Below, piece by piece: positions 1 through 64,000 of a stretch of DNA of 64,000 bases (position 1 is the first letter of the stretch; every line of letters starts with the position of its first letter). The position numbers were made by a program, and so were the translations under genes. Origin of the DNA: Micromonospora ureilytica (GTDB lineage Bacteria > Actinomycetota > Actinomycetes > Mycobacteriales > Micromonosporaceae); contig NZ_JADOTX010000001.1 in the NCBI RefSeq assembly GCF_015751765.1, forward strand, positions 3,906,001 through 3,970,000, given 5' to 3'. The notes under the pieces were generated by a model, which was not told the DNA's origin, did no database searches, and saw only the letters and a list, made by a program, of their open reading frames with translations.

Positions 1-134
1 ACAACGATGTCCGGGGTGTCGTCGGTCGGCACCGCACGCACGTAGCCGGCCTGTTCGAGCAGGCCGGAGATCCGCTCAGAATCGTGCACGTTCATCTGGC
101 AGCCGTACGTCACGACGTTGTAGGTCCTAGCCAC
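1..134 (-). CDS. miaB: MiaB, tRNA 2-methylthio-N6-isopentenyladenosine synthase (N-terminal fragment, runs off the window)
   Basis: Only the first 44 codons are present; the rest lies beyond base 1. Reading leftward from a GTG at 134, the protein begins [20 protein letters not shown]. The YGCQMN motif carries the first cysteine of the N-terminal cluster-binding domain of methylthiotransferases and is characteristic of MiaB. MiaB is a radical-SAM enzyme that methylthiolates i6A37 in tRNA. An AAGGGG about 10 bases upstream supports the GTG start. RimO, at 56448-57956, is a paralogue from the same superfamily. The 196-bp gap to the divergent hydrolase gene shows nothing else I can name. Confidence 0.9.
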
Positions 135-330
135 CCTCTTGGTGCCCCTTCCCCTCGGGCTACCAGGGTAGCGGCCCGTTCGGGGGGCCCAACCCACCGG
201 CATTGACCCGCTGGCCCATGGCGGGCATCCACGACGGGCAGTACGCTGCACAACAAGAATGTGTTCTGGGCGATTTCGGGGGCTTTGCACTCGGCGCCGA
301 CGATGCGCGGCTCCGTTCACGGGGGAGCAC

Positions 331-1263
331 ATGACGACCCGCGGGAGGCCAACCGTGACGCGACAAGATGCGACACAGCGCACCGTCACGACCCCGGACG
401 GGCGGCACCTCGCGGTGGAGACCTCGGGAGCGCCGGACGGGCCGGCGGTCTTCCTGCTGCACGGCACCCCGGGCAGCCGCAGCGGCCCTCGACCCCGGGG
501 CATCGTCGTCTACCGCCTCGGCGTGCACCTCGTCTGTTACGACCGGCCCGGGTACGGCGACTCCGACCGGCACGAGGGCCGGCGGGTGGCCGACGCCGCC
601 GCCGACGTGGCGGCGATCGCCGACGACCTCGGCATCGACCGGTTCTCGGTGGTGGGCCGCTCCGGTGGCGGGCCACACGCCCTGGCCTGCGCCGCGCTGC
701 TGCCGGACCGGGTCACCCGGGCCGCCGTGCTGGTGGGGCTCGCCCCGGCCGGCGCGCCCGACCTGGACTGGTACGCGGGCATGGCGGAATCGAACGTGGA
801 GGACTACGGGCAGGCCGACGAGGACCTGGCCGAGCTGACGCTCAACCTGAAGGTTCGCGCGGACGAGGCCCGTCGGGACCCGATGACGCTGCTGGACTTC
901 CTCCGCCCCCAACTGCCCGACGAGGACATCCGGGTCGTCGACGACGTCGCGATCCGCCGACTGCTGACCGACATGTACTCCGAGGCGGTGCGGCACGGCC
1001 CCGAGGGTTGGATCGACGACGTGTTGGCGATCCGGCGCGGCTGGGGGTTCGACCTGGGCGCCATCCGCGCGGAGGTCCGGCTCTGGCACGGCGAGCAGGA
1101 CCGCTTCTCCCCGGTGGAGCACTCCCACTGGCTCGCCGCACGGATTCCGCGCGCCGAGGTGCAGGTGCAGCCCGGCGCCGCGCACTTCGGGGCGGTGGAG
1201 ATCCTGCCGCAGACCCTGACCTGGCTGGCCACGCCGGCCCTCGCGACTAGCCCGCAACTCTGA
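331..1263 (+). CDS. alpha/beta-fold hydrolase
   Basis: A 310-residue cytoplasmic protein of the alpha/beta hydrolase superfamily. The oxyanion-hole motif is LLHGTPGS (residues about 42-49). The nucleophile elbow is GRSGGG with Ser111. Asp257 (in HGEQDRFSP) and His285 (in GAAHFG) complete the expected Ser-Asp-His triad. The ATG at 331 was chosen because GGGGGAG lies about 4 bases upstream; the frame is open further upstream but shows no domain there. It stands alone: miaB is divergent on the left and fxsT is convergent on the right, separated by a hairpin. Substrate cannot be inferred; esterase, epoxide hydrolase or C-C hydrolase are all possible. Confidence 0.85.
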
Positions 1264-1264
1264 G

Positions 1265-1286
1265 CGTCGGCCCAGCCGGGCCGACG
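1265..1286. terminator. bidirectional hairpin terminator between hydrolase and fxsT
   Basis: CGTCGGCCC (1265-1273) pairs perfectly with GGGCCGACG (1278-1286) across a 4-base AGCC loop. It begins one base after the hydrolase stop codon, in the 63-bp gap between convergent genes, so it could end transcripts from both sides. There is no U-tract, which is usual for actinobacterial hairpins. Confidence 0.7.
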
Positions 1287-1326
1287 GGCCGGCCCCGCCA
1301 CCCGACCCGCCCGCCGAACGACCGGG

Positions 1327-4300
1327 TCAGATCGTGTGTGGGTCGATCACCCGGACCACGAACCGCCGTTCGCGCAGGGTCTGCACGGTGGGATGTTCCA
1401 GACCGATCACCTCGGCCAGCCGGTCCGCAACGGCGCCGACGTCCTCGGTGGCCGGGCCGTCGCCGGCCCGCCTCGCCACCAGGGCGAGATCGCCGAGGCA
1501 GCGCAGCGTGTCGGGGTGGTCCGCACCGATCACCGCGGCCAGTCGGCCGGCGGTCTCCCGCAGCCGGTCCCGCGCCGACTCCCAGTCACCCTCCTCGGCG
1601 AGACACACCGCCTGGTTGACCTCCGCCGCGAGGGTGTGCGGGTGGTCCGGCCCGAGCACCTTGCGCAACTCGCCGACCGCCCGGGACGCCGACGCGAGTG
1701 CGTCCGACCTGCGCCCGAGCGCGCGCTCCGCCGCCGAGATGTTGCTCACCGTCGCCAGGGCGTGCGGGTGCTCCGGGCCGAGCCGGAGCAACTCCTCGAA
1801 CGCCTGGCGCACGGCGTTCATCTCGGTCAGGGCCCGAGCCGCGTCGCCGACGGCCAACAGGTTCGCCGCGCGACTCGACCGGCACGCCACAGTGTCCGGG
1901 TTGTCCGGACCGAAGCGTTCGTCGAGTTCGCGGTAGGCCGTCTCGAACATCGGCGTGGCCTCGCTGCCCCGACCGGAGCTGCGCAGCGACACCGCCAGGT
2001 TGACCTGAGCGGCGAGGCTCTGGCCGTCATCCGGCCCGAGCACCTCGCAGTACGTCTCGTACACCGTGCGCAGCAGGGTGGCCGACCTCTCGTACTCGCC
2101 GGCCTCCCGCAGGTCGCTGCCCAGCCGCACGGCGGAGACGAGGGTGTAGGGATGCGTGGGGCCGAGCACCAGCCGCCGCCGCTGGTGCACCTCGTCGTCC
2201 CATCGACGGGCCGACCGGTAGTCGCCGACCAGCCGGTACGACACGGCGAGGTTGTTGGCCGCGCTCAGCGTCCGGGGGTGGTCCTCGCCGAACACCTGCA
2301 GCCAGGAGGCGTAGGTGGACCGGTCCCGATCCAGGGCCTCGGCGTAGCGGCCGAGCGCCCGCAGGTCACCGCCGAGGCTGCCGGCGGTCATCAGACTGTG
2401 CGGATGCAGCGGGCCCAGCAGCCGGCGTTGCTCGGCCAGCACCGCCTCGTCCAGGTCCCGGGCCTCGTTGAACCGGCCCAGGCTGCGCAGGATGTTCGCC
2501 CGGTTGAACCGCAGGTGCAACAACTGTCGGCCCAGCGCCGAGGCCTCGACCTCGTCGTGCGTGTCGCCGAGCCGAGCGCTCCAGGTGTCGTCCACCTCCT
2601 GGCTGAACACGTCGGCCTGGTCCAGACCGCCGCGCTGCCACAGATAACGGACCCGGTCGATGAGCAGCTGACACACCGGCTCCTCCGGACAGGTAAGCGC
2701 CTCGGAGACCTCCAGGTGCGGCCAGAGCATGCGCAGCCGAGCCCAGGTGGTCGGGTCGTCCACGTCGCCCCGGGGCCGGGACGCGGCCAGCACCAGGTGC
2801 ACCTGGTGTCGGGCGGCGGTGATCTCGTCGTCGGTCATCCGGTCGCGGACCACCGCCTGCAACAGCCGGTGCACCTGCACCCGACCGCCCTGGACGTCGA
2901 GTTTGAGCAGTGCCAGGCGGTTGATCTGCTGGACCAGGGCGCCGCGCACGAGCCGCTCCGACACCGACGGGTCGAACGGCACCAGGGCCGCCGCCATCTC
3001 GTCGCTGTAGATGAGTTCGAGGGCGATCTCGGGGGCCAGCACCGAGCAGAGCTGCAACAGCCGGTACGCGGCGGGCGCCTGCTCGAGCAGCCGGTTCAGC
3101 GACAGATCCCAGGTCGCCTCCACGGAGAGCGCGCTGGGACCGTGCCGCTCGATCTGCCTCAGGTAGTCGGCGACCGACGTGCCGGTGTCGGCGAGCCAGG
3201 CGCCCGCCGCGGCCACCGCGATCGGCAGGTCGCCGAGCGCCTCGGCCACCCGGTCGGCCTCCTCGGCGCTGATCGTGGGCACCCGCTGGGCGAGGTGCGC
3301 CACGCTCTCGGTGCGGTCGAAGACGTCCACCTGGATCGGGTTCGCCCGGTCACCCCAGGCGCGGTTGCGGGAGGTCAGCAGGACGTGCCCGGGGCCCTGC
3401 GGCAGGAAGGGCTCGATCTGGTCGAGCTCCTCGGCGTTGTCGAGCACGACCAGCCACCGCTCGTACGGCTCACCACGGCCGAGCACCTGGAGCACCGACC
3501 GGACCGTGTCGGGCAGGGTCGGCCCGACGAGGATGCCGAGGCGACCGGCGAGGTCGGCGAGGGCGGTGTCGACGAACTGCGGCGGGTCCGCCACGATCCA
3601 CCAGACCACGTCGTACGCGGCCTTGAACCGGTGCACGTATTCCAGCGCCACCTGGGTCTTACCGACACCGCCCATGCCCTGCAGGGCGACCGGCAGCACC
3701 ACCGCGCTGCCCCCGCTCTGCAACTGCGCGCGCAGCCGCGCCAGGTCGTCCTCCCGGCCGGTGAACCGGGCGTTCCGGTTGGGGGCGTTGAAGATCAACG
3801 GCTCCGTGCCGGGGTAGCGGGTGGACCCGCCCGCCGGCCCGTCCGCCGACGACGGCACCGGCCGGCCGACCAGCCGCAACACCCGCTCCACGGCGGTCGC
3901 GGCGCTGACGTTGACCAGATTGGTGGAACTCTGGGACGGAAATTCCGCCAACGGGCGCAGGTCGGCGACGTACACGGCCAGGGCCGTCGAGCCGGTGCTC
4001 GTGTCGCGGTCGGGCAGACCACCGGACGGCGTCGCCACGTAGGCCGGCGAGACCACTGTCAGCGTGCGCGGGGCCGGCGTACCGGCGGACCCGACGGCGG
4101 CCGTCGGCTCCACCACCCGCAGCCCGGCCGAACTGAGCACCCGCTCCAGCCACTCGGCCCAGATGGCGTCCTCCGGCGCGTACCGGAGCACGATCTGATC
4201 GTCGATCGCCTCGGTGCGTCGGCGGAACCGGGCCTTGCCCCGCTCCCGCACCGACTCGTCCATCACGGGCAGCGCGGTCACCGCGCCGTCGGTGAGGATC

Positions 4301-5196
4301 CCGGTCAACGTCTCGAACGCGGCCAGCAGCGACGTCGGTGAGCCCGGCGGATCGCCGAACGTGGCGAGGGTCTCCTCGTACGCGTAGAACGGCCGGTACG
4401 GGACCTCCACCGCGGCCCAGTAACGCCGCCGTTCCGCCTCGGTCATGCCGGCCGGCAACCCGGCGAACCGACGCATGGCCAGCAGGCGGCCCGCCTCGGC
4501 CCGTTCCTTCTCGGCCTGGTCGACCCGCATCGGCACCGGCAGGACCCGAATGTCGCGCCGCCGGTACCGGTCCCGTACCGAGTGCGCCACCCGGGCCGCG
4601 CCGTCGATGCCCTGGTCGCTGAGCGTGAAACAGTCGACCAGAGTGTCCGGTAGGTGCAGGGTGCAGATGTCGGCGACGTCGCTCAACCCCGTCCGGCTGT
4701 CGATCAGGGTGAAGTCGTACTGGCGCTTCATGTCCGCCCGCAGCGCCTCGAAGAACTGCGCCCCGCCCAGCCGGTTGTAGAAGTTGTCCCAGTCCAGCCC
4801 GCTCACCGAGACGGCGTAGTCGCTGTTCTGCCGGCCGGCGGAGAGGAAGTCGAGGCCGCCGCCTTCGGGGAAGTTCCAGCGCAGCGAGAACGCGTGCCGC
4901 CCGACCCGGGCGTACTGCTCCATCCAGCGGTCCGGCCGGTCGTCGACCCGGGTGGTCTCCCACTCGTAGTCGCGGATCATGTCGATCACACCGCTGGTGC
5001 CCTGGATCGCCTCGGCGTCGAGGAACGGGTGGAAGAAGCGGTGCAGACCGGGTGACTCCAGGTCCCAGTCGGCGACGAGCACCCGCCGGCCGCTGGCCGC
5101 CAGGATCCAGGCCACGTTGGCCAGCGCCATCGTCCGGCCCGTCCCACCCTTGAACGAGTAGAAGGTGACGACCTGGCCTTCGCGATCGTTGTTCAT
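1327..5196 (-). CDS. fxsT: FxsT: FxSxx-COOH system protein with ATPase, TIR-like, NB-ARC and TPR regions
   Basis: A 1289-residue protein, last gene of the FXS operon. Residues 1-310 are a ParA/MinD-like ATPase with a deviant Walker A, FKGGTGRT (15-22), and an LIDSRTG strand near 164-170. Residues about 333-440 look TIR-like (IVLRYAPEDAIWAEWL, then a hydrophobic VVSPAYV strand). Residues about 470-760 are an NB-ARC/STAND ATPase with P-loop GMGGVGKT (507-514), Walker B-like WLVVLDNAEE (581-590) and LLTSRN (606-611). From about 880 to 1270 there are tetratricopeptide repeats with recurring GxxHPxTL units. This architecture matches the tetratricopeptide-repeat protein of FxSxx-COOH loci. Its ATG overlaps the stop of the upstream fxsC by 4 bases (ATGA), so translation is probably coupled. 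The biochemical role is unproven; STAND architecture suggests ligand-triggered oligomerisation or signalling. Confidence 0.85.
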   Translation of the reverse strand: MNNDREGQVVTFYSFKGGTGRTMALANVAWILAASGRRVLVADWDLESPGLHRFFHPFLDAEAIQGTSGVIDMIRDYEWETTRVDDRPDRWMEQYARVGRHAFSLRWNFPEGGGLDFLSAGRQNSDYAVSVSGLDWDNFYNRLGGAQFFEALRADMKRQYDFTLIDSRTGLSDVADICTLHLPDTLVDCFTLSDQGIDGAARVAHSVRDRYRRRDIRVLPVPMRVDQAEKERAEAGRLLAMRRFAGLPAGMTEAERRRYWAAVEVPYRPFYAYEETLATFGDPPGSPTSLLAAFETLTGILTDGAVTALPVMDESVRERGKARFRRRTEAIDDQIVLRYAPEDAIWAEWLERVLSSAGLRVVEPTAAVGSAGTPAPRTLTVVSPAYVATPSGGLPDRDTSTGSTALAVYVADLRPLAEFPSQSSTNLVNVSAATAVERVLRLVGRPVPSSADGPAGGSTRYPGTEPLIFNAPNRNARFTGREDDLARLRAQLQSGGSAVVLPVALQGMGGVGKTQVALEYVHRFKAAYDVVWWIVADPPQFVDTALADLAGRLGILVGPTLPDTVRSVLQVLGRGEPYERWLVVLDNAEELDQIEPFLPQGPGHVLLTSRNRAWGDRANPIQVDVFDRTESVAHLAQRVPTISAEEADRVAEALGDLPIAVAAAGAWLADTGTSVADYLRQIERHGPSALSVEATWDLSLNRLLEQAPAAYRLLQLCSVLAPEIALELIYSDEMAAALVPFDPSVSERLVRGALVQQINRLALLKLDVQGGRVQVHRLLQAVVRDRMTDDEITAARHQVHLVLAASRPRGDVDDPTTWARLRMLWPHLEVSEALTCPEEPVCQLLIDRVRYLWQRGGLDQADVFSQEVDDTWSARLGDTHDEVEASALGRQLLHLRFNRANILRSLGRFNEARDLDEAVLAEQRRLLGPLHPHSLMTAGSLGGDLRALGRYAEALDRDRSTYASWLQVFGEDHPRTLSAANNLAVSYRLVGDYRSARRWDDEVHQRRRLVLGPTHPYTLVSAVRLGSDLREAGEYERSATLLRTVYETYCEVLGPDDGQSLAAQVNLAVSLRSSGRGSEATPMFETAYRELDERFGPDNPDTVACRSSRAANLLAVGDAARALTEMNAVRQAFEELLRLGPEHPHALATVSNISAAERALGRRSDALASASRAVGELRKVLGPDHPHTLAAEVNQAVCLAEEGDWESARDRLRETAGRLAAVIGADHPDTLRCLGDLALVARRAGDGPATEDVGAVADRLAEVIGLEHPTVQTLRERRFVVRVIDPHTI

Positions 5197-6464
5197 CGGT
5201 TTTCTCCGTGGGGACGCGGTGGGGCCGGATCATCAGGCGGGAACGCGGGGTCGGTGGAAACTGTCGAGCCGGCCGCGGGCAGGCCGTCACGCAGGCTCGG
5301 CACCGGCTCCGGCGGTGATTCGAAGGAGACGACCGGGCCGTACTTGAGGAACTGGCGGCGTGCCTCGGTGACCAACGCCGGCATCAGGTCGACGAACTCC
5401 GGCATGCTGCACGCGCGCTTCACCTGGGGCCGACCGGCGTCGCTCAGCAACTGGGTCACCTCGGTGGCCCAACGGGTGACGTCCTGGGTGTCGTCGTCAT
5501 CGGTGACGACCAGCGGAACGACCCACTCCCGCAGGCCGTGCAGCATGCGGGCGAGAACCTCGGCCGCGTCCGGCGCCGCCGCGATCCACGGGTCGACAAG
5601 CAGCACGGCCGGCCGCCGATCCAGCAGCGCGGAGGCCTGCGCGAAGTCCTCGGTACGGGCCGACAGCCCCAGCCGCTCGGCGGTGCTGGCCGCGTACTCG
5701 GCGGCGGGCAGTTGCTGGCTGCGCCCGTACGGCCGCCAGAGCCGGCCGCTGGCGGCGTAGCCGGCGGGGTCGCGATCGGTCGGCAGCCGGTCCCGGGTCG
5801 GGGCCAGGACGGCGACGACGAAGTCCGGATCGGTCGGCGCCGGACGGACGACCTCGTCCAGACCGGGCGCCCGGGACGGGCCCATCGGTCGCCGCTCGGC
5901 GGTGTGCACGATCCGGCTCGCCAGGCGGCTCAGCAGGAGCTCGTACTGGGCGCGGTAGGAGGCCAGCATGCAGAACGCGCGCAGGCCGTCGGCGGCGTAC
6001 TCCGGGACGTCCCGGCCCAGGTCCAGGGCGGCGTCCAGCTCCGGATGGGCCTCCCACGGGGGGGACGGTATCCACAGCACCGGAGTGAGATGGCCGGCGG
6101 TGACCCGGGTCGACCCGGCGGCGGCCAGCCGGGCCCGGAAGGACTCCTGCTCCCCCAGCGCCCAGGGACGCTTGAAGTAGCCGGGTGAGTAGAGCGGGAC
6201 GAAGACCTCGGCGTCACCGAGCGCCTCGGCGAGCGCGGCCTTCCAGTCGGCGCCCAACGGGATGTGCTGGTCGAAGAAGCCGATCCGCATCCCGGCGACC
6301 GGTCGCGCCTGGCGTCGCACCTCGTCGGTCAGGTCGGCGAAGAACTGGCCGACCCAGACGTCGGCGTCGGCACGGGCGCCCGGCCGCGGCGCCGAGTGGG
6401 CGTAGCTCAGGAAGAAGTACGTCCCGCGCGCGCCCGATCGGCGCCGGTCCGTCGGCGGGCTCAC
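5193..6464 (-). CDS. fxsC: FxsC-type TIR-like protein of the FxSxx-COOH system
   Basis: A 423-residue protein. The first 200 residues are TIR-like: YFFLSYAHSAP (16-26), an aspartate-rich helix, GFFDQHIPLGADW (62-74), then EVFVPLYSPGYFKRPWALGE (86-105). The rest forms a second alpha/beta domain with AVLLVDPW and VVPLVVTDDDD strands, resembling the C-terminal domain of FxsC. The GTG at 6464 was chosen because it overlaps the upstream TGA by 4 bases (GTGA) and has GAGGAG 5-6 bases upstream. Any extension to an earlier start would lie entirely inside the upstream gene. The usual NADase catalytic glutamate of TIR domains cannot be assigned by eye, so enzyme activity is open. Confidence 0.8.
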   Translation of the reverse strand: MSPPTDRRRSGARGTYFFLSYAHSAPRPGARADADVWVGQFFADLTDEVRRQARPVAGMRIGFFDQHIPLGADWKAALAEALGDAEVFVPLYSPGYFKRPWALGEQESFRARLAAAGSTRVTAGHLTPVLWIPSPPWEAHPELDAALDLGRDVPEYAADGLRAFCMLASYRAQYELLLSRLASRIVHTAERRPMGPSRAPGLDEVVRPAPTDPDFVVAVLAPTRDRLPTDRDPAGYAASGRLWRPYGRSQQLPAAEYAASTAERLGLSARTEDFAQASALLDRRPAVLLVDPWIAAAPDAAEVLARMLHGLREWVVPLVVTDDDDTQDVTRWATEVTQLLSDAGRPQVKRACSMPEFVDLMPALVTEARRQFLKYGPVVSFESPPEPVPSLRDGLPAAGSTVSTDPAFPPDDPAPPRPHGENR

Positions 6465-7120
6465 TGCGGCTCCTCGGCGAACCTGTTGCACAGCTCGTCC
6501 ACGCTCGCCGGCACCCAGGGCTCGACCAGGTACGACCGGTGGATGGCCACGATCCGCTGCGCCAGCCGCCAGACCACCGCCCGGTACGCGTTCTCCCACT
6601 GCATGGTCAGCAAGCCATAGACCCCGTCCCGCTGGTAGTGCACCGCGATGTCGGGATCCGGCATCGCGGTCGGGGAGAAGCGCTGGATGTCGCGGAGCAC
6701 CCGAGGCAGTGCCGTGCCGTTCGTCGGCGACCAGGTGACCGGCACGATCGCCGTCTCGTGGATCGAGGCGGAGCTGTGTAGCGGGGTGATCCGTCGGCGG
6801 GAGAACGCGTCCCACTCCCGGCCACACCAGTCGCTGCCGAGCAGCGCGCTGGACACCAGAGGAACGAAGACCTGGCAGGTGCCGGCGGCCTGGAGAAGCT
6901 CCGGGCTCCAGCGTTCGCCGCCGGCGATGGAGGTGTCCAGGAAGCCGGCGTCCACTCCGGTCACCGGGCCGACCAACTCACTGACGTGGACGGAGAGGTC
7001 CTCGAAGAATCGGGAGACGTACTCGGCGGGTTTGCCGGTGGCCCGGCCGACCGGCGCCCGCGAATAGCTGATGAAGAAGAGCGGGGCGCGTGCTCTGGAG
7101 GGTGCGTCCACTGTGCTCAC
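6461..7120 (-). CDS. short TIR-like protein (FxsC N-terminal-type paralogue)
   Basis: A 219-residue protein similar along its length to the first half of the downstream fxsC product. It has LFFISYSRAP (14-23), GFLDTSIAGGERW (59-71), CQVFVPLVSSALLGSDWCG (82-100) and a later MQWENAYRAVVWRLAQRIV segment. It lacks the second domain of FxsC, so it is either a single-domain paralogue or one half of a split pair. The GTG at 7120 has GGAGGGG 5 bases upstream; an in-frame ATG at 7156 would add 12 residues. It lies 52 bp after the AAC(3)-like gene and overlaps fxsC by GTGA. Working with FxsC and FxsT is inferred from position. Confidence 0.75.
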   Translation of the reverse strand: MSTVDAPSRARAPLFFISYSRAPVGRATGKPAEYVSRFFEDLSVHVSELVGPVTGVDAGFLDTSIAGGERWSPELLQAAGTCQVFVPLVSSALLGSDWCGREWDAFSRRRITPLHSSASIHETAIVPVTWSPTNGTALPRVLRDIQRFSPTAMPDPDIAVHYQRDGVYGLLTMQWENAYRAVVWRLAQRIVAIHRSYLVEPWVPASVDELCNRFAEEPQ

Positions 7121-7172
7121 CGCTGCCCCTCCGCCCTCCCCACGCGGCCGGATCATCAGCGTAGTCCCCGCG

Positions 7173-7997
7173 TCAACGTTGCGCCGCCAACCGGTTCGCG
7201 GCGAACCAGGCAGTCGCGAAGTCGACAGCGGCTCGCGCCGGCAGGAGGCGGGCGTTGGCCCGCCCCACCCGACCGCGCCGCACCAACGGCGTCTCGTCGA
7301 GCGCCGCACCCACCTTCGGGAAGTCCCGGTCGTCCAGGTCGAGGGCCCGGAAGTCGAGGCGCACTCGCCGCCCGTCGACGAGCCGGAAGCAGTGGTAGTC
7401 GCGCTCGGGTAGCGGCACCGGCAGCCGGTACTCGGCCAGGTGCAGGCCGGTGCACGCCTCGTAGCCGAGGCCGAGCAGCAGGATCTGCCCGTCCGCCGCG
7501 TAGAGGCCGCCAACCGGTGAGCGTTCCCCCAGGTGGCAGGTGAGGTCGTGGCCGTCGGTGAGCTGCCGGGCCCGGGGGCCGAGCGCGGTGAAGGAGGTCT
7601 GCGGATGGTCACTGCGCACCGCACCGGGGATGCACCGGACGTACTCGGCGAGCGCACCCATCCGCTGGGAGGGGGTGGTCCGGCGGTCCCACCCCGGCAG
7701 CGCCGCCTCGTACCGCTCACGCCGCGCCCGGTCCATTCCCGCGGTGGCCGCCAGGTGGGCCCGGGAGGTTGTCGAGTTACCGTCGGTGTGGGTGGGCACC
7801 AGCAGCGTGCCGGCCGGGCCGAGGACGTCGCGCAGCGCGCCGGCGAGGGTCGCGGGGCCGTGCTCCAACGGGCCCACCCGACGGAGGCCGCAGTGCACGA
7901 GTAGGCACACCCCCGGGCGTACGCCCAGCGCCCGCAGGTCGTCGGCGAGGCGGGGACGGCCCAGTCTGGGCGGTGGGTGCTCATCTGGACCCGACAC
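7173..7997 (-). CDS. AAC(3)-family N-acetyltransferase embedded in the FXS locus
   Basis: A 274-residue protein of the antibiotic 3-N-acetyltransferase family. Visible hallmarks are LLVHCGLRRVG (32-42), TLLVPTHTDGN (64-74), the conserved RSDHPQTSFTALG block (128-140, with the family His-Pro pair) and ILLLGLGYEACTGLHLAEY (172-190). The true start appears to be the GTG at 7997, preceded by GGAGGGGAC and overlapping the end of fxsB by 17 bases; the ATG at 7984 is out of frame. Classical members acetylate the 3-amino group of aminoglycosides with acetyl-CoA. Because this gene is locked inside a peptide-modification operon, a substrate tied to the FXS product is as likely as drug resistance. Length is typical for the family. 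Confidence 0.85.
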   Translation of the reverse strand: MSGPDEHPPPRLGRPRLADDLRALGVRPGVCLLVHCGLRRVGPLEHGPATLAGALRDVLGPAGTLLVPTHTDGNSTTSRAHLAATAGMDRARRERYEAALPGWDRRTTPSQRMGALAEYVRCIPGAVRSDHPQTSFTALGPRARQLTDGHDLTCHLGERSPVGGLYAADGQILLLGLGYEACTGLHLAEYRLPVPLPERDYHCFRLVDGRRVRLDFRALDLDDRDFPKVGAALDETPLVRRGRVGRANARLLPARAAVDFATAWFAANRLAAQR

Positions 7998-10308
7998 GGG
8001 TCCCCTCCAGCCCGTGGCGCAGCTGGGCGACGAACCGCTCACCCGCCGCGGTGAGCGACCGGCTGGCCAGCAGCGCGTCGACGCCGTCCCGGGTCCACCC
8101 CAGGAAGTGGGCCGCGTGCGCCGACGCGTCCGGCTGGTCGGTGGCGGCCCGGGACTGCCAGACCTGGGTGACGGCGAGGTGGGCGTAGACGCCCTGGAGC
8201 ACCCCCTCCGGAGGCCGCGGGTCGGGGCGCCAGGGCACCCGGATCCGGATGCCCTGCCCGGGTTCGACCAGGTCGTACAGGTCGAGCACGGCACCCAGCT
8301 TCGCGTGCTGCCACTCGTGCACGAGCAGCACCGCCATCGTCTCCGGGTCGGGATGGGGGGTGACGGCGACCGCGCCGAACGCGTGCCGGGCGGTCGCGCT
8401 CCGCAGGGGTCGCGCCGGGTCGGGCGCCAACGGCACCACGGCGCGCAGACCGCCGTCGAGCGCCGCCGCGTGCGCCGGCACGTCCCGGTGCACGACCCGC
8501 CAGGCATCCGCCAGGGTACGGCCCAACGCCCGCGCCGCCGGAACCTCCAGCCGGGACTCCACCGGCTGGCCGTAGCAGTCGCGGTAGGGGTCGCCGTCCT
8601 CCAGGAGCAACCGGCCACCGGGCACCGACACGTCGCGGGTCGGAAGCCAGCCGGTCGGCGGCGGCGCCGGCGGATCGAGGAGCACCGTCTGCTCGACCGA
8701 CCCGCCCCGGACCTGGAACCCGCCGGGCCGGACGGTCACCTCGGCGCTCTCCCCCAGGCCGGGCAGCACCAGGCTGCCGAGCGTGGGCAACGTGATCGCG
8801 TCGGCCCGCACCGGGACGTGCAACGCGGCCGGGACACCGGCCCGCACGGCCGCGGCGATGGCGAGGGCCGGCAGTGGGTCGACTGCCGCGCCGAGGCCGG
8901 GCAGGACGGACGAGTCGAGGCGATGCACCAGAGCGGGCCGGACGAACGGGTGCGCCAGGACGGCCCGGACCGCCTCCGGCGCCGCCTGGTCGAGGTGGAC
9001 GAGCAGGTCCCAGGCGGCCGTGGCGCCGGACCGGTCCCGACAGGCCGCCAGCAGCGCCCGGGTGATGGAGAGCTGGGTGGCGGCGAGCAGCGCGAGCGTC
9101 GACGCCGACCCGTGCCCGGTCGCCAGGTCGTCGAGCACCTCGTCGACGGGCGAGGTGGCCGGCAAGGTGGCGGGGGTGGGCGGCGGGTGGGCGTCCACGG
9201 TGTCGATCAGGCGGAGCAGGTCGGCGCAGTACACCGAGGGGTTGTCGAAGCCGGAGCCGGTGCGCCAGCGGTGGGCGTACAGGCCGCCGCCGCACCTGTC
9301 GACCACCGGGCACGACCGGCAGGTCAGGCAGAGCCCGTCCACGCCGTCCTGCCGGACGGCGACCCCTGGGTGCCGTGCGACCTCGTCCACCGAGTGGTCG
9401 AACACGTCGAACCCGGTGTCGGCCGCGCCGTGGTACGCGGTCTTCAGCGAGTCGACCTGCTCCCAACTGCCGTCCGCCTCGATGACCAGCACGTCGGCCG
9501 GCGCGAGGCCGAACGCCTCGGTGCCGCCGCCACCCGGGCGCAGCGCCTCGAACATCCGGATCGACACCGGGCGCCCGTCGTCCACCCACCGCCGGTGCAG
9601 CCGCCCCAACCAGTCGGCGTACGGGGTGGGGTCGGGGCCGGGGCGCTCCGGGGGTTGGTCCCAGGTGGCGTGGGGCAGCAGCAGGTCGACCCGGGGCGGG
9701 CTCTCGGCCAGCAGCGCCTCGTACACCCGGTCGGGATCGTTGCGGACGTCGACAGTGCAGAGGATGCCGGCGTAGCTGGTGCGGTGTTCCGGCCGCCGGA
9801 GCAGGGCCAGCGCCCGCCGGACGTGGTCGTGACTGCTGCCGCCGTGGGCGAAGACCCGGTGGCGGTCGTTGGCCGCGCGGTCGCCGTCGAAGGACACGCC
9901 GACCCGCAGGTCGTACTCGACGAACAGCCGGCACAGCTCCTCGTCGAGCAGCACGCCGTTGGTCTGCATGCGCAGGTCGAGCCGCGCCCAGGGGGTGATT
10001 GCCGAGCGCAGCTCGGCCAGCGCCTCCCGCAACCCGGCGGCGCCCAGGAGCAACGGCTCGCCCCCGTGCAGCACCACGTGCACGACCGGCAACCCGTGCT
10101 CGCGGGCGTGCTCGGCGATCCGTCGCGCGGCGGCCTTGACCGTGGCCGGCGGCATCCGCGTCGGACGGCCACGCCAGGTCTGGTCGGCGTGCTGGTAGAT
10201 GTAGCAGTGGTCGCAGCTGAGGTCACACCGGCTGTGCACCTTCAGCACGAACTGGCTGATCGGCCGGCAGGATCCGCCCACTCCGGGCGGACCGCACCGG
10301 CAGACCAT
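7981..10308 (-). CDS. fxsB: FxsB: radical SAM/SPASM peptide maturase with HExxH C-terminal extension
   Basis: A 775-residue enzyme. Cys28, Cys32 and Cys35 (CDLSCDHC) form the radical-SAM CxxxCxxC motif. HGGEP at 81-85 is the SAM-binding GGEP. Cys327, Cys330, Cys333, Cys339 and Cys361 look like SPASM auxiliary-cluster ligands. Residues from about 390 on are a separate region ending in an HExxH site (His664-Glu665-x-x-His668) followed by KLGAVLDLYDLVEPGQ, resembling the HExxH peptide-modification extension of FxsB proteins. Members of this family install a three-residue cyclophane crosslink between an aromatic side chain and a nearby residue of the precursor. It starts 3 bases after the fxsA stop and overlaps the AAC(3)-like gene. 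The intact HExxH is noteworthy because related extensions have been described as inactive. Confidence 0.92.
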   Translation of the reverse strand: MVCRCGPPGVGGSCRPISQFVLKVHSRCDLSCDHCYIYQHADQTWRGRPTRMPPATVKAAARRIAEHAREHGLPVVHVVLHGGEPLLLGAAGLREALAELRSAITPWARLDLRMQTNGVLLDEELCRLFVEYDLRVGVSFDGDRAANDRHRVFAHGGSSHDHVRRALALLRRPEHRTSYAGILCTVDVRNDPDRVYEALLAESPPRVDLLLPHATWDQPPERPGPDPTPYADWLGRLHRRWVDDGRPVSIRMFEALRPGGGGTEAFGLAPADVLVIEADGSWEQVDSLKTAYHGAADTGFDVFDHSVDEVARHPGVAVRQDGVDGLCLTCRSCPVVDRCGGGLYAHRWRTGSGFDNPSVYCADLLRLIDTVDAHPPPTPATLPATSPVDEVLDDLATGHGSASTLALLAATQLSITRALLAACRDRSGATAAWDLLVHLDQAAPEAVRAVLAHPFVRPALVHRLDSSVLPGLGAAVDPLPALAIAAAVRAGVPAALHVPVRADAITLPTLGSLVLPGLGESAEVTVRPGGFQVRGGSVEQTVLLDPPAPPPTGWLPTRDVSVPGGRLLLEDGDPYRDCYGQPVESRLEVPAARALGRTLADAWRVVHRDVPAHAAALDGGLRAVVPLAPDPARPLRSATARHAFGAVAVTPHPDPETMAVLLVHEWQHAKLGAVLDLYDLVEPGQGIRIRVPWRPDPRPPEGVLQGVYAHLAVTQVWQSRAATDQPDASAHAAHFLGWTRDGVDALLASRSLTAAGERFVAQLRHGLEGTRVGSR

Positions 10309-10311
10309 CGT

Positions 10312-10500
10312 TCAGATGGACGAGTTGAAGGCGGCGACGGCCACTATGCCGGACGGCACGGAGTCGTTCGTGACCACGCGCCTGCGCACCGCCTCGATCA
10401 GATCGGCGTGCTCGACGGCGATCCGTTCCAGCGGGGTGTGCAGGCTACGCGTGAGATCGTCTAGGTCGGGACGGGATGAGCGGGCGGGGGCATGGTCCAC
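10312..10500 (-). CDS. fxsA: FxsA: FxSxx-COOH precursor peptide
   Basis: A 62-residue peptide ending F58-N59-S60-S61-I62, an exact FxSxx C-terminus. The centre is a charged leader (DLDDLTRSLHTPLERIAVEHADLIEAVRR is split around residues 12-40). Residues 42-57 form a small, mostly aliphatic stretch before the core. The GTG at 10500 was chosen because GGAGA lies 6 bases upstream; an in-frame start at 10587 would add a basic, low-complexity 29 residues. The gene is first in the operon, 3 bases ahead of fxsB. The aromatic Phe58 with Asn59/Ser60 is the expected site for FxsB-catalysed crosslinking; whether a leader is then cleaved is unknown, and no protease gene is adjacent. Confidence 0.88.
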   Translation of the reverse strand: MDHAPARSSRPDLDDLTRSLHTPLERIAVEHADLIEAVRRRVVTNDSVPSGIVAVAAFNSSI

Positions 10501-10578
10501 AATGAGTCTCCGGGGGCCCGGGGCGCTGGGAGCGCGAGAGCGGCGGCTGTGGCTCGAACGGCTCTGGTCCGTGCCCAG

Positions 10579-10592
10579 GATAGACAACTATC
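10579..10592. promoter_or_regulatory. small palindrome upstream of fxsA
   Basis: GATAG (10579-10583) and CTATC (10588-10592) form a perfect 5-bp inverted repeat with a 4-base spacer. It lies about 80 bp upstream of the fxsA start and about 70 bp upstream of the divergent DUF2277 gene. On the minus strand the sequence TATCCT nearby could be a -10 element. It may be an operator for the FXS operon, but the arms are short and chance is possible. Confidence 0.3.
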
Positions 10593-10664
10593 GACCCAGT
10601 GTCACCGTCGGTACCATCGCCGGCACGGCGGGTGCAGACCGCGGTGAACGAAGGAGGAGCTGAC

Positions 10665-10913
10665 ATGTGCCGGAGCATCAAGACGCTGCGTGAACCGTTC
10701 ACCCCGCAGGTGACCGACGCGGACGTCGAGGCGGCGGCGTTGCAGTACGTCCGGAAGATCTCTGGCTTCCGGGCGCCCGCCGCGCACAACGCCGCCGCGT
10801 TCGACGCCGCGGTGGCCGCCGTGGCCGAGGCGACGCGCACCCTGCTCGACCAACTGGTGGTGCGGGGTGCCGGATCGGGCACCACCGACCGGTCGGCCAC
10901 CGCCTCCAACTGA
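10665..10913 (+). CDS. DUF2277 family protein
   Basis: An 82-residue protein starting MCRSIKTLREPFTP, the typical opening of the small actinobacterial DUF2277 family. It continues with an all-helical segment (DADVEAAALQYVRKISGF, then AAFDAAVAAVAEATRTLLDQL). AAGGAGGAG sits 5 bases before the ATG at 10665, which settles the start; the frame is open further upstream without support. No signal peptide or membrane segment. Function of the family is unknown; members are small conserved cytoplasmic proteins. Transcribed divergently from fxsA. Confidence 0.85.
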   Translation: MCRSIKTLREPFTPQVTDADVEAAALQYVRKISGFRAPAAHNAAAFDAAVAAVAEATRTLLDQLVVRGAGSGTTDRSATASN

Positions 10914-10961
10914 TCGCCGTCCACCGGCACGGCACCCGGCCGGGCCTGACCCCGACGAGGG

Positions 10962-11441
10962 TCAGGCCGCGGCGAGCGCCGGTGCGACAGTGTCCGGCGC
11001 CCAGCGCGAGCGGTGGCACTGCGACCAGCCCCGACAACCCGGGTCGCCAAGTGAGCAGAGCCGCAACCTGCTGAGCACCTCACCGTCCTCGGTGTCCCGC
11101 ACGTCGAAGTGCACCGGACGGACCGTGCCGTCCGGGGCGACGAGCAGGTGCCGGCCCGCGTCGAGCGTGTCGTCGCGCAACAGGCAGTTGCGGCCCAGCA
11201 ATCGGGCCAGTGCGGCGATGCTCGCGTGCTCGGAGAGCTGCTCGGGCACCCCGTAGCAGTCCACCACCGTCGCGAACTCGCCCGGCGCCAGCCAGACGTC
11301 ACACACCACCGCGTACGCCGGCAGCCGCGCCGGGTCGGCCACCGCCAACGGCATCACCACCCGACCAAGCGCCTCGGCCAACGCCGGGTAGACCTCCACG
11401 GGTTGAGCCCCGTCGATTCTCCAGTTCCACAGCTCGGTCAT
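10962..11441 (-). CDS. hypothetical protein
   Basis: A 159-residue protein that I do not recognise. It starts MTELWNWRIDGAQP with GAGGAGG 4-5 bases upstream, which fixes the ATG at 11441. The middle contains strand-like segments (YAVVCDVWLAPGEFATVVDCYG, split about residues 43-64) and a helix ALARLLGRN. The end carries three cysteines (C-S-L-G-D-P-G-C and W-S-Q-C) that could bind metal or be chance. No membrane segment. Codon use looks native. It is convergent with the DUF2277 gene (48-bp gap) and lies downstream of selD on the same strand after a 230-bp gap. Confidence 0.65.
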   Translation of the reverse strand: MTELWNWRIDGAQPVEVYPALAEALGRVVMPLAVADPARLPAYAVVCDVWLAPGEFATVVDCYGVPEQLSEHASIAALARLLGRNCLLRDDTLDAGRHLLVAPDGTVRPVHFDVRDTEDGEVLSRLRLCSLGDPGCRGWSQCHRSRWAPDTVAPALAAA

Positions 11442-11671
11442 TCCGCCTCCTCGCTGCGTTCGTCCCCACCGGCCTCCGGATCGGGCCTTACACACGATGG
11501 TGGGGGGCATTTGACCCCAGCCGGGGGCAAGTTACCGGTCTGTGACCATTCCGGGCAAAATTTCCCTGAGCGGCATTGCTCGGAGTAGCGGGAAGGTGAC
11601 AGTTTATCGGGTATGGTGCGCCATCCGCACCACCGCCGGCGCGTGTCCTCCCGCGGGTCACAGGCCCCCGG

Positions 11672-12661
11672 TCAGCGCAGGACGATCCGGTGCTCCCCAC
11701 GGGGCAACAGCTCGCCCACCACCGGGGCGCCGGGCACCTCGCCCGCGACAAGCAGGCCACCGGAGGTCTGCGCGTCGGCCAGGAGCAGCCGCTCGCCCTC
11801 GTCCGCCGCGCCGAAGTCGGTCCACGGGGTCACCCAGTCCAGGTTGCGCCGGCTGCCGCCGCTGACGAACCCGTCGCGCAACGCCTCGCGCGCGCCGGCC
11901 AGATAGGGCACCCGGGCGGTGTCGATGGCCACCGTGAGCTGGCTGGCCCGGGCCAGCTTCGAGGCGTGCCCGAGCAACCCGAACCCGGTCACGTCGGTGC
12001 CGCACCGGATGCCGGCGGCGACCGCCGCACGGGCCGCGTCCCGATTGAGCGCGCTCATCGAGGCCACCGCCTCCGGGAAGCTCTCACCTGTCGCCTTGTG
12101 CCGGGTGTTCAGCACACCCACCCCGAGCGGCTTGGTCAGCGACAACGGCACCCCGGCCCGCCCGGCGTCGAGGGTGATCAACTCCTCCGGTCGGACCGTG
12201 CCGGTGACCGCGAGACCGTACTTCGGGCCGTCGTCGTCCACGCTGTGCCCGCCGGCCAGGTGACAACCGGCCTCCCGCGCCACGTCCTGGCCGCCGCGCA
12301 GCACCTCACGGGCCAACTCCAACGGCAGCACGTCGCGCGGCCAGCAGAGCAGGTTGAGCGCCACCAGCGGGGTGCCGCCCATCGCGTACACGTCGGAGAG
12401 GGCGTTGGCCGCCGCGATCCGACCCCAGTCGTACGCGTCGTCGACCACCGGGGTGAAGAAGTCGGCGGTGCTGACCAGGCCGGTCCGCTCATCGAGACGC
12501 ACCACCGCCGCGTCGTCGCCATGATCCAACCCGACCAGCAGCTCGGCGGTACCGGTCGCCGGGCCGAGACCGGCCACCATGATCTCCAGCTCACCTGGCG
12601 GGATCTTGCAGGCGCAGCCGCCGCCGCGCGCGTACTTGGTCAACCGTACGGGTTCGGTCAT
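11672..12661 (-). CDS. selD: SelD, selenide, water dikinase (selenophosphate synthase)
   Basis: A 329-residue enzyme that makes selenophosphate from selenide and ATP. The N-terminus reads [19 protein letters not shown]; Cys16, Cys18 and Lys19 align with Cys17, Cys19 and Lys20 of E. coli SelD, so this is the cysteine, not the selenocysteine, form. [23 protein letters not shown] and [18 protein letters not shown] are AIR-synthase-type ATP-binding motifs, and [13 protein letters not shown] is the C-terminal domain signature. ATG at 12661. No selA, selB or tRNA-Sec was found in the window. The gene is divergent from the glu ABC operon. Use in selenocysteine, selenouridine or a selenium cofactor cannot be decided here. 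Confidence 0.95.
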
Positions 12662-12776
12662 CCCCCCATGATCTCGACAAGGCGCCACGATCGCCACCAT
12701 GACCACCCAGTCGCTGACCGAAATCGGACGCCCGACAACGATCGTGACCGGTGTTACCGCTCCGTGACCCGCTGGG

Positions 12777-12807
12777 TTGCGTTCTGCCACATCAGGCCGC
12801 CTACAGT
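12777..12807 (+). promoter_or_regulatory. candidate promoter of the glu ABC operon
   Basis: TTGCGT (12777-12782) and TACAGT (12802-12807) resemble -35 and -10 elements of a housekeeping sigma factor. The 19-base spacing is slightly long. The -10 lies about 50 bases before the first gene of the operon, leaving room for the GC-rich leader. Confidence 0.4.
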
Positions 12808-12856
12808 GGCCGCACCGGGGGTCAACCGACCCCGATCCGGGAGACGACAGGGGACG

Positions 12857-13612
<756 letters not shown>

Positions 13613-13669
13613 GCGTCCGTAGTGGAGCGTGCCGCACCTCGGTGGGCTCCGTTGAAGAAGGAGAAGAGT

Positions 13670-14536
13670 ATGCGTATGAAGCGCATTGCGGCAGTCGCCG
13701 CGGTCGCGGCTCTGGCCGTCACCATGACCGCCTGCGGCGGGGACGAAGGCGGCAGCACCGGCAGCTCGGGCGCCAAGGGCATCGTCGGCAAGGCAGAGAG
13801 CCAGAAGAAGCTCGTGATCGGCGTCAAGGCCGACCAGCCTGGCCTGGGTCTGCAGACCGGAAGCCAGTACGAGGGCTTCGACATCGAGATTGGCAAGATC
13901 ATCGCCAAGGGTCTCGGCGTCGACGCGAACAACATCGAGTGGAAGACGACGGTCTCCAACAACCGGGAGCCCTTCATCCAGCAGGGCACCGTCGACCTGG
14001 TGGTGGCGACGTACACCATCAACGACGAGCGCAAGCAGAAGGTCAACTTCGCCGGCCCGTACTTCATCGCCGGCCAGGACCTGCTCGTCAAGGCCGACTC
14101 GACGATCACCGGGCCCGAGGGCCTGGAGGGCAAGAAGGTCTGCTCGGCCTCGGGATCCACGCCCGCCAAGCGGATCCAGTCGGACTACCCGAAGGCCAAG
14201 CTGCAGCAGTTCGACGCGTACTCGAAGTGCCTGCCGCTGCTGGCGAACGGCCAGGTCGACGCCGTCACCACGGATGACATCATCCTCGCCGGCTACGCCG
14301 CCCAGTCCCAGTTCGCCGGCAAGTTCAAGGTCGTCGGCAAGACCTTCTCCACCGAGCCCTACGGCATCGGCCTGAAGAAGGATGACAAGGACGGCTGCGA
14401 GAAGGTCAACGAGATCCTCAAGGCCGCCGCCGCCGACGGCACCTACAAGGCCGCGTGGGACACCAGTCTGGGCAAGAGCGGCAAGGCCGCGCCCGAGCTG
14501 GACACCACCAAGCTGACCAACTGCAGCAGCGTCTGA
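13670..14536 (+). CDS. gluB: glutamate-type ABC transporter substrate-binding lipoprotein (GluB-like)
   Basis: A 288-residue family-3 solute-binding protein. The N-terminus is basic then hydrophobic and ends VTMTAC, a lipobox with Cys22, so it should be lipid-anchored outside the membrane. Recognisable features are LVIGVKADQPGLG, YEGFDIEIGKIIAKGLG and the VDLVVATYTINDERK stretch typical of acidic amino acid binders. AAGGAG 5-6 bases before the ATG at 13670 fixes the start. A strong hairpin follows its stop, which may stabilise this message or limit read-through so that the binding protein is made in excess over the permeases. Confidence 0.92.
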   Translation: MRMKRIAAVAAVAALAVTMTACGGDEGGSTGSSGAKGIVGKAESQKKLVIGVKADQPGLGLQTGSQYEGFDIEIGKIIAKGLGVDANNIEWKTTVSNNREPFIQQGTVDLVVATYTINDERKQKVNFAGPYFIAGQDLLVKADSTITGPEGLEGKKVCSASGSTPAKRIQSDYPKAKLQQFDAYSKCLPLLANGQVDAVTTDDIILAGYAAQSQFAGKFKVVGKTFSTEPYGIGLKKDDKDGCEKVNEILKAAAADGTYKAAWDTSLGKSGKAAPELDTTKLTNCSSV

Positions 14537-14542
14537 CCGGTC

Positions 14543-14580
14543 CCGGGGGCCGACATCCGGACACGGGTGTCGGCCCCCGG
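14543..14580 (+). terminator. intra-operon hairpin between gluB and gluC
   Basis: CCGGGGGCCGACA (14543-14555) pairs perfectly with TGTCGGCCCCCGG (14568-14580) around a 12-base loop. It starts 6 bases after the gluB stop and 40 bases before gluC. In many binding-protein operons such hairpins act as partial terminators or 3'-end stabilisers for the binding-protein message; that role here is inference. Confidence 0.6.
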
Positions 14581-14620
14581 CCCGTGACGACGCCGACGAC
14601 CTGCCCCCGGGAGCGGACGC

Positions 14621-15295
14621 ATGCACGTATTCGCCGATCCGACTAACTTCGACGCCTACCTGTCGGGCTTTATCTGGATCCTCAAGCTGACCGGCGCGTC
14701 GGCGGTGTTCGCGCTGACACTCGGCGTGCTGCTCGCCGCCATGCGGGTCTCGCCGGTTCCCGTGCTGCGCGGTTTCGGAACAGTCTGGGTCAACATCTTC
14801 CGTAACACGCCGCTCACCCTGGTCGTCTTCTTCTGCTTCTTCGGGCTGTACTCCACGCTCGGCCTGACCCTCTCCGACGACCTGGACCTGAACAACTTCT
14901 GGCTCGGGGTGATCGGCCTGTCGGTGTACACGGCTTCCTTCGTCTGCGAGGCGCTGCGATCCGGGGTCAACACCGTGCCTGCCGGGCAGGCCGAGGCGGC
15001 CCGGGCGATCGGCCTCTCCTTCGCCCAGACCCTACGGATCGTGGTGCTGCCCCAGGCCACGCGCTCCGTGATCGCGCCGCTGGGCAGCATCCTGATCGCG
15101 CTCTGCAAGAACGCCACGATCGTCGGCACGATCGGTTTGATGGAGTCCTCGAACGTGATGAAGCAGCTGATCAATGACAACGGCGACGCGGTCATCATGA
15201 TCTTCCTGGTCTTCGCCGGCACGTTCGCCGCGTTCCTGATCCCCACCGGCTACGCCTTCGGCTGGCTGGCCAACCGACTGGCGGTGAAGCGCTGA
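14621..15295 (+). CDS. gluC: amino acid ABC transporter permease (GluC-like)
   Basis: A 224-residue inner-membrane protein with about five hydrophobic helices. It contains the binding-protein-dependent permease coupling loop EAARAIGLSFAQTLRIVVLPQA, recognised here in shorter form as EAARAIGLSF followed by LRIVVLPQA, which contacts the ATPase. ATG at 14621. Its TGA overlaps the next ATG by one base (TGATG), so GluC and GluD translation should be coupled; the two form the membrane heterodimer of the importer. Confidence 0.9.
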   Translation: MHVFADPTNFDAYLSGFIWILKLTGASAVFALTLGVLLAAMRVSPVPVLRGFGTVWVNIFRNTPLTLVVFFCFFGLYSTLGLTLSDDLDLNNFWLGVIGLSVYTASFVCEALRSGVNTVPAGQAEAARAIGLSFAQTLRIVVLPQATRSVIAPLGSILIALCKNATIVGTIGLMESSNVMKQLINDNGDAVIMIFLVFAGTFAAFLIPTGYAFGWLANRLAVKR

Positions 15296-16179
15296 TGAGC
15301 ACCGACTCCGTCCTTTACGACCACCCGGGGCCTCGGGCACGGATCCGTAACGCGGTACTGAGCGTCGTCTTCGGTGTCGCCCTGGCCGGGCTGCTCTGGT
15401 GGATCTACTCGAAGTTCGACGAGGCGGGCCAGTGGGAGGGGCAGCTCTGGAAGCCCTTCACCGAGGCCACCACCTGGACTCAGTTCATCGGGCCCGGTCT
15501 GCTCGCCACACTCTGGGCGGCTGCGGTCGGCATGGTGCTCTCGTTGGCGTTCGGCATCATCTTCGCGGTCGGCCGGCTCTCCGAGCGTCGCTGGATCAGC
15601 ATCCCGTCCGGCGCCGTGGTCGAGTTCTTCCGCGCCGTTCCGCTGCTCCTCATGATCTTCTTCATCTTCTACGGCGTGCCGTTCGTGATCAAGGGGCCGG
15701 TGACCGCCTTCTGGGCCGTCGTGATCGGGCTGACCCTCTACAACGGCTCGGTCCTCGCGGAGGCGTTCCGGGCGGGAATCCGCTCACTGCCCGGCGGTCA
15801 GTCCGAGGCCGCATACGCCATCGGCATGCGCAAGAGCCAGGTCATGCAGCTGATCCTCGTCCCGCAGGCCGCCCGGGCCATGCTGCCGGTCATCGTCAGC
15901 CAGTTGGTGGTGCTGCTCAAGGACACCGCGCTCGGCTACATCGTCGCCTTCCCGGAACTGCTCCAGCGCGGGGTCAACGACCTCGCCGCGAACAAGGGCA
16001 ACATCGTCGCCGCGGCGATCGTGGTGGCCGCGATCTACATCGTGATCAACTCACTGCTCACCGCGCTGGCCAACTGGCTGGACCGGCGCAGCCGTCAGCG
16101 TGGCTTCCGCGCGCAGCGGCGGATCGCCACCGGTGCCACTCCGGTCGGCGGCAACACCGTCAGTGAACCGCAGGGCTGA
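15295..16179 (+). CDS. gluD: amino acid ABC transporter permease (GluD-like)
   Basis: A 294-residue membrane protein, longer than GluC because of an N-terminal helix (residues about 20-40) and a basic C-terminal tail (DRRSRQRGFRAQRR). The coupling loop is SEAAYAIGMRKSQ followed by LILVPQAAR. It is the last gene of the glu operon and is followed by a strong terminator. Pairing with GluC is indicated by the one-base gene overlap and by the shared permease domain. Confidence 0.9.
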   Translation: MSTDSVLYDHPGPRARIRNAVLSVVFGVALAGLLWWIYSKFDEAGQWEGQLWKPFTEATTWTQFIGPGLLATLWAAAVGMVLSLAFGIIFAVGRLSERRWISIPSGAVVEFFRAVPLLLMIFFIFYGVPFVIKGPVTAFWAVVIGLTLYNGSVLAEAFRAGIRSLPGGQSEAAYAIGMRKSQVMQLILVPQAARAMLPVIVSQLVVLLKDTALGYIVAFPELLQRGVNDLAANKGNIVAAAIVVAAIYIVINSLLTALANWLDRRSRQRGFRAQRRIATGATPVGGNTVSEPQG

Positions 16180-16257
16180 CCTGCGACCTGGGCGGCCCGG
16201 CGTCCCGCCGGGCCGCGCCGCCGAGCAGCACGCGCATGATTGACTCGATTTTTCAGA

Positions 16258-16292
16258 CATCGGGGTGTCCCCAAGAAGGGGACACCCCGATG
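16258..16292. terminator. strong terminator between gluD and rny (convergent)
   Basis: CATCGGGGTGTCCCC (16258-16272) pairs perfectly with GGGGACACCCCGATG (16278-16292) across the loop AAGAA. The preceding bases on the plus strand include GATTTTTC. The symmetric 15-bp stem sits between convergent genes, so it can act in both directions. Confidence 0.85.
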
Positions 16293-16319
16293 TTGCTGAG
16301 CTCCTGGTGATCGGGCTGT

Positions 16320-18086
16320 TCAGCGGGCGATCTCGGTGACCCGGGACTCGCGGACCACTGTGACCCGGATCTGACCCGGGTAGGTCAGCTCCTCCTCGAT
16401 CTGCTTGGCCACGTCGCGGGCCAGCACGGCCGCCCCGATGTCGTCCACGTCGTCCGGCTTGACCATCACCCGGATCTCCCGGCCGGCCTGCATCGCGAAG
16501 ACCTTGTCCACGCCGATCTTGCCGGCCGCGATCTCCTCGATCCGCTCCAGCCGCTTGACGTACGCCTCAAGGCTCTCCCGACGCGCGCCCGGCCGACCGC
16601 CGGAGCAGGCGTCGGAGGCCTGGGTGAGGACGGCCTCGATGGTCTGCGGCGGCACCTCGTTGTGGTGCGCCTCGATGGCGTGCACCACGTCCTCGTGCTC
16701 GCCGTACTTGCGGGCCAGGTCCGCGCCGATGATGGCGTGGCTGCCCTCCACCTCGTGGGTGAGCGCCTTGCCGATGTCGTGCAGGAACGCCGACCGTTTG
16801 ATGATGGGCACGTCCAACCGCAGCTCGGCAGCCATGATGCCGGCGATGTGGGCGGTCTCGACCAGGTGCTTGAGCACGTTCTGCCCGTACGAGGTGCGGT
16901 AGCGCAGCCGGCCGAGCAGGGTCACCAGCTCCGGGTGGATCTCGGTGATGCCGACCTCGACCAGGGCGTCCTCGGCGGCGCGGAGGCAGAGCTGCTCCAC
17001 CTCCTGCCGGGCCAGGTCGTAGACCTCCTCGATCCGGTGCGGGTGGATGCGCCCGTCCAGGACCAGCTTTTCCAGGGTCACCCGGCCCACCTCGCGACGG
17101 ACCGGGTCGAAGCAGGAGAGCAGCACCGCCTCGGGGGTGTCGTCGATGATCAGGTTGACGCCGGTCACCGACTCGAAGGCGCGGATGTTGCGCCCCTCCC
17201 GGCCGATGATCCGCCCCTTCATCTCGTCACCGGGCAGGTGCAGGACGCTGACCACGCTCTCCGCGGTCTGCTCGCTGGCGACCCGCTGGATCGCGTCCAC
17301 CACGATGTGTCGGGCACGCTGCTCGGCCGTGTTGCGCGCGTCGGACTCGATGTCCCGCACGAGCAGCGCGGCTTCCCGCTTGGCCTGCGTCTCGATGGCG
17401 TCGACCAGCTCCAGGCGGGCGGAGTCGGCGGTGAGTCCGGCGACCCGCTCCAGCTCCCGGCGGCGCAGTTCCTCCGACTCGGTCAGCTCGGCCTCCCGCT
17501 GGGCGAGCGCGGCCTCCCGGGTGGCGAGGGCGGCTTTCGCGGCGGTGAGCTGCCGCTCCCGCTCGGCGAACCGCTCCACCTCCTCGGTGTGCATCCGCTC
17601 CCGCTCGTCCATCCGAGCTGCCCGACGTTCCACCTCGGCGGCCTGCTCCCGGGTGGTGGCGGCGAGCACCGCGACCTCCCGCTCGCCGCTGCGCCGGGCT
17701 GCCGTCCGCAACTGCTCGGCGTCCGCCTCGGCCTGTTTGTGGGCGCGTTCCAGGACGGTGTCCGCCTCGGCCCGGGCGTCGTCGAGGACCCGACGCGCCT
17801 CGGCGCGGGCCGCCTTCGCCTCGGCCTTCGCCGCCGCCGCCTCGGTACGGGCCGCGGCGGCCGCGGACTTCGCCACGTCGATAGTGCTGTTCGCCTCGTC
17901 GGCCGCGGTCCGTAAAGCAGCGAGGGACTGCTCCTGGCGGTCCTTCTCGGCGATGAAGGCGGGATCCTCCGGAGCCGGCGCGGCGCCCATCCGGCGCATG
18001 GTCCGGATGCCAACCAGCACGGCCCCGATCACCACCACCGCGAGGACGAGGACGGCCGCGAGGAGCACGACGTCGAACGCGTTCAT
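16320..18086 (-). CDS. rny: RNase Y, membrane-anchored endoribonuclease
   Basis: A 588-residue protein with the RNase Y layout. A single N-terminal membrane helix (residues about 5-28) is followed by a long alanine/glutamate/arginine coiled coil (about 45-230). Next comes a KH RNA-binding domain with GRIIGREGRNIRAFESVTG, then an HD phosphohydrolase domain with SAFLHDIGKALTHE and AIEAHHNEVPP. It starts endonucleolytic decay of mRNA at the membrane. The length is about 70 residues more than the Bacillus enzyme, mostly in the coiled coil. The ATG at 18086 overlaps the stop of a 17-codon upstream ORF (ATGA), while its own Shine-Dalgarno is weak, so translational coupling is plausible. Confidence 0.95.
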   Translation of the reverse strand: MNAFDVVLLAAVLVLAVVVIGAVLVGIRTMRRMGAAPAPEDPAFIAEKDRQEQSLAALRTAADEANSTIDVAKSAAAAARTEAAAAKAEAKAARAEARRVLDDARAEADTVLERAHKQAEADAEQLRTAARRSGEREVAVLAATTREQAAEVERRAARMDERERMHTEEVERFAERERQLTAAKAALATREAALAQREAELTESEELRRRELERVAGLTADSARLELVDAIETQAKREAALLVRDIESDARNTAEQRARHIVVDAIQRVASEQTAESVVSVLHLPGDEMKGRIIGREGRNIRAFESVTGVNLIIDDTPEAVLLSCFDPVRREVGRVTLEKLVLDGRIHPHRIEEVYDLARQEVEQLCLRAAEDALVEVGITEIHPELVTLLGRLRYRTSYGQNVLKHLVETAHIAGIMAAELRLDVPIIKRSAFLHDIGKALTHEVEGSHAIIGADLARKYGEHEDVVHAIEAHHNEVPPQTIEAVLTQASDACSGGRPGARRESLEAYVKRLERIEEIAAGKIGVDKVFAMQAGREIRVMVKPDDVDDIGAAVLARDVAKQIEEELTYPGQIRVTVVRESRVTEIAR

Positions 18087-18136
18087 GCCGGGACCCCGTC
18101 GGGTCTACCGATGAACCTGTGCCGCCGCCCCGCCAT
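18083..18136 (-). CDS. 17-residue upstream ORF coupled to rny
   Basis: Reading leftward, AGGGGAGGCGGCC precedes an ATG at 18136. The ORF encodes 17 residues (M-A-G-R-R-H-R-F-I-G-R-P-D-G-V-P-A) and its TGA overlaps the rny ATG as ATGA. The ribosome site is clearly stronger than that of rny. This arrangement suggests a leader peptide or a coupling device for RNase Y synthesis; its conservation is untested. Confidence 0.45.
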   Translation of the reverse strand: MAGRRHRFIGRPDGVPA

Positions 18137-18640
18137 GGCCGCCTCCCCTAACGTCGAGACCGCAGCGACCGTGCCGGGGGCACACTCCTGCGGCTGTGGA
18201 CGCCCGACCGGAGCGGCTGGCCGTGGGTAGCTTTCTCCGCCGGCGGTGCCCGTGGGCAGCGTCGGCGACCGGGTGCAGTTGTCGCAGCGTTCCGGACCGG
18301 CCTGTCCGGAACTGCCGCCAAAGGCCGCGGAGTCGGCCAAAGTGATGCTGTTCTGTTACGCGATCTATGTTGTGCGCTTAGCCTGCGCTGGTCGGGCAAT
18401 GTGAGCCTGTATGGCGAGGCTAGGTCGCCGGGGGTGCTCTGGTCAAGGACTCATGATCAAACCCCCCGAACGGAGCGAAGTTGAACCGTCACCGCGCGCT
18501 GATGTCGCGCCGGACAGGAGGGGACAAACTCCGCGAGGTGTGCTGCCCACTGGACGTGTCGGGCCTGCTCAGCCCCACCCAGTGGGGTGTCGGACGAGGA
18601 CGACGACCGAGCGAGGTGTGACAGATCCGTCTCACCCAAG
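18137..18640. other. 504-bp gap between rny and the BKACE gene
   Basis: The left part (18137-18400) should hold the rny promoter and leader on the minus strand, with an AT-richer stretch near 18355-18390. The right part contains an inverted repeat CCCACTGG (18546-18553) and CCAGTGGG (18579-18586) with a 25-base loop, and a possible small plus-strand ORF listed separately. I see no tRNA and no known RNA family. Confidence 0.5.
18481..18621 (+). CDS. possible small ORF, unrecognised
   Basis: A TTG at 18481, with GGAGCGAAG just upstream, opens a 46-codon frame; an internal ATG lies at 18502. The peptide includes a Cys-Cys-Pro motif (EVCCPLDVSGLL) and a basic tail. It stands alone on the plus strand between two minus-strand genes and partly overlaps an inverted repeat. 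It may be a leader peptide, a small protein or chance. Confidence 0.2.
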   Translation: MNRHRALMSRRTGGDKLREVCCPLDVSGLLSPTQWGVGRGRRPSEV

Positions 18641-19345
18641 TCAGCTGGCGCCGACCGCCACCGCCGCCGCCACCAGCGCCGCGTTGTCCGCAGCGGGTGA
18701 GCCGTCCGGCAGGCACAGGGTGTCCTCGAGCCCGATTCGGGCGTCCAGACCCCGGCTCACCGCCTCGGCGAGAACCGGCCAGGTCGCCGGACCCTCGGCA
18801 TGCAGCAGCACCGACGGCGCGTCCGCCGGCAGAGCGGCGAGAACCCGGGAGGCGTCGGCCAACGCGACCGCCACGTCCTCAGCCATGCACTCCACCAGAA
18901 CCCGCCCGGCCGGCACCCGCCACCTCCGGTACGCCGCGACCGCGTCGAGCGTCCACAGCCCTGCCTCGACGAGCACACCGCGCTCGTGCAGGGCGGCCGC
19001 GACCGCCTCGGCACCGGGCTCGTGGGCGTTGACCGAAGCGAAGTCGGGCAGCACCGGCCAGGCCCGGACGGCGGCCACCCGGGCAGCCGGATCCGGCGAG
19101 ATCCAGGCTCCGGTGCTCACCCCGACCGGCAGCCCCGGCCGGGCGGCACGGATCGCGGTCAGCGCGTCGGCGATCACCGCCGGGCGCAGCGACTCGGCGC
19201 CGGTCTCGTCCCGGGGATGGACGTGCACGGCCGCGACGCCGAGCGCCGCGCAGCGGGCCGCATCGGCTGCCAACTCCGCAGCTGTGAGCGGCACGGCCGG
19301 ATGGGCCCGCCGGTCACGCCCGCCGTTCAGACATGCCTTCAACAC
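18641..19345 (-). CDS. BKACE-family protein (3-keto-5-aminohexanoate cleavage enzyme-like)
   Basis: A 234-residue member of the DUF849/BKACE family, zinc-dependent enzymes that condense beta-keto acids with acetyl-CoA. Family features are the start LKACLNGGRDRRAHP, the PLTAAELAADA helix, the metal-binding HVHPRDE, the STGAW strand and IGLEDTLCLPDG. The GTG at 19345 gives the N-terminus expected for the short actinobacterial form. An ATG at 19438 would overlap recX by 44 bases and add a low-complexity stretch. It is shorter than typical members (about 270-300 residues), so substrate predictions do not transfer. Same strand as recX, 49 bp after it. Confidence 0.8.
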   Translation of the reverse strand: MLKACLNGGRDRRAHPAVPLTAAELAADAARCAALGVAAVHVHPRDETGAESLRPAVIADALTAIRAARPGLPVGVSTGAWISPDPAARVAAVRAWPVLPDFASVNAHEPGAEAVAAALHERGVLVEAGLWTLDAVAAYRRWRVPAGRVLVECMAEDVAVALADASRVLAALPADAPSVLLHAEGPATWPVLAEAVSRGLDARIGLEDTLCLPDGSPAADNAALVAAAVAVGAS

Positions 19346-19394
19346 CAGGCCCGCACCCCCATCGGGAGTCGCAGCGGACCGCCCACCGAGCCGC

Positions 19395-20084
19395 TCAGTC
19401 GACCAGACGGTTGTCGCGCTCCAACTCACCCTCGGCATCGGCGAGCGCGTCGGCGTCGATCTGCTCGGCGAACTCGGCCGCCTCGGCGCTCTGCGCGGCC
19501 AGCGCGTCCTTCACCGCCCGGATGGCCACGCCAGGCGGGTAACCCTTGCGGGCCAGCATGCCGACCAGCCGGCGGAAGACCGCATCCGGCTCACCTCGGG
19601 CGGTGCGCAGCTTGCGTTCCACGAGGCCACGGGCGGTGTCCGCCTCGGTCTCCTCGTCCAGCTCGCCCAGCGCCTCGGTGGCCACCTCGCCGTCCACACC
19701 CTTGCGGCGCAGCTCGTTGGCGAGCGCCCGGCGAGCGAGGCCGCGCCCGGCGTGCCGGCTGAACACCCAGGCCCGGGCGAACGCGGCGTCATCGATGATG
19801 CCGACCTCGTCGTACCGGTCGAGGACCTCGGCCGAGACCTCCTCGGAGATGCCCCGCTTGGCCAACGCCCCGGCCAACTCGGCCCGGGTGCGGGGTCGGA
19901 CGGCGAGCTGGCGCAGACAGATCTCGCGGGCCACCTCCGACTCGTCGCGAGGAGGGGACGCCGGCTTGTCCGCCTGTGGCTCGGCCTGGCGGCCTCGTCG
20001 AGGGCGGGGCGGATCGGTGGCATCGCCCGTACGAGGCGGACTGGCATCCCAGCCCCGCCCCGTACGAGCGCGTCGTCCTGCCAT
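19395..20084 (-). CDS. recX: RecX, regulator of RecA
   Basis: A 229-residue RecX protein that binds RecA filaments and limits their activity. The first 50 residues are basic and low in complexity. The three-helix repeats follow, recognisable in ICLRQLAVRPRTRAELAGAL, YDEVGIIDDAAFARAWVFSR, ELRRKGVDGE and RRLVGMLARKGYP. It lies 14 bp downstream of recA on the same strand, the standard actinobacterial recA-recX pair, so it should be induced with recA by DNA damage. Confidence 0.93.
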   Translation of the reverse strand: MAGRRARTGRGWDASPPRTGDATDPPRPRRGRQAEPQADKPASPPRDESEVAREICLRQLAVRPRTRAELAGALAKRGISEEVSAEVLDRYDEVGIIDDAAFARAWVFSRHAGRGLARRALANELRRKGVDGEVATEALGELDEETEADTARGLVERKLRTARGEPDAVFRRLVGMLARKGYPPGVAIRAVKDALAAQSAEAAEFAEQIDADALADAEGELERDNRLVD

Positions 20085-20098
20085 GGGTCAGCGACCGG

Positions 20099-21145
20099 TC
20101 AGAAGTCGACGGGCGGCAGCTCCGGGCCACCGGCGGCGTCACCCGCGCCGACCCCGACGCCGAGCTTCTCCAGGATCTTCTTCTCGATCTCGGCGGCCAC
20201 GTCCGGGTTTTCCTTCAGGAACTCCCGGGCCTTCTCCTTGCCCTGGCCGAGCTGGTCACCGTCGTACGTGTACCACGCTCCGGACTTGCGGATGATCGCC
20301 TGCTCCACGCCGACGTCGATCAGCGAGCCCTCACGCGAGATGCCCTTGCCGTACATGATGTCGAACTCGGCCTGCTTGAACGGCGCGGCGACCTTGTTCT
20401 TCACAACCTTGACCCGGGTGCGGTTACCGACCACGTCGGTGCCGTCCTTGAGGCTCTCGATGCGTCGCACGTCGAGCCGGACCGAGGCGTAGAACTTCAG
20501 CGCCCGACCACCGGTGGTGGTCTCCGGGCTGCCGAACATGACGCCGATCTTTTCCCGCAGCTGGTTGATGAAGATCGCCGTGGTGCCGGTGTTGCTGAGC
20601 ACACCGGTGATCTTCCGGAGCGCCTGGCTCATCAGCCGGGCCTGGAGGCCCACGTGGCTGTCGCCCATCTCGCCCTCGATCTCGGCGCGCGGCACCAGGG
20701 CCGCCACCGAGTCGATCACGATGATGTCGATCGCGCCGGAGCGGATCAGCATGTCCGCGATCTCCAGCGCCTGCTCGCCGGTGTCCGGCTGCGAGACCAG
20801 CATCGCGTCGGTGTCGACGCCGAGGGCCTTCGCGTACTCCGGGTCGAGCGCGTGCTCGGCGTCGATGAAGGCGGCGATGCCGCCGAGCCGCTGGGCACTG
20901 GCCACCGAGTGCAGTGCCACCGTGGTCTTACCGCTGGACTCGGGGCCGTAGATCTCGACCACCCGGCCACGGGGCAGGCCGCCAATGCCGAGGGCAACGT
21001 CGAGCGCGATGGAGCCGGTCGGAATGATTGCGGTCTGGACGACCGGCCGGTCACCCAGCCGCATCACCGAGCCCTTGCCGAATTGCTTGTCAATCTGAGC
21101 GAGAGCAAGGTCGAGTGCCTTCTCCCGGTCAGGCCCTGCTGCCAT
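20099..21145 (-). CDS. recA: RecA recombinase
   Basis: A 348-residue RecA. Walker A is GPESSGKTT (67-75); other landmarks are the [18 protein letters not shown]-terminal helix, [33 protein letters not shown] and [21 protein letters not shown]. It forms filaments on single-stranded DNA for strand exchange and triggers LexA autocleavage. The ATG at 21145, with a GGGGTGG about 5 bases upstream, gives the normal length; an earlier ATG at 21193 would add 16 residues. No intein. An SOS box lies about 130 bp upstream. Confidence 0.97.
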
Positions 21146-21277
21146 GTTTGCCACCCCTGCCTTCGCCGGCGTCTTTGCTGAGCTTCGCGTCACGCGGACA
21201 CGCTAGGCGCTAGGTCCGACAGAAAACCAGCCGACGGGCCGCGAGCTGTGGACGAGCACCCCGCTGTGGACAGTAGC

Positions 21278-21291
21278 CGAACAGGTGTACG
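21278..21291 (-). promoter_or_regulatory. LexA (SOS) box upstream of recA
   Basis: CGAACAGGTGTACG on the plus strand (CGTACACCTGTTCG on the recA strand) matches the actinobacterial/Bacillus-type box CGAACnnnnGTTCG with one imperfect position. It lies about 133 bases upstream of the recA start, in the only non-coding gap before DUF3046. It implies LexA control of recA and recX. Confidence 0.75.
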
Positions 21292-21329
21292 ACTCGGCAA
21301 GCGACACGCGGAACCGACGAAAAGGCTGC

Positions 21330-21530
21330 TCAGCGTAGTCGAGCGGGCACGCGGTCGGGGTACGCGGCACAGACCGCCCGCCACACCACGTGCGTCTGCT
21401 CCCCCGATGCGAGGGCCTGCTCGATGGTCCGTCCGCCGAGCTGGGACAGCACCTGATCGCGGGCGATGCTGGCCGCGTAGCCGGGCCCGAACGCCTCGTC
21501 CAACCGCGTCCAGAAGTCGGTCAGCCGCAC
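21330..21530 (-). CDS. DUF3046 family protein
   Basis: A 66-residue protein of the small DUF3046 family: it opens (V)RLTDFWTRLDEAFGPGY, followed by ARDQVLSQLGGRTIEQAL and HVVWRAVCAAYPDRVP. The GTG at 21530 follows GAGGAGGG about 9 bases upstream, located in the last codons of the MFS gene, so expression is probably coupled to the transporter. The family is commonly found next to recA in actinobacteria, as here; its function is unknown. Confidence 0.88.
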   Translation of the reverse strand: MRLTDFWTRLDEAFGPGYAASIARDQVLSQLGGRTIEQALASGEQTHVVWRAVCAAYPDRVPARLR

Positions 21531-21535
21531 AGTGA

Positions 21536-22927
21536 TCAGCCCTCCTCGTCCGGTGCCCCGGTCGGCACCGGGCGCAACGCTAGCGCCACCAGGGGCGCCG
21601 CCGCGACCGCCGCGAGCAGGGTGAGCACGGGATAACCGGCGAACTGCATGACAAACCCGCTGACCACGGCAGCCCCGGCCCCGGCCAGCCCCATGATCAG
21701 GTCGGACAGCCCCTGGACGCTCGGCCGCACCTCGGCCGCCACCGACTCGGACAACAGGGTCGAGCCGGCCACCATCGTCGCCGACCAGCCCAGGCCGAGC
21801 AGGACCAGACCGACCGAGAGCCGGGGCGTGTGGTGCCCGGCGGTGCCGGCGACCGCGCAGGCGGCCAGCAGCAGCCCGACCCCGCCGAGGATCACCGCCC
21901 GTCGACCGAGCCGGTCGGTGAGCCAACCCACCACCGGGGAGAACGCGTACATGCCGGCGATGTGCAGGCTCAGCACGATGCCGACCAGCCGCAACACGTC
22001 GGCGTCGGCGTGCGACTCACCGAGCCGGACCGGCGTCATCGCCATCACCGCCACCATCACCAGGTGACCCACCGCCACGGCGGCGATGCCGAGTCGGGCG
22101 GCTGGCTGTCCGCGTACCACCGACCAGGCCGCACGCATCCCGGCGCCGCGCGGCGCGCGCACCCCGACCGGCGCCGTGGCCGACGTCGCACCGCCACCTG
22201 CCGCCGGCGCCTCGGCCGCCACGGCGGTCGCCGTCGCGTCGGCGGCCGGCGGCAGATCGGCAGCTGTCGCCTCGGCCGCCGCGAGCCGCCGCGCGGTGAG
22301 CAGCGGGTCGGGCCGGAGCAACCCGAGGAGTACGACGGCAGCCAACACGAACGCGGCCGCGCTGAACGCGAACGGGCCGGCCAGCGGGGGCAGCCCCCAG
22401 CCGGTGGTGACCCGGTCGGCCAGCGCGGCGAAGTTCGGCGCGGCCACCGCGCCGATGGTGGTCGCCCAGACGATCAGGGAGAGCTGGCGCCCCCTGCGGG
22501 CCGGCTCGGCGAGATCCACAGCCGTGTAGCGGGCCTGCAGGTTCGCGGCGGTGCCCCCGCCGAAGAGCAGCATGCCGAGGAAGAGCAGCGGCACCCAGCG
22601 CGTCGCCGCGGCCAGCACCACGAGCACGCCGCCGACGGCGCCGACCGCGTACGCCAGCACCAGGCCCGGCCGGCGACCGTGCCGCGCCATGATCCGGGTG
22701 ACCGGGACGGCCAGCAGCGCGGCACCGACCACCCCGGCGCTCTGCGCGACACCGGCCACCGCGGTCCCGGCGATCCGGGCCGCGAGCAGCGCGCCCACGG
22801 CGATGCCGATGGTCACGCCGATCCCGCCGATGATCTGGGTGGTGAAGAGCAGCCGCAGGGTACGCCGCTGGATCGACGCGACATCGGGGGCGACTGCGGT
22901 ACGCGGCGCGGTCAGGTCGGTCGCCAT
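21536..22927 (-). CDS. MFS transporter
   Basis: A 463-residue integral membrane protein with two blocks of about six hydrophobic helices. A long Ala/Thr/Pro-rich central loop (residues about 215-265) separates them. MFS loop motifs are visible: ARHGRRPGLVLAY after helix 3 and TDRLGRRAVILGG in the second half. No soluble domains. The start ATG at 22927 has an upstream GAGGAGCG. Substrate is unknown; drug or metabolite efflux is the usual role for such proteins, but nothing here proves it. It shares a transcript direction with DUF3046 and recA. Confidence 0.85.
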   Translation of the reverse strand: MATDLTAPRTAVAPDVASIQRRTLRLLFTTQIIGGIGVTIGIAVGALLAARIAGTAVAGVAQSAGVVGAALLAVPVTRIMARHGRRPGLVLAYAVGAVGGVLVVLAAATRWVPLLFLGMLLFGGGTAANLQARYTAVDLAEPARRGRQLSLIVWATTIGAVAAPNFAALADRVTTGWGLPPLAGPFAFSAAAFVLAAVVLLGLLRPDPLLTARRLAAAEATAADLPPAADATATAVAAEAPAAGGGATSATAPVGVRAPRGAGMRAAWSVVRGQPAARLGIAAVAVGHLVMVAVMAMTPVRLGESHADADVLRLVGIVLSLHIAGMYAFSPVVGWLTDRLGRRAVILGGVGLLLAACAVAGTAGHHTPRLSVGLVLLGLGWSATMVAGSTLLSESVAAEVRPSVQGLSDLIMGLAGAGAAVVSGFVMQFAGYPVLTLLAAVAAAPLVALALRPVPTGAPDEEG

Positions 22928-23035
22928 CGGCGCTCCTCACATCGGGGGTGCCTCATCCTCGCGCACCCACGCCGACCAGCGGCAGTGGGTTTTGCCGACA
23001 GCCGAACCGACGACCGGATCGCCCTCACCCCGCGA

Positions 23036-23617
23036 TCATGGTGTTCCCGGTGGGTTGGGCGCGGCCAGCAGAGCCGCCAGTCGGCGGATCCGGGTCAGGG
23101 TGAGCGCGGCGACGGTCCCGCTGACCGCGGCCACCAGGCCGAAGATCACCGCGAAGCCCTCGTTGTCGGCGGCGAGCAGAGCGAGCAGGACCAGCCCGAG
23201 GCACACCCCCAGGACGAGCAGCAGCGCCGCCCAGGTGGCCCGCCACTGCCCGGCGAGGTAGTTGGGCAGTTCGGCCCGTACCGCGGCGTCCTCGGGCACG
23301 GTGCCGGTACGCAGCGCCTGACGCAGCGCGATCCCCGCAGGATCCTGGCGGGCCTCGCCCACAACCCGCTGCACCAGAGAGATCGAGGGCCCGATCCAGA
23401 CGGTGTTCAGCGCGGCGCCCAGCACCGCTTCGACAAGTGAGTCCTGTCGGTCGAAGAGCCAGCGCACCGGCAGCCCGAGGAACACCGTCATCGGCACCCA
23501 GTAGACGGCCATGAGCTGCAATCCGGTCGCCCGCTCGACGAACCGCCCCCATCTCTCGCGGCGCCCAGCGGCCACAGCGGGCGCACCCGCACGACGCTCC
23601 TCGTTGTCAACGTCCAT
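23036..23617 (-). CDS. hypothetical membrane protein
   Basis: A 193-residue protein with four predicted membrane segments: LMAVYWVPMTVFLGLPVRW, a segment near LVEAVLGAALNTVW, LLLVLGVCLGLVLLALL and FAVIFGLVAAVSGTVAAL. Between the pairs is a soluble stretch rich in charged residues. The ATG at 23617 was chosen to begin before the first helix; the frame is open 11 codons further. I do not recognise a family. It lies 108 bp upstream of the MFS gene on the same strand, so it could share its transcript. Confidence 0.65.
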   Translation of the reverse strand: MDVDNEERRAGAPAVAAGRRERWGRFVERATGLQLMAVYWVPMTVFLGLPVRWLFDRQDSLVEAVLGAALNTVWIGPSISLVQRVVGEARQDPAGIALRQALRTGTVPEDAAVRAELPNYLAGQWRATWAALLLVLGVCLGLVLLALLAADNEGFAVIFGLVAAVSGTVAALTLTRIRRLAALLAAPNPPGTP

Positions 23618-23659
23618 CGGCACCCGATACCCACCCGGGCGATCCGCCACGCACTGTCA

Positions 23660-23704
23660 ATCTTGGACAGTTCCCGTTACGTGCGAACGGAAAGTGTCCA
23701 AGAT
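23660..23704. repeat. inverted repeat / probable terminator after the amine oxidase gene
   Basis: The 19-base arms 23660-23678 and 23686-23704 pair at 17 of 19 positions, with the outer core ATCTTGGACA perfect and a 7-base loop. It lies 25 bp past the stop of the minus-strand amine oxidase. The ATCTTG core recalls the longer repeats at 29739-29848 and 30850-30911. Confidence 0.7.
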
Positions 23705-23728
23705 CTGGACGTCGCACGGCGGGGTCGG

Positions 23729-25333
23729 TCAGCCGGCCATCACCCGCTGGTGCAGCGCGGAGACCGCCGAGCGTGCCGCCACGAACGCGCCGTGCTGCCA
23801 GGCCACCTCGTGGCTGAGCCAGTCCCCGGCGAAATAGACCCGCCCGGCCGGCTGGAGCAACAGGTTGTAGCCGGCCGTGCCGTACCGGGGTGACGTCCAG
23901 GCGCCCTCGACGTAGCGGGTCCGGTCCCAGGCGTGGGAGTACGAGGTGACCAGCTCACTGCGGTACTTCTCACCGTGGATCTTCACACCCTGGCTGATCG
24001 CGCGCTCGCTGCGCTGCTCCGGCGTGAGACCGCTGTACGCCCTGGCGTTCGCTCCGGTGTTGTAGTAACCGACGACCAGGCCGCGTTTCCCGTGGAAACC
24101 GTAGGAGGGGTACCAGATGTGCGACAGGTCCAGGTCGGTCTCGGTGATGCCGCCGTAGATCCGCTGATCGGTCTCCCACCAGCGGCTCCGGTACTCCAGG
24201 CCGATCTTCCCGGAGGCGGTGACCGGGAAGTCGGCCAGGGCCGCGGTCACCGGTGTGCCGAGATTGTGCGGCACGCGAGCCATCAGGTGCGGCGGCAGCG
24301 CGGCCACGCAGTAGTCGGCGGTGACCTGCGACTGCCGGCCACCCTGCCGATAGGTCACCTCGACCCGGCTGCCCCGGTCGGTCACCCCCGTCACCTCGGC
24401 GTTGAGCCGGATCCGATGCGGGCCCACCGCCCGGGCGAGGGCGCGGGGGATCTGGTCCATCCCGCCGACCGGCTGGAACATCAGCATGGCCTGGTCGTAG
24501 CCGAACTCGAAGGAGAAGTACCTGCCCACATTGCTGGCGAACACGTCGGAGAGTGCCGGCGGCGCCCCTAGCAGGCTTCCCACGTCGTTGCCCGCGCCGG
24601 GATAGGCGGAGTAGCCGCGACGGTTGGTCCCGGTGTACGCCCAGTCGCTGGTCCGTCCGCCGATCGCGCCGAAGCTCTGCAGGAACGACAGCAGACGGTC
24701 GCGGTCCTCGGTGGTGAGCCGGGCGTCCAGCGCGCCCTGGTCGGTGGCCTTCGCGAGCAGTTCCGAGACGTAGCCGTACACGTCGGCCTTGGCGGTGCGG
24801 TACCGGACCGGACCGGTCATCCCGGCGGACTCGTTGTAGATCAAGGCGTCGGCGTTCTGGTTGGTGAAGACCTCGATGGGTACGCCGAGCTCCCGGCAGT
24901 AGTCCATCGTGACCATCCATTGTGCGATGCGCCCCGGCCCGGCGTTGAAGTAGACCCCGTCGGAGAAGCCCGCCCGCTGGGTACGCCCGTCGAGGTCCGT
25001 CTCGACGTCGCCGCCCCGAATGGTCAGGTTCCGCCCACCGACGCGGTGCCGCGCCTCAAGGATGGTGCAGTGGTAGCCCGCCTTGCCCAGCTCGTACGCC
25101 GCGGTGAGCCCGGCGATGCCGCCGCCGAGAACGACCACGCTGGCGCCCGGACGCCCGGTGAGAGTGAAGTCGGACCGCTCCGGCGGCCGGAATGCCGGGG
25201 TGACCGCCGCTGCAGCGCTCGGGGCCAGCCCCATGGCGCCCATGGTGGCGAGCATCGCTCCGGCACCGCCGCTGATTCCGACCGTACGCAGGAACCCACG
25301 CCGGCTGACCATCGACTGCGTCTGATCGCTCAT
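23729..25333 (-). CDS. Tat-exported flavin monoamine / L-amino acid oxidase
   Basis: A 534-residue flavoprotein of the amine oxidase family. The N-terminus has a twin-arginine signal (SRRGFLRT, Arg11-Arg12) and a hydrophobic stretch ending in SAAAA, so it should be exported folded. The FAD-binding dinucleotide fold follows: VVVLGGGIAGLTAAYELG and ILEARHRVGGR. The C-terminus has VYFAGDWLSHEVAWQHGA, the usual second FAD contact. These enzymes oxidatively deaminate amines or L-amino acids, giving hydrogen peroxide. The ATG at 25333 has GGGGAGG 6 bases upstream. Substrate is undetermined. Confidence 0.88.
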   Translation of the reverse strand: MSDQTQSMVSRRGFLRTVGISGGAGAMLATMGAMGLAPSAAAAVTPAFRPPERSDFTLTGRPGASVVVLGGGIAGLTAAYELGKAGYHCTILEARHRVGGRNLTIRGGDVETDLDGRTQRAGFSDGVYFNAGPGRIAQWMVTMDYCRELGVPIEVFTNQNADALIYNESAGMTGPVRYRTAKADVYGYVSELLAKATDQGALDARLTTEDRDRLLSFLQSFGAIGGRTSDWAYTGTNRRGYSAYPGAGNDVGSLLGAPPALSDVFASNVGRYFSFEFGYDQAMLMFQPVGGMDQIPRALARAVGPHRIRLNAEVTGVTDRGSRVEVTYRQGGRQSQVTADYCVAALPPHLMARVPHNLGTPVTAALADFPVTASGKIGLEYRSRWWETDQRIYGGITETDLDLSHIWYPSYGFHGKRGLVVGYYNTGANARAYSGLTPEQRSERAISQGVKIHGEKYRSELVTSYSHAWDRTRYVEGAWTSPRYGTAGYNLLLQPAGRVYFAGDWLSHEVAWQHGAFVAARSAVSALHQRVMAG

Positions 25334-25482
25334 AACGGCCTCCCCTACAAGATCGACTCGCATGAGTCTGCAGAGGATCTGTTACGCGGTTCACGCATCG
25401 CCGTTTCCGGCGGGTATCGCCTCGCCGTGCGATCCGGGCGGCACTTTCCGTCGGCTCGGATCGGGGCGGTTGCGGTCGGCGG

Positions 25483-26187
25483 CTAGCCCGGCAGGGCGCG
25501 GGTCACGACGGTGAGGTCGGCGACCAGGCCCTCGTACGCCTTGTCCTGGTCATCGGCCCGCAGGACGGCGGACGGGTGGATGGTCGCCAGCAGCCGAGCC
25601 TGCGGCACGTCGGCCCGCTTCCCGGCGTTGTCCACCGGCACCTGCCGGAAGTCCGCGGGGTGTTGGGCCGACTCCGGCCAGGGCAGTAGCTCGCCCCGCT
25701 GCCGGGTGACCCGGAAGGACGGGCCGAGCAGCGCCTTGGCGGCGGTCGCGCCGAGCACCACCACGATCTCGGGGCGCAACCGGGCGAACTCGGCGACCAG
25801 CCAGGGCCGGCAGGCGGTGATGTGCGCCTGGTCCGGGGTCTGGTGGATCCGCCGCTTGCCGCGCAGCTCAAAACGGAAGTGCTTTACGGCATTTGTGAGG
25901 TACAGCTGACCCGGGTCCAGCCCGGCGTCGTCGACCGCGCGGCGCAGCAGGCGGCCGGCCGGGCCGACGAAGGGCAGCCCCTTCTGGTCCTCCATGTCGC
26001 CGGGCTGCTCGCCGACCAGCACCACGCGGGCGCTCTCGTCGCCCCGGCCGAAGACCGTCTGCGAGGCGTCCCGGTACAGCTCACAACCCCGGCAGCCACC
26101 GGCGGCGGTGCGCAGGTCGTCGATCGTGTCGGCGTCGGGCGGGATGAACCGCTGGGCGCCCGGAGCGCTCCCGGTCTGCTCGGCCAT
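25483..26187 (-). CDS. udgX: UdgX, uracil-DNA-binding glycosylase-family protein
   Basis: A 234-residue iron-sulfur uracil-DNA glycosylase relative. The feature that marks UdgX is KRRIH (111-115): in the mycobacterial protein the histidine of this loop forms a covalent bond with the abasic site after uracil excision. Motif A is GEQPGDMEDQKG (59-70), the second motif is HPSAVLR. Cys32, Cys35 and Cys126 are candidate cluster ligands. No membrane segment. It is a stand-alone gene between the amine oxidase and a small membrane peptide. UdgX is patchily distributed, so presence in this lineage is informative. Confidence 0.9.
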   Translation of the reverse strand: MAEQTGSAPGAQRFIPPDADTIDDLRTAAGGCRGCELYRDASQTVFGRGDESARVVLVGEQPGDMEDQKGLPFVGPAGRLLRRAVDDAGLDPGQLYLTNAVKHFRFELRGKRRIHQTPDQAHITACRPWLVAEFARLRPEIVVVLGATAAKALLGPSFRVTRQRGELLPWPESAQHPADFRQVPVDNAGKRADVPQARLLATIHPSAVLRADDQDKAYEGLVADLTVVTRALPG

Positions 26188-26253
26188 GCCGACTGTTATA
26201 TACCCGTTCGATGCTCGTCGCCGGGTACGCCCCGACGCGCCGGCCGCCTCGCG

Positions 26254-26373
26254 TCAGTACCCGTTACCGCCCCCGTCCCCGCCGGACGCGATCGCGATCA
26301 GCACGATGACGATGATGATGATCGCCACCGCGATGGCGATCCAAATCCCCTTACGAGCCCCACCAGAAGCCAT
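26254..26373 (-). CDS. 39-residue single-pass membrane peptide
   Basis: The ORF has a canonical GGAGG about 8 bases before its ATG at 26373. It encodes a short polar start (MASGGARKG), a continuous 20-residue hydrophobic helix made almost only of I, V, A and L, and a glycine-rich tail ending GGNGY. It lies 66 bp downstream of the MocR gene and 66 bp before udgX. The composition suggests a small membrane protein of unknown function, or possibly a toxin-like peptide; no antisense RNA partner was seen. Confidence 0.6.
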   Translation of the reverse strand: MASGGARKGIWIAIAVAIIIIVIVLIAIASGGDGGGNGY

Positions 26374-26438
26374 ATCCCCACACCTCCGGGCGCCCGCATA
26401 CCCGTCTCCCCCGCCGCAAACCCCCGCGACGGGACGGG

Positions 26439-27779
26439 TCAGGTGGGGAAGCCCTGGGTGGGGGGTGGGTTTTCGGCTTGGGCCAGGGCTGCGGCCAGGG
26501 GGGCCAGGTCGGTGGTGTCCAGGGAGCTGACGGTGATGCGCAGGGCGGGCGGGGCGGCGATCCGGTAGAGAGCGCCGGGTGCCACCGCCCAGCCGGCGTC
26601 GCGGAGCGCGGTCACCGTGCTGGTCTCGTCCACGACCGGCAGCCAGACGTTGATGCCGCTGCGACCGTGCGCGGTCAGGCCGTGCCCGGCCAACGCGGCG
26701 AGCAGCCCTTCGCGCCGCCGCTCGTAGCTCAGCGCCGCGCGCTGCACCAACTCGGTGACCGCCGGGTCCCGCCACAGGGCGAGCACCAGGCGTTGCAGAA
26801 CTGTGGAGACCCAGCCGGCGCCGACCCGGGTACGGCCACTCACCCGGGCCACCGTCGTCTCGTCGCCGACCAGCACCGCCATCCGCAGGTCCGGGCCGAA
26901 GGGCTTGCTCACCGAGCGGACGAAGGCCCAACTCACTGTCGCACCGGCGAGCGGATGCAGGGGTACGCGGGCCAGCTCGGCGGCGTGGTCGTCCTCGATC
27001 AACAGCAGGTCCCGTCGGCCGGCGAGCAGCGTCCGCAGCGCCTCGGCGCGGGCCGCGGAGACGGCGGCGCCGGTCGGGTTCTGCGCCCGGCTGGTGACGA
27101 TCAGCGCCCGCGCTCCGGCGGCGAGCGCCGCGGCCACCCCGGCGACCAACGGCCCCTCGTCGTCCAGCGGTACGCCGATCGGGCGCAGCCCCAGCGCGGC
27201 GACCAGGTCGAGCAGGTTGGCCCAGCCCGGGTCCTCGACCGCCACCGCGTCACCGGGGCGCAGGTGGGCGCCGAGCAGCCGCTCGATGCCGTCCAGCGCC
27301 CCGCCGGTGAGGGTCAACTCCCCGGCCGGTACGCCGTCGGCGCGCAGCCGGGCGCGGGCCGCCTCGGCCAGTTCGGGCAGCACTCCGGCATCGGAGTAGC
27401 CGACCGACGGGCCGCTGTCGGCGGCGAGCGCCGCCAGGTGCGGGCCCAGCGGGGGAAGCAGCCGGGGGTCGGGTTCACCTCGGGACAGGTCTCGGGCGCC
27501 GGGCAACGGTGCGGGGCGCAGCGCGGAGCGGCGGGCGGCCACCGGCGGGCGGGGGCGTACCCGGGTGCCGTGCCGACCGGCGGTGGCGAGCAGGCCGCGC
27601 TGGCGTAGCTCCTGGTAGGCGCGGGCGACGGTGGCTGGGCTGACCCCCAACTCGGCGGCGAGTGCCCGCACGGGCGGCAGGGCGGCCCCCGGCGACAGTG
27701 CGCCGGTACGGATGCCCGACTCGATGCTGGCCGAAATCTCGACGGCTGTCGTACCGGTGAGCTGATAGTGTGCTGACAC
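26439..27779 (-). CDS. MocR/GntR-type PLP-dependent transcription regulator
   Basis: A 446-residue fusion. Residues 1-75 are a GntR-type winged helix (GAALPPVRALAAELGVSPATVARAYQELRQRGLL, in two parts). Residues about 90-440 are a fold-type I aminotransferase domain with AQNPTG, LLIEDDHAAE and SVSKPFGPDLR, where the lysine of SVSKPF is the PLP Schiff-base candidate. Such proteins sense PLP or an amino compound and control adjacent genes. It is transcribed divergently from the PNPOx-GNAT fusion, with only 36 bp between start codons. The GTG start lies about 9 bases after a TACAAT box, so its mRNA may be leaderless. Confidence 0.88.
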   Translation of the reverse strand: MSAHYQLTGTTAVEISASIESGIRTGALSPGAALPPVRALAAELGVSPATVARAYQELRQRGLLATAGRHGTRVRPRPPVAARRSALRPAPLPGARDLSRGEPDPRLLPPLGPHLAALAADSGPSVGYSDAGVLPELAEAARARLRADGVPAGELTLTGGALDGIERLLGAHLRPGDAVAVEDPGWANLLDLVAALGLRPIGVPLDDEGPLVAGVAAALAAGARALIVTSRAQNPTGAAVSAARAEALRTLLAGRRDLLLIEDDHAAELARVPLHPLAGATVSWAFVRSVSKPFGPDLRMAVLVGDETTVARVSGRTRVGAGWVSTVLQRLVLALWRDPAVTELVQRAALSYERRREGLLAALAGHGLTAHGRSGINVWLPVVDETSTVTALRDAGWAVAPGALYRIAAPPALRITVSSLDTTDLAPLAAALAQAENPPPTQGFPT

Positions 27780-27789
27780 AAATAAGAGA

Positions 27790-27803
27790 TTGTACTAGAA
27801 CAA
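27790..27803. promoter_or_regulatory. candidate MocR operator in the divergent promoter
   Basis: TTGTACTAGAACAA is a near-perfect 14-bp palindrome with one mismatched pair. It overlaps the TACAAT -10-like box of the regulator on the minus strand and lies 12 bp before the ATG of the divergent fusion gene. Its position would let one bound dimer control both directions. It is predicted from symmetry only. Confidence 0.5.
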
Positions 27804-27815
27804 AGGGGCGCGCGC

Positions 27816-29060
27816 ATGTATCCACCCACCGCCCGGACCACACCCCACCGTTCCCGCGACAAGATGAGCTACGACCGGGCCGCCGCCCACGCCCTGCTCG
27901 ACGAGGCGTACGACTGCGCACTCAGCTTCGTCGTCGACGGCCAGCCACGGGTGCTGCCCACCCTGCACGTCCGCATCGGCGACACCCTCTACCTGCACGG
28001 GTCCACCGGCAGCCGGCCACTGCTAGCCGCCCGGGGCGACGACGGGCTGCCGGTCTGCGTCGCGGTGACAGTGCTCGACGGGCTGGTCTACGCGCGCTCC
28101 CAGTTCCACCACAGCGCCAACTACCGCTCGGTCGTCGCCCACGGCACCGCCCGACTGGTCACCGACGAGCGGGAGAAGCTCGCCATGCTCACCGCGCTTG
28201 TCGAGAAGGTCGGCGCCGGACGCAGCACCGCCACCCGTCCGCCCAGCCGACGCGAGCTGGCCGAGACCGCCGTACTGGCGTTGCCCCTGCGGGAGGTGTC
28301 CGTCCGGGCCCGCGCCGGCGGGGTTCGCGAGGACGAGGCCGACCTGCACCTGCCGCACTGGGCCGGCGTGCTGCCGCTGCGCCTCACCGCCGGGCCACCC
28401 GAACCGGACGCCGGGGTCACCGCGCCGCTGCCGGCGTACCTGCGGACGCCCCGCACGCCCTGGCACGACCCCGTGCCGCTGCACGGCGAGCACGTTCGGT
28501 TGGAGCCGCTGGAGTTGGCGCACACCGACGAGTTGCACACCGCCACCGCGGACGAGGAGGTGTGGCGGCACCTCAGCGTCGCGGCGCCCACCGCCCCCGC
28601 CGAAACCGCCGCGGTGATCGGCACCGCCCTGGCCGCCCAACACCGGGGCGAACGGGTGGCCTGGGTGCAGCGGTGCGCGGCGACCGGGGCGGTGGTGGGC
28701 ACCACCTCCTACTACGACATCGACCCGGAACGCCGGGCGGTGGCGATCGGGCACACCTTCCTCGGCCGGCCCTGGTGGCGTACCGGGATCAACACAGAGG
28801 CGAAGTTGCTGCTGCTCAGTCGGGCCTTCGACGACCTGGGCGCGGTACGGGTCGCCTGGCACACCGACATCCGCAACGTCCGCTCCCAGGCGGCCATCGA
28901 ACGGCTCGGCGCGACCCGGGAGGGGGTGTTGCGGATGCACAGGCAACGCCCGGACGGCTCCTGGCGGGACACCGTGCAGTACGCGATGACCGTCGACGAG
29001 TGGCCGAACGCACAGGCCAGGCTGCGAAAAAGACTTCTGCGGACGGCACCGGTGGCGTGA
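27816..29060 (+). CDS. fusion of a PNPOx-like FMN-binding domain and a GNAT acetyltransferase
   Basis: A 414-residue two-domain protein. Residues 17-220 are a flavin-binding split-barrel domain of the pyridoxamine-phosphate-oxidase-like family (ALSFVVDGQPRVLPTLHVRIGDTLYLHG, in parts, and SQFHHSANYRSVVAHGTARLV). Residues 225-405 are a GNAT domain of the RimJ/RimL type (VRLEPLELAHTDELHTA, then IGHTFLGRPWWRTGINTEAK with the acetyl-CoA loop, and HTDIRNVRSQAAIERLGA). AAAGGGG lies 8 bases before the ATG at 27816. Divergent from a PLP-dependent regulator and overlapping an exporter, so a role in vitamin B6, amine or amino acid metabolism is a reasonable guess. Confidence 0.85.
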   Translation: MYPPTARTTPHRSRDKMSYDRAAAHALLDEAYDCALSFVVDGQPRVLPTLHVRIGDTLYLHGSTGSRPLLAARGDDGLPVCVAVTVLDGLVYARSQFHHSANYRSVVAHGTARLVTDEREKLAMLTALVEKVGAGRSTATRPPSRRELAETAVLALPLREVSVRARAGGVREDEADLHLPHWAGVLPLRLTAGPPEPDAGVTAPLPAYLRTPRTPWHDPVPLHGEHVRLEPLELAHTDELHTATADEEVWRHLSVAAPTAPAETAAVIGTALAAQHRGERVAWVQRCAATGAVVGTTSYYDIDPERRAVAIGHTFLGRPWWRTGINTEAKLLLLSRAFDDLGAVRVAWHTDIRNVRSQAAIERLGATREGVLRMHRQRPDGSWRDTVQYAMTVDEWPNAQARLRKRLLRTAPVA

Positions 29061-29731
29061 TGATGGCGGGCGTGCTGGGGATCACCGACATCTGGACGTA
29101 CGTGCTGGGCACCGTGGCCATCATCCTGCTGCCCGGGCCGAACTCGCTCTTCGTGCTCTCCACCGCGGCCAAACGGGGCGTCGCGGTCGGCTACCGGGCC
29201 GCCGCTGGCGTGTTCGTCGGCGACGGGGTGCTGATGTTCCTCTCCGCCGCCGGGGTGGCGTCGTTGCTCAAGGCGTACCCGCCGCTGTTCATGGTGATCA
29301 AGTACGCCGGTGCCGCGTACCTCGGCTATGTCGGGGTGACCATGCTGCTCGGCGCCGCGCGGCGCTGGCGCGACCGCAACGACCCGAGCACGCCGCGGCT
29401 CATCGACGCCGCGGAGCCGGCGGCGATGCGCAGCCCGTTCCGCAAGGCGCTGGTGATCAGCCTGTTGAACCCGAAGGCGATCCTGTTCTTCATCTCGTTC
29501 TTCATCCAGTTCGTCGACCCCGGCTACGCCTGGCCGGCGCTGTCGTTCCTGCTGCTCGGGCTGATCGCGCAGGTGACCAGCGCGCTCTACCTGACCGCGT
29601 TGATCTTCGCGGGCACCTTCCTGGCCACCCAGTTCCGCCAACGCCGCCGCCTGGCGGCCGGCGGCACCACCGCGATAGCCGCCCTCTTCCTGGCCTTCAG
29701 CCTGAAGCTGGCCACCGCCAGCGCCGGCTAA
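29060..29731 (+). CDS. LysE/RhtB-family amino acid exporter
   Basis: A 223-residue membrane protein with about six hydrophobic helices. LysE-family marks are the first-helix motif LLPGPNSLFVLSTAAKRG, GAAYLGYVG and LVISLLNPKAILFFISFF. The ATG at 29060 overlaps the previous TGA by one base (TGATG); a second in-frame ATG follows immediately. Coupling to the PNPOx-GNAT gene suggests export of the amine or amino acid handled by that protein, under MocR control. A long inverted repeat follows its stop. Confidence 0.88.
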   Translation: MMAGVLGITDIWTYVLGTVAIILLPGPNSLFVLSTAAKRGVAVGYRAAAGVFVGDGVLMFLSAAGVASLLKAYPPLFMVIKYAGAAYLGYVGVTMLLGAARRWRDRNDPSTPRLIDAAEPAAMRSPFRKALVISLLNPKAILFFISFFIQFVDPGYAWPALSFLLLGLIAQVTSALYLTALIFAGTFLATQFRQRRRLAAGGTTAIAALFLAFSLKLATASAG

Positions 29732-29738
29732 CCCCCGG

Positions 29739-29848
29739 CCCCGCACCCAGCGTCGCCGCGATCTTGCACTTTCGGTGGTCGGGACGCGTGCTTTGACCAT
29801 ATTTGTCTCCGCAGAAAGTGCAAGATCGCGGCGACGCTGGGCGCGGGG
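29739..29848. repeat. 110-bp long inverted repeat between convergent genes
   Basis: The 35-base arms 29739-29773 and 29814-29848 are complementary at 34 positions. The inner ends read GATCTTGCACTTTC and GAAAGTGCAAGATC. A 40-base AT-richer spacer (29774-29813) lies between. It fills almost the whole gap between the lysE-type gene and the Spo0M-like gene, so it can terminate both. The arm length exceeds what termination needs, which hints at a dispersed palindromic element. Confidence 0.8.
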
Positions 29849-29866
29849 TAGGGCAGGGCGGGCTGG

Positions 29867-30796
29867 TCAGGTGCCGTCGCCGCCGGAGCCGCCGCCTCCC
29901 ACGCCCGCGCCGCCGGCGGTGCCGCCGAGGCCGTAGCCCGGTCGGATCGGCTCGTCGGGGTGGCGGCTGGTGTGGGCGGACCCCGCGATCTGCGCGGACC
30001 AGTCGGCGTGGGCGGCCGCAGCGGCGTGCCGGTTGATCGCCTGGCGGATCCAGCCGTCCACTGTGGCGACCCAGTCCCGCCGGTCGGCGTCCTCGTGCCA
30101 GATCCGGAACCGGCTGATGCTCTGGTGCGTGATGCCGGCCAGCGCCAGCCGGCGATCCATCCAGAGGATCGCCTCCAGGCCCGCCGAGTTGGTCACGAAG
30201 ATCACCTCCAGTTCGGTGATCGGGCCGGCGTAGAGCGGCCCCACCCAGTAGCCCCAGCGCTGGTGCAACGGCAGGGTGTGCTCCACCCCCGGCAACCCGC
30301 CCTCCTGCAACCCGGACTGGCGGATCAGGAAGCCCAGTGTGTCCAGCGCCGCCAGCACGTGCTGCTGGGTGGGGATCGGGTGCACGAAGACCGGCACCAT
30401 GGCCCCCTGGTCAAGGTCGGGGTCGAGCGACACCTCGGTCCGCAGGCCCATCCGCAGACTCAGCAGTGGCACCCCGCCGAAAGTGGTCACCGGGGTCTCC
30501 CACGGCAGCGGGAACGCGAAGTCGACAGCCCGCCGCCGACCGGCCGGTACGACGAACCGGCCGGCGATCGGGAGGTGGTGGAACTGCATGAGACGGCGGG
30601 CCGCGGCCGGGTCATCCGGCTCGACAGTGGTGACGAGGCCGAGCCGGATGTGTCGCACCAGCACGTCGTCCGGGCCGGCCGCGAGGGTCACCCGCCCGGG
30701 TAGGCGCAAGCCCGGCCGGGTGCTCGGGTTGGGGAGCGTGGTCTGCACGGAGAGCCCGGTCCGACCGGACTCCGGGGACACTCCCGTCAGCCGCAC
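29867..30796 (-). CDS. Spo0M-like sporulation-control protein
   Basis: A 309-residue arrestin-fold protein of the Spo0M family. The opening (LSVQTTLPNPSTRPGLRLPGRVTL) resembles the family's first strands, and FPLPWETPVT, LRTEVSLDPDLDQGA and HPIPTQQHVLAALDTLGF are other conserved parts. The C-terminus is a glycine-rich tail. The GTG at 30796 has GGGAGGG 5 bases upstream; the frame is open to 30841. In Bacillus Spo0M affects sporulation and the cytoskeleton; in actinobacteria the role is less clear. Convergent with the lysE-type gene. Confidence 0.85.
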   Translation of the reverse strand: MRLTGVSPESGRTGLSVQTTLPNPSTRPGLRLPGRVTLAAGPDDVLVRHIRLGLVTTVEPDDPAAARRLMQFHHLPIAGRFVVPAGRRRAVDFAFPLPWETPVTTFGGVPLLSLRMGLRTEVSLDPDLDQGAMVPVFVHPIPTQQHVLAALDTLGFLIRQSGLQEGGLPGVEHTLPLHQRWGYWVGPLYAGPITELEVIFVTNSAGLEAILWMDRRLALAGITHQSISRFRIWHEDADRRDWVATVDGWIRQAINRHAAAAAHADWSAQIAGSAHTSRHPDEPIRPGYGLGGTAGGAGVGGGGSGGDGT

Positions 30797-30849
30797 CGCG
30801 CCCTCCCGCCAGGCTGGGTGGCCTCGCCGTCGCGAGGCCACCTCAACTG

Positions 30850-30911
30850 TCGCGGATCCAGCGCAAGATCACCCCAGCTCTCGTGGATCCGGCGCAAGAT
30901 CACCCCAACCT
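30850..30911. repeat. two tandem 31-bp repeats
   Basis: Two copies (30850-30880 and 30881-30911) share GGATCC(A/G)GCGCAAGATCACCCCA. On the minus strand they read with a GGGGTGATCTTGCGC core, sharing GATCTTGC with the arms of the repeat at 29739-29848. They lie in the gap between the CBS protein stop and the Spo0M start. Confidence 0.7.
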
Positions 30912-30937
30912 CGACGGAACGCGACCACCCATCCGAT

Positions 30938-32002
30938 TCATCGCAAACGCCGCCCGCGCGGGACCGTGTCGGTCTCGTCGTCGAACTCCCCGATGACCTC
31001 CTCCAGGAGGTCCTCCAGAGCCACGAAGCCGATCGGACGGGCCGGACCACCGCCGTTGCGCACCAACGCGAGCTGTGACTGCCGGGCCCGCATCGCCGCC
31101 ACCGCCTCGGTCACCGAGGACGTCGCGGGCAGGGTGAACGCGGGCGTCATCAGCTCCCCGGCGGTGGCGACCCGGCCGGTGGTGACCACCCGTACCGCCT
31201 CCCGGACGTGCACGAGGCCGCACACGTCGCCCGCCTCGTCGAGCACCGCGAGCCGGGATCGGCCGCTGTCCCGGCTGACCTCCTCGATCCGCTCGGCCGG
31301 GTCGTTCCGGCGGACGGTGACCATGGTGGCGAACGGTTCCATCACCTGCGCCACCGACGTGCCCTGCAACTCCAGCATGCTGGTCAGCAGTTGGTGCTGC
31401 TCGGCGCCGAGCAGCCCGTGCTCACGGGACTGCTCCAGCAGGATCCGCAGCTCGTCCGGCCCGTGCACCTGGGCGAGCTGGTCCTGCTGGTTGACGCCGA
31501 ACAGCCGCAGGATCGCGTTGGCCAGGGCGTTCAGCGCGGAGAGCACCGGCCGGGAGACCCGGGCGAAGGCGCGGAACGGCAACGCGAGCAGCGTCGCCGA
31601 GCGCTCCGCGTCGGTGATCGCCCACGACTTCGGCGCCATCTCCCCCACCACCAGGTGCAGGAAGGTCACCACCCCGAGGGCGAAGACCAGGGCGACCAGG
31701 TGACTGGCCGCGTCCGGTAGGCCCACCGCGTGCAGCAGGGGGCTGAGCAGGTGCTCGATCGCCGGCTCGGCCAGCGCGCCGAGACCCAGGGTGCACAGCG
31801 TGATGCCGAGCTGCGCGCCGGCCAGCATCAGCGACAGCTCGCGGACGCCATCCAGCGCGGCGCGTGCCGCTCGACCACCGTTCGCCGCCGCCTGCTCCAG
31901 GCGGTAGCGCTTGCTGGCCACCAGGGCGAACTCGGCGGCCACGAAGAACCCGTTCAGCGCCAGCAGGATCACCGAACTGAACAGCGCGATCCCGGGGCTC
32001 AC
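30938..32002 (-). CDS. DUF21/CBS-domain (hemolysin C-type) membrane protein
   Basis: A 354-residue protein. The N-terminal DUF21/CNNM membrane domain has about four helices and the motifs FVAAEFALVASKRYRLE and VVGEMAPKSWAI. A pair of CBS domains follows (about 200-345: VMEPFATMVTVRRND, then GLVHVREAV, ELMTPAFTLPATSSV and GFVALEDLLEEVIGE). It lacks the C-terminal CorC/HlyC domain present in the neighbour. Such proteins are linked to magnesium or cobalt transport. The GTG at 32002 overlaps the upstream stop by GTGA. Confidence 0.88.
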   Translation of the reverse strand: MSPGIALFSSVILLALNGFFVAAEFALVASKRYRLEQAAANGGRAARAALDGVRELSLMLAGAQLGITLCTLGLGALAEPAIEHLLSPLLHAVGLPDAASHLVALVFALGVVTFLHLVVGEMAPKSWAITDAERSATLLALPFRAFARVSRPVLSALNALANAILRLFGVNQQDQLAQVHGPDELRILLEQSREHGLLGAEQHQLLTSMLELQGTSVAQVMEPFATMVTVRRNDPAERIEEVSRDSGRSRLAVLDEAGDVCGLVHVREAVRVVTTGRVATAGELMTPAFTLPATSSVTEAVAAMRARQSQLALVRNGGGPARPIGFVALEDLLEEVIGEFDDETDTVPRGRRLR

Positions 32003-33354
32003 GCGCTCACCCCCGGTTTGGTCAGCTGCAACCGCACCGAGTCGGCCACGTGCCGGTCCACCGCCAGCACCTCGACCAGCGCCCGGGGTTCCATCTCGTT
32101 GTCCTCGCCGTCCGCCCCCTCGGGTTGCAGGCTGATCTCCAGCCGGTCACCGACCTCCGGCACCCGGCCCAGCTCCCGCATCACCAACCCGGACAGGGTG
32201 TCGTACTCGGGGGCCTCGGGCAGTGCGATACCTGTGCTGTCGGCGACCTCGTCGATCCGCCAGCGGGCCGGCACCACCCAGGACCCGTCGTCCTGCCGGG
32301 CCGGTGCCCGCTCCGGTGGGTCGTCCTCGTCGCGGATCGGGCCGACCAGCTCCTCGGCGATGTCCTCCAGCGTGATGACGCCGGCGAAGCCGCCGTACTC
32401 GTCGACCACGCACGCCATCTGCCGGTGCCCGGACCGCAGACGGTCGAGCACCGTGGGCAGGGGCAACGTCTCCGGCACGAGCAGCGGCGGCCCGGCCACC
32501 GCGCTCACCGGGGTGGTGGCCCGCTCCCCCGGGGGTACGCCGAGCACGTCGGCGATGCCGACGATGCCGAGCAGGTCGTCGACGCCCTCCGCACCGCGAA
32601 CGGGGAAGCGGGAGTGGCCGGTGTCCAGCAGTTCGACCACCCGGCTGACCGGTTCGTGCGCCCGTACGGTGTGCACGTCGACGCGGGGCACCATGGCCTC
32701 GCCGGCGGTCAGCTCGCGGAAGTCCAGACCTCGGTCGAGCAGCGTGGACATCTCGGCGTCGAGGCTGCCCTCCTCGCGGGACTCGGCGATGATCTGTTCC
32801 AGGTCCGCCGGGGTGGCGCCGCTGGGCAACTCCTCGATCGGTTCAATACCGATTCGGCGCAGCAGACGGACCGATGCCCGGTCGAAGAGCCGGATCAGCG
32901 GCCCGGCGACGGCCAGGTAGATCAGGGTGGATCGGCTCAGCGCCCGGGCCAGTTGCACGGCCCGTGCGATGGCCAGGTTCTTCGGGGCCAGCTCACCGAG
33001 GACCATCTGCACGATGGTGGCGATGACCAGGGCCAACCCCACCGACAGGGGCAGGCTGACCGCCTCGCTGACGCCGGCCACGCCGAGCAGGTCGGCGAGG
33101 CCGCCGCCCAGGTACGGCTCGGCGACGTAGCCGACCAGCAGCGCGGTGACGGTGATGCCGAGTTGGGCGCCGGAGAGCATGAAGGAGAGCCGGCTGGTGA
33201 CGGTCAGGGCCCGGGCGGCGGCCTGATCGCCGTCATCGGCGAGCTGGCGCAGCTTGCCCCGGTCCACGGCGACGTAGCCGAACTCCTGCGCCACGAAGTA
33301 ACCGGTGGCGGCAGTGAGAAGAATTATCAGAAGGAGACCAACGACGATCAACAC
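31999..33354 (-). CDS. DUF21/CBS/CorC-domain membrane protein
   Basis: A 451-residue paralogue of the adjacent gene. Domain order: DUF21 membrane region with VAQEFGYVAVDRGKLRQLAD and VLGELAPKNLAIARAV; two CBS domains with EAMVPRVDVHTVRAHEPV and CVVDEYGGFAGVITLEDIAEE; and a C-terminal transporter-associated CorC domain (WRIDEVADSTGI, EYDTLSGLVMRELGRVPEVGD). GTGA overlap with the downstream partner suggests that both proteins are made in equal amounts and might form a hetero-oligomer. Metal-ion efflux or sensing is the likely field of action. Confidence 0.88.
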   Translation of the reverse strand: MLIVVGLLLIILLTAATGYFVAQEFGYVAVDRGKLRQLADDGDQAAARALTVTSRLSFMLSGAQLGITVTALLVGYVAEPYLGGGLADLLGVAGVSEAVSLPLSVGLALVIATIVQMVLGELAPKNLAIARAVQLARALSRSTLIYLAVAGPLIRLFDRASVRLLRRIGIEPIEELPSGATPADLEQIIAESREEGSLDAEMSTLLDRGLDFRELTAGEAMVPRVDVHTVRAHEPVSRVVELLDTGHSRFPVRGAEGVDDLLGIVGIADVLGVPPGERATTPVSAVAGPPLLVPETLPLPTVLDRLRSGHRQMACVVDEYGGFAGVITLEDIAEELVGPIRDEDDPPERAPARQDDGSWVVPARWRIDEVADSTGIALPEAPEYDTLSGLVMRELGRVPEVGDRLEISLQPEGADGEDNEMEPRALVEVLAVDRHVADSVRLQLTKPGVSA

Positions 33355-33535
33355 GGGTCGCTCAGGGCTCCCGGGGTCGTCGGTACGGGGATATGCCGGG
33401 CACGACCCGGCTGGCTACTGCTGCCCTCCTGGGCAGAAGAGTCGATCATCCCCCCATTTTATCGGCGCTGGCTGGGACTCCGCTGGGGGTGGGCCGAAGG
33501 AGCGGATCGTCCGGTTCAGCGGGTGCCGTTGGGCG

Positions 33536-33898
33536 TCACGCCGGGCCCGCCGGCCCGCCGTCTGGTCCGCGTTCGGCCAGCTCATCGGCGTCGAGCAGAC
33601 TCCGGTCGAGCCGCCCCGACCGGTACGCGGCCCGCCCGATCATCTGCGCCGCCACCGGCGCGGTCGCCAACTGGAAGACCGCCACCAGCAGGATCATGCC
33701 GAGGTCGGCCGGGGACCGCAGCCGCAACGCGATGCCCAGCAGCAACAGGAGCACCCCGAGTACCTGCGGCTTGGTGGCCGCGTGCATCCGGGACAGCGCA
33801 TCCGGGAAACGCAGTACGCCGATCCCGGCGGCCAGAGCGAGCACCGCGCCGGCCACCAGGCAACCGGCGCCGAGCCAGTCCGCGATCGTCGCGATCAC
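33536..33898 (-). CDS. mnhG: MnhG/MrpG, Na+/H+ antiporter subunit G
   Basis: A 120-residue subunit of the Mrp cation/proton antiporter with three membrane helices. Landmarks are GIGVLRFPDALSRMHAATK, typical of subunit G, and LATAPVAAQMIGRAAYRSG. The C-terminal 30 residues are an acidic, proline-rich tail. Last gene of the operon; its GTG overlaps the mnhF stop (GTGA). The 181-bp gap to the next gene contains GC-rich hairpins that may terminate the operon. Confidence 0.92.
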   Translation of the reverse strand: MIATIADWLGAGCLVAGAVLALAAGIGVLRFPDALSRMHAATKPQVLGVLLLLLGIALRLRSPADLGMILLVAVFQLATAPVAAQMIGRAAYRSGRLDRSLLDADELAERGPDGGPAGPA

Positions 33899-34158
33899 TG
33901 CTGCTCCCGGACGGCGAAGCGGACCAGCGACACCGAGCCCACGAAGCCGAGCAGGGAGAGCACCACCAGCACGGGCAGCGTGGTGGCGTGCCGGTTGACC
34001 GCCGCCTCGGCGCCCACCGCGCCGACCATCGTGGCGAGCAGCATGTCCGCGGCGATCACCCGGTCCACCAGTGACGGGCCACGGTAAAGGCGGGTCAGCG
34101 CGAGGAGCGCGGTTACCGACAGCAGTGCGGTGAGGACGACGGCCAGGAACGTGGTCAC
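33895..34158 (-). CDS. mnhF: MnhF/MrpF, Na+/H+ antiporter subunit F
   Basis: An 87-residue protein with three hydrophobic helices. LYRGPSLVDRVIAADMLLATMVG is the MrpF signature, recognised in two parts (GPSLVDRVIAAD and LLATMVG). The GTG at 34158 overlaps the mnhE stop by GTGA, with AAGGGA upstream. It belongs to the small-subunit module of the Mrp complex. Confidence 0.92.
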   Translation of the reverse strand: MTTFLAVVLTALLSVTALLALTRLYRGPSLVDRVIAADMLLATMVGAVGAEAAVNRHATTLPVLVVLSLLGFVGSVSLVRFAVREQQ

Positions 34159-34766
34159 GGTCGGGTTCCCTTCTCGGGTGAGGTGACGTCGAGGTGGCGC
34201 AGTTCGGCGGTGGAGCCGACCGCGCGGACGATCCGGCGTTCGACGGCGAGCGTGCGGGCCCGGGCCACGTCCAGGTCCCCGGGGCCGTGGGTGTCCAGGA
34301 CGTGCAGGTAGAGCGTTCCGGAGTCCCGGTCCACCTCGAGGATCAACGTGCCTGGCACCAACGAGACCGCCTCGGCGGTGAGCGCCAGGTTCAGGTCGGT
34401 GGCCACCCGCAACCGGACCGCGATGATCGCCCCGCGCGGTCGGTAGCCGGGCTGCACGGCGATCCGGGCGATGTGCAGGCTCGCGCTGACCAGCTCGACG
34501 GCGAACCGGCCCGCGAACACCAGCAGCGCCCACGGCCGTATCCGGCCACCGAAGCTGACCGCCGGCAGCGGGTAGAACATCAACACGGCCGCACCCACCA
34601 GCAGGCCACCGACCAGGTTGGCCCAGGTGATGTCGCCCCAGAGCAGGTTCCAGACCACCACCAGCCACCCGAGCGCCACCGCCTGGTCCCGCCAGCGCCC
34701 GAGCCGGCCCCGCCCCATCACGGCGGGCCCGCGGGTGTCGGGAGCCGGCTCCGGGGAGCCGGTCAC
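34155..34766 (-). CDS. mnhE: MnhE/MrpE, Na+/H+ antiporter subunit E
   Basis: A 203-residue protein. The first 25 residues are polar, then membrane helices (ALGWLVVVWNLLWGDITWANLVGGLLVGAAVL, in parts). A soluble end contains the family segments VATDLNLALTAEAVSLVPGTLILEV and LYLHVLD. Start is the GTG at 34766, overlapping the mnhD stop by GTGA. Needed for stability of the Mrp complex in other bacteria. Confidence 0.92.
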   Translation of the reverse strand: MTGSPEPAPDTRGPAVMGRGRLGRWRDQAVALGWLVVVWNLLWGDITWANLVGGLLVGAAVLMFYPLPAVSFGGRIRPWALLVFAGRFAVELVSASLHIARIAVQPGYRPRGAIIAVRLRVATDLNLALTAEAVSLVPGTLILEVDRDSGTLYLHVLDTHGPGDLDVARARTLAVERRIVRAVGSTAELRHLDVTSPEKGTRP

Positions 34767-36268
34767 GGCACACCGCCCGGTAGCACGGCACGGACGTACG
34801 GGGTGCGCAACCGCAGGTCCTCGGCAGCGTCGGCGGTGACGTCGAACAGCGGACCGGCCAGAACTGTCAACGCCAGCCCGATGGCGACCAGGGCCACCGT
34901 GGCGCCCACCATCAGCCTCGGCAACTGGACGACCGGCTCGCTGGTGGCCAGCCGGGGCGCACGCCAGAAGGCGATGTTCCACACCCGGGACGCCACGTAC
35001 AGGGTGAGCAGGCTGGTCAGCGTGCCGGCCGCGACCAGCATCCCGGGCAGCGGCCCGCCGGCCGCCACCCCGGCCTGGAGCAGGCCGAGTTTGCCGAGGA
35101 AGCCGGAGAACGGTGGCACTCCGGCGAGATTCATGGCCGGGACGAAGAAGAGCACCCCGAGCAGCGGCGCCACCCGGGCCAGCCCGCCGATGCGACGCAG
35201 GTCGGTGCTCCCGGCGCGCTCCTCGACGAGCCCGGCGACGAGGAACAGCGTGGTCTGGATGGTGATGTGGTGCACCACGTAGAAGATCGCGCCGGAGAGC
35301 CCGGCGGCGGTGCTCAACGCCACTCCGAAGATCATGTAGCCGATGTGACTGACCAGGGTGAACGAGAAGAGTCGCTTCAGGTCGGACTGGGCCACCGCGC
35401 CGAGGATGCCGATCACCATGGTCAACCCGGCGACGATCATGAGCAGCACGTGGGCGCGCCCACCGGGAAACAGCAACGTCTCGGTGCGGATGATCGCGTA
35501 GACGCCCACCTTGGTGAGCAGTCCCGCGAAGACGGCAGTGACCGGGGCCGGCGCGGTGGGGTAGCTGTCCGGCAGCCAGGCCGACAGGGGGAAGACCGCC
35601 GCCTTGATCGCGAAGGCCAGCAGCAACATCAGCTCCAGGGCCAGTCGGACGCCGTCGGGCAGGTCGTCGAGGCGCTGGGCGAGCTGGGCGAGGTTGAGCG
35701 TGCCGGTGGCCGCGTACACCAGACCCACCGACGTCAGGAAGATCATCGAGGAGAGAATGCTGACCACCACGTACGTCGATCCGGTCCGGATCCGGGTCTC
35801 GGTGCCACCCAGGGTGATCAGCACGAAGCTGGCGGCCAGCAGGATCTCGAACCCGACGAAGAGGTTGAACAGGTCACCGGCCAGGAACGCGTTGGTGACG
35901 CCCGCGGTGAGCACCAGGTACGTCGGGTGGAAGATCGACACCGGCGAGCTCTCGCTCGTGTCGCTGCGACCCTGGCCGATCGAATAGAGCAGCACGCAGA
36001 GGGTCACCGCCGAGGACACCACGAGCATCAGCGCGGCGAGCTGATCGGCCACCAGAACGATGCCGACCGGTGCCGGCCACGCACCGACGGCCACCACCAC
36101 CGGCCCGTGCCGGTACGCCTGCACCAGCAGCAGCACCGACACCGTGAGCGTGCCACTCAGACACAGCACGCTGATCGCGCGCTGGAGTCGGGGCTTCCCG
36201 GCCAGCAGCAGGGTCAGCGCCGCACCGAGCAGCGGCACCACCACCGGCAGCGGCACCAGGTTGCTCAT
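34763..36268 (-). CDS. mnhD: MnhD/MrpD, Na+/H+ antiporter subunit D
   Basis: A 501-residue polytopic protein homologous to complex I antiporter subunits. The proton-pathway glutamate is in NLFVGFEILLAASF, and a conserved lysine is in VFAGLLTKVGVYAIIR. The start may be the ATG at 36268 (one-base overlap with the mnhC stop) or the GTG at 36271. It forms, with MnhA, the main ion-translocating pair of the complex. Confidence 0.93.
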   Translation of the reverse strand: MSNLVPLPVVVPLLGAALTLLLAGKPRLQRAISVLCLSGTLTVSVLLLVQAYRHGPVVVAVGAWPAPVGIVLVADQLAALMLVVSSAVTLCVLLYSIGQGRSDTSESSPVSIFHPTYLVLTAGVTNAFLAGDLFNLFVGFEILLAASFVLITLGGTETRIRTGSTYVVVSILSSMIFLTSVGLVYAATGTLNLAQLAQRLDDLPDGVRLALELMLLLAFAIKAAVFPLSAWLPDSYPTAPAPVTAVFAGLLTKVGVYAIIRTETLLFPGGRAHVLLMIVAGLTMVIGILGAVAQSDLKRLFSFTLVSHIGYMIFGVALSTAAGLSGAIFYVVHHITIQTTLFLVAGLVEERAGSTDLRRIGGLARVAPLLGVLFFVPAMNLAGVPPFSGFLGKLGLLQAGVAAGGPLPGMLVAAGTLTSLLTLYVASRVWNIAFWRAPRLATSEPVVQLPRLMVGATVALVAIGLALTVLAGPLFDVTADAAEDLRLRTPYVRAVLPGGVP

Positions 36269-36747
36269 CACGCGTCATCCCCGCGTCGCAGCCGTCGGCG
36301 GGCCGGCTCGGGATCGACCTGTTCCGGGTCACCGTTCGGGCCCTCCCCACCGAGGTCGACCGCGCCCACCTCGTTGCGCCTGGCCCGGCGGATGATCTGC
36401 CGGTCCTCCAGGTCGTCGGGCACCTCGTCATCGCCGGAGAGATACCAACTCCGGTACGCCACCGCGAGCAGGAAAGCGGTGAACCCGAAGGTGATCACGA
36501 TGGAGGTCAACACCATCGCCTGCGGCAGCGGGTCACTCATCCGCTGCACCGGCGCGGTGCCGACGATCGGCGCCTCGCCCGCCCGCCCGCCCAACAGGAT
36601 CAACAGGTTCACCCCGTTGCCGAGCATGATCACCCCGAGCAGGATCCGGGTCAGGCTGCGCTCCAACAACAGGATCACCCCGCACCCGACCAGCACCGCG
36701 ACGGCCAGCACCAGCACCAACGTCGGCCCCGCGGCGCTCGCCGTCAC
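36268..36747 (-). CDS. mnhC: MnhC/MrpC, Na+/H+ antiporter subunit C
   Basis: A 159-residue NuoK-like subunit with three helices (LVLVLAVAVLVGCGVILLL, LLGVIMLGNGVNLLIL and AMVLTSIVITFGFTAFLLAVA). The last 55 residues are a long charged tail ending RRRLRRGDDA, longer than in many MrpC proteins. The GTG at 36747 has AGAGGTGG about 5 bases upstream; this ribosome site lies inside a 59-bp tandem duplication that separates mnhC from mnhA. Confidence 0.92.
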   Translation of the reverse strand: MTASAAGPTLVLVLAVAVLVGCGVILLLERSLTRILLGVIMLGNGVNLLILLGGRAGEAPIVGTAPVQRMSDPLPQAMVLTSIVITFGFTAFLLAVAYRSWYLSGDDEVPDDLEDRQIIRRARRNEVGAVDLGGEGPNGDPEQVDPEPARRRLRRGDDA

Positions 36748-36866
36748 GGTGCCACCTCTGTTCGCGACTGCGGGGCTCGCAAACCCGGCTCACTCCTCGC
36801 GCTCACGGTGCCACCTCTGTTCGCGACTGCGGGGCTCGCAAACCCGGCTCACTCCTCGCGCTCACG
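36744..36866. repeat. perfect 59-bp tandem duplication at the mnhA/mnhC junction
   Basis: Copies 36744-36802 and 36803-36861 are identical, with 5 further bases of a third copy. On the minus strand the unit contains GCGAGGAGTGAGCC, a GCGAGCCCCGCAGTCGCGAAC block and AGAGGTGGCACCGTG. It therefore duplicates the ribosome-binding site and a GTG next to it. The mnhA stop codon lies at its right edge and the mnhC start at its left edge. Confidence 0.9.
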
Positions 36867-39696
36867 CCCGTTCTCCCTTGTCGACGGTCAGACCGCCGGT
36901 AACCGCTCCGGTGGCTTCGATGTGCCGGTCCACCTCGGCGCCGAGGCTGCGCAGGATGTCCAGCACCAACCCGATCACGACCAGGTACACGCCGATGTCG
37001 AAGAAGAGAGACGTGACCAGGTGGGTCTCGCCGATCAGTGGCAGCGGCCGGTCGACCTTGGCGCTCTCCAGCACCGACCCACCGACCAGCAGTGCCACCA
37101 CGCCACTGCCCACCGACATGGCCAGCCCGGCGCCGAGGATCGCGCCGGCACCGATCGGGGCCGCCTCGGTCAGCTCGTACCGGCCGCCGGCCAGATAGCG
37201 GACCACCAGGGCGAGACCCGCCACCAGCCCACCGGCGAACCCGCCGCCCGGCGCGTTGTGCCCGGAGAAGAGTAGGAACAGTGAGAACAGCACAACGGTG
37301 TGGAAGATCAGCCGGGTGACCACCTCCAACACGATCGAGCGGCGCTCCTCGTAGAGGGTGGGGCCACCACGCAGCCACACCGGCCGGCCGCGTCCACCCA
37401 CCCGCTGGTCCGAATCGGGCCGGCGCGGCCGTGGCCCGGTGCGGGAGCGTTCGAAGATCAGGCTGGCCACCCCTGTCGCGGCCACCACCAGCACCGCCAG
37501 CTCGCCCATCGTGTCCCAGGCCCGGATGTCGACAAGGGTCACGTTGACCACGTTGCGGCCGTACCCGTGGGCCACCGCCAGATCCGGGAAGGCCGCGGAG
37601 ATGTCCGGTGCCCGGCGGGCGCCGACGGCGGTGAGGGCCAGCCCGGCGGCCACCACACCCGCGGCCACCCCGATCACCCGACGGACCCAGCGGGTACGGC
37701 GCAGCGGGCGGGCCGAGAACCGCTCGGGCAGGCGACGCAGCACCAGCACGAAGACCGCGATCGTCGAGGTCTCCACCAGAAACTGGGTGAGCGCCAGGTC
37801 GGGCGCTCCGTGCAGCACGAACAGCATCGCCGTGCCGTAGCCGGTCATGCCCACCAGCAGCATCGCGGTCAGCCGGCGACGGGCGCCGACCGCCAGCACC
37901 GCCGCCACCGTGATCACCAGGACGACCACCGGTTGCAGCGCGCTGTCCCAGAGCGGGAGCCGCGCCCGCCAGGGGCCGGCGGAGAGCATCGCCGTACCGG
38001 GCACCAGCACCAGGGTGACCAGGATGATGCCCAGATACTGCGGCAGGGAGCCCCGCTGGGTCGCGCCGGTGACCTCGATGGCCAGCCGGTCGAACCGGGC
38101 GACGACCCACTCGTACCCCTGGTTGCCCCCCACCGGTGACCGGAGCCGGGCCAGCACCGGGGCGAGCGGCCCGCGCACGGCGAAGAGCACGCCGCCGCCG
38201 ACGAGCGCCAGCACGGACAGGCCGAGCGCCGGGGTCGGTCCGGCCCAGAGCGCCAGGTGCGCGTCGACTCCGCCGAGCAGATCGGCGTACGGCCGCAGCA
38301 GGTCGTCGAGCACGCTCGCGGCCGGCCCGGCGAGCAGACCGGCACCGGCGAGCACCGCGGGCGGGACCAGTAGCGACTTGGCGATCGACCCCGGCGGTAC
38401 CGGCGCCACACCCGGCCGGTCGGCGAACGCGCCCCAGAGGAAGCGGGCGCTGTACGCGACGGTGAGCACCGTCCCGGCGACCAGTCCGGTGAGGAGCGCC
38501 GGTTGGTCGGTGAACGCTCCGAACACCGCCTCCTTGGCGACGAAGCCGACAAGCGGCGGCACTCCGGCCATCGACGCCGCGGCCAGTACGGCGACCACGA
38601 ACAGCGGCCGGGACCAGCGCCGCAGCCCGGACAGCTCGCGCAGGTCACGGGTGCCGGCTTCGTGATCGATGATGCCGACGACCAGGAACAGCGCCGCCTT
38701 GAACAGGGCGTGCGCCAGCAGCATCGCGGTGCCGGCCAGAGCGGCGTCCGGGGTGCCCGAGCCGGTCACCGCGACCAGCAGGCCGAGCTGACTGACCGTC
38801 CCGTACGCCAAAAGCAGCTTGAGGTCGGTCTGGCGCAGCGCGGCCCAACCGCCGAGCAGCATGGTCGCCACGCCGGCGACCTGCACCAGTGGCCGCCACG
38901 GGCCGACCGTGGCGAGCACCGGCGCGAGAAGCCCGACCAGGTAGACGCCGGCCTTGACCATGGCGGCGGCGTGCAGGTAGGCGCTGACCGGTGTGGGCGC
39001 CGCCATCGCGACCGGCAGCCACGAGCTGAACGGCAGCACCGCCGACTTGGACAGCGCGCCGGCCAGGATCAGCAGCACGGCACCCACCAGGTACCCGCCG
39101 CCGGGCAGCGGCTGGGCGCTGATCTCCGACCAGCGGTAGGTACCGGCGTGCTCGCCCAGCATGATGAAGCCGACAAGCATGGCGAGACCGCCCAGCGTGG
39201 TGACTGTCAACGCCTGCGCCGCCGCCCAACGGCTGGACCGCCGTTCGGTGCTGTGCCCGATCAGCAGGTACGAGAAGATCGTGGTCAGCTCCCAGCCGAC
39301 GTAGAGCAGCAGCAGGTCGTCGGCGAAGACCAGGACGAGCATCGCGCCGGCGAAGGCGACCAGGACCGCGGCGAACTGCGCCAGCCCGGTGGAGCCGGCG
39401 CTGAAGTAGCGGGCGCTGTAGACCAGCACCAGCGCGCCGACGCCGCCGATCAGCAGCGTCATCAGCCAGGACAGCGTGGTGAGCCGGAACGCGATGTCGA
39501 GGCCCAACTGCCGTATCCACGGGTACGTCTCGACCACCGCCCCGCCGTCGGCGACGGCCGGGGTGCGGGCCACCGCCCAGCAGAACGCGGCGGCCGGCGC
39601 GAGCGCCAGCGGGTAGCACGCGCGCGGACCCCACCAGCGGACGAGCAGGGGCGCGGCGAGGGCCGCCACGAGGTGGAGGATGAGCAGTACCAGCAC
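36862..39696 (-). CDS. mnhA: MnhA/MrpA with fused MrpB domain, Na+/H+ antiporter subunit A
   Basis: A 944-residue membrane protein. The first ~500 residues are a complex-I-type antiporter with Glu136 in LYVGWELTTIFSYLL, Lys217 in GALSKSAVLPFSSWLP and Lys248 in HAAAMVKAGVYLVG, the residues expected in the proton path. After the MrpA C-terminal helices, the last ~150 residues are MrpB-like (LEVVTRLIFHTVVLFSLFLLF, GHNAPGGGFAGGLVAG), replacing a separate mnhB gene. The GTG at 39696 has GGGAG 5 bases upstream. First gene of the operon; gene order A(B)-C-D-E-F-G is complete. Confidence 0.93.
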   Translation of the reverse strand: MLVLLILHLVAALAAPLLVRWWGPRACYPLALAPAAAFCWAVARTPAVADGGAVVETYPWIRQLGLDIAFRLTTLSWLMTLLIGGVGALVLVYSARYFSAGSTGLAQFAAVLVAFAGAMLVLVFADDLLLLYVGWELTTIFSYLLIGHSTERRSSRWAAAQALTVTTLGGLAMLVGFIMLGEHAGTYRWSEISAQPLPGGGYLVGAVLLILAGALSKSAVLPFSSWLPVAMAAPTPVSAYLHAAAMVKAGVYLVGLLAPVLATVGPWRPLVQVAGVATMLLGGWAALRQTDLKLLLAYGTVSQLGLLVAVTGSGTPDAALAGTAMLLAHALFKAALFLVVGIIDHEAGTRDLRELSGLRRWSRPLFVVAVLAAASMAGVPPLVGFVAKEAVFGAFTDQPALLTGLVAGTVLTVAYSARFLWGAFADRPGVAPVPPGSIAKSLLVPPAVLAGAGLLAGPAASVLDDLLRPYADLLGGVDAHLALWAGPTPALGLSVLALVGGGVLFAVRGPLAPVLARLRSPVGGNQGYEWVVARFDRLAIEVTGATQRGSLPQYLGIILVTLVLVPGTAMLSAGPWRARLPLWDSALQPVVVLVITVAAVLAVGARRRLTAMLLVGMTGYGTAMLFVLHGAPDLALTQFLVETSTIAVFVLVLRRLPERFSARPLRRTRWVRRVIGVAAGVVAAGLALTAVGARRAPDISAAFPDLAVAHGYGRNVVNVTLVDIRAWDTMGELAVLVVAATGVASLIFERSRTGPRPRRPDSDQRVGGRGRPVWLRGGPTLYEERRSIVLEVVTRLIFHTVVLFSLFLLFSGHNAPGGGFAGGLVAGLALVVRYLAGGRYELTEAAPIGAGAILGAGLAMSVGSGVVALLVGGSVLESAKVDRPLPLIGETHLVTSLFFDIGVYLVVIGLVLDILRSLGAEVDRHIEATGAVTGGLTVDKGERA

Positions 39697-39835
39697 CTGC
39701 GCTCCCGATCGACATGGCCGACGCCCGTGGCAGCGGTGGCGCCTAGCAGCGATCAGACGCCAGTTCGTTCCCCGCCGGGCGGTTTTGCCGGAATTCGCTC
39801 GGTAGCCGCCGCGTGGTGCCTGTGCCGGGAGGTGG

Positions 39836-40222
39836 TCAGCGCAGCAGGGCGCTGTTGAGGGGCTGCGCCTCGTCGAGGGCGGGGTGATCGCGGCGCGGCT
39901 CGGCCAGCAGGTCGGGGCGGCCGAGTTGGCGGGCGACCCGGTCGACCACCCGTTCGGCGGCGGTCAGCGACCGCACCGAGAGCAGGCGGCCGCGGCTCTC
40001 GCGACGCAGCACGAAGTAGTGGACGGCGACGCGGACCTGACCCCGATCGGCGGCGCTGGCCTGGGCGGTGCAGAGGACCAGCTCGCGCAGGCAGCGGGCG
40101 AGGCGTTCGGCGAGCTCGAGCTCGGGGCCGTGCAGACCGGCGCGGAGCGTGGCGAGGTGGCTGTCGACCTTGCGAATCAGCACGTCGGTGCCGCGTGCGA
40201 CGGTGCGCTGCTCGGCGGCCAT
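39836..40222 (-). CDS. hypothetical protein
   Basis: A 128-residue, mostly helical protein that I do not recognise. It has a basic N-terminal region (LIRKVDSHLATLRAG), a helix ELAERLARCLRELVLC with two cysteines, the strand VRVAVHYFVLRRES and an arginine-rich helix VVDRVARQLG. No membrane segment. GAGGGG 5 bases before the ATG at 40222 fixes the start. It is divergent from lhr, sharing an AT-richer promoter region with a palindrome, and lies 139 bp upstream of mnhA on the same strand. Confidence 0.65.
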   Translation of the reverse strand: MAAEQRTVARGTDVLIRKVDSHLATLRAGLHGPELELAERLARCLRELVLCTAQASAADRGQVRVAVHYFVLRRESRGRLLSVRSLTAAERVVDRVARQLGRPDLLAEPRRDHPALDEAQPLNSALLR

Positions 40223-40288
40223 CACATCCCCTCACCCCGGTTCGCGTTGGGGGTGAAGTTACTTTATGTTGCTCCTTAGAAGCAAGCA

Positions 40289-40305
40289 GTTAAGTGAGAC
40301 TTAAC
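40289..40305. promoter_or_regulatory. palindromic operator candidate between the 39836 gene and lhr
   Basis: GTTAAGT (40289-40295) and ACTTAAC (40299-40305) are perfect 7-bp inverted arms with a GAG spacer. The surrounding 60 bp are unusually AT-rich for this window. The site lies about 70 bp before the minus-strand gene and 95 bp before lhr, a typical operator position. Confidence 0.45.
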
Positions 40306-40400
40306 GCATTAAGCGCACGTTCCACGCTTTTTGCCTTTCCCTCGCCCAATCCGTCGTGAGGTCGCTCGTGGATGTCGGACCTGCGGGGCACGATGGACCG

Positions 40401-45053
<4,653 letters not shown>

Positions 45054-45090
45054 CGCCAGGGCCCCGCCGAGGGCAATCCCGCACAGAGCC

Positions 45091-45128
45091 TGATGTCGGT
45101 GAGTCATCACGATGACTCACCGACATCA
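45091..45128. terminator. strong bidirectional hairpin after lhr
   Basis: TGATGTCGGTGAGTCATC (45091-45108) and GATGACTCACCGACATCA (45111-45128) are perfect 18-bp arms with only two bases between. It lies 37 bp after the lhr stop and 38 bp from the stop of the convergent lipoprotein gene, so it should stop both transcripts. Confidence 0.85.
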
Positions 45129-45166
45129 CACTCAAGAGAACGACATGCTTCGGCCGCGCCGGTGTC

Positions 45167-45730
45167 TCAGCGCAGGCCGTTGAGCACCTTCTCGTAGCGC
45201 GGCCGGTCGGCGGCGGGGGTCTTCGCCTCCAGGTAGTTCAGCACCACCGCGCCACGCTGGTACGACTGGCCGCCCCAGGTCTCGGCGATGTCACTGGCGC
45301 TGGTCTCGTCCGGGAAGACGTAGACCGTGACGGCGTCGGTGGCCATCAGCTCGGAGCAGCCCAGGCCGAGGCCGTCCGGCCCGCAGTCGACCGCGCGGTC
45401 CTTCGGGTGCGGCACCTTCAGGCCGGCGGCCCGGAACGCCTCGACGATCTGCTTCGCCCCGGGCGCGGTGGCCGGACGCTTGGGCAGCACCACCGGCGGC
45501 GGGCTGGCCGGACGCCGCTGTGTCGTGCCCTGCGCGGCGGCGGGCGGCGAGGTGGCGGCGTCGGCACCGGGCGCGGGCGAGGCCGGGGGCGTCGGCAGGT
45601 CGGTCGGGGCCGCCTCGGACGAGACGGACGGGGTCGCGTTCGGGCTTCCGTCGTCGTCACTGCCACAACCGGCGGTCAGGACGACGGCGACCAGCAGGAT
45701 TCCGAGCGCGGGGAGGTTCCGAGTTGTCAC
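45167..45730 (-). CDS. hypothetical lipoprotein
   Basis: A 187-residue secreted protein. The signal peptide is short, with hydrophobic core LPALGILLVAVVLTAGC and a good lipobox (LTAG-Cys22). A Ser/Pro/Ala-rich linker (about 25-90) leads to a small folded region with cysteines in VDCGPDGLGLGCSELM and the strands AVTVYVFPDE and GAVVLNYLEAK. No recognised domain. Start is the GTG at 45730; the ribosome site is weak. Divergent from the CPCC gene. Confidence 0.75.
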   Translation of the reverse strand: MTTRNLPALGILLVAVVLTAGCGSDDDGSPNATPSVSSEAAPTDLPTPPASPAPGADAATSPPAAAQGTTQRRPASPPPVVLPKRPATAPGAKQIVEAFRAAGLKVPHPKDRAVDCGPDGLGLGCSELMATDAVTVYVFPDETSASDIAETWGGQSYQRGAVVLNYLEAKTPAADRPRYEKVLNGLR

Positions 45731-45916
45731 CAGGGCAGTCTGCCCAACGCCATCCGGCGGCGGGAGGGGCCGGTCGGCCACTGCGCTGTCCCGTATCCGC
45801 CAGTACACCGCGTTCCACTGGGCCTGCGGGCATGTCGGTCGCGGACCTCCTCGCGGCGTCCCCGGGGGACCTCCTGCGGGTATCGGGCTGATGTTCGACT
45901 GTGGAATGCTTCTCCG

Positions 45917-46159
45917 GTGGGTGAGCATGTGGTTCCTGTGGGCTGTCCCTGCTGTGCGTCACGGACCGGCGGGGGGACCTGCCCCGTCTGTTTCTGGACC
46001 GACGACGGCCAGACCGACGCCGACGCGGACGCCGTCCGGGGTGGCCCCAACGGCGACCTGAGCCTCTCGCACGCCCGTCTCAACTACGCCGTCTACGGTG
46101 CCAGCCACCCGCGCTACCAGGACATGGTGCGCACGGCTCGCCCCGACGAGCGCCCCTGA
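45917..46159 (+). CDS. CPCC-family cysteine-rich protein
   Basis: An 80-residue protein with the motif GCPCCASRTGGGTCPVCFW (9-27), i.e. Cys10, Cys12, Cys13, Cys22 and Cys25, typical of the small CPCC cysteine-rich family. A conserved helix LSHARLNYAVYGASHPRYQDMV follows in two parts. The cysteines look like a zinc ribbon. GTG start at 45917. The function of the family is unknown. Convergent with the secreted SH3 protein gene, 33 bp away. Confidence 0.8.
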   Translation: MGEHVVPVGCPCCASRTGGGTCPVCFWTDDGQTDADADAVRGGPNGDLSLSHARLNYAVYGASHPRYQDMVRTARPDERP

Positions 46160-46192
46160 CTCCGAGGCGACGCCCGACGGGGTGAGCGTGGC

Positions 46193-47452
46193 TCAGCAGA
46201 CCGGCACGGTGCCGCCGTACACGCCGGAGATGTACGCGTGGCTGACGTACTGGCCGCTGGCCAGGCGGTTCCAGCGGGTGGTGGTGCGGTAGGGGCCGGC
46301 GACCGACTGGCCGGCGACGTAGCACTGGATCGGTACGTGGGCCAGCCGGGCGGCCAGGCCACGGCTGGCGTACGCCGTGCTGGCCCCGGTGCGGATGTTG
46401 AGCGGCCCGTCACCGACCACGCCGCGCGGCCCGCCGCCGGTCCACAGATAGGCGACGTCCACCCAGGCGTTGGTGGTCAGCCGCAGCCCGTCCCAGAACG
46501 TGCCGTCGGCCAGGTCGATGCCGGCCGGGTTGAGCACGGTCCGCCCGAACTGGTCCCGGCCGCCGTTGTAGCCGGACTGGTAGGCGGCCTGCGCCTCGGG
46601 CCGGCCCTGTGGCAGGTTCTTCCAGTTCTCCCGGACCGATGAGGGGTTCCAGTAGTCGTCACGGGTGTTCCACGGCCCGACGTCCCAGACCGGGGCGTAC
46701 TCGCAGCGGGAGCCGCTCGTGGTGCAGACCCGCACGGTGTAGTCGCCGGTGTTGAGTGGGGAGAGGCCCCGCCGCGACGGCAGCGCCGCGAAGTGGTCCC
46801 GGGGTTGCACGGTACGGCCGTTGGCGGTCAGCTCACCGACCAGTCCGATGCGGGTGGCGTACACCCGGTAGGTGCGGCCGGGTGTGGCTGCGGACACGGC
46901 GGCGTTCGCGTCGGCGGTGAGCTGCACGCCGCGTACCGTCGCCGTGGCGCCGCCTTCGGGAGCGGTGAGCACCACCCGGGTCTGCACCCGGGTGACGGGC
47001 CGGTCGAAGACCGCGCCGGTGGTGGCCGCCCGCCACTCCGTCCAGCCGGCGGCCCGCCAACCGCGGACCTGCGCCTCCACTGTCGCCCCGGTCGGGACGG
47101 CGGCGCTGATCTCGGCGCGGACCCGGGTGGCCGGCCGGGCGAGGGTGCGGGGAGCGGTCAGCAGCATTCCCTCGGCGACCGCGCTGTGCGGGCTGCGGGC
47201 GCCGCGCCCGGTAGGCCGGGCCTCCCGCAGTCGTAGGCCGGCGGCGGTGCGCCGGACGTTGACGTCGTCGCGATCGACGATGCTGAGGTCGGCGCTCCAC
47301 CGTTCGTCGCCGGGTGCGGCGGCCACGAGGGTGATCGGGGCACCGGTGGGTGCGGCCGGGACGGTACCGGCGGGCAGGAGCGCTGCGGTGAGCAGAAGGG
47401 TGAGGGTGGCGATGAGGGCGACGGATGGGATACGACAACGCGGTCGCGTCAT
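46193..47452 (-). CDS. secreted protein with C-terminal SH3-like domain
   Basis: A 419-residue protein with a signal peptide (basic start, then SVALIATLTLLLTAALLPAG). The middle part (about 60-180) is beta-rich with WRAAGWTEWRAA. Residues 200-330 contain two cysteines in VRVCTTSGSRCEYAPVWDVGPW and a YQSGYNGGRDQFG segment. The end (about 345-419) is an SH3b-type domain with LNIRTGASTAYASRG, ending in a conserved cysteine. The ATG at 47452 has GAGGAG 7 bases upstream; another at 47458 is too close. SH3b domains often bind cell-wall peptides, so a cell-surface role is likely; no catalytic motif was recognised. Confidence 0.78.
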   Translation of the reverse strand: MTRPRCRIPSVALIATLTLLLTAALLPAGTVPAAPTGAPITLVAAAPGDERWSADLSIVDRDDVNVRRTAAGLRLREARPTGRGARSPHSAVAEGMLLTAPRTLARPATRVRAEISAAVPTGATVEAQVRGWRAAGWTEWRAATTGAVFDRPVTRVQTRVVLTAPEGGATATVRGVQLTADANAAVSAATPGRTYRVYATRIGLVGELTANGRTVQPRDHFAALPSRRGLSPLNTGDYTVRVCTTSGSRCEYAPVWDVGPWNTRDDYWNPSSVRENWKNLPQGRPEAQAAYQSGYNGGRDQFGRTVLNPAGIDLADGTFWDGLRLTTNAWVDVAYLWTGGGPRGVVGDGPLNIRTGASTAYASRGLAARLAHVPIQCYVAGQSVAGPYRTTTRWNRLASGQYVSHAYISGVYGGTVPVC

Positions 47453-47561
47453 GGGCATTCTCCTCAGAACCCCCTGACCTTCGCATGTCGGGAGATCATG
47501 AGGAACCTCAGTACAAATAGCGACACATGCGAATCTTGCTCGAAAGAGGGAGGATGGCAGG

Positions 47562-48371
47562 GTGCCCGAAGGCGACACCGTCTGGAACACCGCGCGCGTG
47601 CTGCACCGCGCGCTGGCCGGCGCGCGGATCACCGGCAGCGACTTCCGGGTGCCGCAGCTGGCGACAACGGACCTCAGCGACTGGACCGTCCGCGAGTCGG
47701 CCAGCCGGGGCAAACACCTGCTGCTGCGGCTCACCGCTCCGACCGAGGAGCACTGGACCCTGCACTCCCACCTGCGGATGGACGGCGCCTGGCGGGCGTA
47801 CGCCCCGGGGGAACGCTGGACCGGCCGACCCGCGCACCTGATCCGGGTGGTCCTGCGCACGCCCGGCGCTGTCGCGGTCGGCTACCACCTGCACGACCTG
47901 ACCCTGGTGCCCACCGCCGAGGAGGACCAACTGGTCGGCCACCTCGGCCCCGACCTGCTCGGCCCGGACTGGGACCCGGCCGAGGCGGTCCGGCGGCTCG
48001 CCGACCACAGCGAGCAGACCATCGGCGAGGCGCTGCTCGACCAGCGCAACCTGGCCGGTGTGGGCAACCTCTACAAGTGCGAGGTGCTGTTCCTGCGCGG
48101 CGTGTCACCGTGGACCCCGGTCGGCGGGGTGCCCGACCTGCCGGGCCTGGTGGCCCTCGCACAGCGGCTGCTCGCCGCCAACCGCGGTCGGTGGACGCAG
48201 AGCAGCACCGGCTCGCTGCACCGGGGGCAGACCAGCTACGTGTACGGCCGCCGCGCCCAGCCCTGCCGCCGCTGCGGCACCGCGATCCGCAAGGAGGAGC
48301 TGGGCGAGCGGGTCACCTACTGGTGCCCGGTCTGCCAGCCCGAGCATCCGGTTCCGCCGTCATCCGGCTGA
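47562..48371 (+). CDS. nei: Nei/Fpg-family DNA glycosylase (endonuclease VIII-type)
   Basis: A 269-residue base-excision-repair enzyme. The mature N-terminus would be Pro2-Glu3-Gly-Asp (MPEGDTVW), the catalytic start of Nei; the catalytic Lys51 is in SRGKHLLLR. The helix-two-turn-helix includes LLDQRNLAGVGNLYKCE. The zinc finger is Cys235-x2-Cys238-x16-Cys255-x2-Cys258. It removes oxidised pyrimidines and cuts the abasic site. GTG start at 47562 with GGGAGGA upstream. Divergent from the SH3 protein gene. Confidence 0.93.
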   Translation: MPEGDTVWNTARVLHRALAGARITGSDFRVPQLATTDLSDWTVRESASRGKHLLLRLTAPTEEHWTLHSHLRMDGAWRAYAPGERWTGRPAHLIRVVLRTPGAVAVGYHLHDLTLVPTAEEDQLVGHLGPDLLGPDWDPAEAVRRLADHSEQTIGEALLDQRNLAGVGNLYKCEVLFLRGVSPWTPVGGVPDLPGLVALAQRLLAANRGRWTQSSTGSLHRGQTSYVYGRRAQPCRRCGTAIRKEELGERVTYWCPVCQPEHPVPPSSG

Positions 48372-48535
48372 CCAGGCCCGCGCCGAACAAGACCCATCGC
48401 AGAAACGGACGATTGGGTAATTCCTAACCGGCCGCCGGAGTCGCATGCTGCGGTTGAGCGCTCACCGACCGTCAGCAGAGTGCCGAGGTCCCCACGCCGG
48501 GGTGGCGGACCTCGCGCCCCGAACCGGGGAGAGTC

Positions 48536-51500
48536 ATGGCGATGTTCCGCAGACTCCGCTCCACCTTCTTCGAGCGGACCACCCGCGACACCGACGCCCG
48601 CGCCAACGGGCGGACAGCGTCCGTGCCGGCCGCGCGTGCCGCCGAGGAGGCCGTTGCGACGCCGAGCCTGGACCCGGCCGTCGTACCCCGCTACTTCGGC
48701 CCCGTGCCGAACTTCGCCCACAGCCCTCGCCCGAGGCGAGACCGCGACGGGCAGGTGGCAGCCGGGACCGGTCTGCGCAAGTTCGTCGACCCGCTGCCCC
48801 TCCCCGGCCAACAGGGCCACGGCGATCTCGGCAGCCACCTGCCGGTGGCAGCGCCGGACACCATCAGCTACCCGGGCTGCGACTACTACGAGATCGGCCT
48901 CCAGGAGTACGCCCAGCGGCTGCACCGGGACCTGCCGGCCACCCGGCTGCGCGGCTACCGGCAGCTCAACCTGGGCACCGACCCCGCCGGACACAACACT
49001 GTGGCGCCTCCGGAGCGACAGTGGCACCTCGGGCCGATGATCCTCGCCCGTCGGGGTCGACCGGTCCGGGTGAAGTTCATCAACCAGCTCCCCACCGGTC
49101 GGGCCGGTGAGCTGTTCCTGCCTGTCGACGACACGATCGAGGGCGCCGCCCTCGGCCCACTGGACGGGCCGGCGCCCTACCCGCAGAACCGGGCAGTGCT
49201 GCACCTGGCCGGGGCGCAGACCGGCTGGACCAGCGCGGGCAACCCGGGGCAGTGGATCACCCCGGCCGGGGAGATCACCCCGTACCCCACCGGGCCCGGC
49301 CTGGCCCACGTGCCGGACATGCCGGCACCCGGTGCCGGGGCCACCACGCTCTACTTCCCGAACGAGCAGAGCGGCCGGCTGCTGTGGTTCCACGACAACA
49401 CCCTCGGCCTCGCCCGGCTCACCGTCTACGGCGGACAGCTCGCGCTCTACCTGCTCACCGACCCGGCCGAGGACCAGCTCGTCGCCGACACGGTGCTGCC
49501 GGCCGACCAGGTGCCCCTGGTCATCGAGGACAAGACGTTCGTTCCGGACGACACCCAACTCGCCGCCGAGGACCCGACCTGGGACCGGGAACGCTGGGGC
49601 GCCCGGGGCAGCCTCTGGCACCCGCACGTCTACCAGCCCCGGCAGAACCCACACCGGTCCGGCGGACGCAACCCGACCGGCCGGTGGGACTACGGCCCCT
49701 GGTCCCGCAACTCCGCACCCGACGACGCCCGCGCCGACGGTTGGGTGCCGAACCCGTACCACGACCCGGTCGACGCACCGGACGAGCCGCCGCTCAACCC
49801 CGGCGTACCGCACCCGTCGGCCGTCCCCGAGGCGTACGGCGACACCCCGCTCGTCAACGGCGTCGCCTACCCGTACCTGGAGGTGCGACCACGCGCGTAC
49901 CGGTTCCGGATCCTCAACGCCTGCCTGGACCGCAGCCTCAACCTCCAGCTCTACCGCGCCCGCTCCGACGCGCCGATGTGGACAGCCGACGGCGCGCTCG
50001 CCGACGCCGACGCCGGTGAGGTGCCGATGGTGCCCGCCGCGCGGGCGGCGGACCGTCCGGCGGGATGGCCGATCGACGGACGCGACGGCGGTGTGCCGGA
50101 CCCGCGCGCCGCCGGCCCGGAGTTCATCCAGATCGGCAACGAGGCCGGCCTCCTGCCGGCGCCGGTGGTCCTGCCGAACCGACCGATCGGCTACCGCTAC
50201 GACCGGCTCGACCCGACAGTGCTGAACGTCGACGGACACACGCTGCTGCTCGCCCCGGGCGAGCGGGCCGACGTGCTCGTCGACTTCTCCGCCGTGCCAC
50301 CGGGCAGCACGCTGATCCTGTACAACGACGCCCCGGCCCCACTGCCCGGCTTCGACCCTCGCTACGACCAGCACACCGACGCCCCGGACCGCGGCGCCGA
50401 GGGTGGCCCGCCGCCGACCGAACCGGGGTACGGCCCGAACACCCGCACCCTGCTCCAGTTCCGGGTCAGCGGGACGCCCGCGCCGCCGTACGACCTGAGC
50501 CGGCTGCGCGAACGGCTACCCCTGGCGTACGCGGCCAGCCAGCGCCCGCCGATCGTCCCGCAGCCGGCGTACGACCCGGCGTTCGGGACCCGGACCGCGG
50601 CGCAGACGACGGTGCCGGTGCACGCCACCACTGTGACGTTCACGCCGACGGCCGGCACCGGCCCGGTGACAGTGCCGATCGCGGTCAAGGCCGCACAGCA
50701 GATCTTCGAACCGGAGCACGGCCGGCTGGCGGGCCGGCTCGGCGTCGGGCACCCGCACGCCGGGCCGCTGAACCCGACGACGCTGCCGCTCGGTGCCACC
50801 GACCCGGTCACCGAGGTGCTCTTCGCCACCGACCCCGCCGTACCGGTGGGCGCACCCACCGACGGCACCCAGCTCTGGAGGATCAGCGGCAACGTCCGGC
50901 AGACCGAGCCGTTGCACATCGGCGGCTGCGACGTGCAGGTGATCAACCGGGTTGGCTGGGACGGCACGCTGCGACTCCCGCACGGCACGGAGCTGGGCTG
51001 GAAGGGGATCATCCGGGTCAACCCCCGGGAGGACGTGGTGGTGGCGTTGCGCCCGGTCGCGCCGGCGCTGCCGTTCAAGCTGGGTGACAGCGTCCGGCTG
51101 CTCGACCCGTGTCGCCCGGGCGGAGCGCGAACCGGGTCGACGCCGGTCAGCCCGGCCGACGGGCGACCCGCCACAGTGGTGAACCAGTTGGTCAACCTGG
51201 GCTGGGAGTACCGCTGGCACAGCCAGCTCGCCGGCCACCGCGACGGCGGGATGACCCGACCGCTGGTGCTGCGGGTGACGCCGAAGGCACCGACCGGGCT
51301 GACCGCCACACCGGTGCCCGGCTCGGCCACCGCGCTACCCGCGATCGCGCTGGCGTGGACCAGCAACGGCGGGCGACCGCCCGCCACCAGCCACCTGCTG
51401 CAACGGGCCACCGACGCGACCTTCGGCGGCGACGTCACCACGATCACCGTCGCGGCCGCCGCCACCCGCTACACCGACGCGACAGTCACCCCCGGGGTGA

Positions 51501-52153
51501 CCTACCACTACCGGATCCGGGCGGAGAACGCGGTCAGCTACTCGTCCTGGTCGAACGGCGTGCCCGCCTCGGTGCACCTGGCCGCGCCGAGCGGACTGGT
51601 CGCGACGCTCCCGCCGGCCGCGCCGCTGCGCGTGGCGTTGCGCTGGACGAACCGTTCGTTCGCCACCGGCATCGACGTGCAACGGGCCACCAACCCGACG
51701 TTCACCAGTGGCCCGGGCACCACGGCGATCCGGGTCGGCGACAACCACCTGGACCCGACCGTCGCGCCGGACACCACGTACTACTACCGGGTGCGGACCA
51801 CCTACCTGGGCGCCGCGTCGGCGTGGTCGACGGTCGCCACGGTGACCTCGCCACCCGCGCCGGGCACCCCCAACACCCTGAGCGCCACCGCCAGCGCACC
51901 GGGGCCGGACACCGCGACGGTGATCCTGGCCTGGGCGGCGAGCACACCCGGCGGCCCGGGTTCCGGGTTCACGGTGCAGCGGGCCCTCGACCCGGCCTTC
52001 GACCAGGAACTGGCCACCTTCACGGTGACCGACCGCGGCTTCACCAACACGGGGCTGGCGCGGGGCGTGACCTACCACTACCGGATCCGGTCGTTCAACG
52101 TCGTGGGCACCTCGCCGTACACCGGGCCGGTCCTGGTGACGACACCACAGTGA
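48536..52153 (+). CDS. multicopper-oxidase-like protein with fibronectin type III repeats, copper ligands apparently lost
   Basis: A 1205-residue protein. Residues ~40-915 align by pattern with bacterial multicopper oxidases: LGPMILARRGRPVRVKFINQL, GRLLWFHDNTLGLARLTVYGG, DGHTLLLAPGERADVLVDFS and NLGWEYRWHSQLAGHRDGGM. The copper positions are changed: the usual W-Y-H-D-H is FHDN (285-288), the H-P-x-H-x-H block is EPLHIGG (His794 only) and the H-C-H blue-copper site is HSQ (895-897). Residues ~920-1205 hold three fibronectin type III repeats with VTYHYRIR. No signal peptide is visible (MAMFRRLRSTFFERTT). It is therefore probably a structural or binding protein rather than an oxidase. ATG with GGGGAGAG upstream. 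Confidence 0.82.
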   Translation: MAMFRRLRSTFFERTTRDTDARANGRTASVPAARAAEEAVATPSLDPAVVPRYFGPVPNFAHSPRPRRDRDGQVAAGTGLRKFVDPLPLPGQQGHGDLGSHLPVAAPDTISYPGCDYYEIGLQEYAQRLHRDLPATRLRGYRQLNLGTDPAGHNTVAPPERQWHLGPMILARRGRPVRVKFINQLPTGRAGELFLPVDDTIEGAALGPLDGPAPYPQNRAVLHLAGAQTGWTSAGNPGQWITPAGEITPYPTGPGLAHVPDMPAPGAGATTLYFPNEQSGRLLWFHDNTLGLARLTVYGGQLALYLLTDPAEDQLVADTVLPADQVPLVIEDKTFVPDDTQLAAEDPTWDRERWGARGSLWHPHVYQPRQNPHRSGGRNPTGRWDYGPWSRNSAPDDARADGWVPNPYHDPVDAPDEPPLNPGVPHPSAVPEAYGDTPLVNGVAYPYLEVRPRAYRFRILNACLDRSLNLQLYRARSDAPMWTADGALADADAGEVPMVPAARAADRPAGWPIDGRDGGVPDPRAAGPEFIQIGNEAGLLPAPVVLPNRPIGYRYDRLDPTVLNVDGHTLLLAPGERADVLVDFSAVPPGSTLILYNDAPAPLPGFDPRYDQHTDAPDRGAEGGPPPTEPGYGPNTRTLLQFRVSGTPAPPYDLSRLRERLPLAYAASQRPPIVPQPAYDPAFGTRTAAQTTVPVHATTVTFTPTAGTGPVTVPIAVKAAQQIFEPEHGRLAGRLGVGHPHAGPLNPTTLPLGATDPVTEVLFATDPAVPVGAPTDGTQLWRISGNVRQTEPLHIGGCDVQVINRVGWDGTLRLPHGTELGWKGIIRVNPREDVVVALRPVAPALPFKLGDSVRLLDPCRPGGARTGSTPVSPADGRPATVVNQLVNLGWEYRWHSQLAGHRDGGMTRPLVLRVTPKAPTGLTATPVPGSATALPAIALAWTSNGGRPPATSHLLQRATDATFGGDVTTITVAAAATRYTDATVTPGVTYHYRIRAENAVSYSSWSNGVPASVHLAAPSGLVATLPPAAPLRVALRWTNRSFATGIDVQRATNPTFTSGPGTTAIRVGDNHLDPTVAPDTTYYYRVRTTYLGAASAWSTVATVTSPPAPGTPNTLSATASAPGPDTATVILAWAASTPGGPGSGFTVQRALDPAFDQELATFTVTDRGFTNTGLARGVTYHYRIRSFNVVGTSPYTGPVLVTTPQ

Positions 52154-52170
52154 CCGGCCGCGCGGTCTCC

Positions 52171-52280
52171 GCGCGGATGGGCTGTCGGCGCGTGGCTTCG
52201 GCGCGGGTGCGCTGTCGGCGCGTGGCTTCGGCGCGGGTGCGCTGTCGGCGCGTGGCTTCGGCGCGGGTCCGCCGTCAGCG
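52171..52280. repeat. 30-bp tandem repeat, about 3.6 copies
   Basis: Units begin at 52171, 52201, 52231 and 52261 (partial). The unit is GCGCGGGTGCGCTGTCGGCG followed by CGTGGCTTCG, with one or two changes per copy. It lies between the oxidase-like gene stop and the pspM stop, covering the last few bases of pspM. It may act as a terminator region or be a simple minisatellite. Confidence 0.85.
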
Positions 52281-53060
52281 GGTCGGCGTGCGCAGCGGGG
52301 TGCCGACGGCCCGCAGCTCGGCGAGGGCCCCGGCGACCCCGTGCAGCAGGTCGGTCGCCTCGGTGAGCCGGTCGGCGGCGGGGTGGGCGGTCTCCGGTCG
52401 GGCGTCCTCGGCCAGGTAGCCGGCGGCGGCGACCACCAACCGTTCGTACGCCGCCACCCCGCCCTCCAGTTGGGCGGTCAGCGCGGCATGCGCCTCGGCC
52501 AGCGGCGGCCGAGCGTCGGCCGGGGCCAGCCGCAGCGCGCGTTCGACGCTGGCCACCCGTGCGGCCAGGTCGCGCAGTGAGCGGTCGGCGGCAGCGGCCT
52601 CCAGCACCGCCGGCTCGGCCAGCCCGGTGAGTCGGGGGGCCATCCCGGCCAGGGTGAGCGCCGCCCGGTCCAGTCGGGCCCACTGCTCCCCTGCGCTGGT
52701 GCCACGCAGCGCGATCCGGGAACGGACCCGGCGCACCTCGGCCAGCACGCCAGGGCCGACCGGCAGCCGCTCGACGGCGGCGATCAACCGGGCCCGTGAC
52801 CGGGCCGCCGCCTCGGCCGGGTCGAGCGCGGGGGGCGCCGGCTGGGCGGCCAGGGCACGCACGTCGATCCACCGCCAGGCGGCGAGCGCCACCGCACTGC
52901 CTGCGGCGCCGGCCCAGGCCGCGTCGGGCAGACCAAGGCCGGCGTACGGAGTCAGCACCGCCGCCGCGCCGCCGAGCCCACCGGCCAGCACACTCCACCG
53001 CCGGGCCGACCGCTGAAGCCGACCCAGCCTCCGGAAGTACCGTGTCCGCTCGTCTGCCAC
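52275..53060 (-). CDS. pspM: PspM-like envelope stress protein
   Basis: A 261-residue protein with two adjacent membrane helices near the N-terminus (WSVLAGGLGGAAAVLTPYAGL and AAWAGAAGSAVALAAW). A long, helical, alanine-rich cytoplasmic part follows. The position right after pspA and two genes after clgR mirrors the actinobacterial clgR-pspA-pspM set; in Mycobacterium tuberculosis PspM anchors PspA to the membrane. GTG at 53060, 23 bp after pspA, with GAGGAG 6 bases upstream. Name given mainly by context and topology. Confidence 0.75.
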   Translation of the reverse strand: MADERTRYFRRLGRLQRSARRWSVLAGGLGGAAAVLTPYAGLGLPDAAWAGAAGSAVALAAWRWIDVRALAAQPAPPALDPAEAAARSRARLIAAVERLPVGPGVLAEVRRVRSRIALRGTSAGEQWARLDRAALTLAGMAPRLTGLAEPAVLEAAAADRSLRDLAARVASVERALRLAPADARPPLAEAHAALTAQLEGGVAAYERLVVAAAGYLAEDARPETAHPAADRLTEATDLLHGVAGALAELRAVGTPLRTPTR

Positions 53061-53083
53061 AGTGAACTCCTCGGTCCGGTCGT

Positions 53084-53959
53084 TCAGCCGGCGGCGGTCG
53101 GGTCGCCGGTGCCCCGCTCGCGAGCCATGCTGGCGCGCAACTCGTCCAGTCGGGCGGCGGCCGTCGGGTCGTTGGCCGGGCCGGTCTTCTCGGCCTGCGG
53201 CACGGCCGGACGCTGGGCAGCACCGCCGCCGAGCTGCTCCCCCGCCATGCTGGACCGGATCTGCTCCAACCGGGCCGAGCCGGCCGAGTCGATAGTGGCC
53301 TTCTGAATTTCCAACATACGGCCCTCGACGGAGTTGCCGGCCAGTTCGGCGCGACCCATCGCGTTGGCGTACCGCCGTTCAATGCGGTCGCGCACCTCGT
53401 CCAACGACGGGGTGTTGGTGGGCGCGGTCAGCGACGACATCGACTCCAGCGAGCGGGCCACGGTCTCCTGCATCTTGGCCTGCTCCAGCTGGCTGAGCAG
53501 CTTGGTGCGCTCGGCGAGCTTCTGTTGGAGGATCATCGAGTTGTTCTCGACCGCTCGGCGGGCCTGGGCGGCTGCACCCAACGCCTGGTCGTGCAGGGTC
53601 TTCAGGTCCTCGGTGGCCTGCTCGGCGGAGACGAGCTGGCTGGCCAGCGTCTGCGCGGACTGCTCGAACCGCACCGCCTCGGCCTCGTCGCCCTTGGCCC
53701 GGGCCTGGTCGGACAGCACCAGGGCCTGCCGGGCGTTGCCCTGCAACCGCTCGACCTCGGACATCTGCCGGGACAGCTTCATCTCCAGCTGACGCTGGTT
53801 GCCGATCACCGCGGCCGCCTGCTGAACCAGCGCCTGGTGCTGCCGCTGGGCATCCTCGATGGCCTGCTGGATCTGCACCTTGGGATCGGCGTGCTCGTCG
53901 ATCTTCGCACCGAAGAGCGCCATCAGGTAGTTCCAACCCTTGACGAACGGGTTCGCCAT
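53084..53959 (-). CDS. pspA: PspA/IM30 phage-shock protein A
   Basis: A 291-residue coiled-coil protein of the PspA/Vipp1 family. The N-terminus [20 protein letters not shown] is an amphipathic membrane-binding helix, and [18 protein letters not shown] is the family signature. Heptad-rich helices span residues 25-220. The C-terminus has two similar segments, [13 protein letters not shown] and [13 protein letters not shown], joined by a Pro/Ala linker. PspA oligomers protect the membrane against proton leakage. It lies downstream of clgR (198-bp gap) on the same strand. Confidence 0.92.
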
Positions 53960-54157
53960 CTCCGTGGTATCCCCTCAGTAGCGTCGCTCCACCACGGCCG
54001 GGCCGGCTGAACCGACCGCCCGTGACCGGCCGGCCTCCATCGTCCCAGCCGAACGCCAACGAGGCATCCGTACCGGGCGGTCGACAGCACCGGCGGCTCC
54101 TGCGAGCAACCCTACGCGGCCGGGGCCAGCCCGCCCATGGTCAACCCGACGGGCGAC

Positions 54158-54592
54158 TCAGGCGGCGCAGACCACGTCCCGGTCGCGCTCGGTGGGGCGG
54201 ACCCGGGTGCTGCGCAGCGTGGCCTTGAGCGGCGAGTCCTGACGGACCGACACGGCGACCTTGCCGTCGGAGGTGACCTGACGGACACCCCGGTTGGTGC
54301 TCTTGGCTGCGGCGTCGGCCGGCTCGTCCTGCATCGAGACGAGCACCCCGGGCATCTGCTCGGCGAGCGCCACGGTGTCGCTCACCTCCAGCAGCAACTC
54401 GGACAGGCGGGCCCCGAGGGCGTCACAGATCGCGGCGAGCAGCTCGCTCGACGGCTCCTTGTGCCCCCGCTCGATCTCGGAGAGGTAGCCGAGGCTGACG
54501 TTGGCGGCGGTGGAGACCTCACGCAGCGTGCGCTGCTGCCCCTGCCGGCGCGCTCGCAGTGCGTCACCGATCACCCGGCGTAGCAGGATCAT
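54158..54592 (-). CDS. clgR: ClgR, XRE-family transcription regulator
   Basis: A 144-residue helix-turn-helix protein. The DNA-binding domain is residues ~5-65: [20 protein letters not shown] followed by [20 protein letters not shown], closely like ClgR of other actinobacteria. ClgR activates clp protease and chaperone genes and the psp operon. The C-terminus ends VVCAA, a small apolar tail like those recognised by Clp proteases, which fits known ClgR turnover. The ATG at 54592 has GGGGGAGGT 5 bases upstream. The frame stays open to 54997 through a 15-bp minisatellite, but that extension lacks support. Confidence 0.9.
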
Positions 54593-54850
54593 CGCACCTC
54601 CCCCTGAGGGATACCTCGCGCCCGGCGCTGGGCAGCCGGTCGCGGCGGGCCGCGCCGACCCCGAACGTCGGAGCCTTCCCGCAACCGTACCCGTTGCGAG
54701 CCCGGGCGACATCCCGCCCCGCCCGTCGGTTCGTCGGGACGGGCCTCCCGGGCGCGCCGCCGCCCGTTTCCGCCCCGTTCCGGACGGCCCCGGCCGCACT
54801 TCCGGCCTCGGGTCCCGGCCGCCACTCCCGGCCCCTTCCCTGGTCCCGGC
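54593..54850. other. clgR upstream region with an inverted repeat
   Basis: Includes the clgR Shine-Dalgarno and a palindrome CGCAAC (54680-54685) / GTTGCG (54693-54698) with a 7-base spacer, about 90 bp upstream of the start. It does not match the CGC-N5-GCG type ClgR consensus exactly, so the regulator is unknown. The rest is GC-rich, without other recognisable genes. Confidence 0.4.
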
Positions 54851-54985
54851 CTGCGTGGTGCCGGCCTGCGTGGTGCCGGCCTGCGTGGTGCCGGCCTGCG
54901 TGGTGCCGGCCTGCGTGGTGCCGGCCTGCGTGGTGCCGGCCTGCGTGGTGCCGGCCTGCGTGGTGCCGGCCTGCGTGGTTCTGAC
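54851..54985. repeat. 15-bp minisatellite, nine copies
   Basis: The unit CTGCGTGGTGCCGGC recurs at 54851 and every 15 bases to 54971; the last copy diverges (ends in a T instead of G). Because 15 is a multiple of 3, the minus strand reads as repeated T-T-Q-A-G in a frame that continues into clgR, and the plus strand reads V-V-P-A-C. It lies between the cinA stop and clgR. Confidence 0.92.
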
Positions 54986-54993
54986 CTTGGTGT

Positions 54994-55473
54994 TCACGGT
55001 GTCGCGGCGACCAGTCGCTCGGCGAGCAGCCGCAGCGCCTCGACCACCGCCGTCGCGCGGACGTGGTCCCGTCCGCCGCCCAGGTCGAGCTGGCGGACCT
55101 CACCGCCGTTCGGTCCGGCGACCGCGACGTAGACCAGGCCCACGGGCTTCCCGTCCTGCGGCTCGGGGCCGGCGACCCCGGTGGTGGCCAGCCCCCAGTC
55201 CGCGCCGCACCGCTGCCGGCCACCCTCGGCGAGCGCCGCCGCCACCTCCGGGTCCACCGGCCCCCGCTCGGACAGCAGGTCAGCGGGTACGCCAGCCAGG
55301 GTCGCCTTCAACTCGGTGGCGTAGACCACGAGGCCACCTCGGTAGATGCCGCTGACCCCGGCGATGTTCACGATCGAAGCGGCCAGTGACCCGCCGGTGA
55401 GCGATTCGACGGTGGCCAGGGTCTCGTGTCGCTCGGCCAGCCGGTGCACGACCCCCGCCGCCGCACTGCCCAC
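54994..55473 (-). CDS. cinA: CinA C-terminal-type nicotinamide-nucleotide amidohydrolase (PncC)
   Basis: A 159-residue protein of the competence-damage CinA C-terminal family, which deamidates nicotinamide mononucleotide. Features are [49 protein letters not shown] and [20 protein letters not shown]. The GTG at 55473 gives the normal length; a TTG at 55623 would add 50 residues of Gly/Ala/Val repeats. Stand-alone C-terminal domain proteins are normal in actinobacteria, between pgsA and clgR as here. Its stop overlaps a GTG reading into the minisatellite. Confidence 0.85.
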
Positions 55474-55648
55474 CTCGGCACCGTCCACCTCACCACCAGT
55501 CACCCCAGCACCACTCACCCCAGCACCACCCACCCGAGCACCGTCCGCCCCGTCCACCGCCACCCCGTCCCTCGCCCCCGCCGCACAAACCAGTCCTTCC
55601 CCACCCACCGATCCCCAACCCAACTGCCCCCAACCCCCGACCCAATCG

Positions 55649-55711
55649 CGTTGATCATGAAGTTAGCGTCACGACACGCCGCCCCGGAGGGCAATAACTT
55701 CATGATCAACG
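55649..55711. repeat. perfect 17-bp inverted repeat between pgsA and cinA
   Basis: CGTTGATCATGAAGTTA (55649-55665) is the exact complement of 55695-55711, with a 29-base spacer. It lies after the pgsA stop and could terminate its transcript or, being AT-richer than its surroundings, mark a dispersed palindromic element. Confidence 0.8.
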
Positions 55712-55735
55712 GGGGCGCGGCCCCGGGCCGGGAGG

Positions 55736-55779
55736 CCCGGGGGTGGGGTGGGGGTGGGGGGCGGGGTGGGGGTGCGGGG
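55736..55779. other. G-tract region next to the pgsA stop
   Basis: The plus strand carries at least six runs of four or more G with one- or two-base spacers, a G-quadruplex-capable pattern. The minus-strand transcript of pgsA is the C-rich strand here, so any structure would form on the template DNA. Confidence 0.6.
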
Positions 55780-56370
55780 TTAGCGGGGGCGGCGGAGGCG
55801 TAGGGCTTGGGCTATGTAGTCGAAGCCGGTGGCGACGGTGACCAGGACGGCGGCGGCCATGATCCAGGGGCCGACGGTGGCGAGCGAGGCCGGCATCGGC
55901 CAGAGGTACCAGGCGATGGCCAGGATCTGGAGCGCCGTCTTGACCTTGCCGCCTCGGCTGGCGGCGATCACGCCGTGCCGGATCACCCAGAACCGCAGCC
56001 CGGTGATGCCCAGCTCGCGGACGAGGATCAGCGCGGTCACCCACCAGGGCAGTTGGTCGTACCAGGAGAGCAGCACCAGCGCCGCGCCGGTGAGCGCCTT
56101 GTCGGCGATCGGGTCGGCCACCTTGCCGACCGAGGTGACCAGCCCGAACCGGCGGGCGATCCAGCCGTCCACCAGGTCGGTCGCGGAGGCCACCGCGAAG
56201 ATCAGGCAGGCCGCCATCCGCCAACCGGCGTGGGTCATCCCCGACACGATCACCGAGGCGCCGAAGACCGGAACCAGCACCAGCCGCAGGGCGGTCAGCG
56301 CGTTGGCCGCGTTGACGACGGGCACCACGGCCACCACCCGGCCCGGCGTCGACTCCGTCGCCCCGGTCAC
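55780..56370 (-). CDS. pgsA: PgsA-type CDP-alcohol phosphatidyltransferase
   Basis: A 196-residue membrane enzyme with several hydrophobic helices. The catalytic motif D-x2-D-G-x2-A-R-x8-G-x3-D-x3-D is exact: Asp65, Asp68, Arg73, Gly82, Asp86 and Asp90. It transfers phosphatidyl groups from CDP-diacylglycerol, most likely to glycerol 3-phosphate (phosphatidylglycerophosphate synthase). The GTG at 56370 has GGAG 7 bases upstream. A GTG at 56451 overlaps the rimO stop by 4 bases and would add 27 residues, so the start is not certain. Downstream of rimO in the conserved ftsK-rimO-pgsA-cinA-clgR order. Confidence 0.9.
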   Translation of the reverse strand: MTGATESTPGRVVAVVPVVNAANALTALRLVLVPVFGASVIVSGMTHAGWRMAACLIFAVASATDLVDGWIARRFGLVTSVGKVADPIADKALTGAALVLLSWYDQLPWWVTALILVRELGITGLRFWVIRHGVIAASRGGKVKTALQILAIAWYLWPMPASLATVGPWIMAAAVLVTVATGFDYIAQALRLRRPR

Positions 56371-56447
56371 CGCAGCACTCCGCTCGGGCCGCCGTGGCGT
56401 TCCCGGCACCGCACCACCTGGGTCCCCCGCTCCGCTCGGGCCCGCCG

Positions 56448-57956
56448 TCACCGTGCCGCGCCGGGCGAAGCCGAGATCATCTCATCCGGCACAGCGAGCA
56501 GGTCCACCCCTTCGGTGCCGGTCACCGTTGCGCGTACCAGATCGCCCGGACGCAGCGCGGCCAGATCGACGCCACCCTCGACCGGGGCGACGAGGGTGGT
56601 GGAGCCATCCACCTCGGGCGCCTGGTGCGCTGCCCGGCCCTCCACCACGCCGTCCTCGATCGAGTCGACAAGCACCTCGACGGTCGAGCCGAGCCGGTCC
56701 TCGGCCCGCTGGGAGCAGAGCTCGTCGGCGAGGGCGCTGAGCCGGTCGTAGCGCCGCTTGATCGTCGCGGCGGAGACCTTGCCGGGCAGGCCGGCGGCCT
56801 CGGTGCCGTCCTCGTCGCTGTAGTCGAACATGCCGATCGCGTCGAGCCGGGCCTCGGTCAGGAACCGGACCAGCTCGTCGACGTCGGCGCGGGTCTCGCC
56901 GGGGAAACCGACGATGAAGTTGCTCCGGGCGCCGGCCTCCGGGGCCAGGGCGCGGGCGCTGGCCAGCAGCTCCAGGAACCGGTCGGTGGAGCCGAAACGC
57001 CGCATCCGGCGCAGCACCGGCTCGCTGGAGTGCTGGAACGACAGGTCGAAGTACGGTGCCACGCCCGGGGTGGTGGCGATCGCCTCGACCAGCCCGGGCC
57101 GGGTCTCGGCCGGCTGCAGGTAGCTCGCCCGCACCCGGACGATGCCGGTCACCGCGGCGAGCTGCGGCAGCAGCTTCTCCAGGGCGCGCGGGTCACCCAG
57201 GTCCTTGCCGTACGAGGTGGAGTTCTCGCTGACCAGCACCAGCTCCCGTACGCCGGTCTTGGCCAACCACTCCGCCTCGGCGAGCAGCTCGTCCGGCGTA
57301 CGTGAGACGAAGGCCCCCCGGAAGGCCGGGATGGCGCAGAACGCGCAGCGGCGGTCGCAGCCGCTGGCCAGCTTCAGCGAGGCCACCGGACCGGTGTCGA
57401 GCCGCCGGCGCAGCACCTGGCGCAGGTGTGCCGGGGTGTGCTCGTCGGTGTCGACGACGGTGCGGGTCACGGTGCCGTGGCCGGGCAGCGACACAGTGCT
57501 GTCGCGGCGCTGCACCGGGGTCAGCGGCAGCAGCTCGCGCCGGTCCCGTGGGGTGTGCGCGGTGATCTGCTCGCCGGCGACGACGGCGTTCAGCCGGGCG
57601 GCGATGTCGGGGTAGTCGTCGAAGCTCAGCACCGCCTGGGCCTCGGGGAGGCTGTCGGCCAACTCCCGGCCGTACCGCTCGGCCATGCAGCCCGCGGCGA
57701 CCACCTTGGCGCCCGTTCCGGCGGCGGCGAGCAGGGTCTGGATCGAGTCCTGCTTGGCCTTCTCCACGAAACCGCAGGTGTTGACGACCACCACGTCGGC
57801 GCCCTCGCCGTCGGTGGTCACCTGCCAGCCGTCGGCGTGCAGGCGGGCGGCCAGCTCCTCCGAGTCGACCTCGTTGCGGGCACAGCCCAGGGTCAGCAGG
57901 GCGACGCGACGGCCCTCGGCGTGGTCAGCGGGAGAAGGAGAGGTGGCAGACACCAT
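56448..57956 (-). CDS. rimO: RimO, ribosomal protein S12 methylthiotransferase
   Basis: A 502-residue radical-SAM methylthiotransferase. The N-terminal cluster cysteines are Cys25 ([11 protein letters not shown]), Cys61 (NTCGF) and Cys90 ([10 protein letters not shown]). The radical-SAM motif is Cys200-x3-Cys204-x2-Cys207 (CDRRCAFC), and a C-terminal TRAM domain begins near [12 protein letters not shown]. The [11 protein letters not shown] opening distinguishes RimO from MiaB. It methylthiolates an aspartate of S12. The ATG at 57956 has no strong ribosome site; a GTG follows directly. Confidence 0.93.
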
Positions 57957-58036
57957 CCGAGGGTACCGGGCCGGCCGGGTAAGCCCACGCACGCGGGCTG
58001 CGGAGACCGTCGACACGGAGGCGAACGTCATTCCGA

Positions 58037-58960
58037 TCAGCGCGCCTCGGCGCCAACCCGGGTCAGCGCGTCGAGCAGGAACACCTCGGTGCCGGCCAGG
58101 CCGGTGGAGCAGAAGACGGAGATCTGGTCCGCGGTGGTCCGGCCGGGGACCGCGCCGGCCAGGATGCCGCCCAGGTCGCGCAACCCGCCGGCGTACGGGG
58201 GTGTGGCCGCGAGCATCGGTGGCTGGTAGTCCGCCGCCTGGGCCGGCGAGTCGGTGACCAGCAGGTCGGCGGTGTCCAGCAGGTCGGTGCCGAACTCGCT
58301 GCGGCCGCGCTGCTTGAAGCCGACCGCGTTGACGTGCGTGCCGGGGCTGAGGTCGGCGGCGCGGAGCACCGGGGTGGGGCTGGTGGTCGCCAGCACCACC
58401 AGGTCCCGCCCGGCGACGGCCGAGGCCGGGTCGGCCACCGCGCGGGCCGGCACGCCCAGTTCGCCACGGACCCGGGCGGCGAGGGCCTCCCGGCGAGCGG
58501 CGGACCGACTGTGCACCACCACCTCGCGCAACGGGCGGACCGCGGCGGCGGCCCAGACCTGGGTCCACGCCTGCCGGCCGGAGCCGATCACCCCGAGGGT
58601 GGCGGCATCGGGACGGGCCAGCGCGTCGACCGCGAGGCCCCCCAACCCTCCGGTACGACGGGAGCCCAGCTCCTCGCCGACGGCGACCGCCCGGACCGCC
58701 CCGGTCCGGGCGTCGTGCAGCACCACCAGCTGCTCGCCCTGCGGGTGACCGAAGGTGTCGTAGGAGCGGAAGCCGTACCACTCGCCGACCAGGTGCCCGG
58801 CGGTGAGCACCATCCGCCCGCCGCTCAGCGGCGCGGCTGCCCGGGGCGGCGCGATCAGGCGTCCCTCGTACGCGGCCAGGACCGCAGCGCGCATGGCGTC
58901 GACCGTGGTGGCGGCGTCCAGCGCGGCGGCGACCTCGGGGTCGGCGTAGAGCATGGTCAT
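58037..58960 (-). CDS. ornithine cyclodeaminase / mu-crystallin family protein
   Basis: A 307-residue NAD(P)-binding protein. The dinucleotide-binding motif is [15 protein letters not shown] and the family motifs [23 protein letters not shown] and [14 protein letters not shown] are recognisable. Members include ornithine cyclodeaminase, alanine dehydrogenase and ketimine reductases; the specific reaction cannot be read from the sequence. The ATG is at 58960. It lies between rimO and the riboswitch-controlled exporter, interrupting the otherwise conserved ftsK-rimO block, and is divergent from the exporter. Confidence 0.85.
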
Positions 58961-59078
58961 AGTGGCAATACTGCAAGTTGAAGTCAGGTAGAGGTCAACC
59001 GGCCGTGGCGGTGGTCACCGCCGCGCCGCCGGGGTCGGTGCTAGCGTCGGCACCGGTGGCCGGATACACGTGGCCACT

Positions 59079-59121
59079 CCGGACGAGTGGTGGGCGTACC
59101 CGGTCAGGCCAAGACGCCCCG
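59079..59121 (+). ncRNA. guanidine-III (ykkC-III) riboswitch
   Basis: The plus strand reads CCGGACGAG at 59079, then GGGCGTACCCGGTCAGG at 59092-59108 and CAAGACGCCC at 59110-59119. This matches, almost base for base, the compact pseudoknotted guanidine-III aptamer, with CCGG pairing to CCGG and GGCG pairing to CGCC. It lies 64 bp upstream of a Gdx-type exporter, the standard target. Guanidine binding probably exposes the ribosome site (GGTGAGG near 59174). Confidence 0.88.
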
Positions 59122-59184
59122 CGTGACGTGCAGACTCGACTCGTCCCGGCGCGGCAGCCCCGGGCGCTTCCGGTGAGGTGAACG

Positions 59185-59499
59185 ATGGCCTGGCTCGTAC
59201 TGGTGATCTCAGGACTGCTGGAGACGGCCTGGGCGATCGCCCTGGACCGCAGCGCCGGTTTCAGCCGGCTGATCCCGTCCGTGGTGTTCGCGGTGACCCT
59301 GCTGCTGAGCATGGCCGGGCTGTCGTACGCGCTGCGGGACATCCCCGTCGGCACCGGCTACGCGGTCTGGGTCGGCATCGGCGCGGTCGGCACCGCGCTG
59401 GTCGGGATGCTGGCGCTCGGCGAGTCGGCGAGCCTGCCCCGAATCCTCTGCCTCCTGCTGGTGGTCGCGGGCGTGATCGGGTTGAAGATCTTCCACTGA
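59185..59499 (+). CDS. gdx: SMR-family guanidinium exporter (Gdx/SugE type)
   Basis: A 104-residue small multidrug resistance protein with four membrane helices. Glu13 (GLLETAW) is the essential proton/substrate residue. The sequence LDRSAGFSRLIPSV, DIPVGTGYAVWVGIGAVGTAL and VVAGVIGLKIFH follows the Gdx/SugE subgroup rather than EmrE. The upstream guanidine-III riboswitch supports guanidinium as substrate. A single gene makes a dual-topology homodimer. ATG at 59185 with GGTGAGG 6 bases upstream. Confidence 0.92.
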   Translation: MAWLVLVISGLLETAWAIALDRSAGFSRLIPSVVFAVTLLLSMAGLSYALRDIPVGTGYAVWVGIGAVGTALVGMLALGESASLPRILCLLLVVAGVIGLKIFH

Positions 59500-59581
59500 G
59501 GTGCCCCGCCGACAGGCGTGACCAGCGCCCACAGTGGGTAGTGATCGATTCGTCACGACAGGCTCTCACCCGGAGGAAGAC

Positions 59582-59827
59582 ATGGCCGACATGCCGAGCA
59601 CCGCCCGTCCCCGCAGCAACGCCGCCCGCATCCTCACCATCGTGGGCTTCGTCTTCGCTGTCCTGGCCCTGCTGCTCAACCCGATCATCTTCGGCGTGCT
59701 CGGCGTCATCGCCGGCGTCGTCGGCGCGGTGCTCGGCGACAAGCCGCTGGGCTGGTACGCCGCCGCGGCCAGCGTCGTCGCCGCGATCATCAGCATCGTG
59801 ATCTTCTCCGCGCTGATCAGCAACTGA
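59582..59827 (+). CDS. small membrane protein
   Basis: An 81-residue protein with two or three hydrophobic segments (IVGFVFAVLALLLNPIIFG, VLGVIAGVVGAVLG and AAASVVAAIISIVIFSAL) and a short polar start. GGAGGAAGAC before the ATG at 59582 is a near-ideal ribosome site. It resembles the many small DUF-type membrane proteins in actinobacteria, but I do not assign a family. Located 82 bp after gdx and followed by a strong terminator; it may be co-transcribed with gdx. Confidence 0.75.
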   Translation: MADMPSTARPRSNAARILTIVGFVFAVLALLLNPIIFGVLGVIAGVVGAVLGDKPLGWYAAAASVVAAIISIVIFSALISN

Positions 59828-59842
59828 CCACTCCCCCACGTC

Positions 59843-59871
59843 ACGGGCCCGCCGGATTCCGGCGGGCCCGT
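59843..59871. terminator. terminator between the small membrane protein and ftsK
   Basis: ACGGGCCCGCCGG (59843-59855) and CCGGCGGGCCCGT (59859-59871) form a perfect 13-bp stem with a 3-base ATT loop. It sits between convergent genes. Confidence 0.85.
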
Positions 59872-59895
59872 CGTGCGTCCGGGGTCGGCCGCCGG

Positions 59896-62355
59896 TCAGT
59901 TCCCGTCGCCGCGCAGGCCCGCCAGGACGTCTTCCAGCTCGTCCGGCTTGACCAGCACGTCGCGCGCCTTCGACCCCTCGGACGGCCCGACCACACCCCG
60001 GGTCTCCATCAGGTCCATCAGGCGGCCCGCCTTGGCGAAACCGACCCGCAGCTTGCGCTGGAGCATCGAGGTCGAGCCGAACTGCGAGGTGACCACCAGC
60101 TCCACCGCCTGCACCAACAGGTCCAGGTCGTCGCCGATGTCCTCGTCGGGCTTCTTCTTGGTCTCCTGCGCCGGGGCCAGCACGTCCTTGCGGAACTCCG
60201 GCTCGCGCTGGTCCTTGCAGAACTTCACCACATCGGCGATCTCGCGCTCGGTCACCCAGGCGCCCTGGATGCGGACCGGCTTGGAGGCGCCCATCGGCAG
60301 GAAGAGCCCGTCACCGCGGCCGAGCAGCTTCTCCGCGCCCGGCTGGTCGAGGATGACCCGGGAGTCCGCGAGGGAGGACGTGGCGAACGCCAGCCGGGAC
60401 GGCACGTTCGCCTTGATCAGACCGGTCACCACATCGACCGAGGGACGCTGGGTGGCCAGCACCAGGTGGATGCCGGCGGCCCGGGCCAGCTGGGTGATCC
60501 GGACGACCGAGTCCTCCACGTCGCGCGGCGCGACCATCATCAGGTCGGCCAGCTCGTCCACGATCACCAACAGATACGGGTACGGACGCATCTCGCGTTC
60601 GCTGCCCGGCGGAGCCTTGATCTCGCCGTTGCGAACCTTGCGGTTGAAGTCGTCGATGTGCCGGACGCCGTTGGCGGCGAGGTCGTCGTAGCGCATGTCC
60701 ATCTCGCGGACCACCCAGTCCAGCGAGTCGGCCGCCTTCTTCGCGTTTGTCACGATCGGGGTGACCAGGTGTGGGATGCCCTCGTAGCCGGTCATCTCGA
60801 CCCGCTTCGGGTCGATCAGCAGCAGTCGCACCTCGTCCGGGGTGGCCCGGGTGAGGATGGACACCAGCAGGGTGTTGAGGCAGCTCGACTTGCCCGCACC
60901 GGTGGCGCCGGCAATCAGGATGTGCGGCATCTTGGCGAGGTTGGCCACCACGTAGCCGCCCTCGATGTCCTTGCCGAGCGCCACGACCATCGGGTGGTGA
61001 TCGCTGGTCGCCGCCCGCGAACGCAGCACGTCGCCGAGGGCGACGTTCTCCGGGTCGGTGTTCGGGATCTCCACGCCGACGGCGCTCTTGCCCGGGATCG
61101 GACTGAGAATCCGCACGTCCGGCGACTTCACCGCGTACGCGATGTTGCGGGACAGCTGGGTGATCCGCTCGACCTTGACGCCGTGCCCCAGCTCCACCTC
61201 GTAACGGGTGACGGTCGGGCCACGGGTGAAGCCGGTGACCGCGGCGTCCACATCGAACTGGTCGAACACGCCGGTCAGCGCGGCGATCACCTCGTCGTTG
61301 GCCTTGCTGCGGGTCTTCGCGGCGGCACCGGCACTCAGCATGTTGGCCGGCGGCAGGGTGTAGTCCCCGGACAGCCCGGTCAACGCGAGCTGCTCGGCCC
61401 GGGTCGGGGCGGGCGAGTGCTCCGGCGGCTCGGCCTGCGGCTTGCGGCTCGCCGGCACCTTCGCCGGAGACTTGCGCGGCAGCACCATGGTCTCCTGGAG
61501 GTCCGCGCCGTCCAGGTCCTCGAAGTCGTCCGGGTCCAGTGGCGCGGGCATCCGCTTCGCCGGTCGCTTGCGCGCCGGCTTGGCGGCCACCTCGTCCGCC
61601 TCCTCGTCCGCCTCCGGTGCGCCGACCAGCCCACCGGCGAGCAGGCCCAGCCGCTCCGGGATCTTGTTGATCGGCGTCGCGGTCACCACGAGCAGGCCGA
61701 AGAGCAGCAGCAGGATGAGCAGCGGCACCGCCACCCAGGCGGTCACCGCCCGCTCCAGCAGCCCGCCGACGCCCGCGCCGACCAGACCGCCGGCGAAGTC
61801 ACGCTCCAGCGGGTCGGCCGGGTCCTGGCCGATCTGGAGCAGCGCGGCGGTCGACACCAGCAGCGAACCCCAGCCGATCAGCCCGCGGCCCCGGTGCTCC
61901 GGATCCGCCGGCTGACGCATCAGTCGCCACGCGCCGATCATCAACAGCACCGGTACGACCACCGAGATCGCGCCCAGGAACAGCCGGATCGTGTCGGCCA
62001 GTCGAGCGCCCACCGGCCCCGCTCCGGACAGCCAGAGCGCCACGGCGGAGAGCAGGGCGAGCCCGAACATGAGCAGCCCGGCACCGTCGCGGCGGTGCTC
62101 CGGGTCGAGGTCACGGGCCGAGGCGGCCTGCCGGCCGGCAGCGCGCACGGCCCAGCCCATCCCGTGCGCCAGCCCCATCCACAGTGCCCCGACCGCGCGG
62201 CCCACGTAGACCGCCGGGCCGGGCCGCGGCGGCGTCGTGCGACGTCGGACCGGCGCCCGGGTGGCCTTCTTCGCCGGTTGACGGGCACGACTGTTGGTGC
62301 CACCGCGCGGCGACGCGCCGCGCCGCCGGCTCGCCTGAGAGGTACGGCCCGCCAT
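59896..62355 (-). CDS. ftsK: FtsK DNA translocase
   Basis: An 819-residue FtsK/SpoIIIE protein. The basic N-terminal tail (to residue ~45) is followed by four or five membrane helices (about 85-255), then an acidic/proline linker (about 265-345). The motor follows: Walker A is GATGAGKSS, Walker B is LLVIVDELADLMM, with LATQRPSVDVVTG. A C-terminal gamma winged helix has SQFGSTSMLQRKLRVGFAKAGRLMDLME, in parts. It pumps chromosome ends through the division septum. The ATG at 62355 has no clear ribosome site, so a leaderless transcript is possible. Gene order ftsK-rimO-pgsA-cinA-clgR-pspA resembles other actinobacteria. Confidence 0.95.
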   Translation of the reverse strand: MAGRTSQASRRRGASPRGGTNSRARQPAKKATRAPVRRRTTPPRPGPAVYVGRAVGALWMGLAHGMGWAVRAAGRQAASARDLDPEHRRDGAGLLMFGLALLSAVALWLSGAGPVGARLADTIRLFLGAISVVVPVLLMIGAWRLMRQPADPEHRGRGLIGWGSLLVSTAALLQIGQDPADPLERDFAGGLVGAGVGGLLERAVTAWVAVPLLILLLLFGLLVVTATPINKIPERLGLLAGGLVGAPEADEEADEVAAKPARKRPAKRMPAPLDPDDFEDLDGADLQETMVLPRKSPAKVPASRKPQAEPPEHSPAPTRAEQLALTGLSGDYTLPPANMLSAGAAAKTRSKANDEVIAALTGVFDQFDVDAAVTGFTRGPTVTRYEVELGHGVKVERITQLSRNIAYAVKSPDVRILSPIPGKSAVGVEIPNTDPENVALGDVLRSRAATSDHHPMVVALGKDIEGGYVVANLAKMPHILIAGATGAGKSSCLNTLLVSILTRATPDEVRLLLIDPKRVEMTGYEGIPHLVTPIVTNAKKAADSLDWVVREMDMRYDDLAANGVRHIDDFNRKVRNGEIKAPPGSEREMRPYPYLLVIVDELADLMMVAPRDVEDSVVRITQLARAAGIHLVLATQRPSVDVVTGLIKANVPSRLAFATSSLADSRVILDQPGAEKLLGRGDGLFLPMGASKPVRIQGAWVTEREIADVVKFCKDQREPEFRKDVLAPAQETKKKPDEDIGDDLDLLVQAVELVVTSQFGSTSMLQRKLRVGFAKAGRLMDLMETRGVVGPSEGSKARDVLVKPDELEDVLAGLRGDGN

Positions 62356-62468
62356 AGAGTCACGGTAACGGTGGGGCCGGGCAGATCCCCGCTTTTCCGG
62401 GTCGTGTCCGCGCGTCGTAACACGAACCCCACCGCCGGTCGTGATATCCGCCTCAGAAGGGATGCCCC

Positions 62469-62948
62469 ATGGCGTCGCCGGAAATCGAAGGCGATCCGGA
62501 CGATCCGCTGGCCGGGCACCCTGGCGCACTGCGTCCGCTGACCGGCGAACTGGTCGCCGCGGTGCTCGCTGCCCGCGGCCGGTCTGTCGGCCTGACCCTG
62601 GACGGCGAGCTGGTGGGCCACTTCGACGACAACATGATCTGGTTCCTCCGCGTCGGCGGCGACGGAGAGCTGCTCCAGATCCGCACCATGGTCGATCCGA
62701 CCTTCGGCATCGAACGGGTGCCCGACCTGTACGCGTTCTGCAACTCCTGGAACCACGACCGGCTCTGGCCGAAGGCGTTCGTGCACGTCGACGACGACGG
62801 TCGGGCCCGGGTGTACGGCGAGGTGATCACCGACCTGGAACGCGGCGTGACCCCACACCAGCTCGACCAACTGGTCGACTGTGGCATCTCCACCGGCTGC
62901 CAGCTGGCCGTGGCGGTCCGTCGACTGCCCGGGGCGGTCCCGTCATGA
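62469..62948 (+). CDS. YbjN-domain protein
   Basis: A 159-residue protein of the YbjN/sensory-transduction-regulator family, which has a type III secretion chaperone-like fold. Recognisable parts are GHFDDNMIWFLRVGGDGELLQI, VPDLYAFCNSWNHDRLWPKAFV and VYGEVITDLERGVTPHQL. No membrane segment. Start is the ATG at 62469. It overlaps the next gene by 4 bases (ATGA), so the two are probably made together. In other actinobacteria a YbjN protein often precedes a tetratricopeptide-like gene. Confidence 0.85.
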   Translation: MASPEIEGDPDDPLAGHPGALRPLTGELVAAVLAARGRSVGLTLDGELVGHFDDNMIWFLRVGGDGELLQIRTMVDPTFGIERVPDLYAFCNSWNHDRLWPKAFVHVDDDGRARVYGEVITDLERGVTPHQLDQLVDCGISTGCQLAVAVRRLPGAVPS

Positions 62949-64000
62949 CCGGCCGGGACGAGTTCACCGGCAGCCGCACCGGCACGCCGCCCACCGGTCC
63001 CGGTGACCGCCTCGCGCGCGTACCGGCGCTGGAGGCCGCGCTCGCCGACGCCCGGGACCTCCCCGACGGCCCAGCCCGGCAGGTGGCCCTGGAACGGCTC
63101 GCCGAGCGTGCCGACGCGGCCGGCGACGTCCGGTCCGGGATGGACGCGCGGTTCGCGCTGATCGAGGCGTACCTGCTGCACGGGGAACGGTGGCGCCTGG
63201 TCGAGCCGGTCCGGCGCTGCCGCGCCGCCGCCGACCACCGGCCCGACCTGCTCACCGACACGGAAACCGGGCTGCTGCTGCGCTACCAGCGGTACGCGGT
63301 GGAGGCGCTGCTCGGCACCCCCCGGGTCGGGCTGGACCAGACCCGGTCCCTGCTGCACGACCTGGCCCACCGGGTCGGCGCGGACGGCCCGGACACACCG
63401 ACCGTCGCGGAGCTGCACTGCCGGATCGCCGATCACCTGGGCGACGAGCCCACCGCGCGGCACTGGTACGAGCGGTGGTCCGGAAAACGACCCGGCCCGG
63501 CCGGCGGCTGCCCGGGCTGCGCCTCGGCCCGGCGCGCCGAACTGCTGGCTGGCTGGGGCGAGTGGGCCGCCGCGCTCACCGAGCTCACGGATTCCGACGG
63601 CGACCCGCAGTCCTGCACCGACCAACCCGAGCGGGACCTGGTCGCCGGCCTGCTGCCCGCACTCCGCACCGGTGAGCCGACACGGGCGGCGGCGGCCCAC
63701 GTGCGGGCGTACCGCCGACACGGGCGCGAGCGCGCGGCATTCCCCCACCTCGCCGCGCACCTGCGGTTCTGCGCGCTGGGCGGGCACCTGGAACGCGGGC
63801 TGACCATTCTGGCCGAGCAGCTACCCCGGTTGGACCGGCCGACCGACGATCTCGCCGCCATGGAGTTCGCCGCCGCCGGGGCACTGGTCTGCGGGTTGGC
63901 CGCCGACGCCGGGCTGGGCGGGCGGACGATGCCCCGCCCGGCGTACGGCGAGCGAACGGCCACCGAGTTGGAGGTCGCCACGCTCGGGGCGCTACTGCTC
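62945..64000 (+). CDS. helical (TPR-like) protein, 3' end outside the window
   Basis: The frame opens with an ATG overlapping the YbjN stop (ATGA) and stays open for 352 codons to the window edge. The visible part is rich in paired helices with Ala/Leu/Arg/Glu (LEAALADARDLPDGPARQVAL, then FALIEAYLLHGERWRLVEPV and YRRHGRERAAFPHLAAHL). This is typical of tetratricopeptide-like folds, although no strict repeat is clear. A Cys pair (GCPGCASARR) lies near residue 184. It was assigned by translation and coupling to the YbjN gene; its function is unknown. Confidence 0.7.
   Translation, partial: MTGRDEFTGSRTGTPPTGPGDRLARVPALEAALADARDLPDGPARQVALERLAERADAAGDVRSGMDARFALIEAYLLHGERWRLVEPVRRCRAAADHRPDLLTDTETGLLLRYQRYAVEALLGTPRVGLDQTRSLLHDLAHRVGADGPDTPTVAELHCRIADHLGDEPTARHWYERWSGKRPGPAGGCPGCASARRAELLAGWGEWAAALTELTDSDGDPQSCTDQPERDLVAGLLPALRTGEPTRAAAAHVRAYRRHGRERAAFPHLAAHLRFCALGGHLERGLTILAEQLPRLDRPTDDLAAMEFAAAGALVCGLAADAGLGGRTMPRPAYGERTATELEVATLGALLL

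Follow-up and report, generated by a model that had tools for sequence, protein, structure and literature searches.

We found that the 64,000-nucleotide stretch of DNA from the soil bacterium Micromonospora ureilytica analysed here (the window) carries, at positions 1327-10500 of the minus strand, a complete standalone FxS (FxSxx-COOH) locus, and we put at about one in two the probability that it functions as a system in which the peptide is oxidised by the fused HExxH domain, most likely at V55, and acts inside the cell on FxsT and FxsC. Six minus-strand genes lie head to tail in the order fxsA-fxsB-AAC(3)-fxsC1-fxsC2-fxsT, and a hydrolase gene converges on the last of them:

10312..10500, minus strand: fxsA, 62-aa precursor with a GTG start, ending AAFNSSI-stop (tail V53-A-V55-A-A-F58-N-S60-S-I-COOH)
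7981..10308, minus strand: fxsB, 775 aa, radical SAM/SPASM and aKG-HExxH fusion (TIGR04269, TIGR04267)
7173..7997, minus strand: AAC(3)/Antibiotic_NAT-like acyltransferase, 274 aa (PF02522)
6461..7120, minus strand: fxsC1, 219-aa TIR-like protein with catalytic-type Glu102 (NF040588, TIR_2)
5193..6464, minus strand: fxsC2, 423 aa, TIR-like N-domain (Glu105) and FxsC C-terminal domain (NF040588, TIGR04276)
1327..5196, minus strand: fxsT, 1289 aa, KGGTGRT MinD/ParA-like domain, NB-ARC and TPRs (NF047398, NF040586)
259..1263, plus strand: alpha/beta hydrolase, convergent with fxsT, start at 259 or 331 (PF00561)

The first-pass annotation had described a complete FxS locus in one overlapping operon. 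Completeness was borne out by profile searches, in which FxsB, FxsC and FxsT all exceeded curated cut-offs within one operon, and by a precursor with an F-x-S-x-x tail beside FxsB, with 3 nt separating fxsA and fxsB. The head-to-tail arrangement also holds, with a 17-nt overlap between fxsB and AAC(3) and 4-nt overlaps at fxsC1/fxsC2 and fxsC2/fxsT; the word overlapping fails at the AAC(3)/fxsC1 junction because of a 52-nt gap. The order fxsA-fxsB-AAC(3)-TIR-fxsC-fxsT, as had been proposed, is conserved in relatives, both within Micromonospora and beyond the genus, where AAC(3) and the second FxsC are optional. A promoter scan returned a single sigma-70-like match (10605-10577), and a terminator scan at the 3' end of the locus returned none. 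The gene upstream of fxsA (10962-11441) was considered as a part of the system and rejected as a genus core gene, present in 60 of 61 genomes.

Curated models already exist for the families, and the architecture has been on record since 2020; the locus is a further example of a known system. The section of Kaur 2020 (eLife, PMC7159879) on standalone FxSxx peptide-processing systems in Actinobacteria describes the same FxSxx precursor, radical SAM/SPASM enzyme, zincin-like HExxH unit and AP-ATPase with a MinD/ParA-like domain and TPRs. There the HExxH unit is interpreted as a peptidase, and the section is silent on AAC(3)-like genes and on the alpha/beta hydrolase found here. A VMAP linkage was rejected for our locus upon a search for the MoxR and VWA partner genes, the nearest of which lie ~245 kb away. 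Literature searches on FxsB, on AAC(3) with cyclophanes and on radical SAM enzymes with TIR plus NB-ARC returned nothing on point.

FxsA reached 18 bits against TIGR04268, under the cut-off of 28. Its tail had been read correctly as F-N-S-S-I, with the numbering F58-N59-S60, and the first-pass annotation had staked its interpretation on conservation of this tail in homologues. The FxSxx tail proved almost invariant across families: of the 225 FxsB relatives that are full-length and fused, 209 have an F-x-S-x-x-stop frame alongside (identical FxsB collapsed; no pair shares the same 300-residue core), compared with 0 of 954 random 480-nt intervals from the same loci. Thirteen of the 16 relatives without this frame are HExxH-intact, and inspection revealed variant tails in 8 of the 13, with Val three residues before the cyclophane Phe (F-3) in 7 of the 8.

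FxsB scored 543 bits against TIGR04269 (cut-off 370) and 148.6 bits against TIGR04267 (cut-off 40). Residues 17-371 are a radical SAM/SPASM cyclophane synthase and residues ~386-775 an aKG-HExxH domain with an intact motif (HEWQH, residues 664-668); with this motif and 183 bits against NF040587, under its cut-off of 225, the protein falls outside the inactivated-extension form FxsBH. The first-pass annotation had overlooked the fused intact HExxH domain, which predicts a second modification. FxsB resembles ChlB (9gm3), 22nu and ChlH (8s5f), with both domains recognisable and key residues in common; HExxHxKL and PWRxDxRPPxG are shared with ChlH, a hydroxylase known from experiment. Such ChlB/ChlH and fused radical SAM-aKG-HExxH proteins are reportedly the subject of Morishita 2024 and Ruel 2025, both cited in PMC12636437. 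All 65 HExxH-intact rows (the window being counted twice, as itself and as L033) have K670, W693, R698, P699 and W717, while the 19 HExxH-lost rows, one of them truncated (L014), keep R698 in 0, W717 in 4, K670 in 7, P699 in 10 and W693 in 11. By profile and by the residues shared with ChlH, the domain fits an aKG-HExxH peptide beta-hydroxylase, whose activity is predicted.

For the radical SAM half, we take MscB to be an FxsB-family enzyme, and triceptide maturases were reportedly treated by Phan and Morinaka in 2022. The part of PMC11002830 on radical SAM enzymes of this class has them making triceptides and gives a demonstrated Phe-Ser cross-link for MscB (Phe C4 to Ser C-beta; Nguyen 2020), so the final product was not as wholly open as had been stated. 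That link belongs to the known maturases, whereas our locus is known from its genes and adds a fused intact HExxH domain; by analogy with the family, FxsB would form a three-residue cyclophane between Phe58 and Ser60.

The aKG-HExxH domain is intact in 172 of the 225 relatives and destroyed in 53, through ~8 losses, and HExxH-lost loci still have FxsC, FxsT and, mostly, the hydrolase. HExxH-intact loci retain Val-Ala-Ala ahead of the cyclophane Phe: Val stands at F-3 in 143/159 intact versus 7/49 lost loci, the latter falling in 8 separate clades. A phylogeny-aware test of correlated evolution between Val at F-3 and HExxH, on 208 of the 209 loci with a precursor (L248 was dropped, its motif lying in an alignment gap), gave LR 31.2 and p 2.8e-6; p was <=1.8e-5 in 12/12 resampled trees and 8.2e-4 upon removal of the largest lost clade. 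In a scan of 12 positions the signal peaked at F-3 (LR 29.8), with further dependence at F-1 (LR 16.1), F-5 (14.9) and F-2 (13.8) and no significant dependence at F+1, F+3, F+4, F-4, F-6, F-7, F-9 or F-11. There are exceptions: 16 of the 159 HExxH-intact loci carry a residue other than Val at F-3 (Ala in 8), and two loci (L140, L198) retain Val despite HExxH loss. VAAFNNYI also occurs in three unfused loci (L096, L097, L104) whose FxsB has no HExxH gene nearer than 6 kb; one lies 8.6-13.6 kb off on the opposite strand. Inferring a target from co-occurrence has a precedent in PesO, for which the relevant part of PMC13060819 reports that a Pro co-occurring with the HExxH gene proved hydroxylated. 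These patterns make Val55 the leading candidate for beta-hydroxylation, the alternative being that Val-Ala-Ala is a docking site; since F-5, F-2 and F-1 also respond, docking and reaction site are not separated.

It is accordingly conceivable, though in our view doubtful, that the HExxH domain modifies some other position of the peptide, the ring residue N59 or V53, with Val-Ala-Ala serving only for docking or positioning. The responses at F-1, F-5 and F-2 would fit this, as would the finding that ChlH hydroxylation requires a pre-formed cyclophane. The residues on which ChlH acts, in a peptide that carries a ring, are Asp and His; this speaks against Val as the target here, where the co-evolving segment is V-x-V-A-A ahead of the ring. 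Against a target elsewhere, the strongest signal is at F-3. A hydroxylase target at F+1 was rejected (LR 8.1, p 0.09): this position varies freely among N, G, Q and S in HExxH-intact loci, and a Gly there cannot be beta-hydroxylated. A co-evolving F-5..F-1 segment could equally mark a cleavage site, with HExxH as a metallopeptidase or oxidative backbone cleaver at V-A-A|F that frees the FxSxx peptide. Kaur 2020, in its section on these systems (PMC7159879), proposes peptidase cleavage and a peptide that is a toxin or signal, and oxidative backbone cleavage is reported, in the part of the literature covered, for the related HExxH enzyme PflC. We consider cleavage unlikely, given the residues shared with ChlH beyond HExxH, the re-assignment of the family to aKG-dependent oxygenases (in the relevant part of PMC13060819), the retention of downstream genes in motif-lost loci, and the alpha/beta hydrolase as an alternative candidate for any cleavage step.

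The AAC(3)-like protein scored 251 bits against PF02522 (cut-off 25), and its H131, H186 and E189 are invariant in 59 of 59 sequences. It carries the full catalytic motif and public databases name it aminoglycoside N(3)-acetyltransferase, as would suit an ordinary resistance gene in the operon by chance. We regard this as very improbable: 105 of 146 loci, from several families, have the gene located after fxsB and before fxsC (automatic loci with short flanks left out), all five AAC(3) resistance models that matched were far below cut-off (at best 165 versus 270 bits), and the best solved-structure match is FrbF (3sma), which according to the passage on it in PMC8956665 has no aminoglycoside activity. 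FrbF and such Antibiotic_NAT enzymes share the fold family and the TxPhiHPhiAE catalytic motif; the gene here differs in being embedded in a RiPP operon. AAC(3) presence is not tied to HExxH integrity (83/116 intact versus 22/30 lost loci); its best association with a peptide residue was F-7 Gly (p 4e-5, uncorrected and without phylogeny control).

The first-pass annotation had bounded the locus at 1327..10500, which covers the six genes but proved too narrow: in 67 of the 75 long complete stretches in which it was counted, the hydrolase (70 bits against PF00561, cut-off 26) sits at the 3' end of fxsT, within 250 nt of that gene in 57 of these. Its triad Ser is present in 71/71 rows and Asp and His in 69/71, with 2 gaps. 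All NCBIfam equivalogs scored far below cut-off, and the gene is not tied to AAC(3) (44/49 loci with AAC(3), 23/26 without). The hydrolase is probably a seventh component of the system.

Both FxsC proteins match FxsC_Nterm NF040588 (FxsC1 159 and FxsC2 154 bits, cut-off 130) and TIR_2 (29.7 and 34.9 bits, cut-off 28), and FxsC2 also matches FxsC_Cterm TIGR04276 (69 bits, cut-off 55). Against solved structures the TIR similarity is weak, with best E values of 0.009 and 0.026, the former from the FxsC2 profile aligned to the L6 TIR. The catalytic-type column holds Glu in 118 of 135 FxsC domains, E105 of FxsC2 is invariant in 63/63, and we take this Glu to be the TIR NADase catalytic residue; both proteins thus appear to have a TIR domain with a catalytic-type Glu and a predicted NADase function. 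FxsT scored 965 bits against FxSxx_TPR NF040586 (cut-off 300), 138 against the KGGVGR ATPase NF047398 (cut-off 90), 27.9 against NB-ARC (cut-off 23.5) and 160 against TPR_12; its P-loop reads GMGGVGKT, and NB-ARC with a P-loop plus repeats is the architecture of an NLR/STAND ATPase. A stretch at ~330-470 may be a degenerate TIR-like domain (TIR_2 just 16.4 bits, under cut-off). The median dN/dS of FxsT is 0.09 compared with 0.07 for selD, a constraint almost as strong as that on selD, which suggests a fixed ligand. TIR plus NLR immune proteins share the catalytic-type Glu and the NB-ARC with TPRs; unlike them, FxsC here matches no PADLOC model and its NADase activity is predicted only. No PADLOC model matches the hydrolase either, FxsT matches only PDC-M28B, via its ParA-like N-terminus, and FxsB matches pVip weakly. 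Fifteen of the 75 complete loci have SLATT-domain genes, predicted nucleotide-signal effectors in the part of Kaur 2020 concerned (PMC7159879), no more than 12 kb away; the link is limited to Streptomycetaceae-type loci plus one other (L083).

In our working model, FxsA would be made and the radical SAM half of FxsB would join Phe58 to Ser60. The aKG-HExxH half would then oxidise the pre-ring segment, most likely by beta-hydroxylating Val55, with V53, A56 and A57 as part of its recognition site, as co-evolution suggests. Tailoring, trimming or de-acylation of the peptide, or a role further downstream, is the probable function of the AAC(3)-like enzyme (~7/10 loci) and of the hydrolase (~9/10). 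Once mature, the peptide would probably remain intracellular and serve FxsT, a conserved NLR-like ATPase, as ligand or licensing factor; FxsT in turn would control TIR-type FxsC proteins bearing the Glu needed for NAD+ cleavage. SLATT genes strengthen this in-cell reading, and the hydrolase weakens it, because a conserved adjacent enzyme could release the peptide. That the peptide is instead a secreted triceptide antibiotic or bacteriocin, with FxsC and FxsT for immunity or regulation, seems to us quite improbable. The enzyme class makes triceptides, AAC(3) could provide self-protection and the hydrolase processing, but no transporter was recognised among the listed gene-family clusters common to at least 8 of the 75 complete loci, a TIR and NLR-like pair is atypical for immunity, and the near-invariant tail is unlike that of diversifying bacteriocins. 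The earlier suggestion of a peptide-sensing or signalling device would agree with the signal proposed in that section of Kaur 2020 (PMC7159879). More speculatively, and with the odds in our judgement well against it, FxS loci may be bacterial NLR-TIR modules with a RiPP as endogenous ligand: a cytosolic peptide with a Phe-Ser cyclophane, beta-hydroxyvaline and possibly an acyl group, attached by AAC(3) and removed by the hydrolase in balance. Through this peptide FxsT would sense the condition of the modifying enzymes (SAM, aKG, iron, oxygen, acyl-CoA). Absence or alteration of the modified peptide, e.g. upon infection, would lead FxsT to free the FxsC TIR enzymes, and in some lineages SLATT pores would act as additional effectors.

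FxS is a widespread actinobacterial system, and the locus described here is an intact member. Its comparison with relatives adds the convergent hydrolase as a probable component and warns that 'aminoglycoside acetyltransferase' as a database label may not denote resistance where the gene lies in an operon of this kind. The relatives offer a natural experiment: the hydroxylase active site was lost several times over, after which a single short stretch of the peptide decayed while the cyclophane tail did not. What HExxH does in FxS loci can thereby be put as a question about one residue, V55, and valine would be a new target for an enzyme family whose targets, as listed in the part of PMC13060819 concerned, are His, Asp, Phe, Gln and Pro.

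Six minus-strand genes run from 10500 down to 1327 of the window as a standalone FxSxx-COOH (FxS) system. In order from fxsA to fxsT, the first pair is separated by 3 nt, the second overlaps by 17 nt, the third is separated by 52 nt, and the last two pairs each overlap by 4 nt. A seventh gene converges on fxsT from the other side.

Genes of the FxS locus, with the basis of each assignment
fxsA, 62 aa, minus strand: position and conserved tail
fxsB, 775 aa, minus strand: above curated NCBIfam cut-off
AAC(3)-like gene, 274 aa, minus strand: above Pfam cut-off
fxsC1, 219 aa, minus strand: above curated NCBIfam cut-off
fxsC2, 423 aa, minus strand: above curated NCBIfam cut-off
fxsT, 1289 aa, minus strand: above curated NCBIfam cut-off
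259-1263, plus strand: alpha/beta hydrolase, a probable component, its family obtained by clustering neighbouring reading frames

FxsA alone scores under its own profile cut-off (18 versus 28 bits), and we identify it because of its position together with its conserved tail. An F-x-S-x-x-stop frame adjoins 209 of the 225 full-length fused FxsB relatives, and none of the 954 equally long control intervals from those loci contains one. The strict FxSxx-COOH rule has exceptions in loci L086, L208, L217, L223, L257, L260 and L262, all with an intact HExxH motif, in which the precursors retain VA[A/G]F and the tails are altered (FQASI, FSNFV or FNNSL, for example, or additional residues).

Sampling a single genome for each species yielded 32 loci, and genomes of the family and class supplied 80 more stretches; among the unique FxsB loci of these stretches, 75 are complete fused standalone systems. 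The precursor was found in 74 of these, the AAC(3)-like gene lies between fxsB and fxsC in 49 (and in 105 of the 146 extended-set loci with enough sequence), and FxsC is present once in 43 and twice in 32. Of the genomes sampled, 83 of 150 from the window's family and 79 of 394 from its class have an FxsB above cut-off. Downstream of fxsB, loci L005 and L008 have the usual fxsT (93-94% identical) and, adjoining it, another fxsT of 64-65% identity with divergent fxsC1 and fxsC2; this module duplication or exchange implies that parts of the system are exchangeable.

The C-terminal aKG-HExxH domain of the window's FxsB has an intact motif (HEWQH), scores 149 bits against a TIGR04267 cut-off of 40, and stays under the cut-off of NF040587, the NCBI model for motif-lost relatives. 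Of the 225 full-length fused proteins, 172 carry the motif intact, and it is destroyed in the other 53. In intact loci, V-A-A immediately precedes the cyclophane Phe (F58 in the window's FxsA): of 159 precursors, 143 have Val at F-3, 134 have Ala at F-2 and 110 have Ala at F-1. In loci that lost the motif, Val occupies F-3 in 8/50, or in 7/49 without L248, whose motif coincides with a gap in the alignment. On a midpoint-rooted FastTree phylogeny of the radical SAM half of FxsB (208 sequences), with both traits coded as two-state, HExxH loss forms 8 separate clades. A likelihood-ratio test of correlated evolution between HExxH and Val at F-3 gave LR 31.2 (4 d.f., p 2.8e-6), with Val lost at a rate about 18 times higher when the active site is missing (6.7 versus 0.38). 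The coupling persists when the largest lost clade, comprising 37 sequences, is left out (LR 18.9, p 8.2e-4) and is recovered on all 12 trees built from resampled columns (LR 27.2-36.2). This co-evolution shows that the HExxH domain is functionally coupled to the V-A-A segment and does not specify the oxidised atom.

A scan of 12 positions ranked F-3 highest (LR 29.8), followed by F-1 (16.1), F-5 (14.9) and F-2 (13.8), with Bonferroni-corrected (x12) values of about 6e-5, near 0.04, near 0.06 and near 0.09, respectively; at the remaining 8 positions, F+1, F+3 and F+4 included, dependence on HExxH was non-significant. Contrary rows exist on both sides, as 16 of the 159 intact loci are without Val at F-3, whereas L140 and L198 retain it despite HExxH loss. 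Ten unfused systems have a readable tail and an HExxH gene no more than 6 kb away. Of these, 7 have Val at F-3 (L030, L102, L103, L107, L111, L114, L184), L105 has Ile, and L098 and L100 have Ala; the unfused L096, L097 and L104 keep VAAF, and no HExxH gene was found within 6 kb. In the open literature we found no analysis tying HExxH integrity to the V-A-A segment; subscription papers may hold one.

Because a recent study reports hydroxylation of a proline whose presence tracks that of an aKG-HExxH gene (PMC13060819), the same logic makes Val55 (F-3) of fxsA the first candidate target of the domain, which would recognise V53-A54-V55-A56-A57. The main mechanistic rival follows Kaur 2020 (PMC7159879), by which the HExxH domain would act as a peptidase at the V-A-A segment, and one family member is indeed reported to perform oxidative backbone cleavage (PMC12636437). 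However, the domain aligns with two solved structures, 22nu and that of the hydroxylase ChlH (8s5f), and the residues that FxsB and ChlH have in common, HExxHxKL and PWRxDxRPPxG, favour oxygenase chemistry over a peptidase.

The hydrolase profile matches on the opposite strand less than 3 kb from the fxsT end in 67 of the 75 complete loci, at 250 nt or less in 57 of those, an adjacency shared by three families, the window's own and Streptomycetaceae among them. Since the profile has only 72 matches above 200 bits across all 75 stretches (1.40 Mb), almost every match sits at an fxsT end. No hydrolase was found in the complete loci L005, L008, L017, L018, L059, L067, L079 and L080. Where members of the genus have no fxs, all 8 flanks compared (5-10 kb covered) lack the hydrolase as well. 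The nucleophilic Ser is present in 71/71 aligned rows and the triad Asp and His in 69/71, the remaining 2 being gaps. Its closest solved structure is 9wlv, a methyl ester carboxylesterase-type protein (E 3e-50), with proline iminopeptidases and esterases as far weaker structure-database matches; no NCBIfam equivalog came near its cut-off. Kaur 2020 names alpha/beta hydrolases in other conflict systems (PMC7159879).

The AAC(3)-like protein (ACYLTRANSFERASE) retains the TxPhiHPhiAE motif reported for its family (PMC8956665), with H131, H186 and E189 invariant in 59/59, and scores far under the cut-offs of the five resistance models that it matched. Its nearest solved structure is FrbF, described as having no aminoglycoside activity (PMC8956665). 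As the core F-N-S-S-I contains no lysine, the candidate sites that the enzyme would acylate are a hydroxyl or the N-terminus that loss of the leader would expose, and the alpha/beta hydrolase might reverse this acylation. We found no description in the open literature of such an AAC(3)-like gene as part of an FxS locus, although subscription papers may hold one.

FxsC1 and FxsC2 both match TIR_2 slightly above the cut-off, and both retain a Glu aligning with the W-x-x-x-E region of plant L6 TIR, which we take to be the TIR NADase residue. FxsT combines a MinD/ParA-like domain bearing KGGTGRT, a stretch whose weak similarity to TIR stays below cut-off, an NB-ARC domain with an intact P-loop, and TPRs. 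Median dN/dS across 10 close loci was 0.07 for selD, 0.09 for fxsT, 0.15 for fxsC1 and the hydrolase, 0.23 for AAC(3) and fxsC2, 0.27 for the radical SAM half, 0.30 for fxsA and 0.41 for the HExxH half; the slow evolution of FxsT suggests a sensor with a fixed, probably endogenous ligand. A SLATT gene lies within 12 kb of 15/75 complete loci, all Streptomycetaceae-type apart from L083. That of L077 (15370-16913) scores 131 bits for SLATT_3 and 122 bits for SLATT_1, both above cut-off. In 12 of the 15 it is partnered by a small gene, SLOG-like by eye, for which Pfam and NCBIfam gave no match. SLATT proteins are predicted pores responsive to a nucleotide signal (PMC7159879), and one may be a membrane effector of some FxS systems.

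The window's own genome has only one FxsB above cut-off. At about 6.966-6.970 Mb (L326, 5514-10041) it encodes another FxSxx_TPR protein, which scores 761 bits and whose gene converges with one for a standalone aKG-HExxH protein; this pair is probably a radical-SAM-less relative of the FxS system. Within the window, an unnamed core gene at 10962-11441 (minus strand), beside selD, encodes a 159-aa protein that matches neither NCBIfam nor Pfam models; 60 of the 61 genomes in the genus carry it. A Guanidine-III riboswitch lies at 59053-59123 (plus strand; 45.6 bits, gathering score 36).

The standalone FxS architecture is already published (PMC7159879) and the MscB cross-link is summarised in a review (PMC11002830). 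The locus is a new member of a described system, and its interest lies in a testable prediction and an added, probable component.
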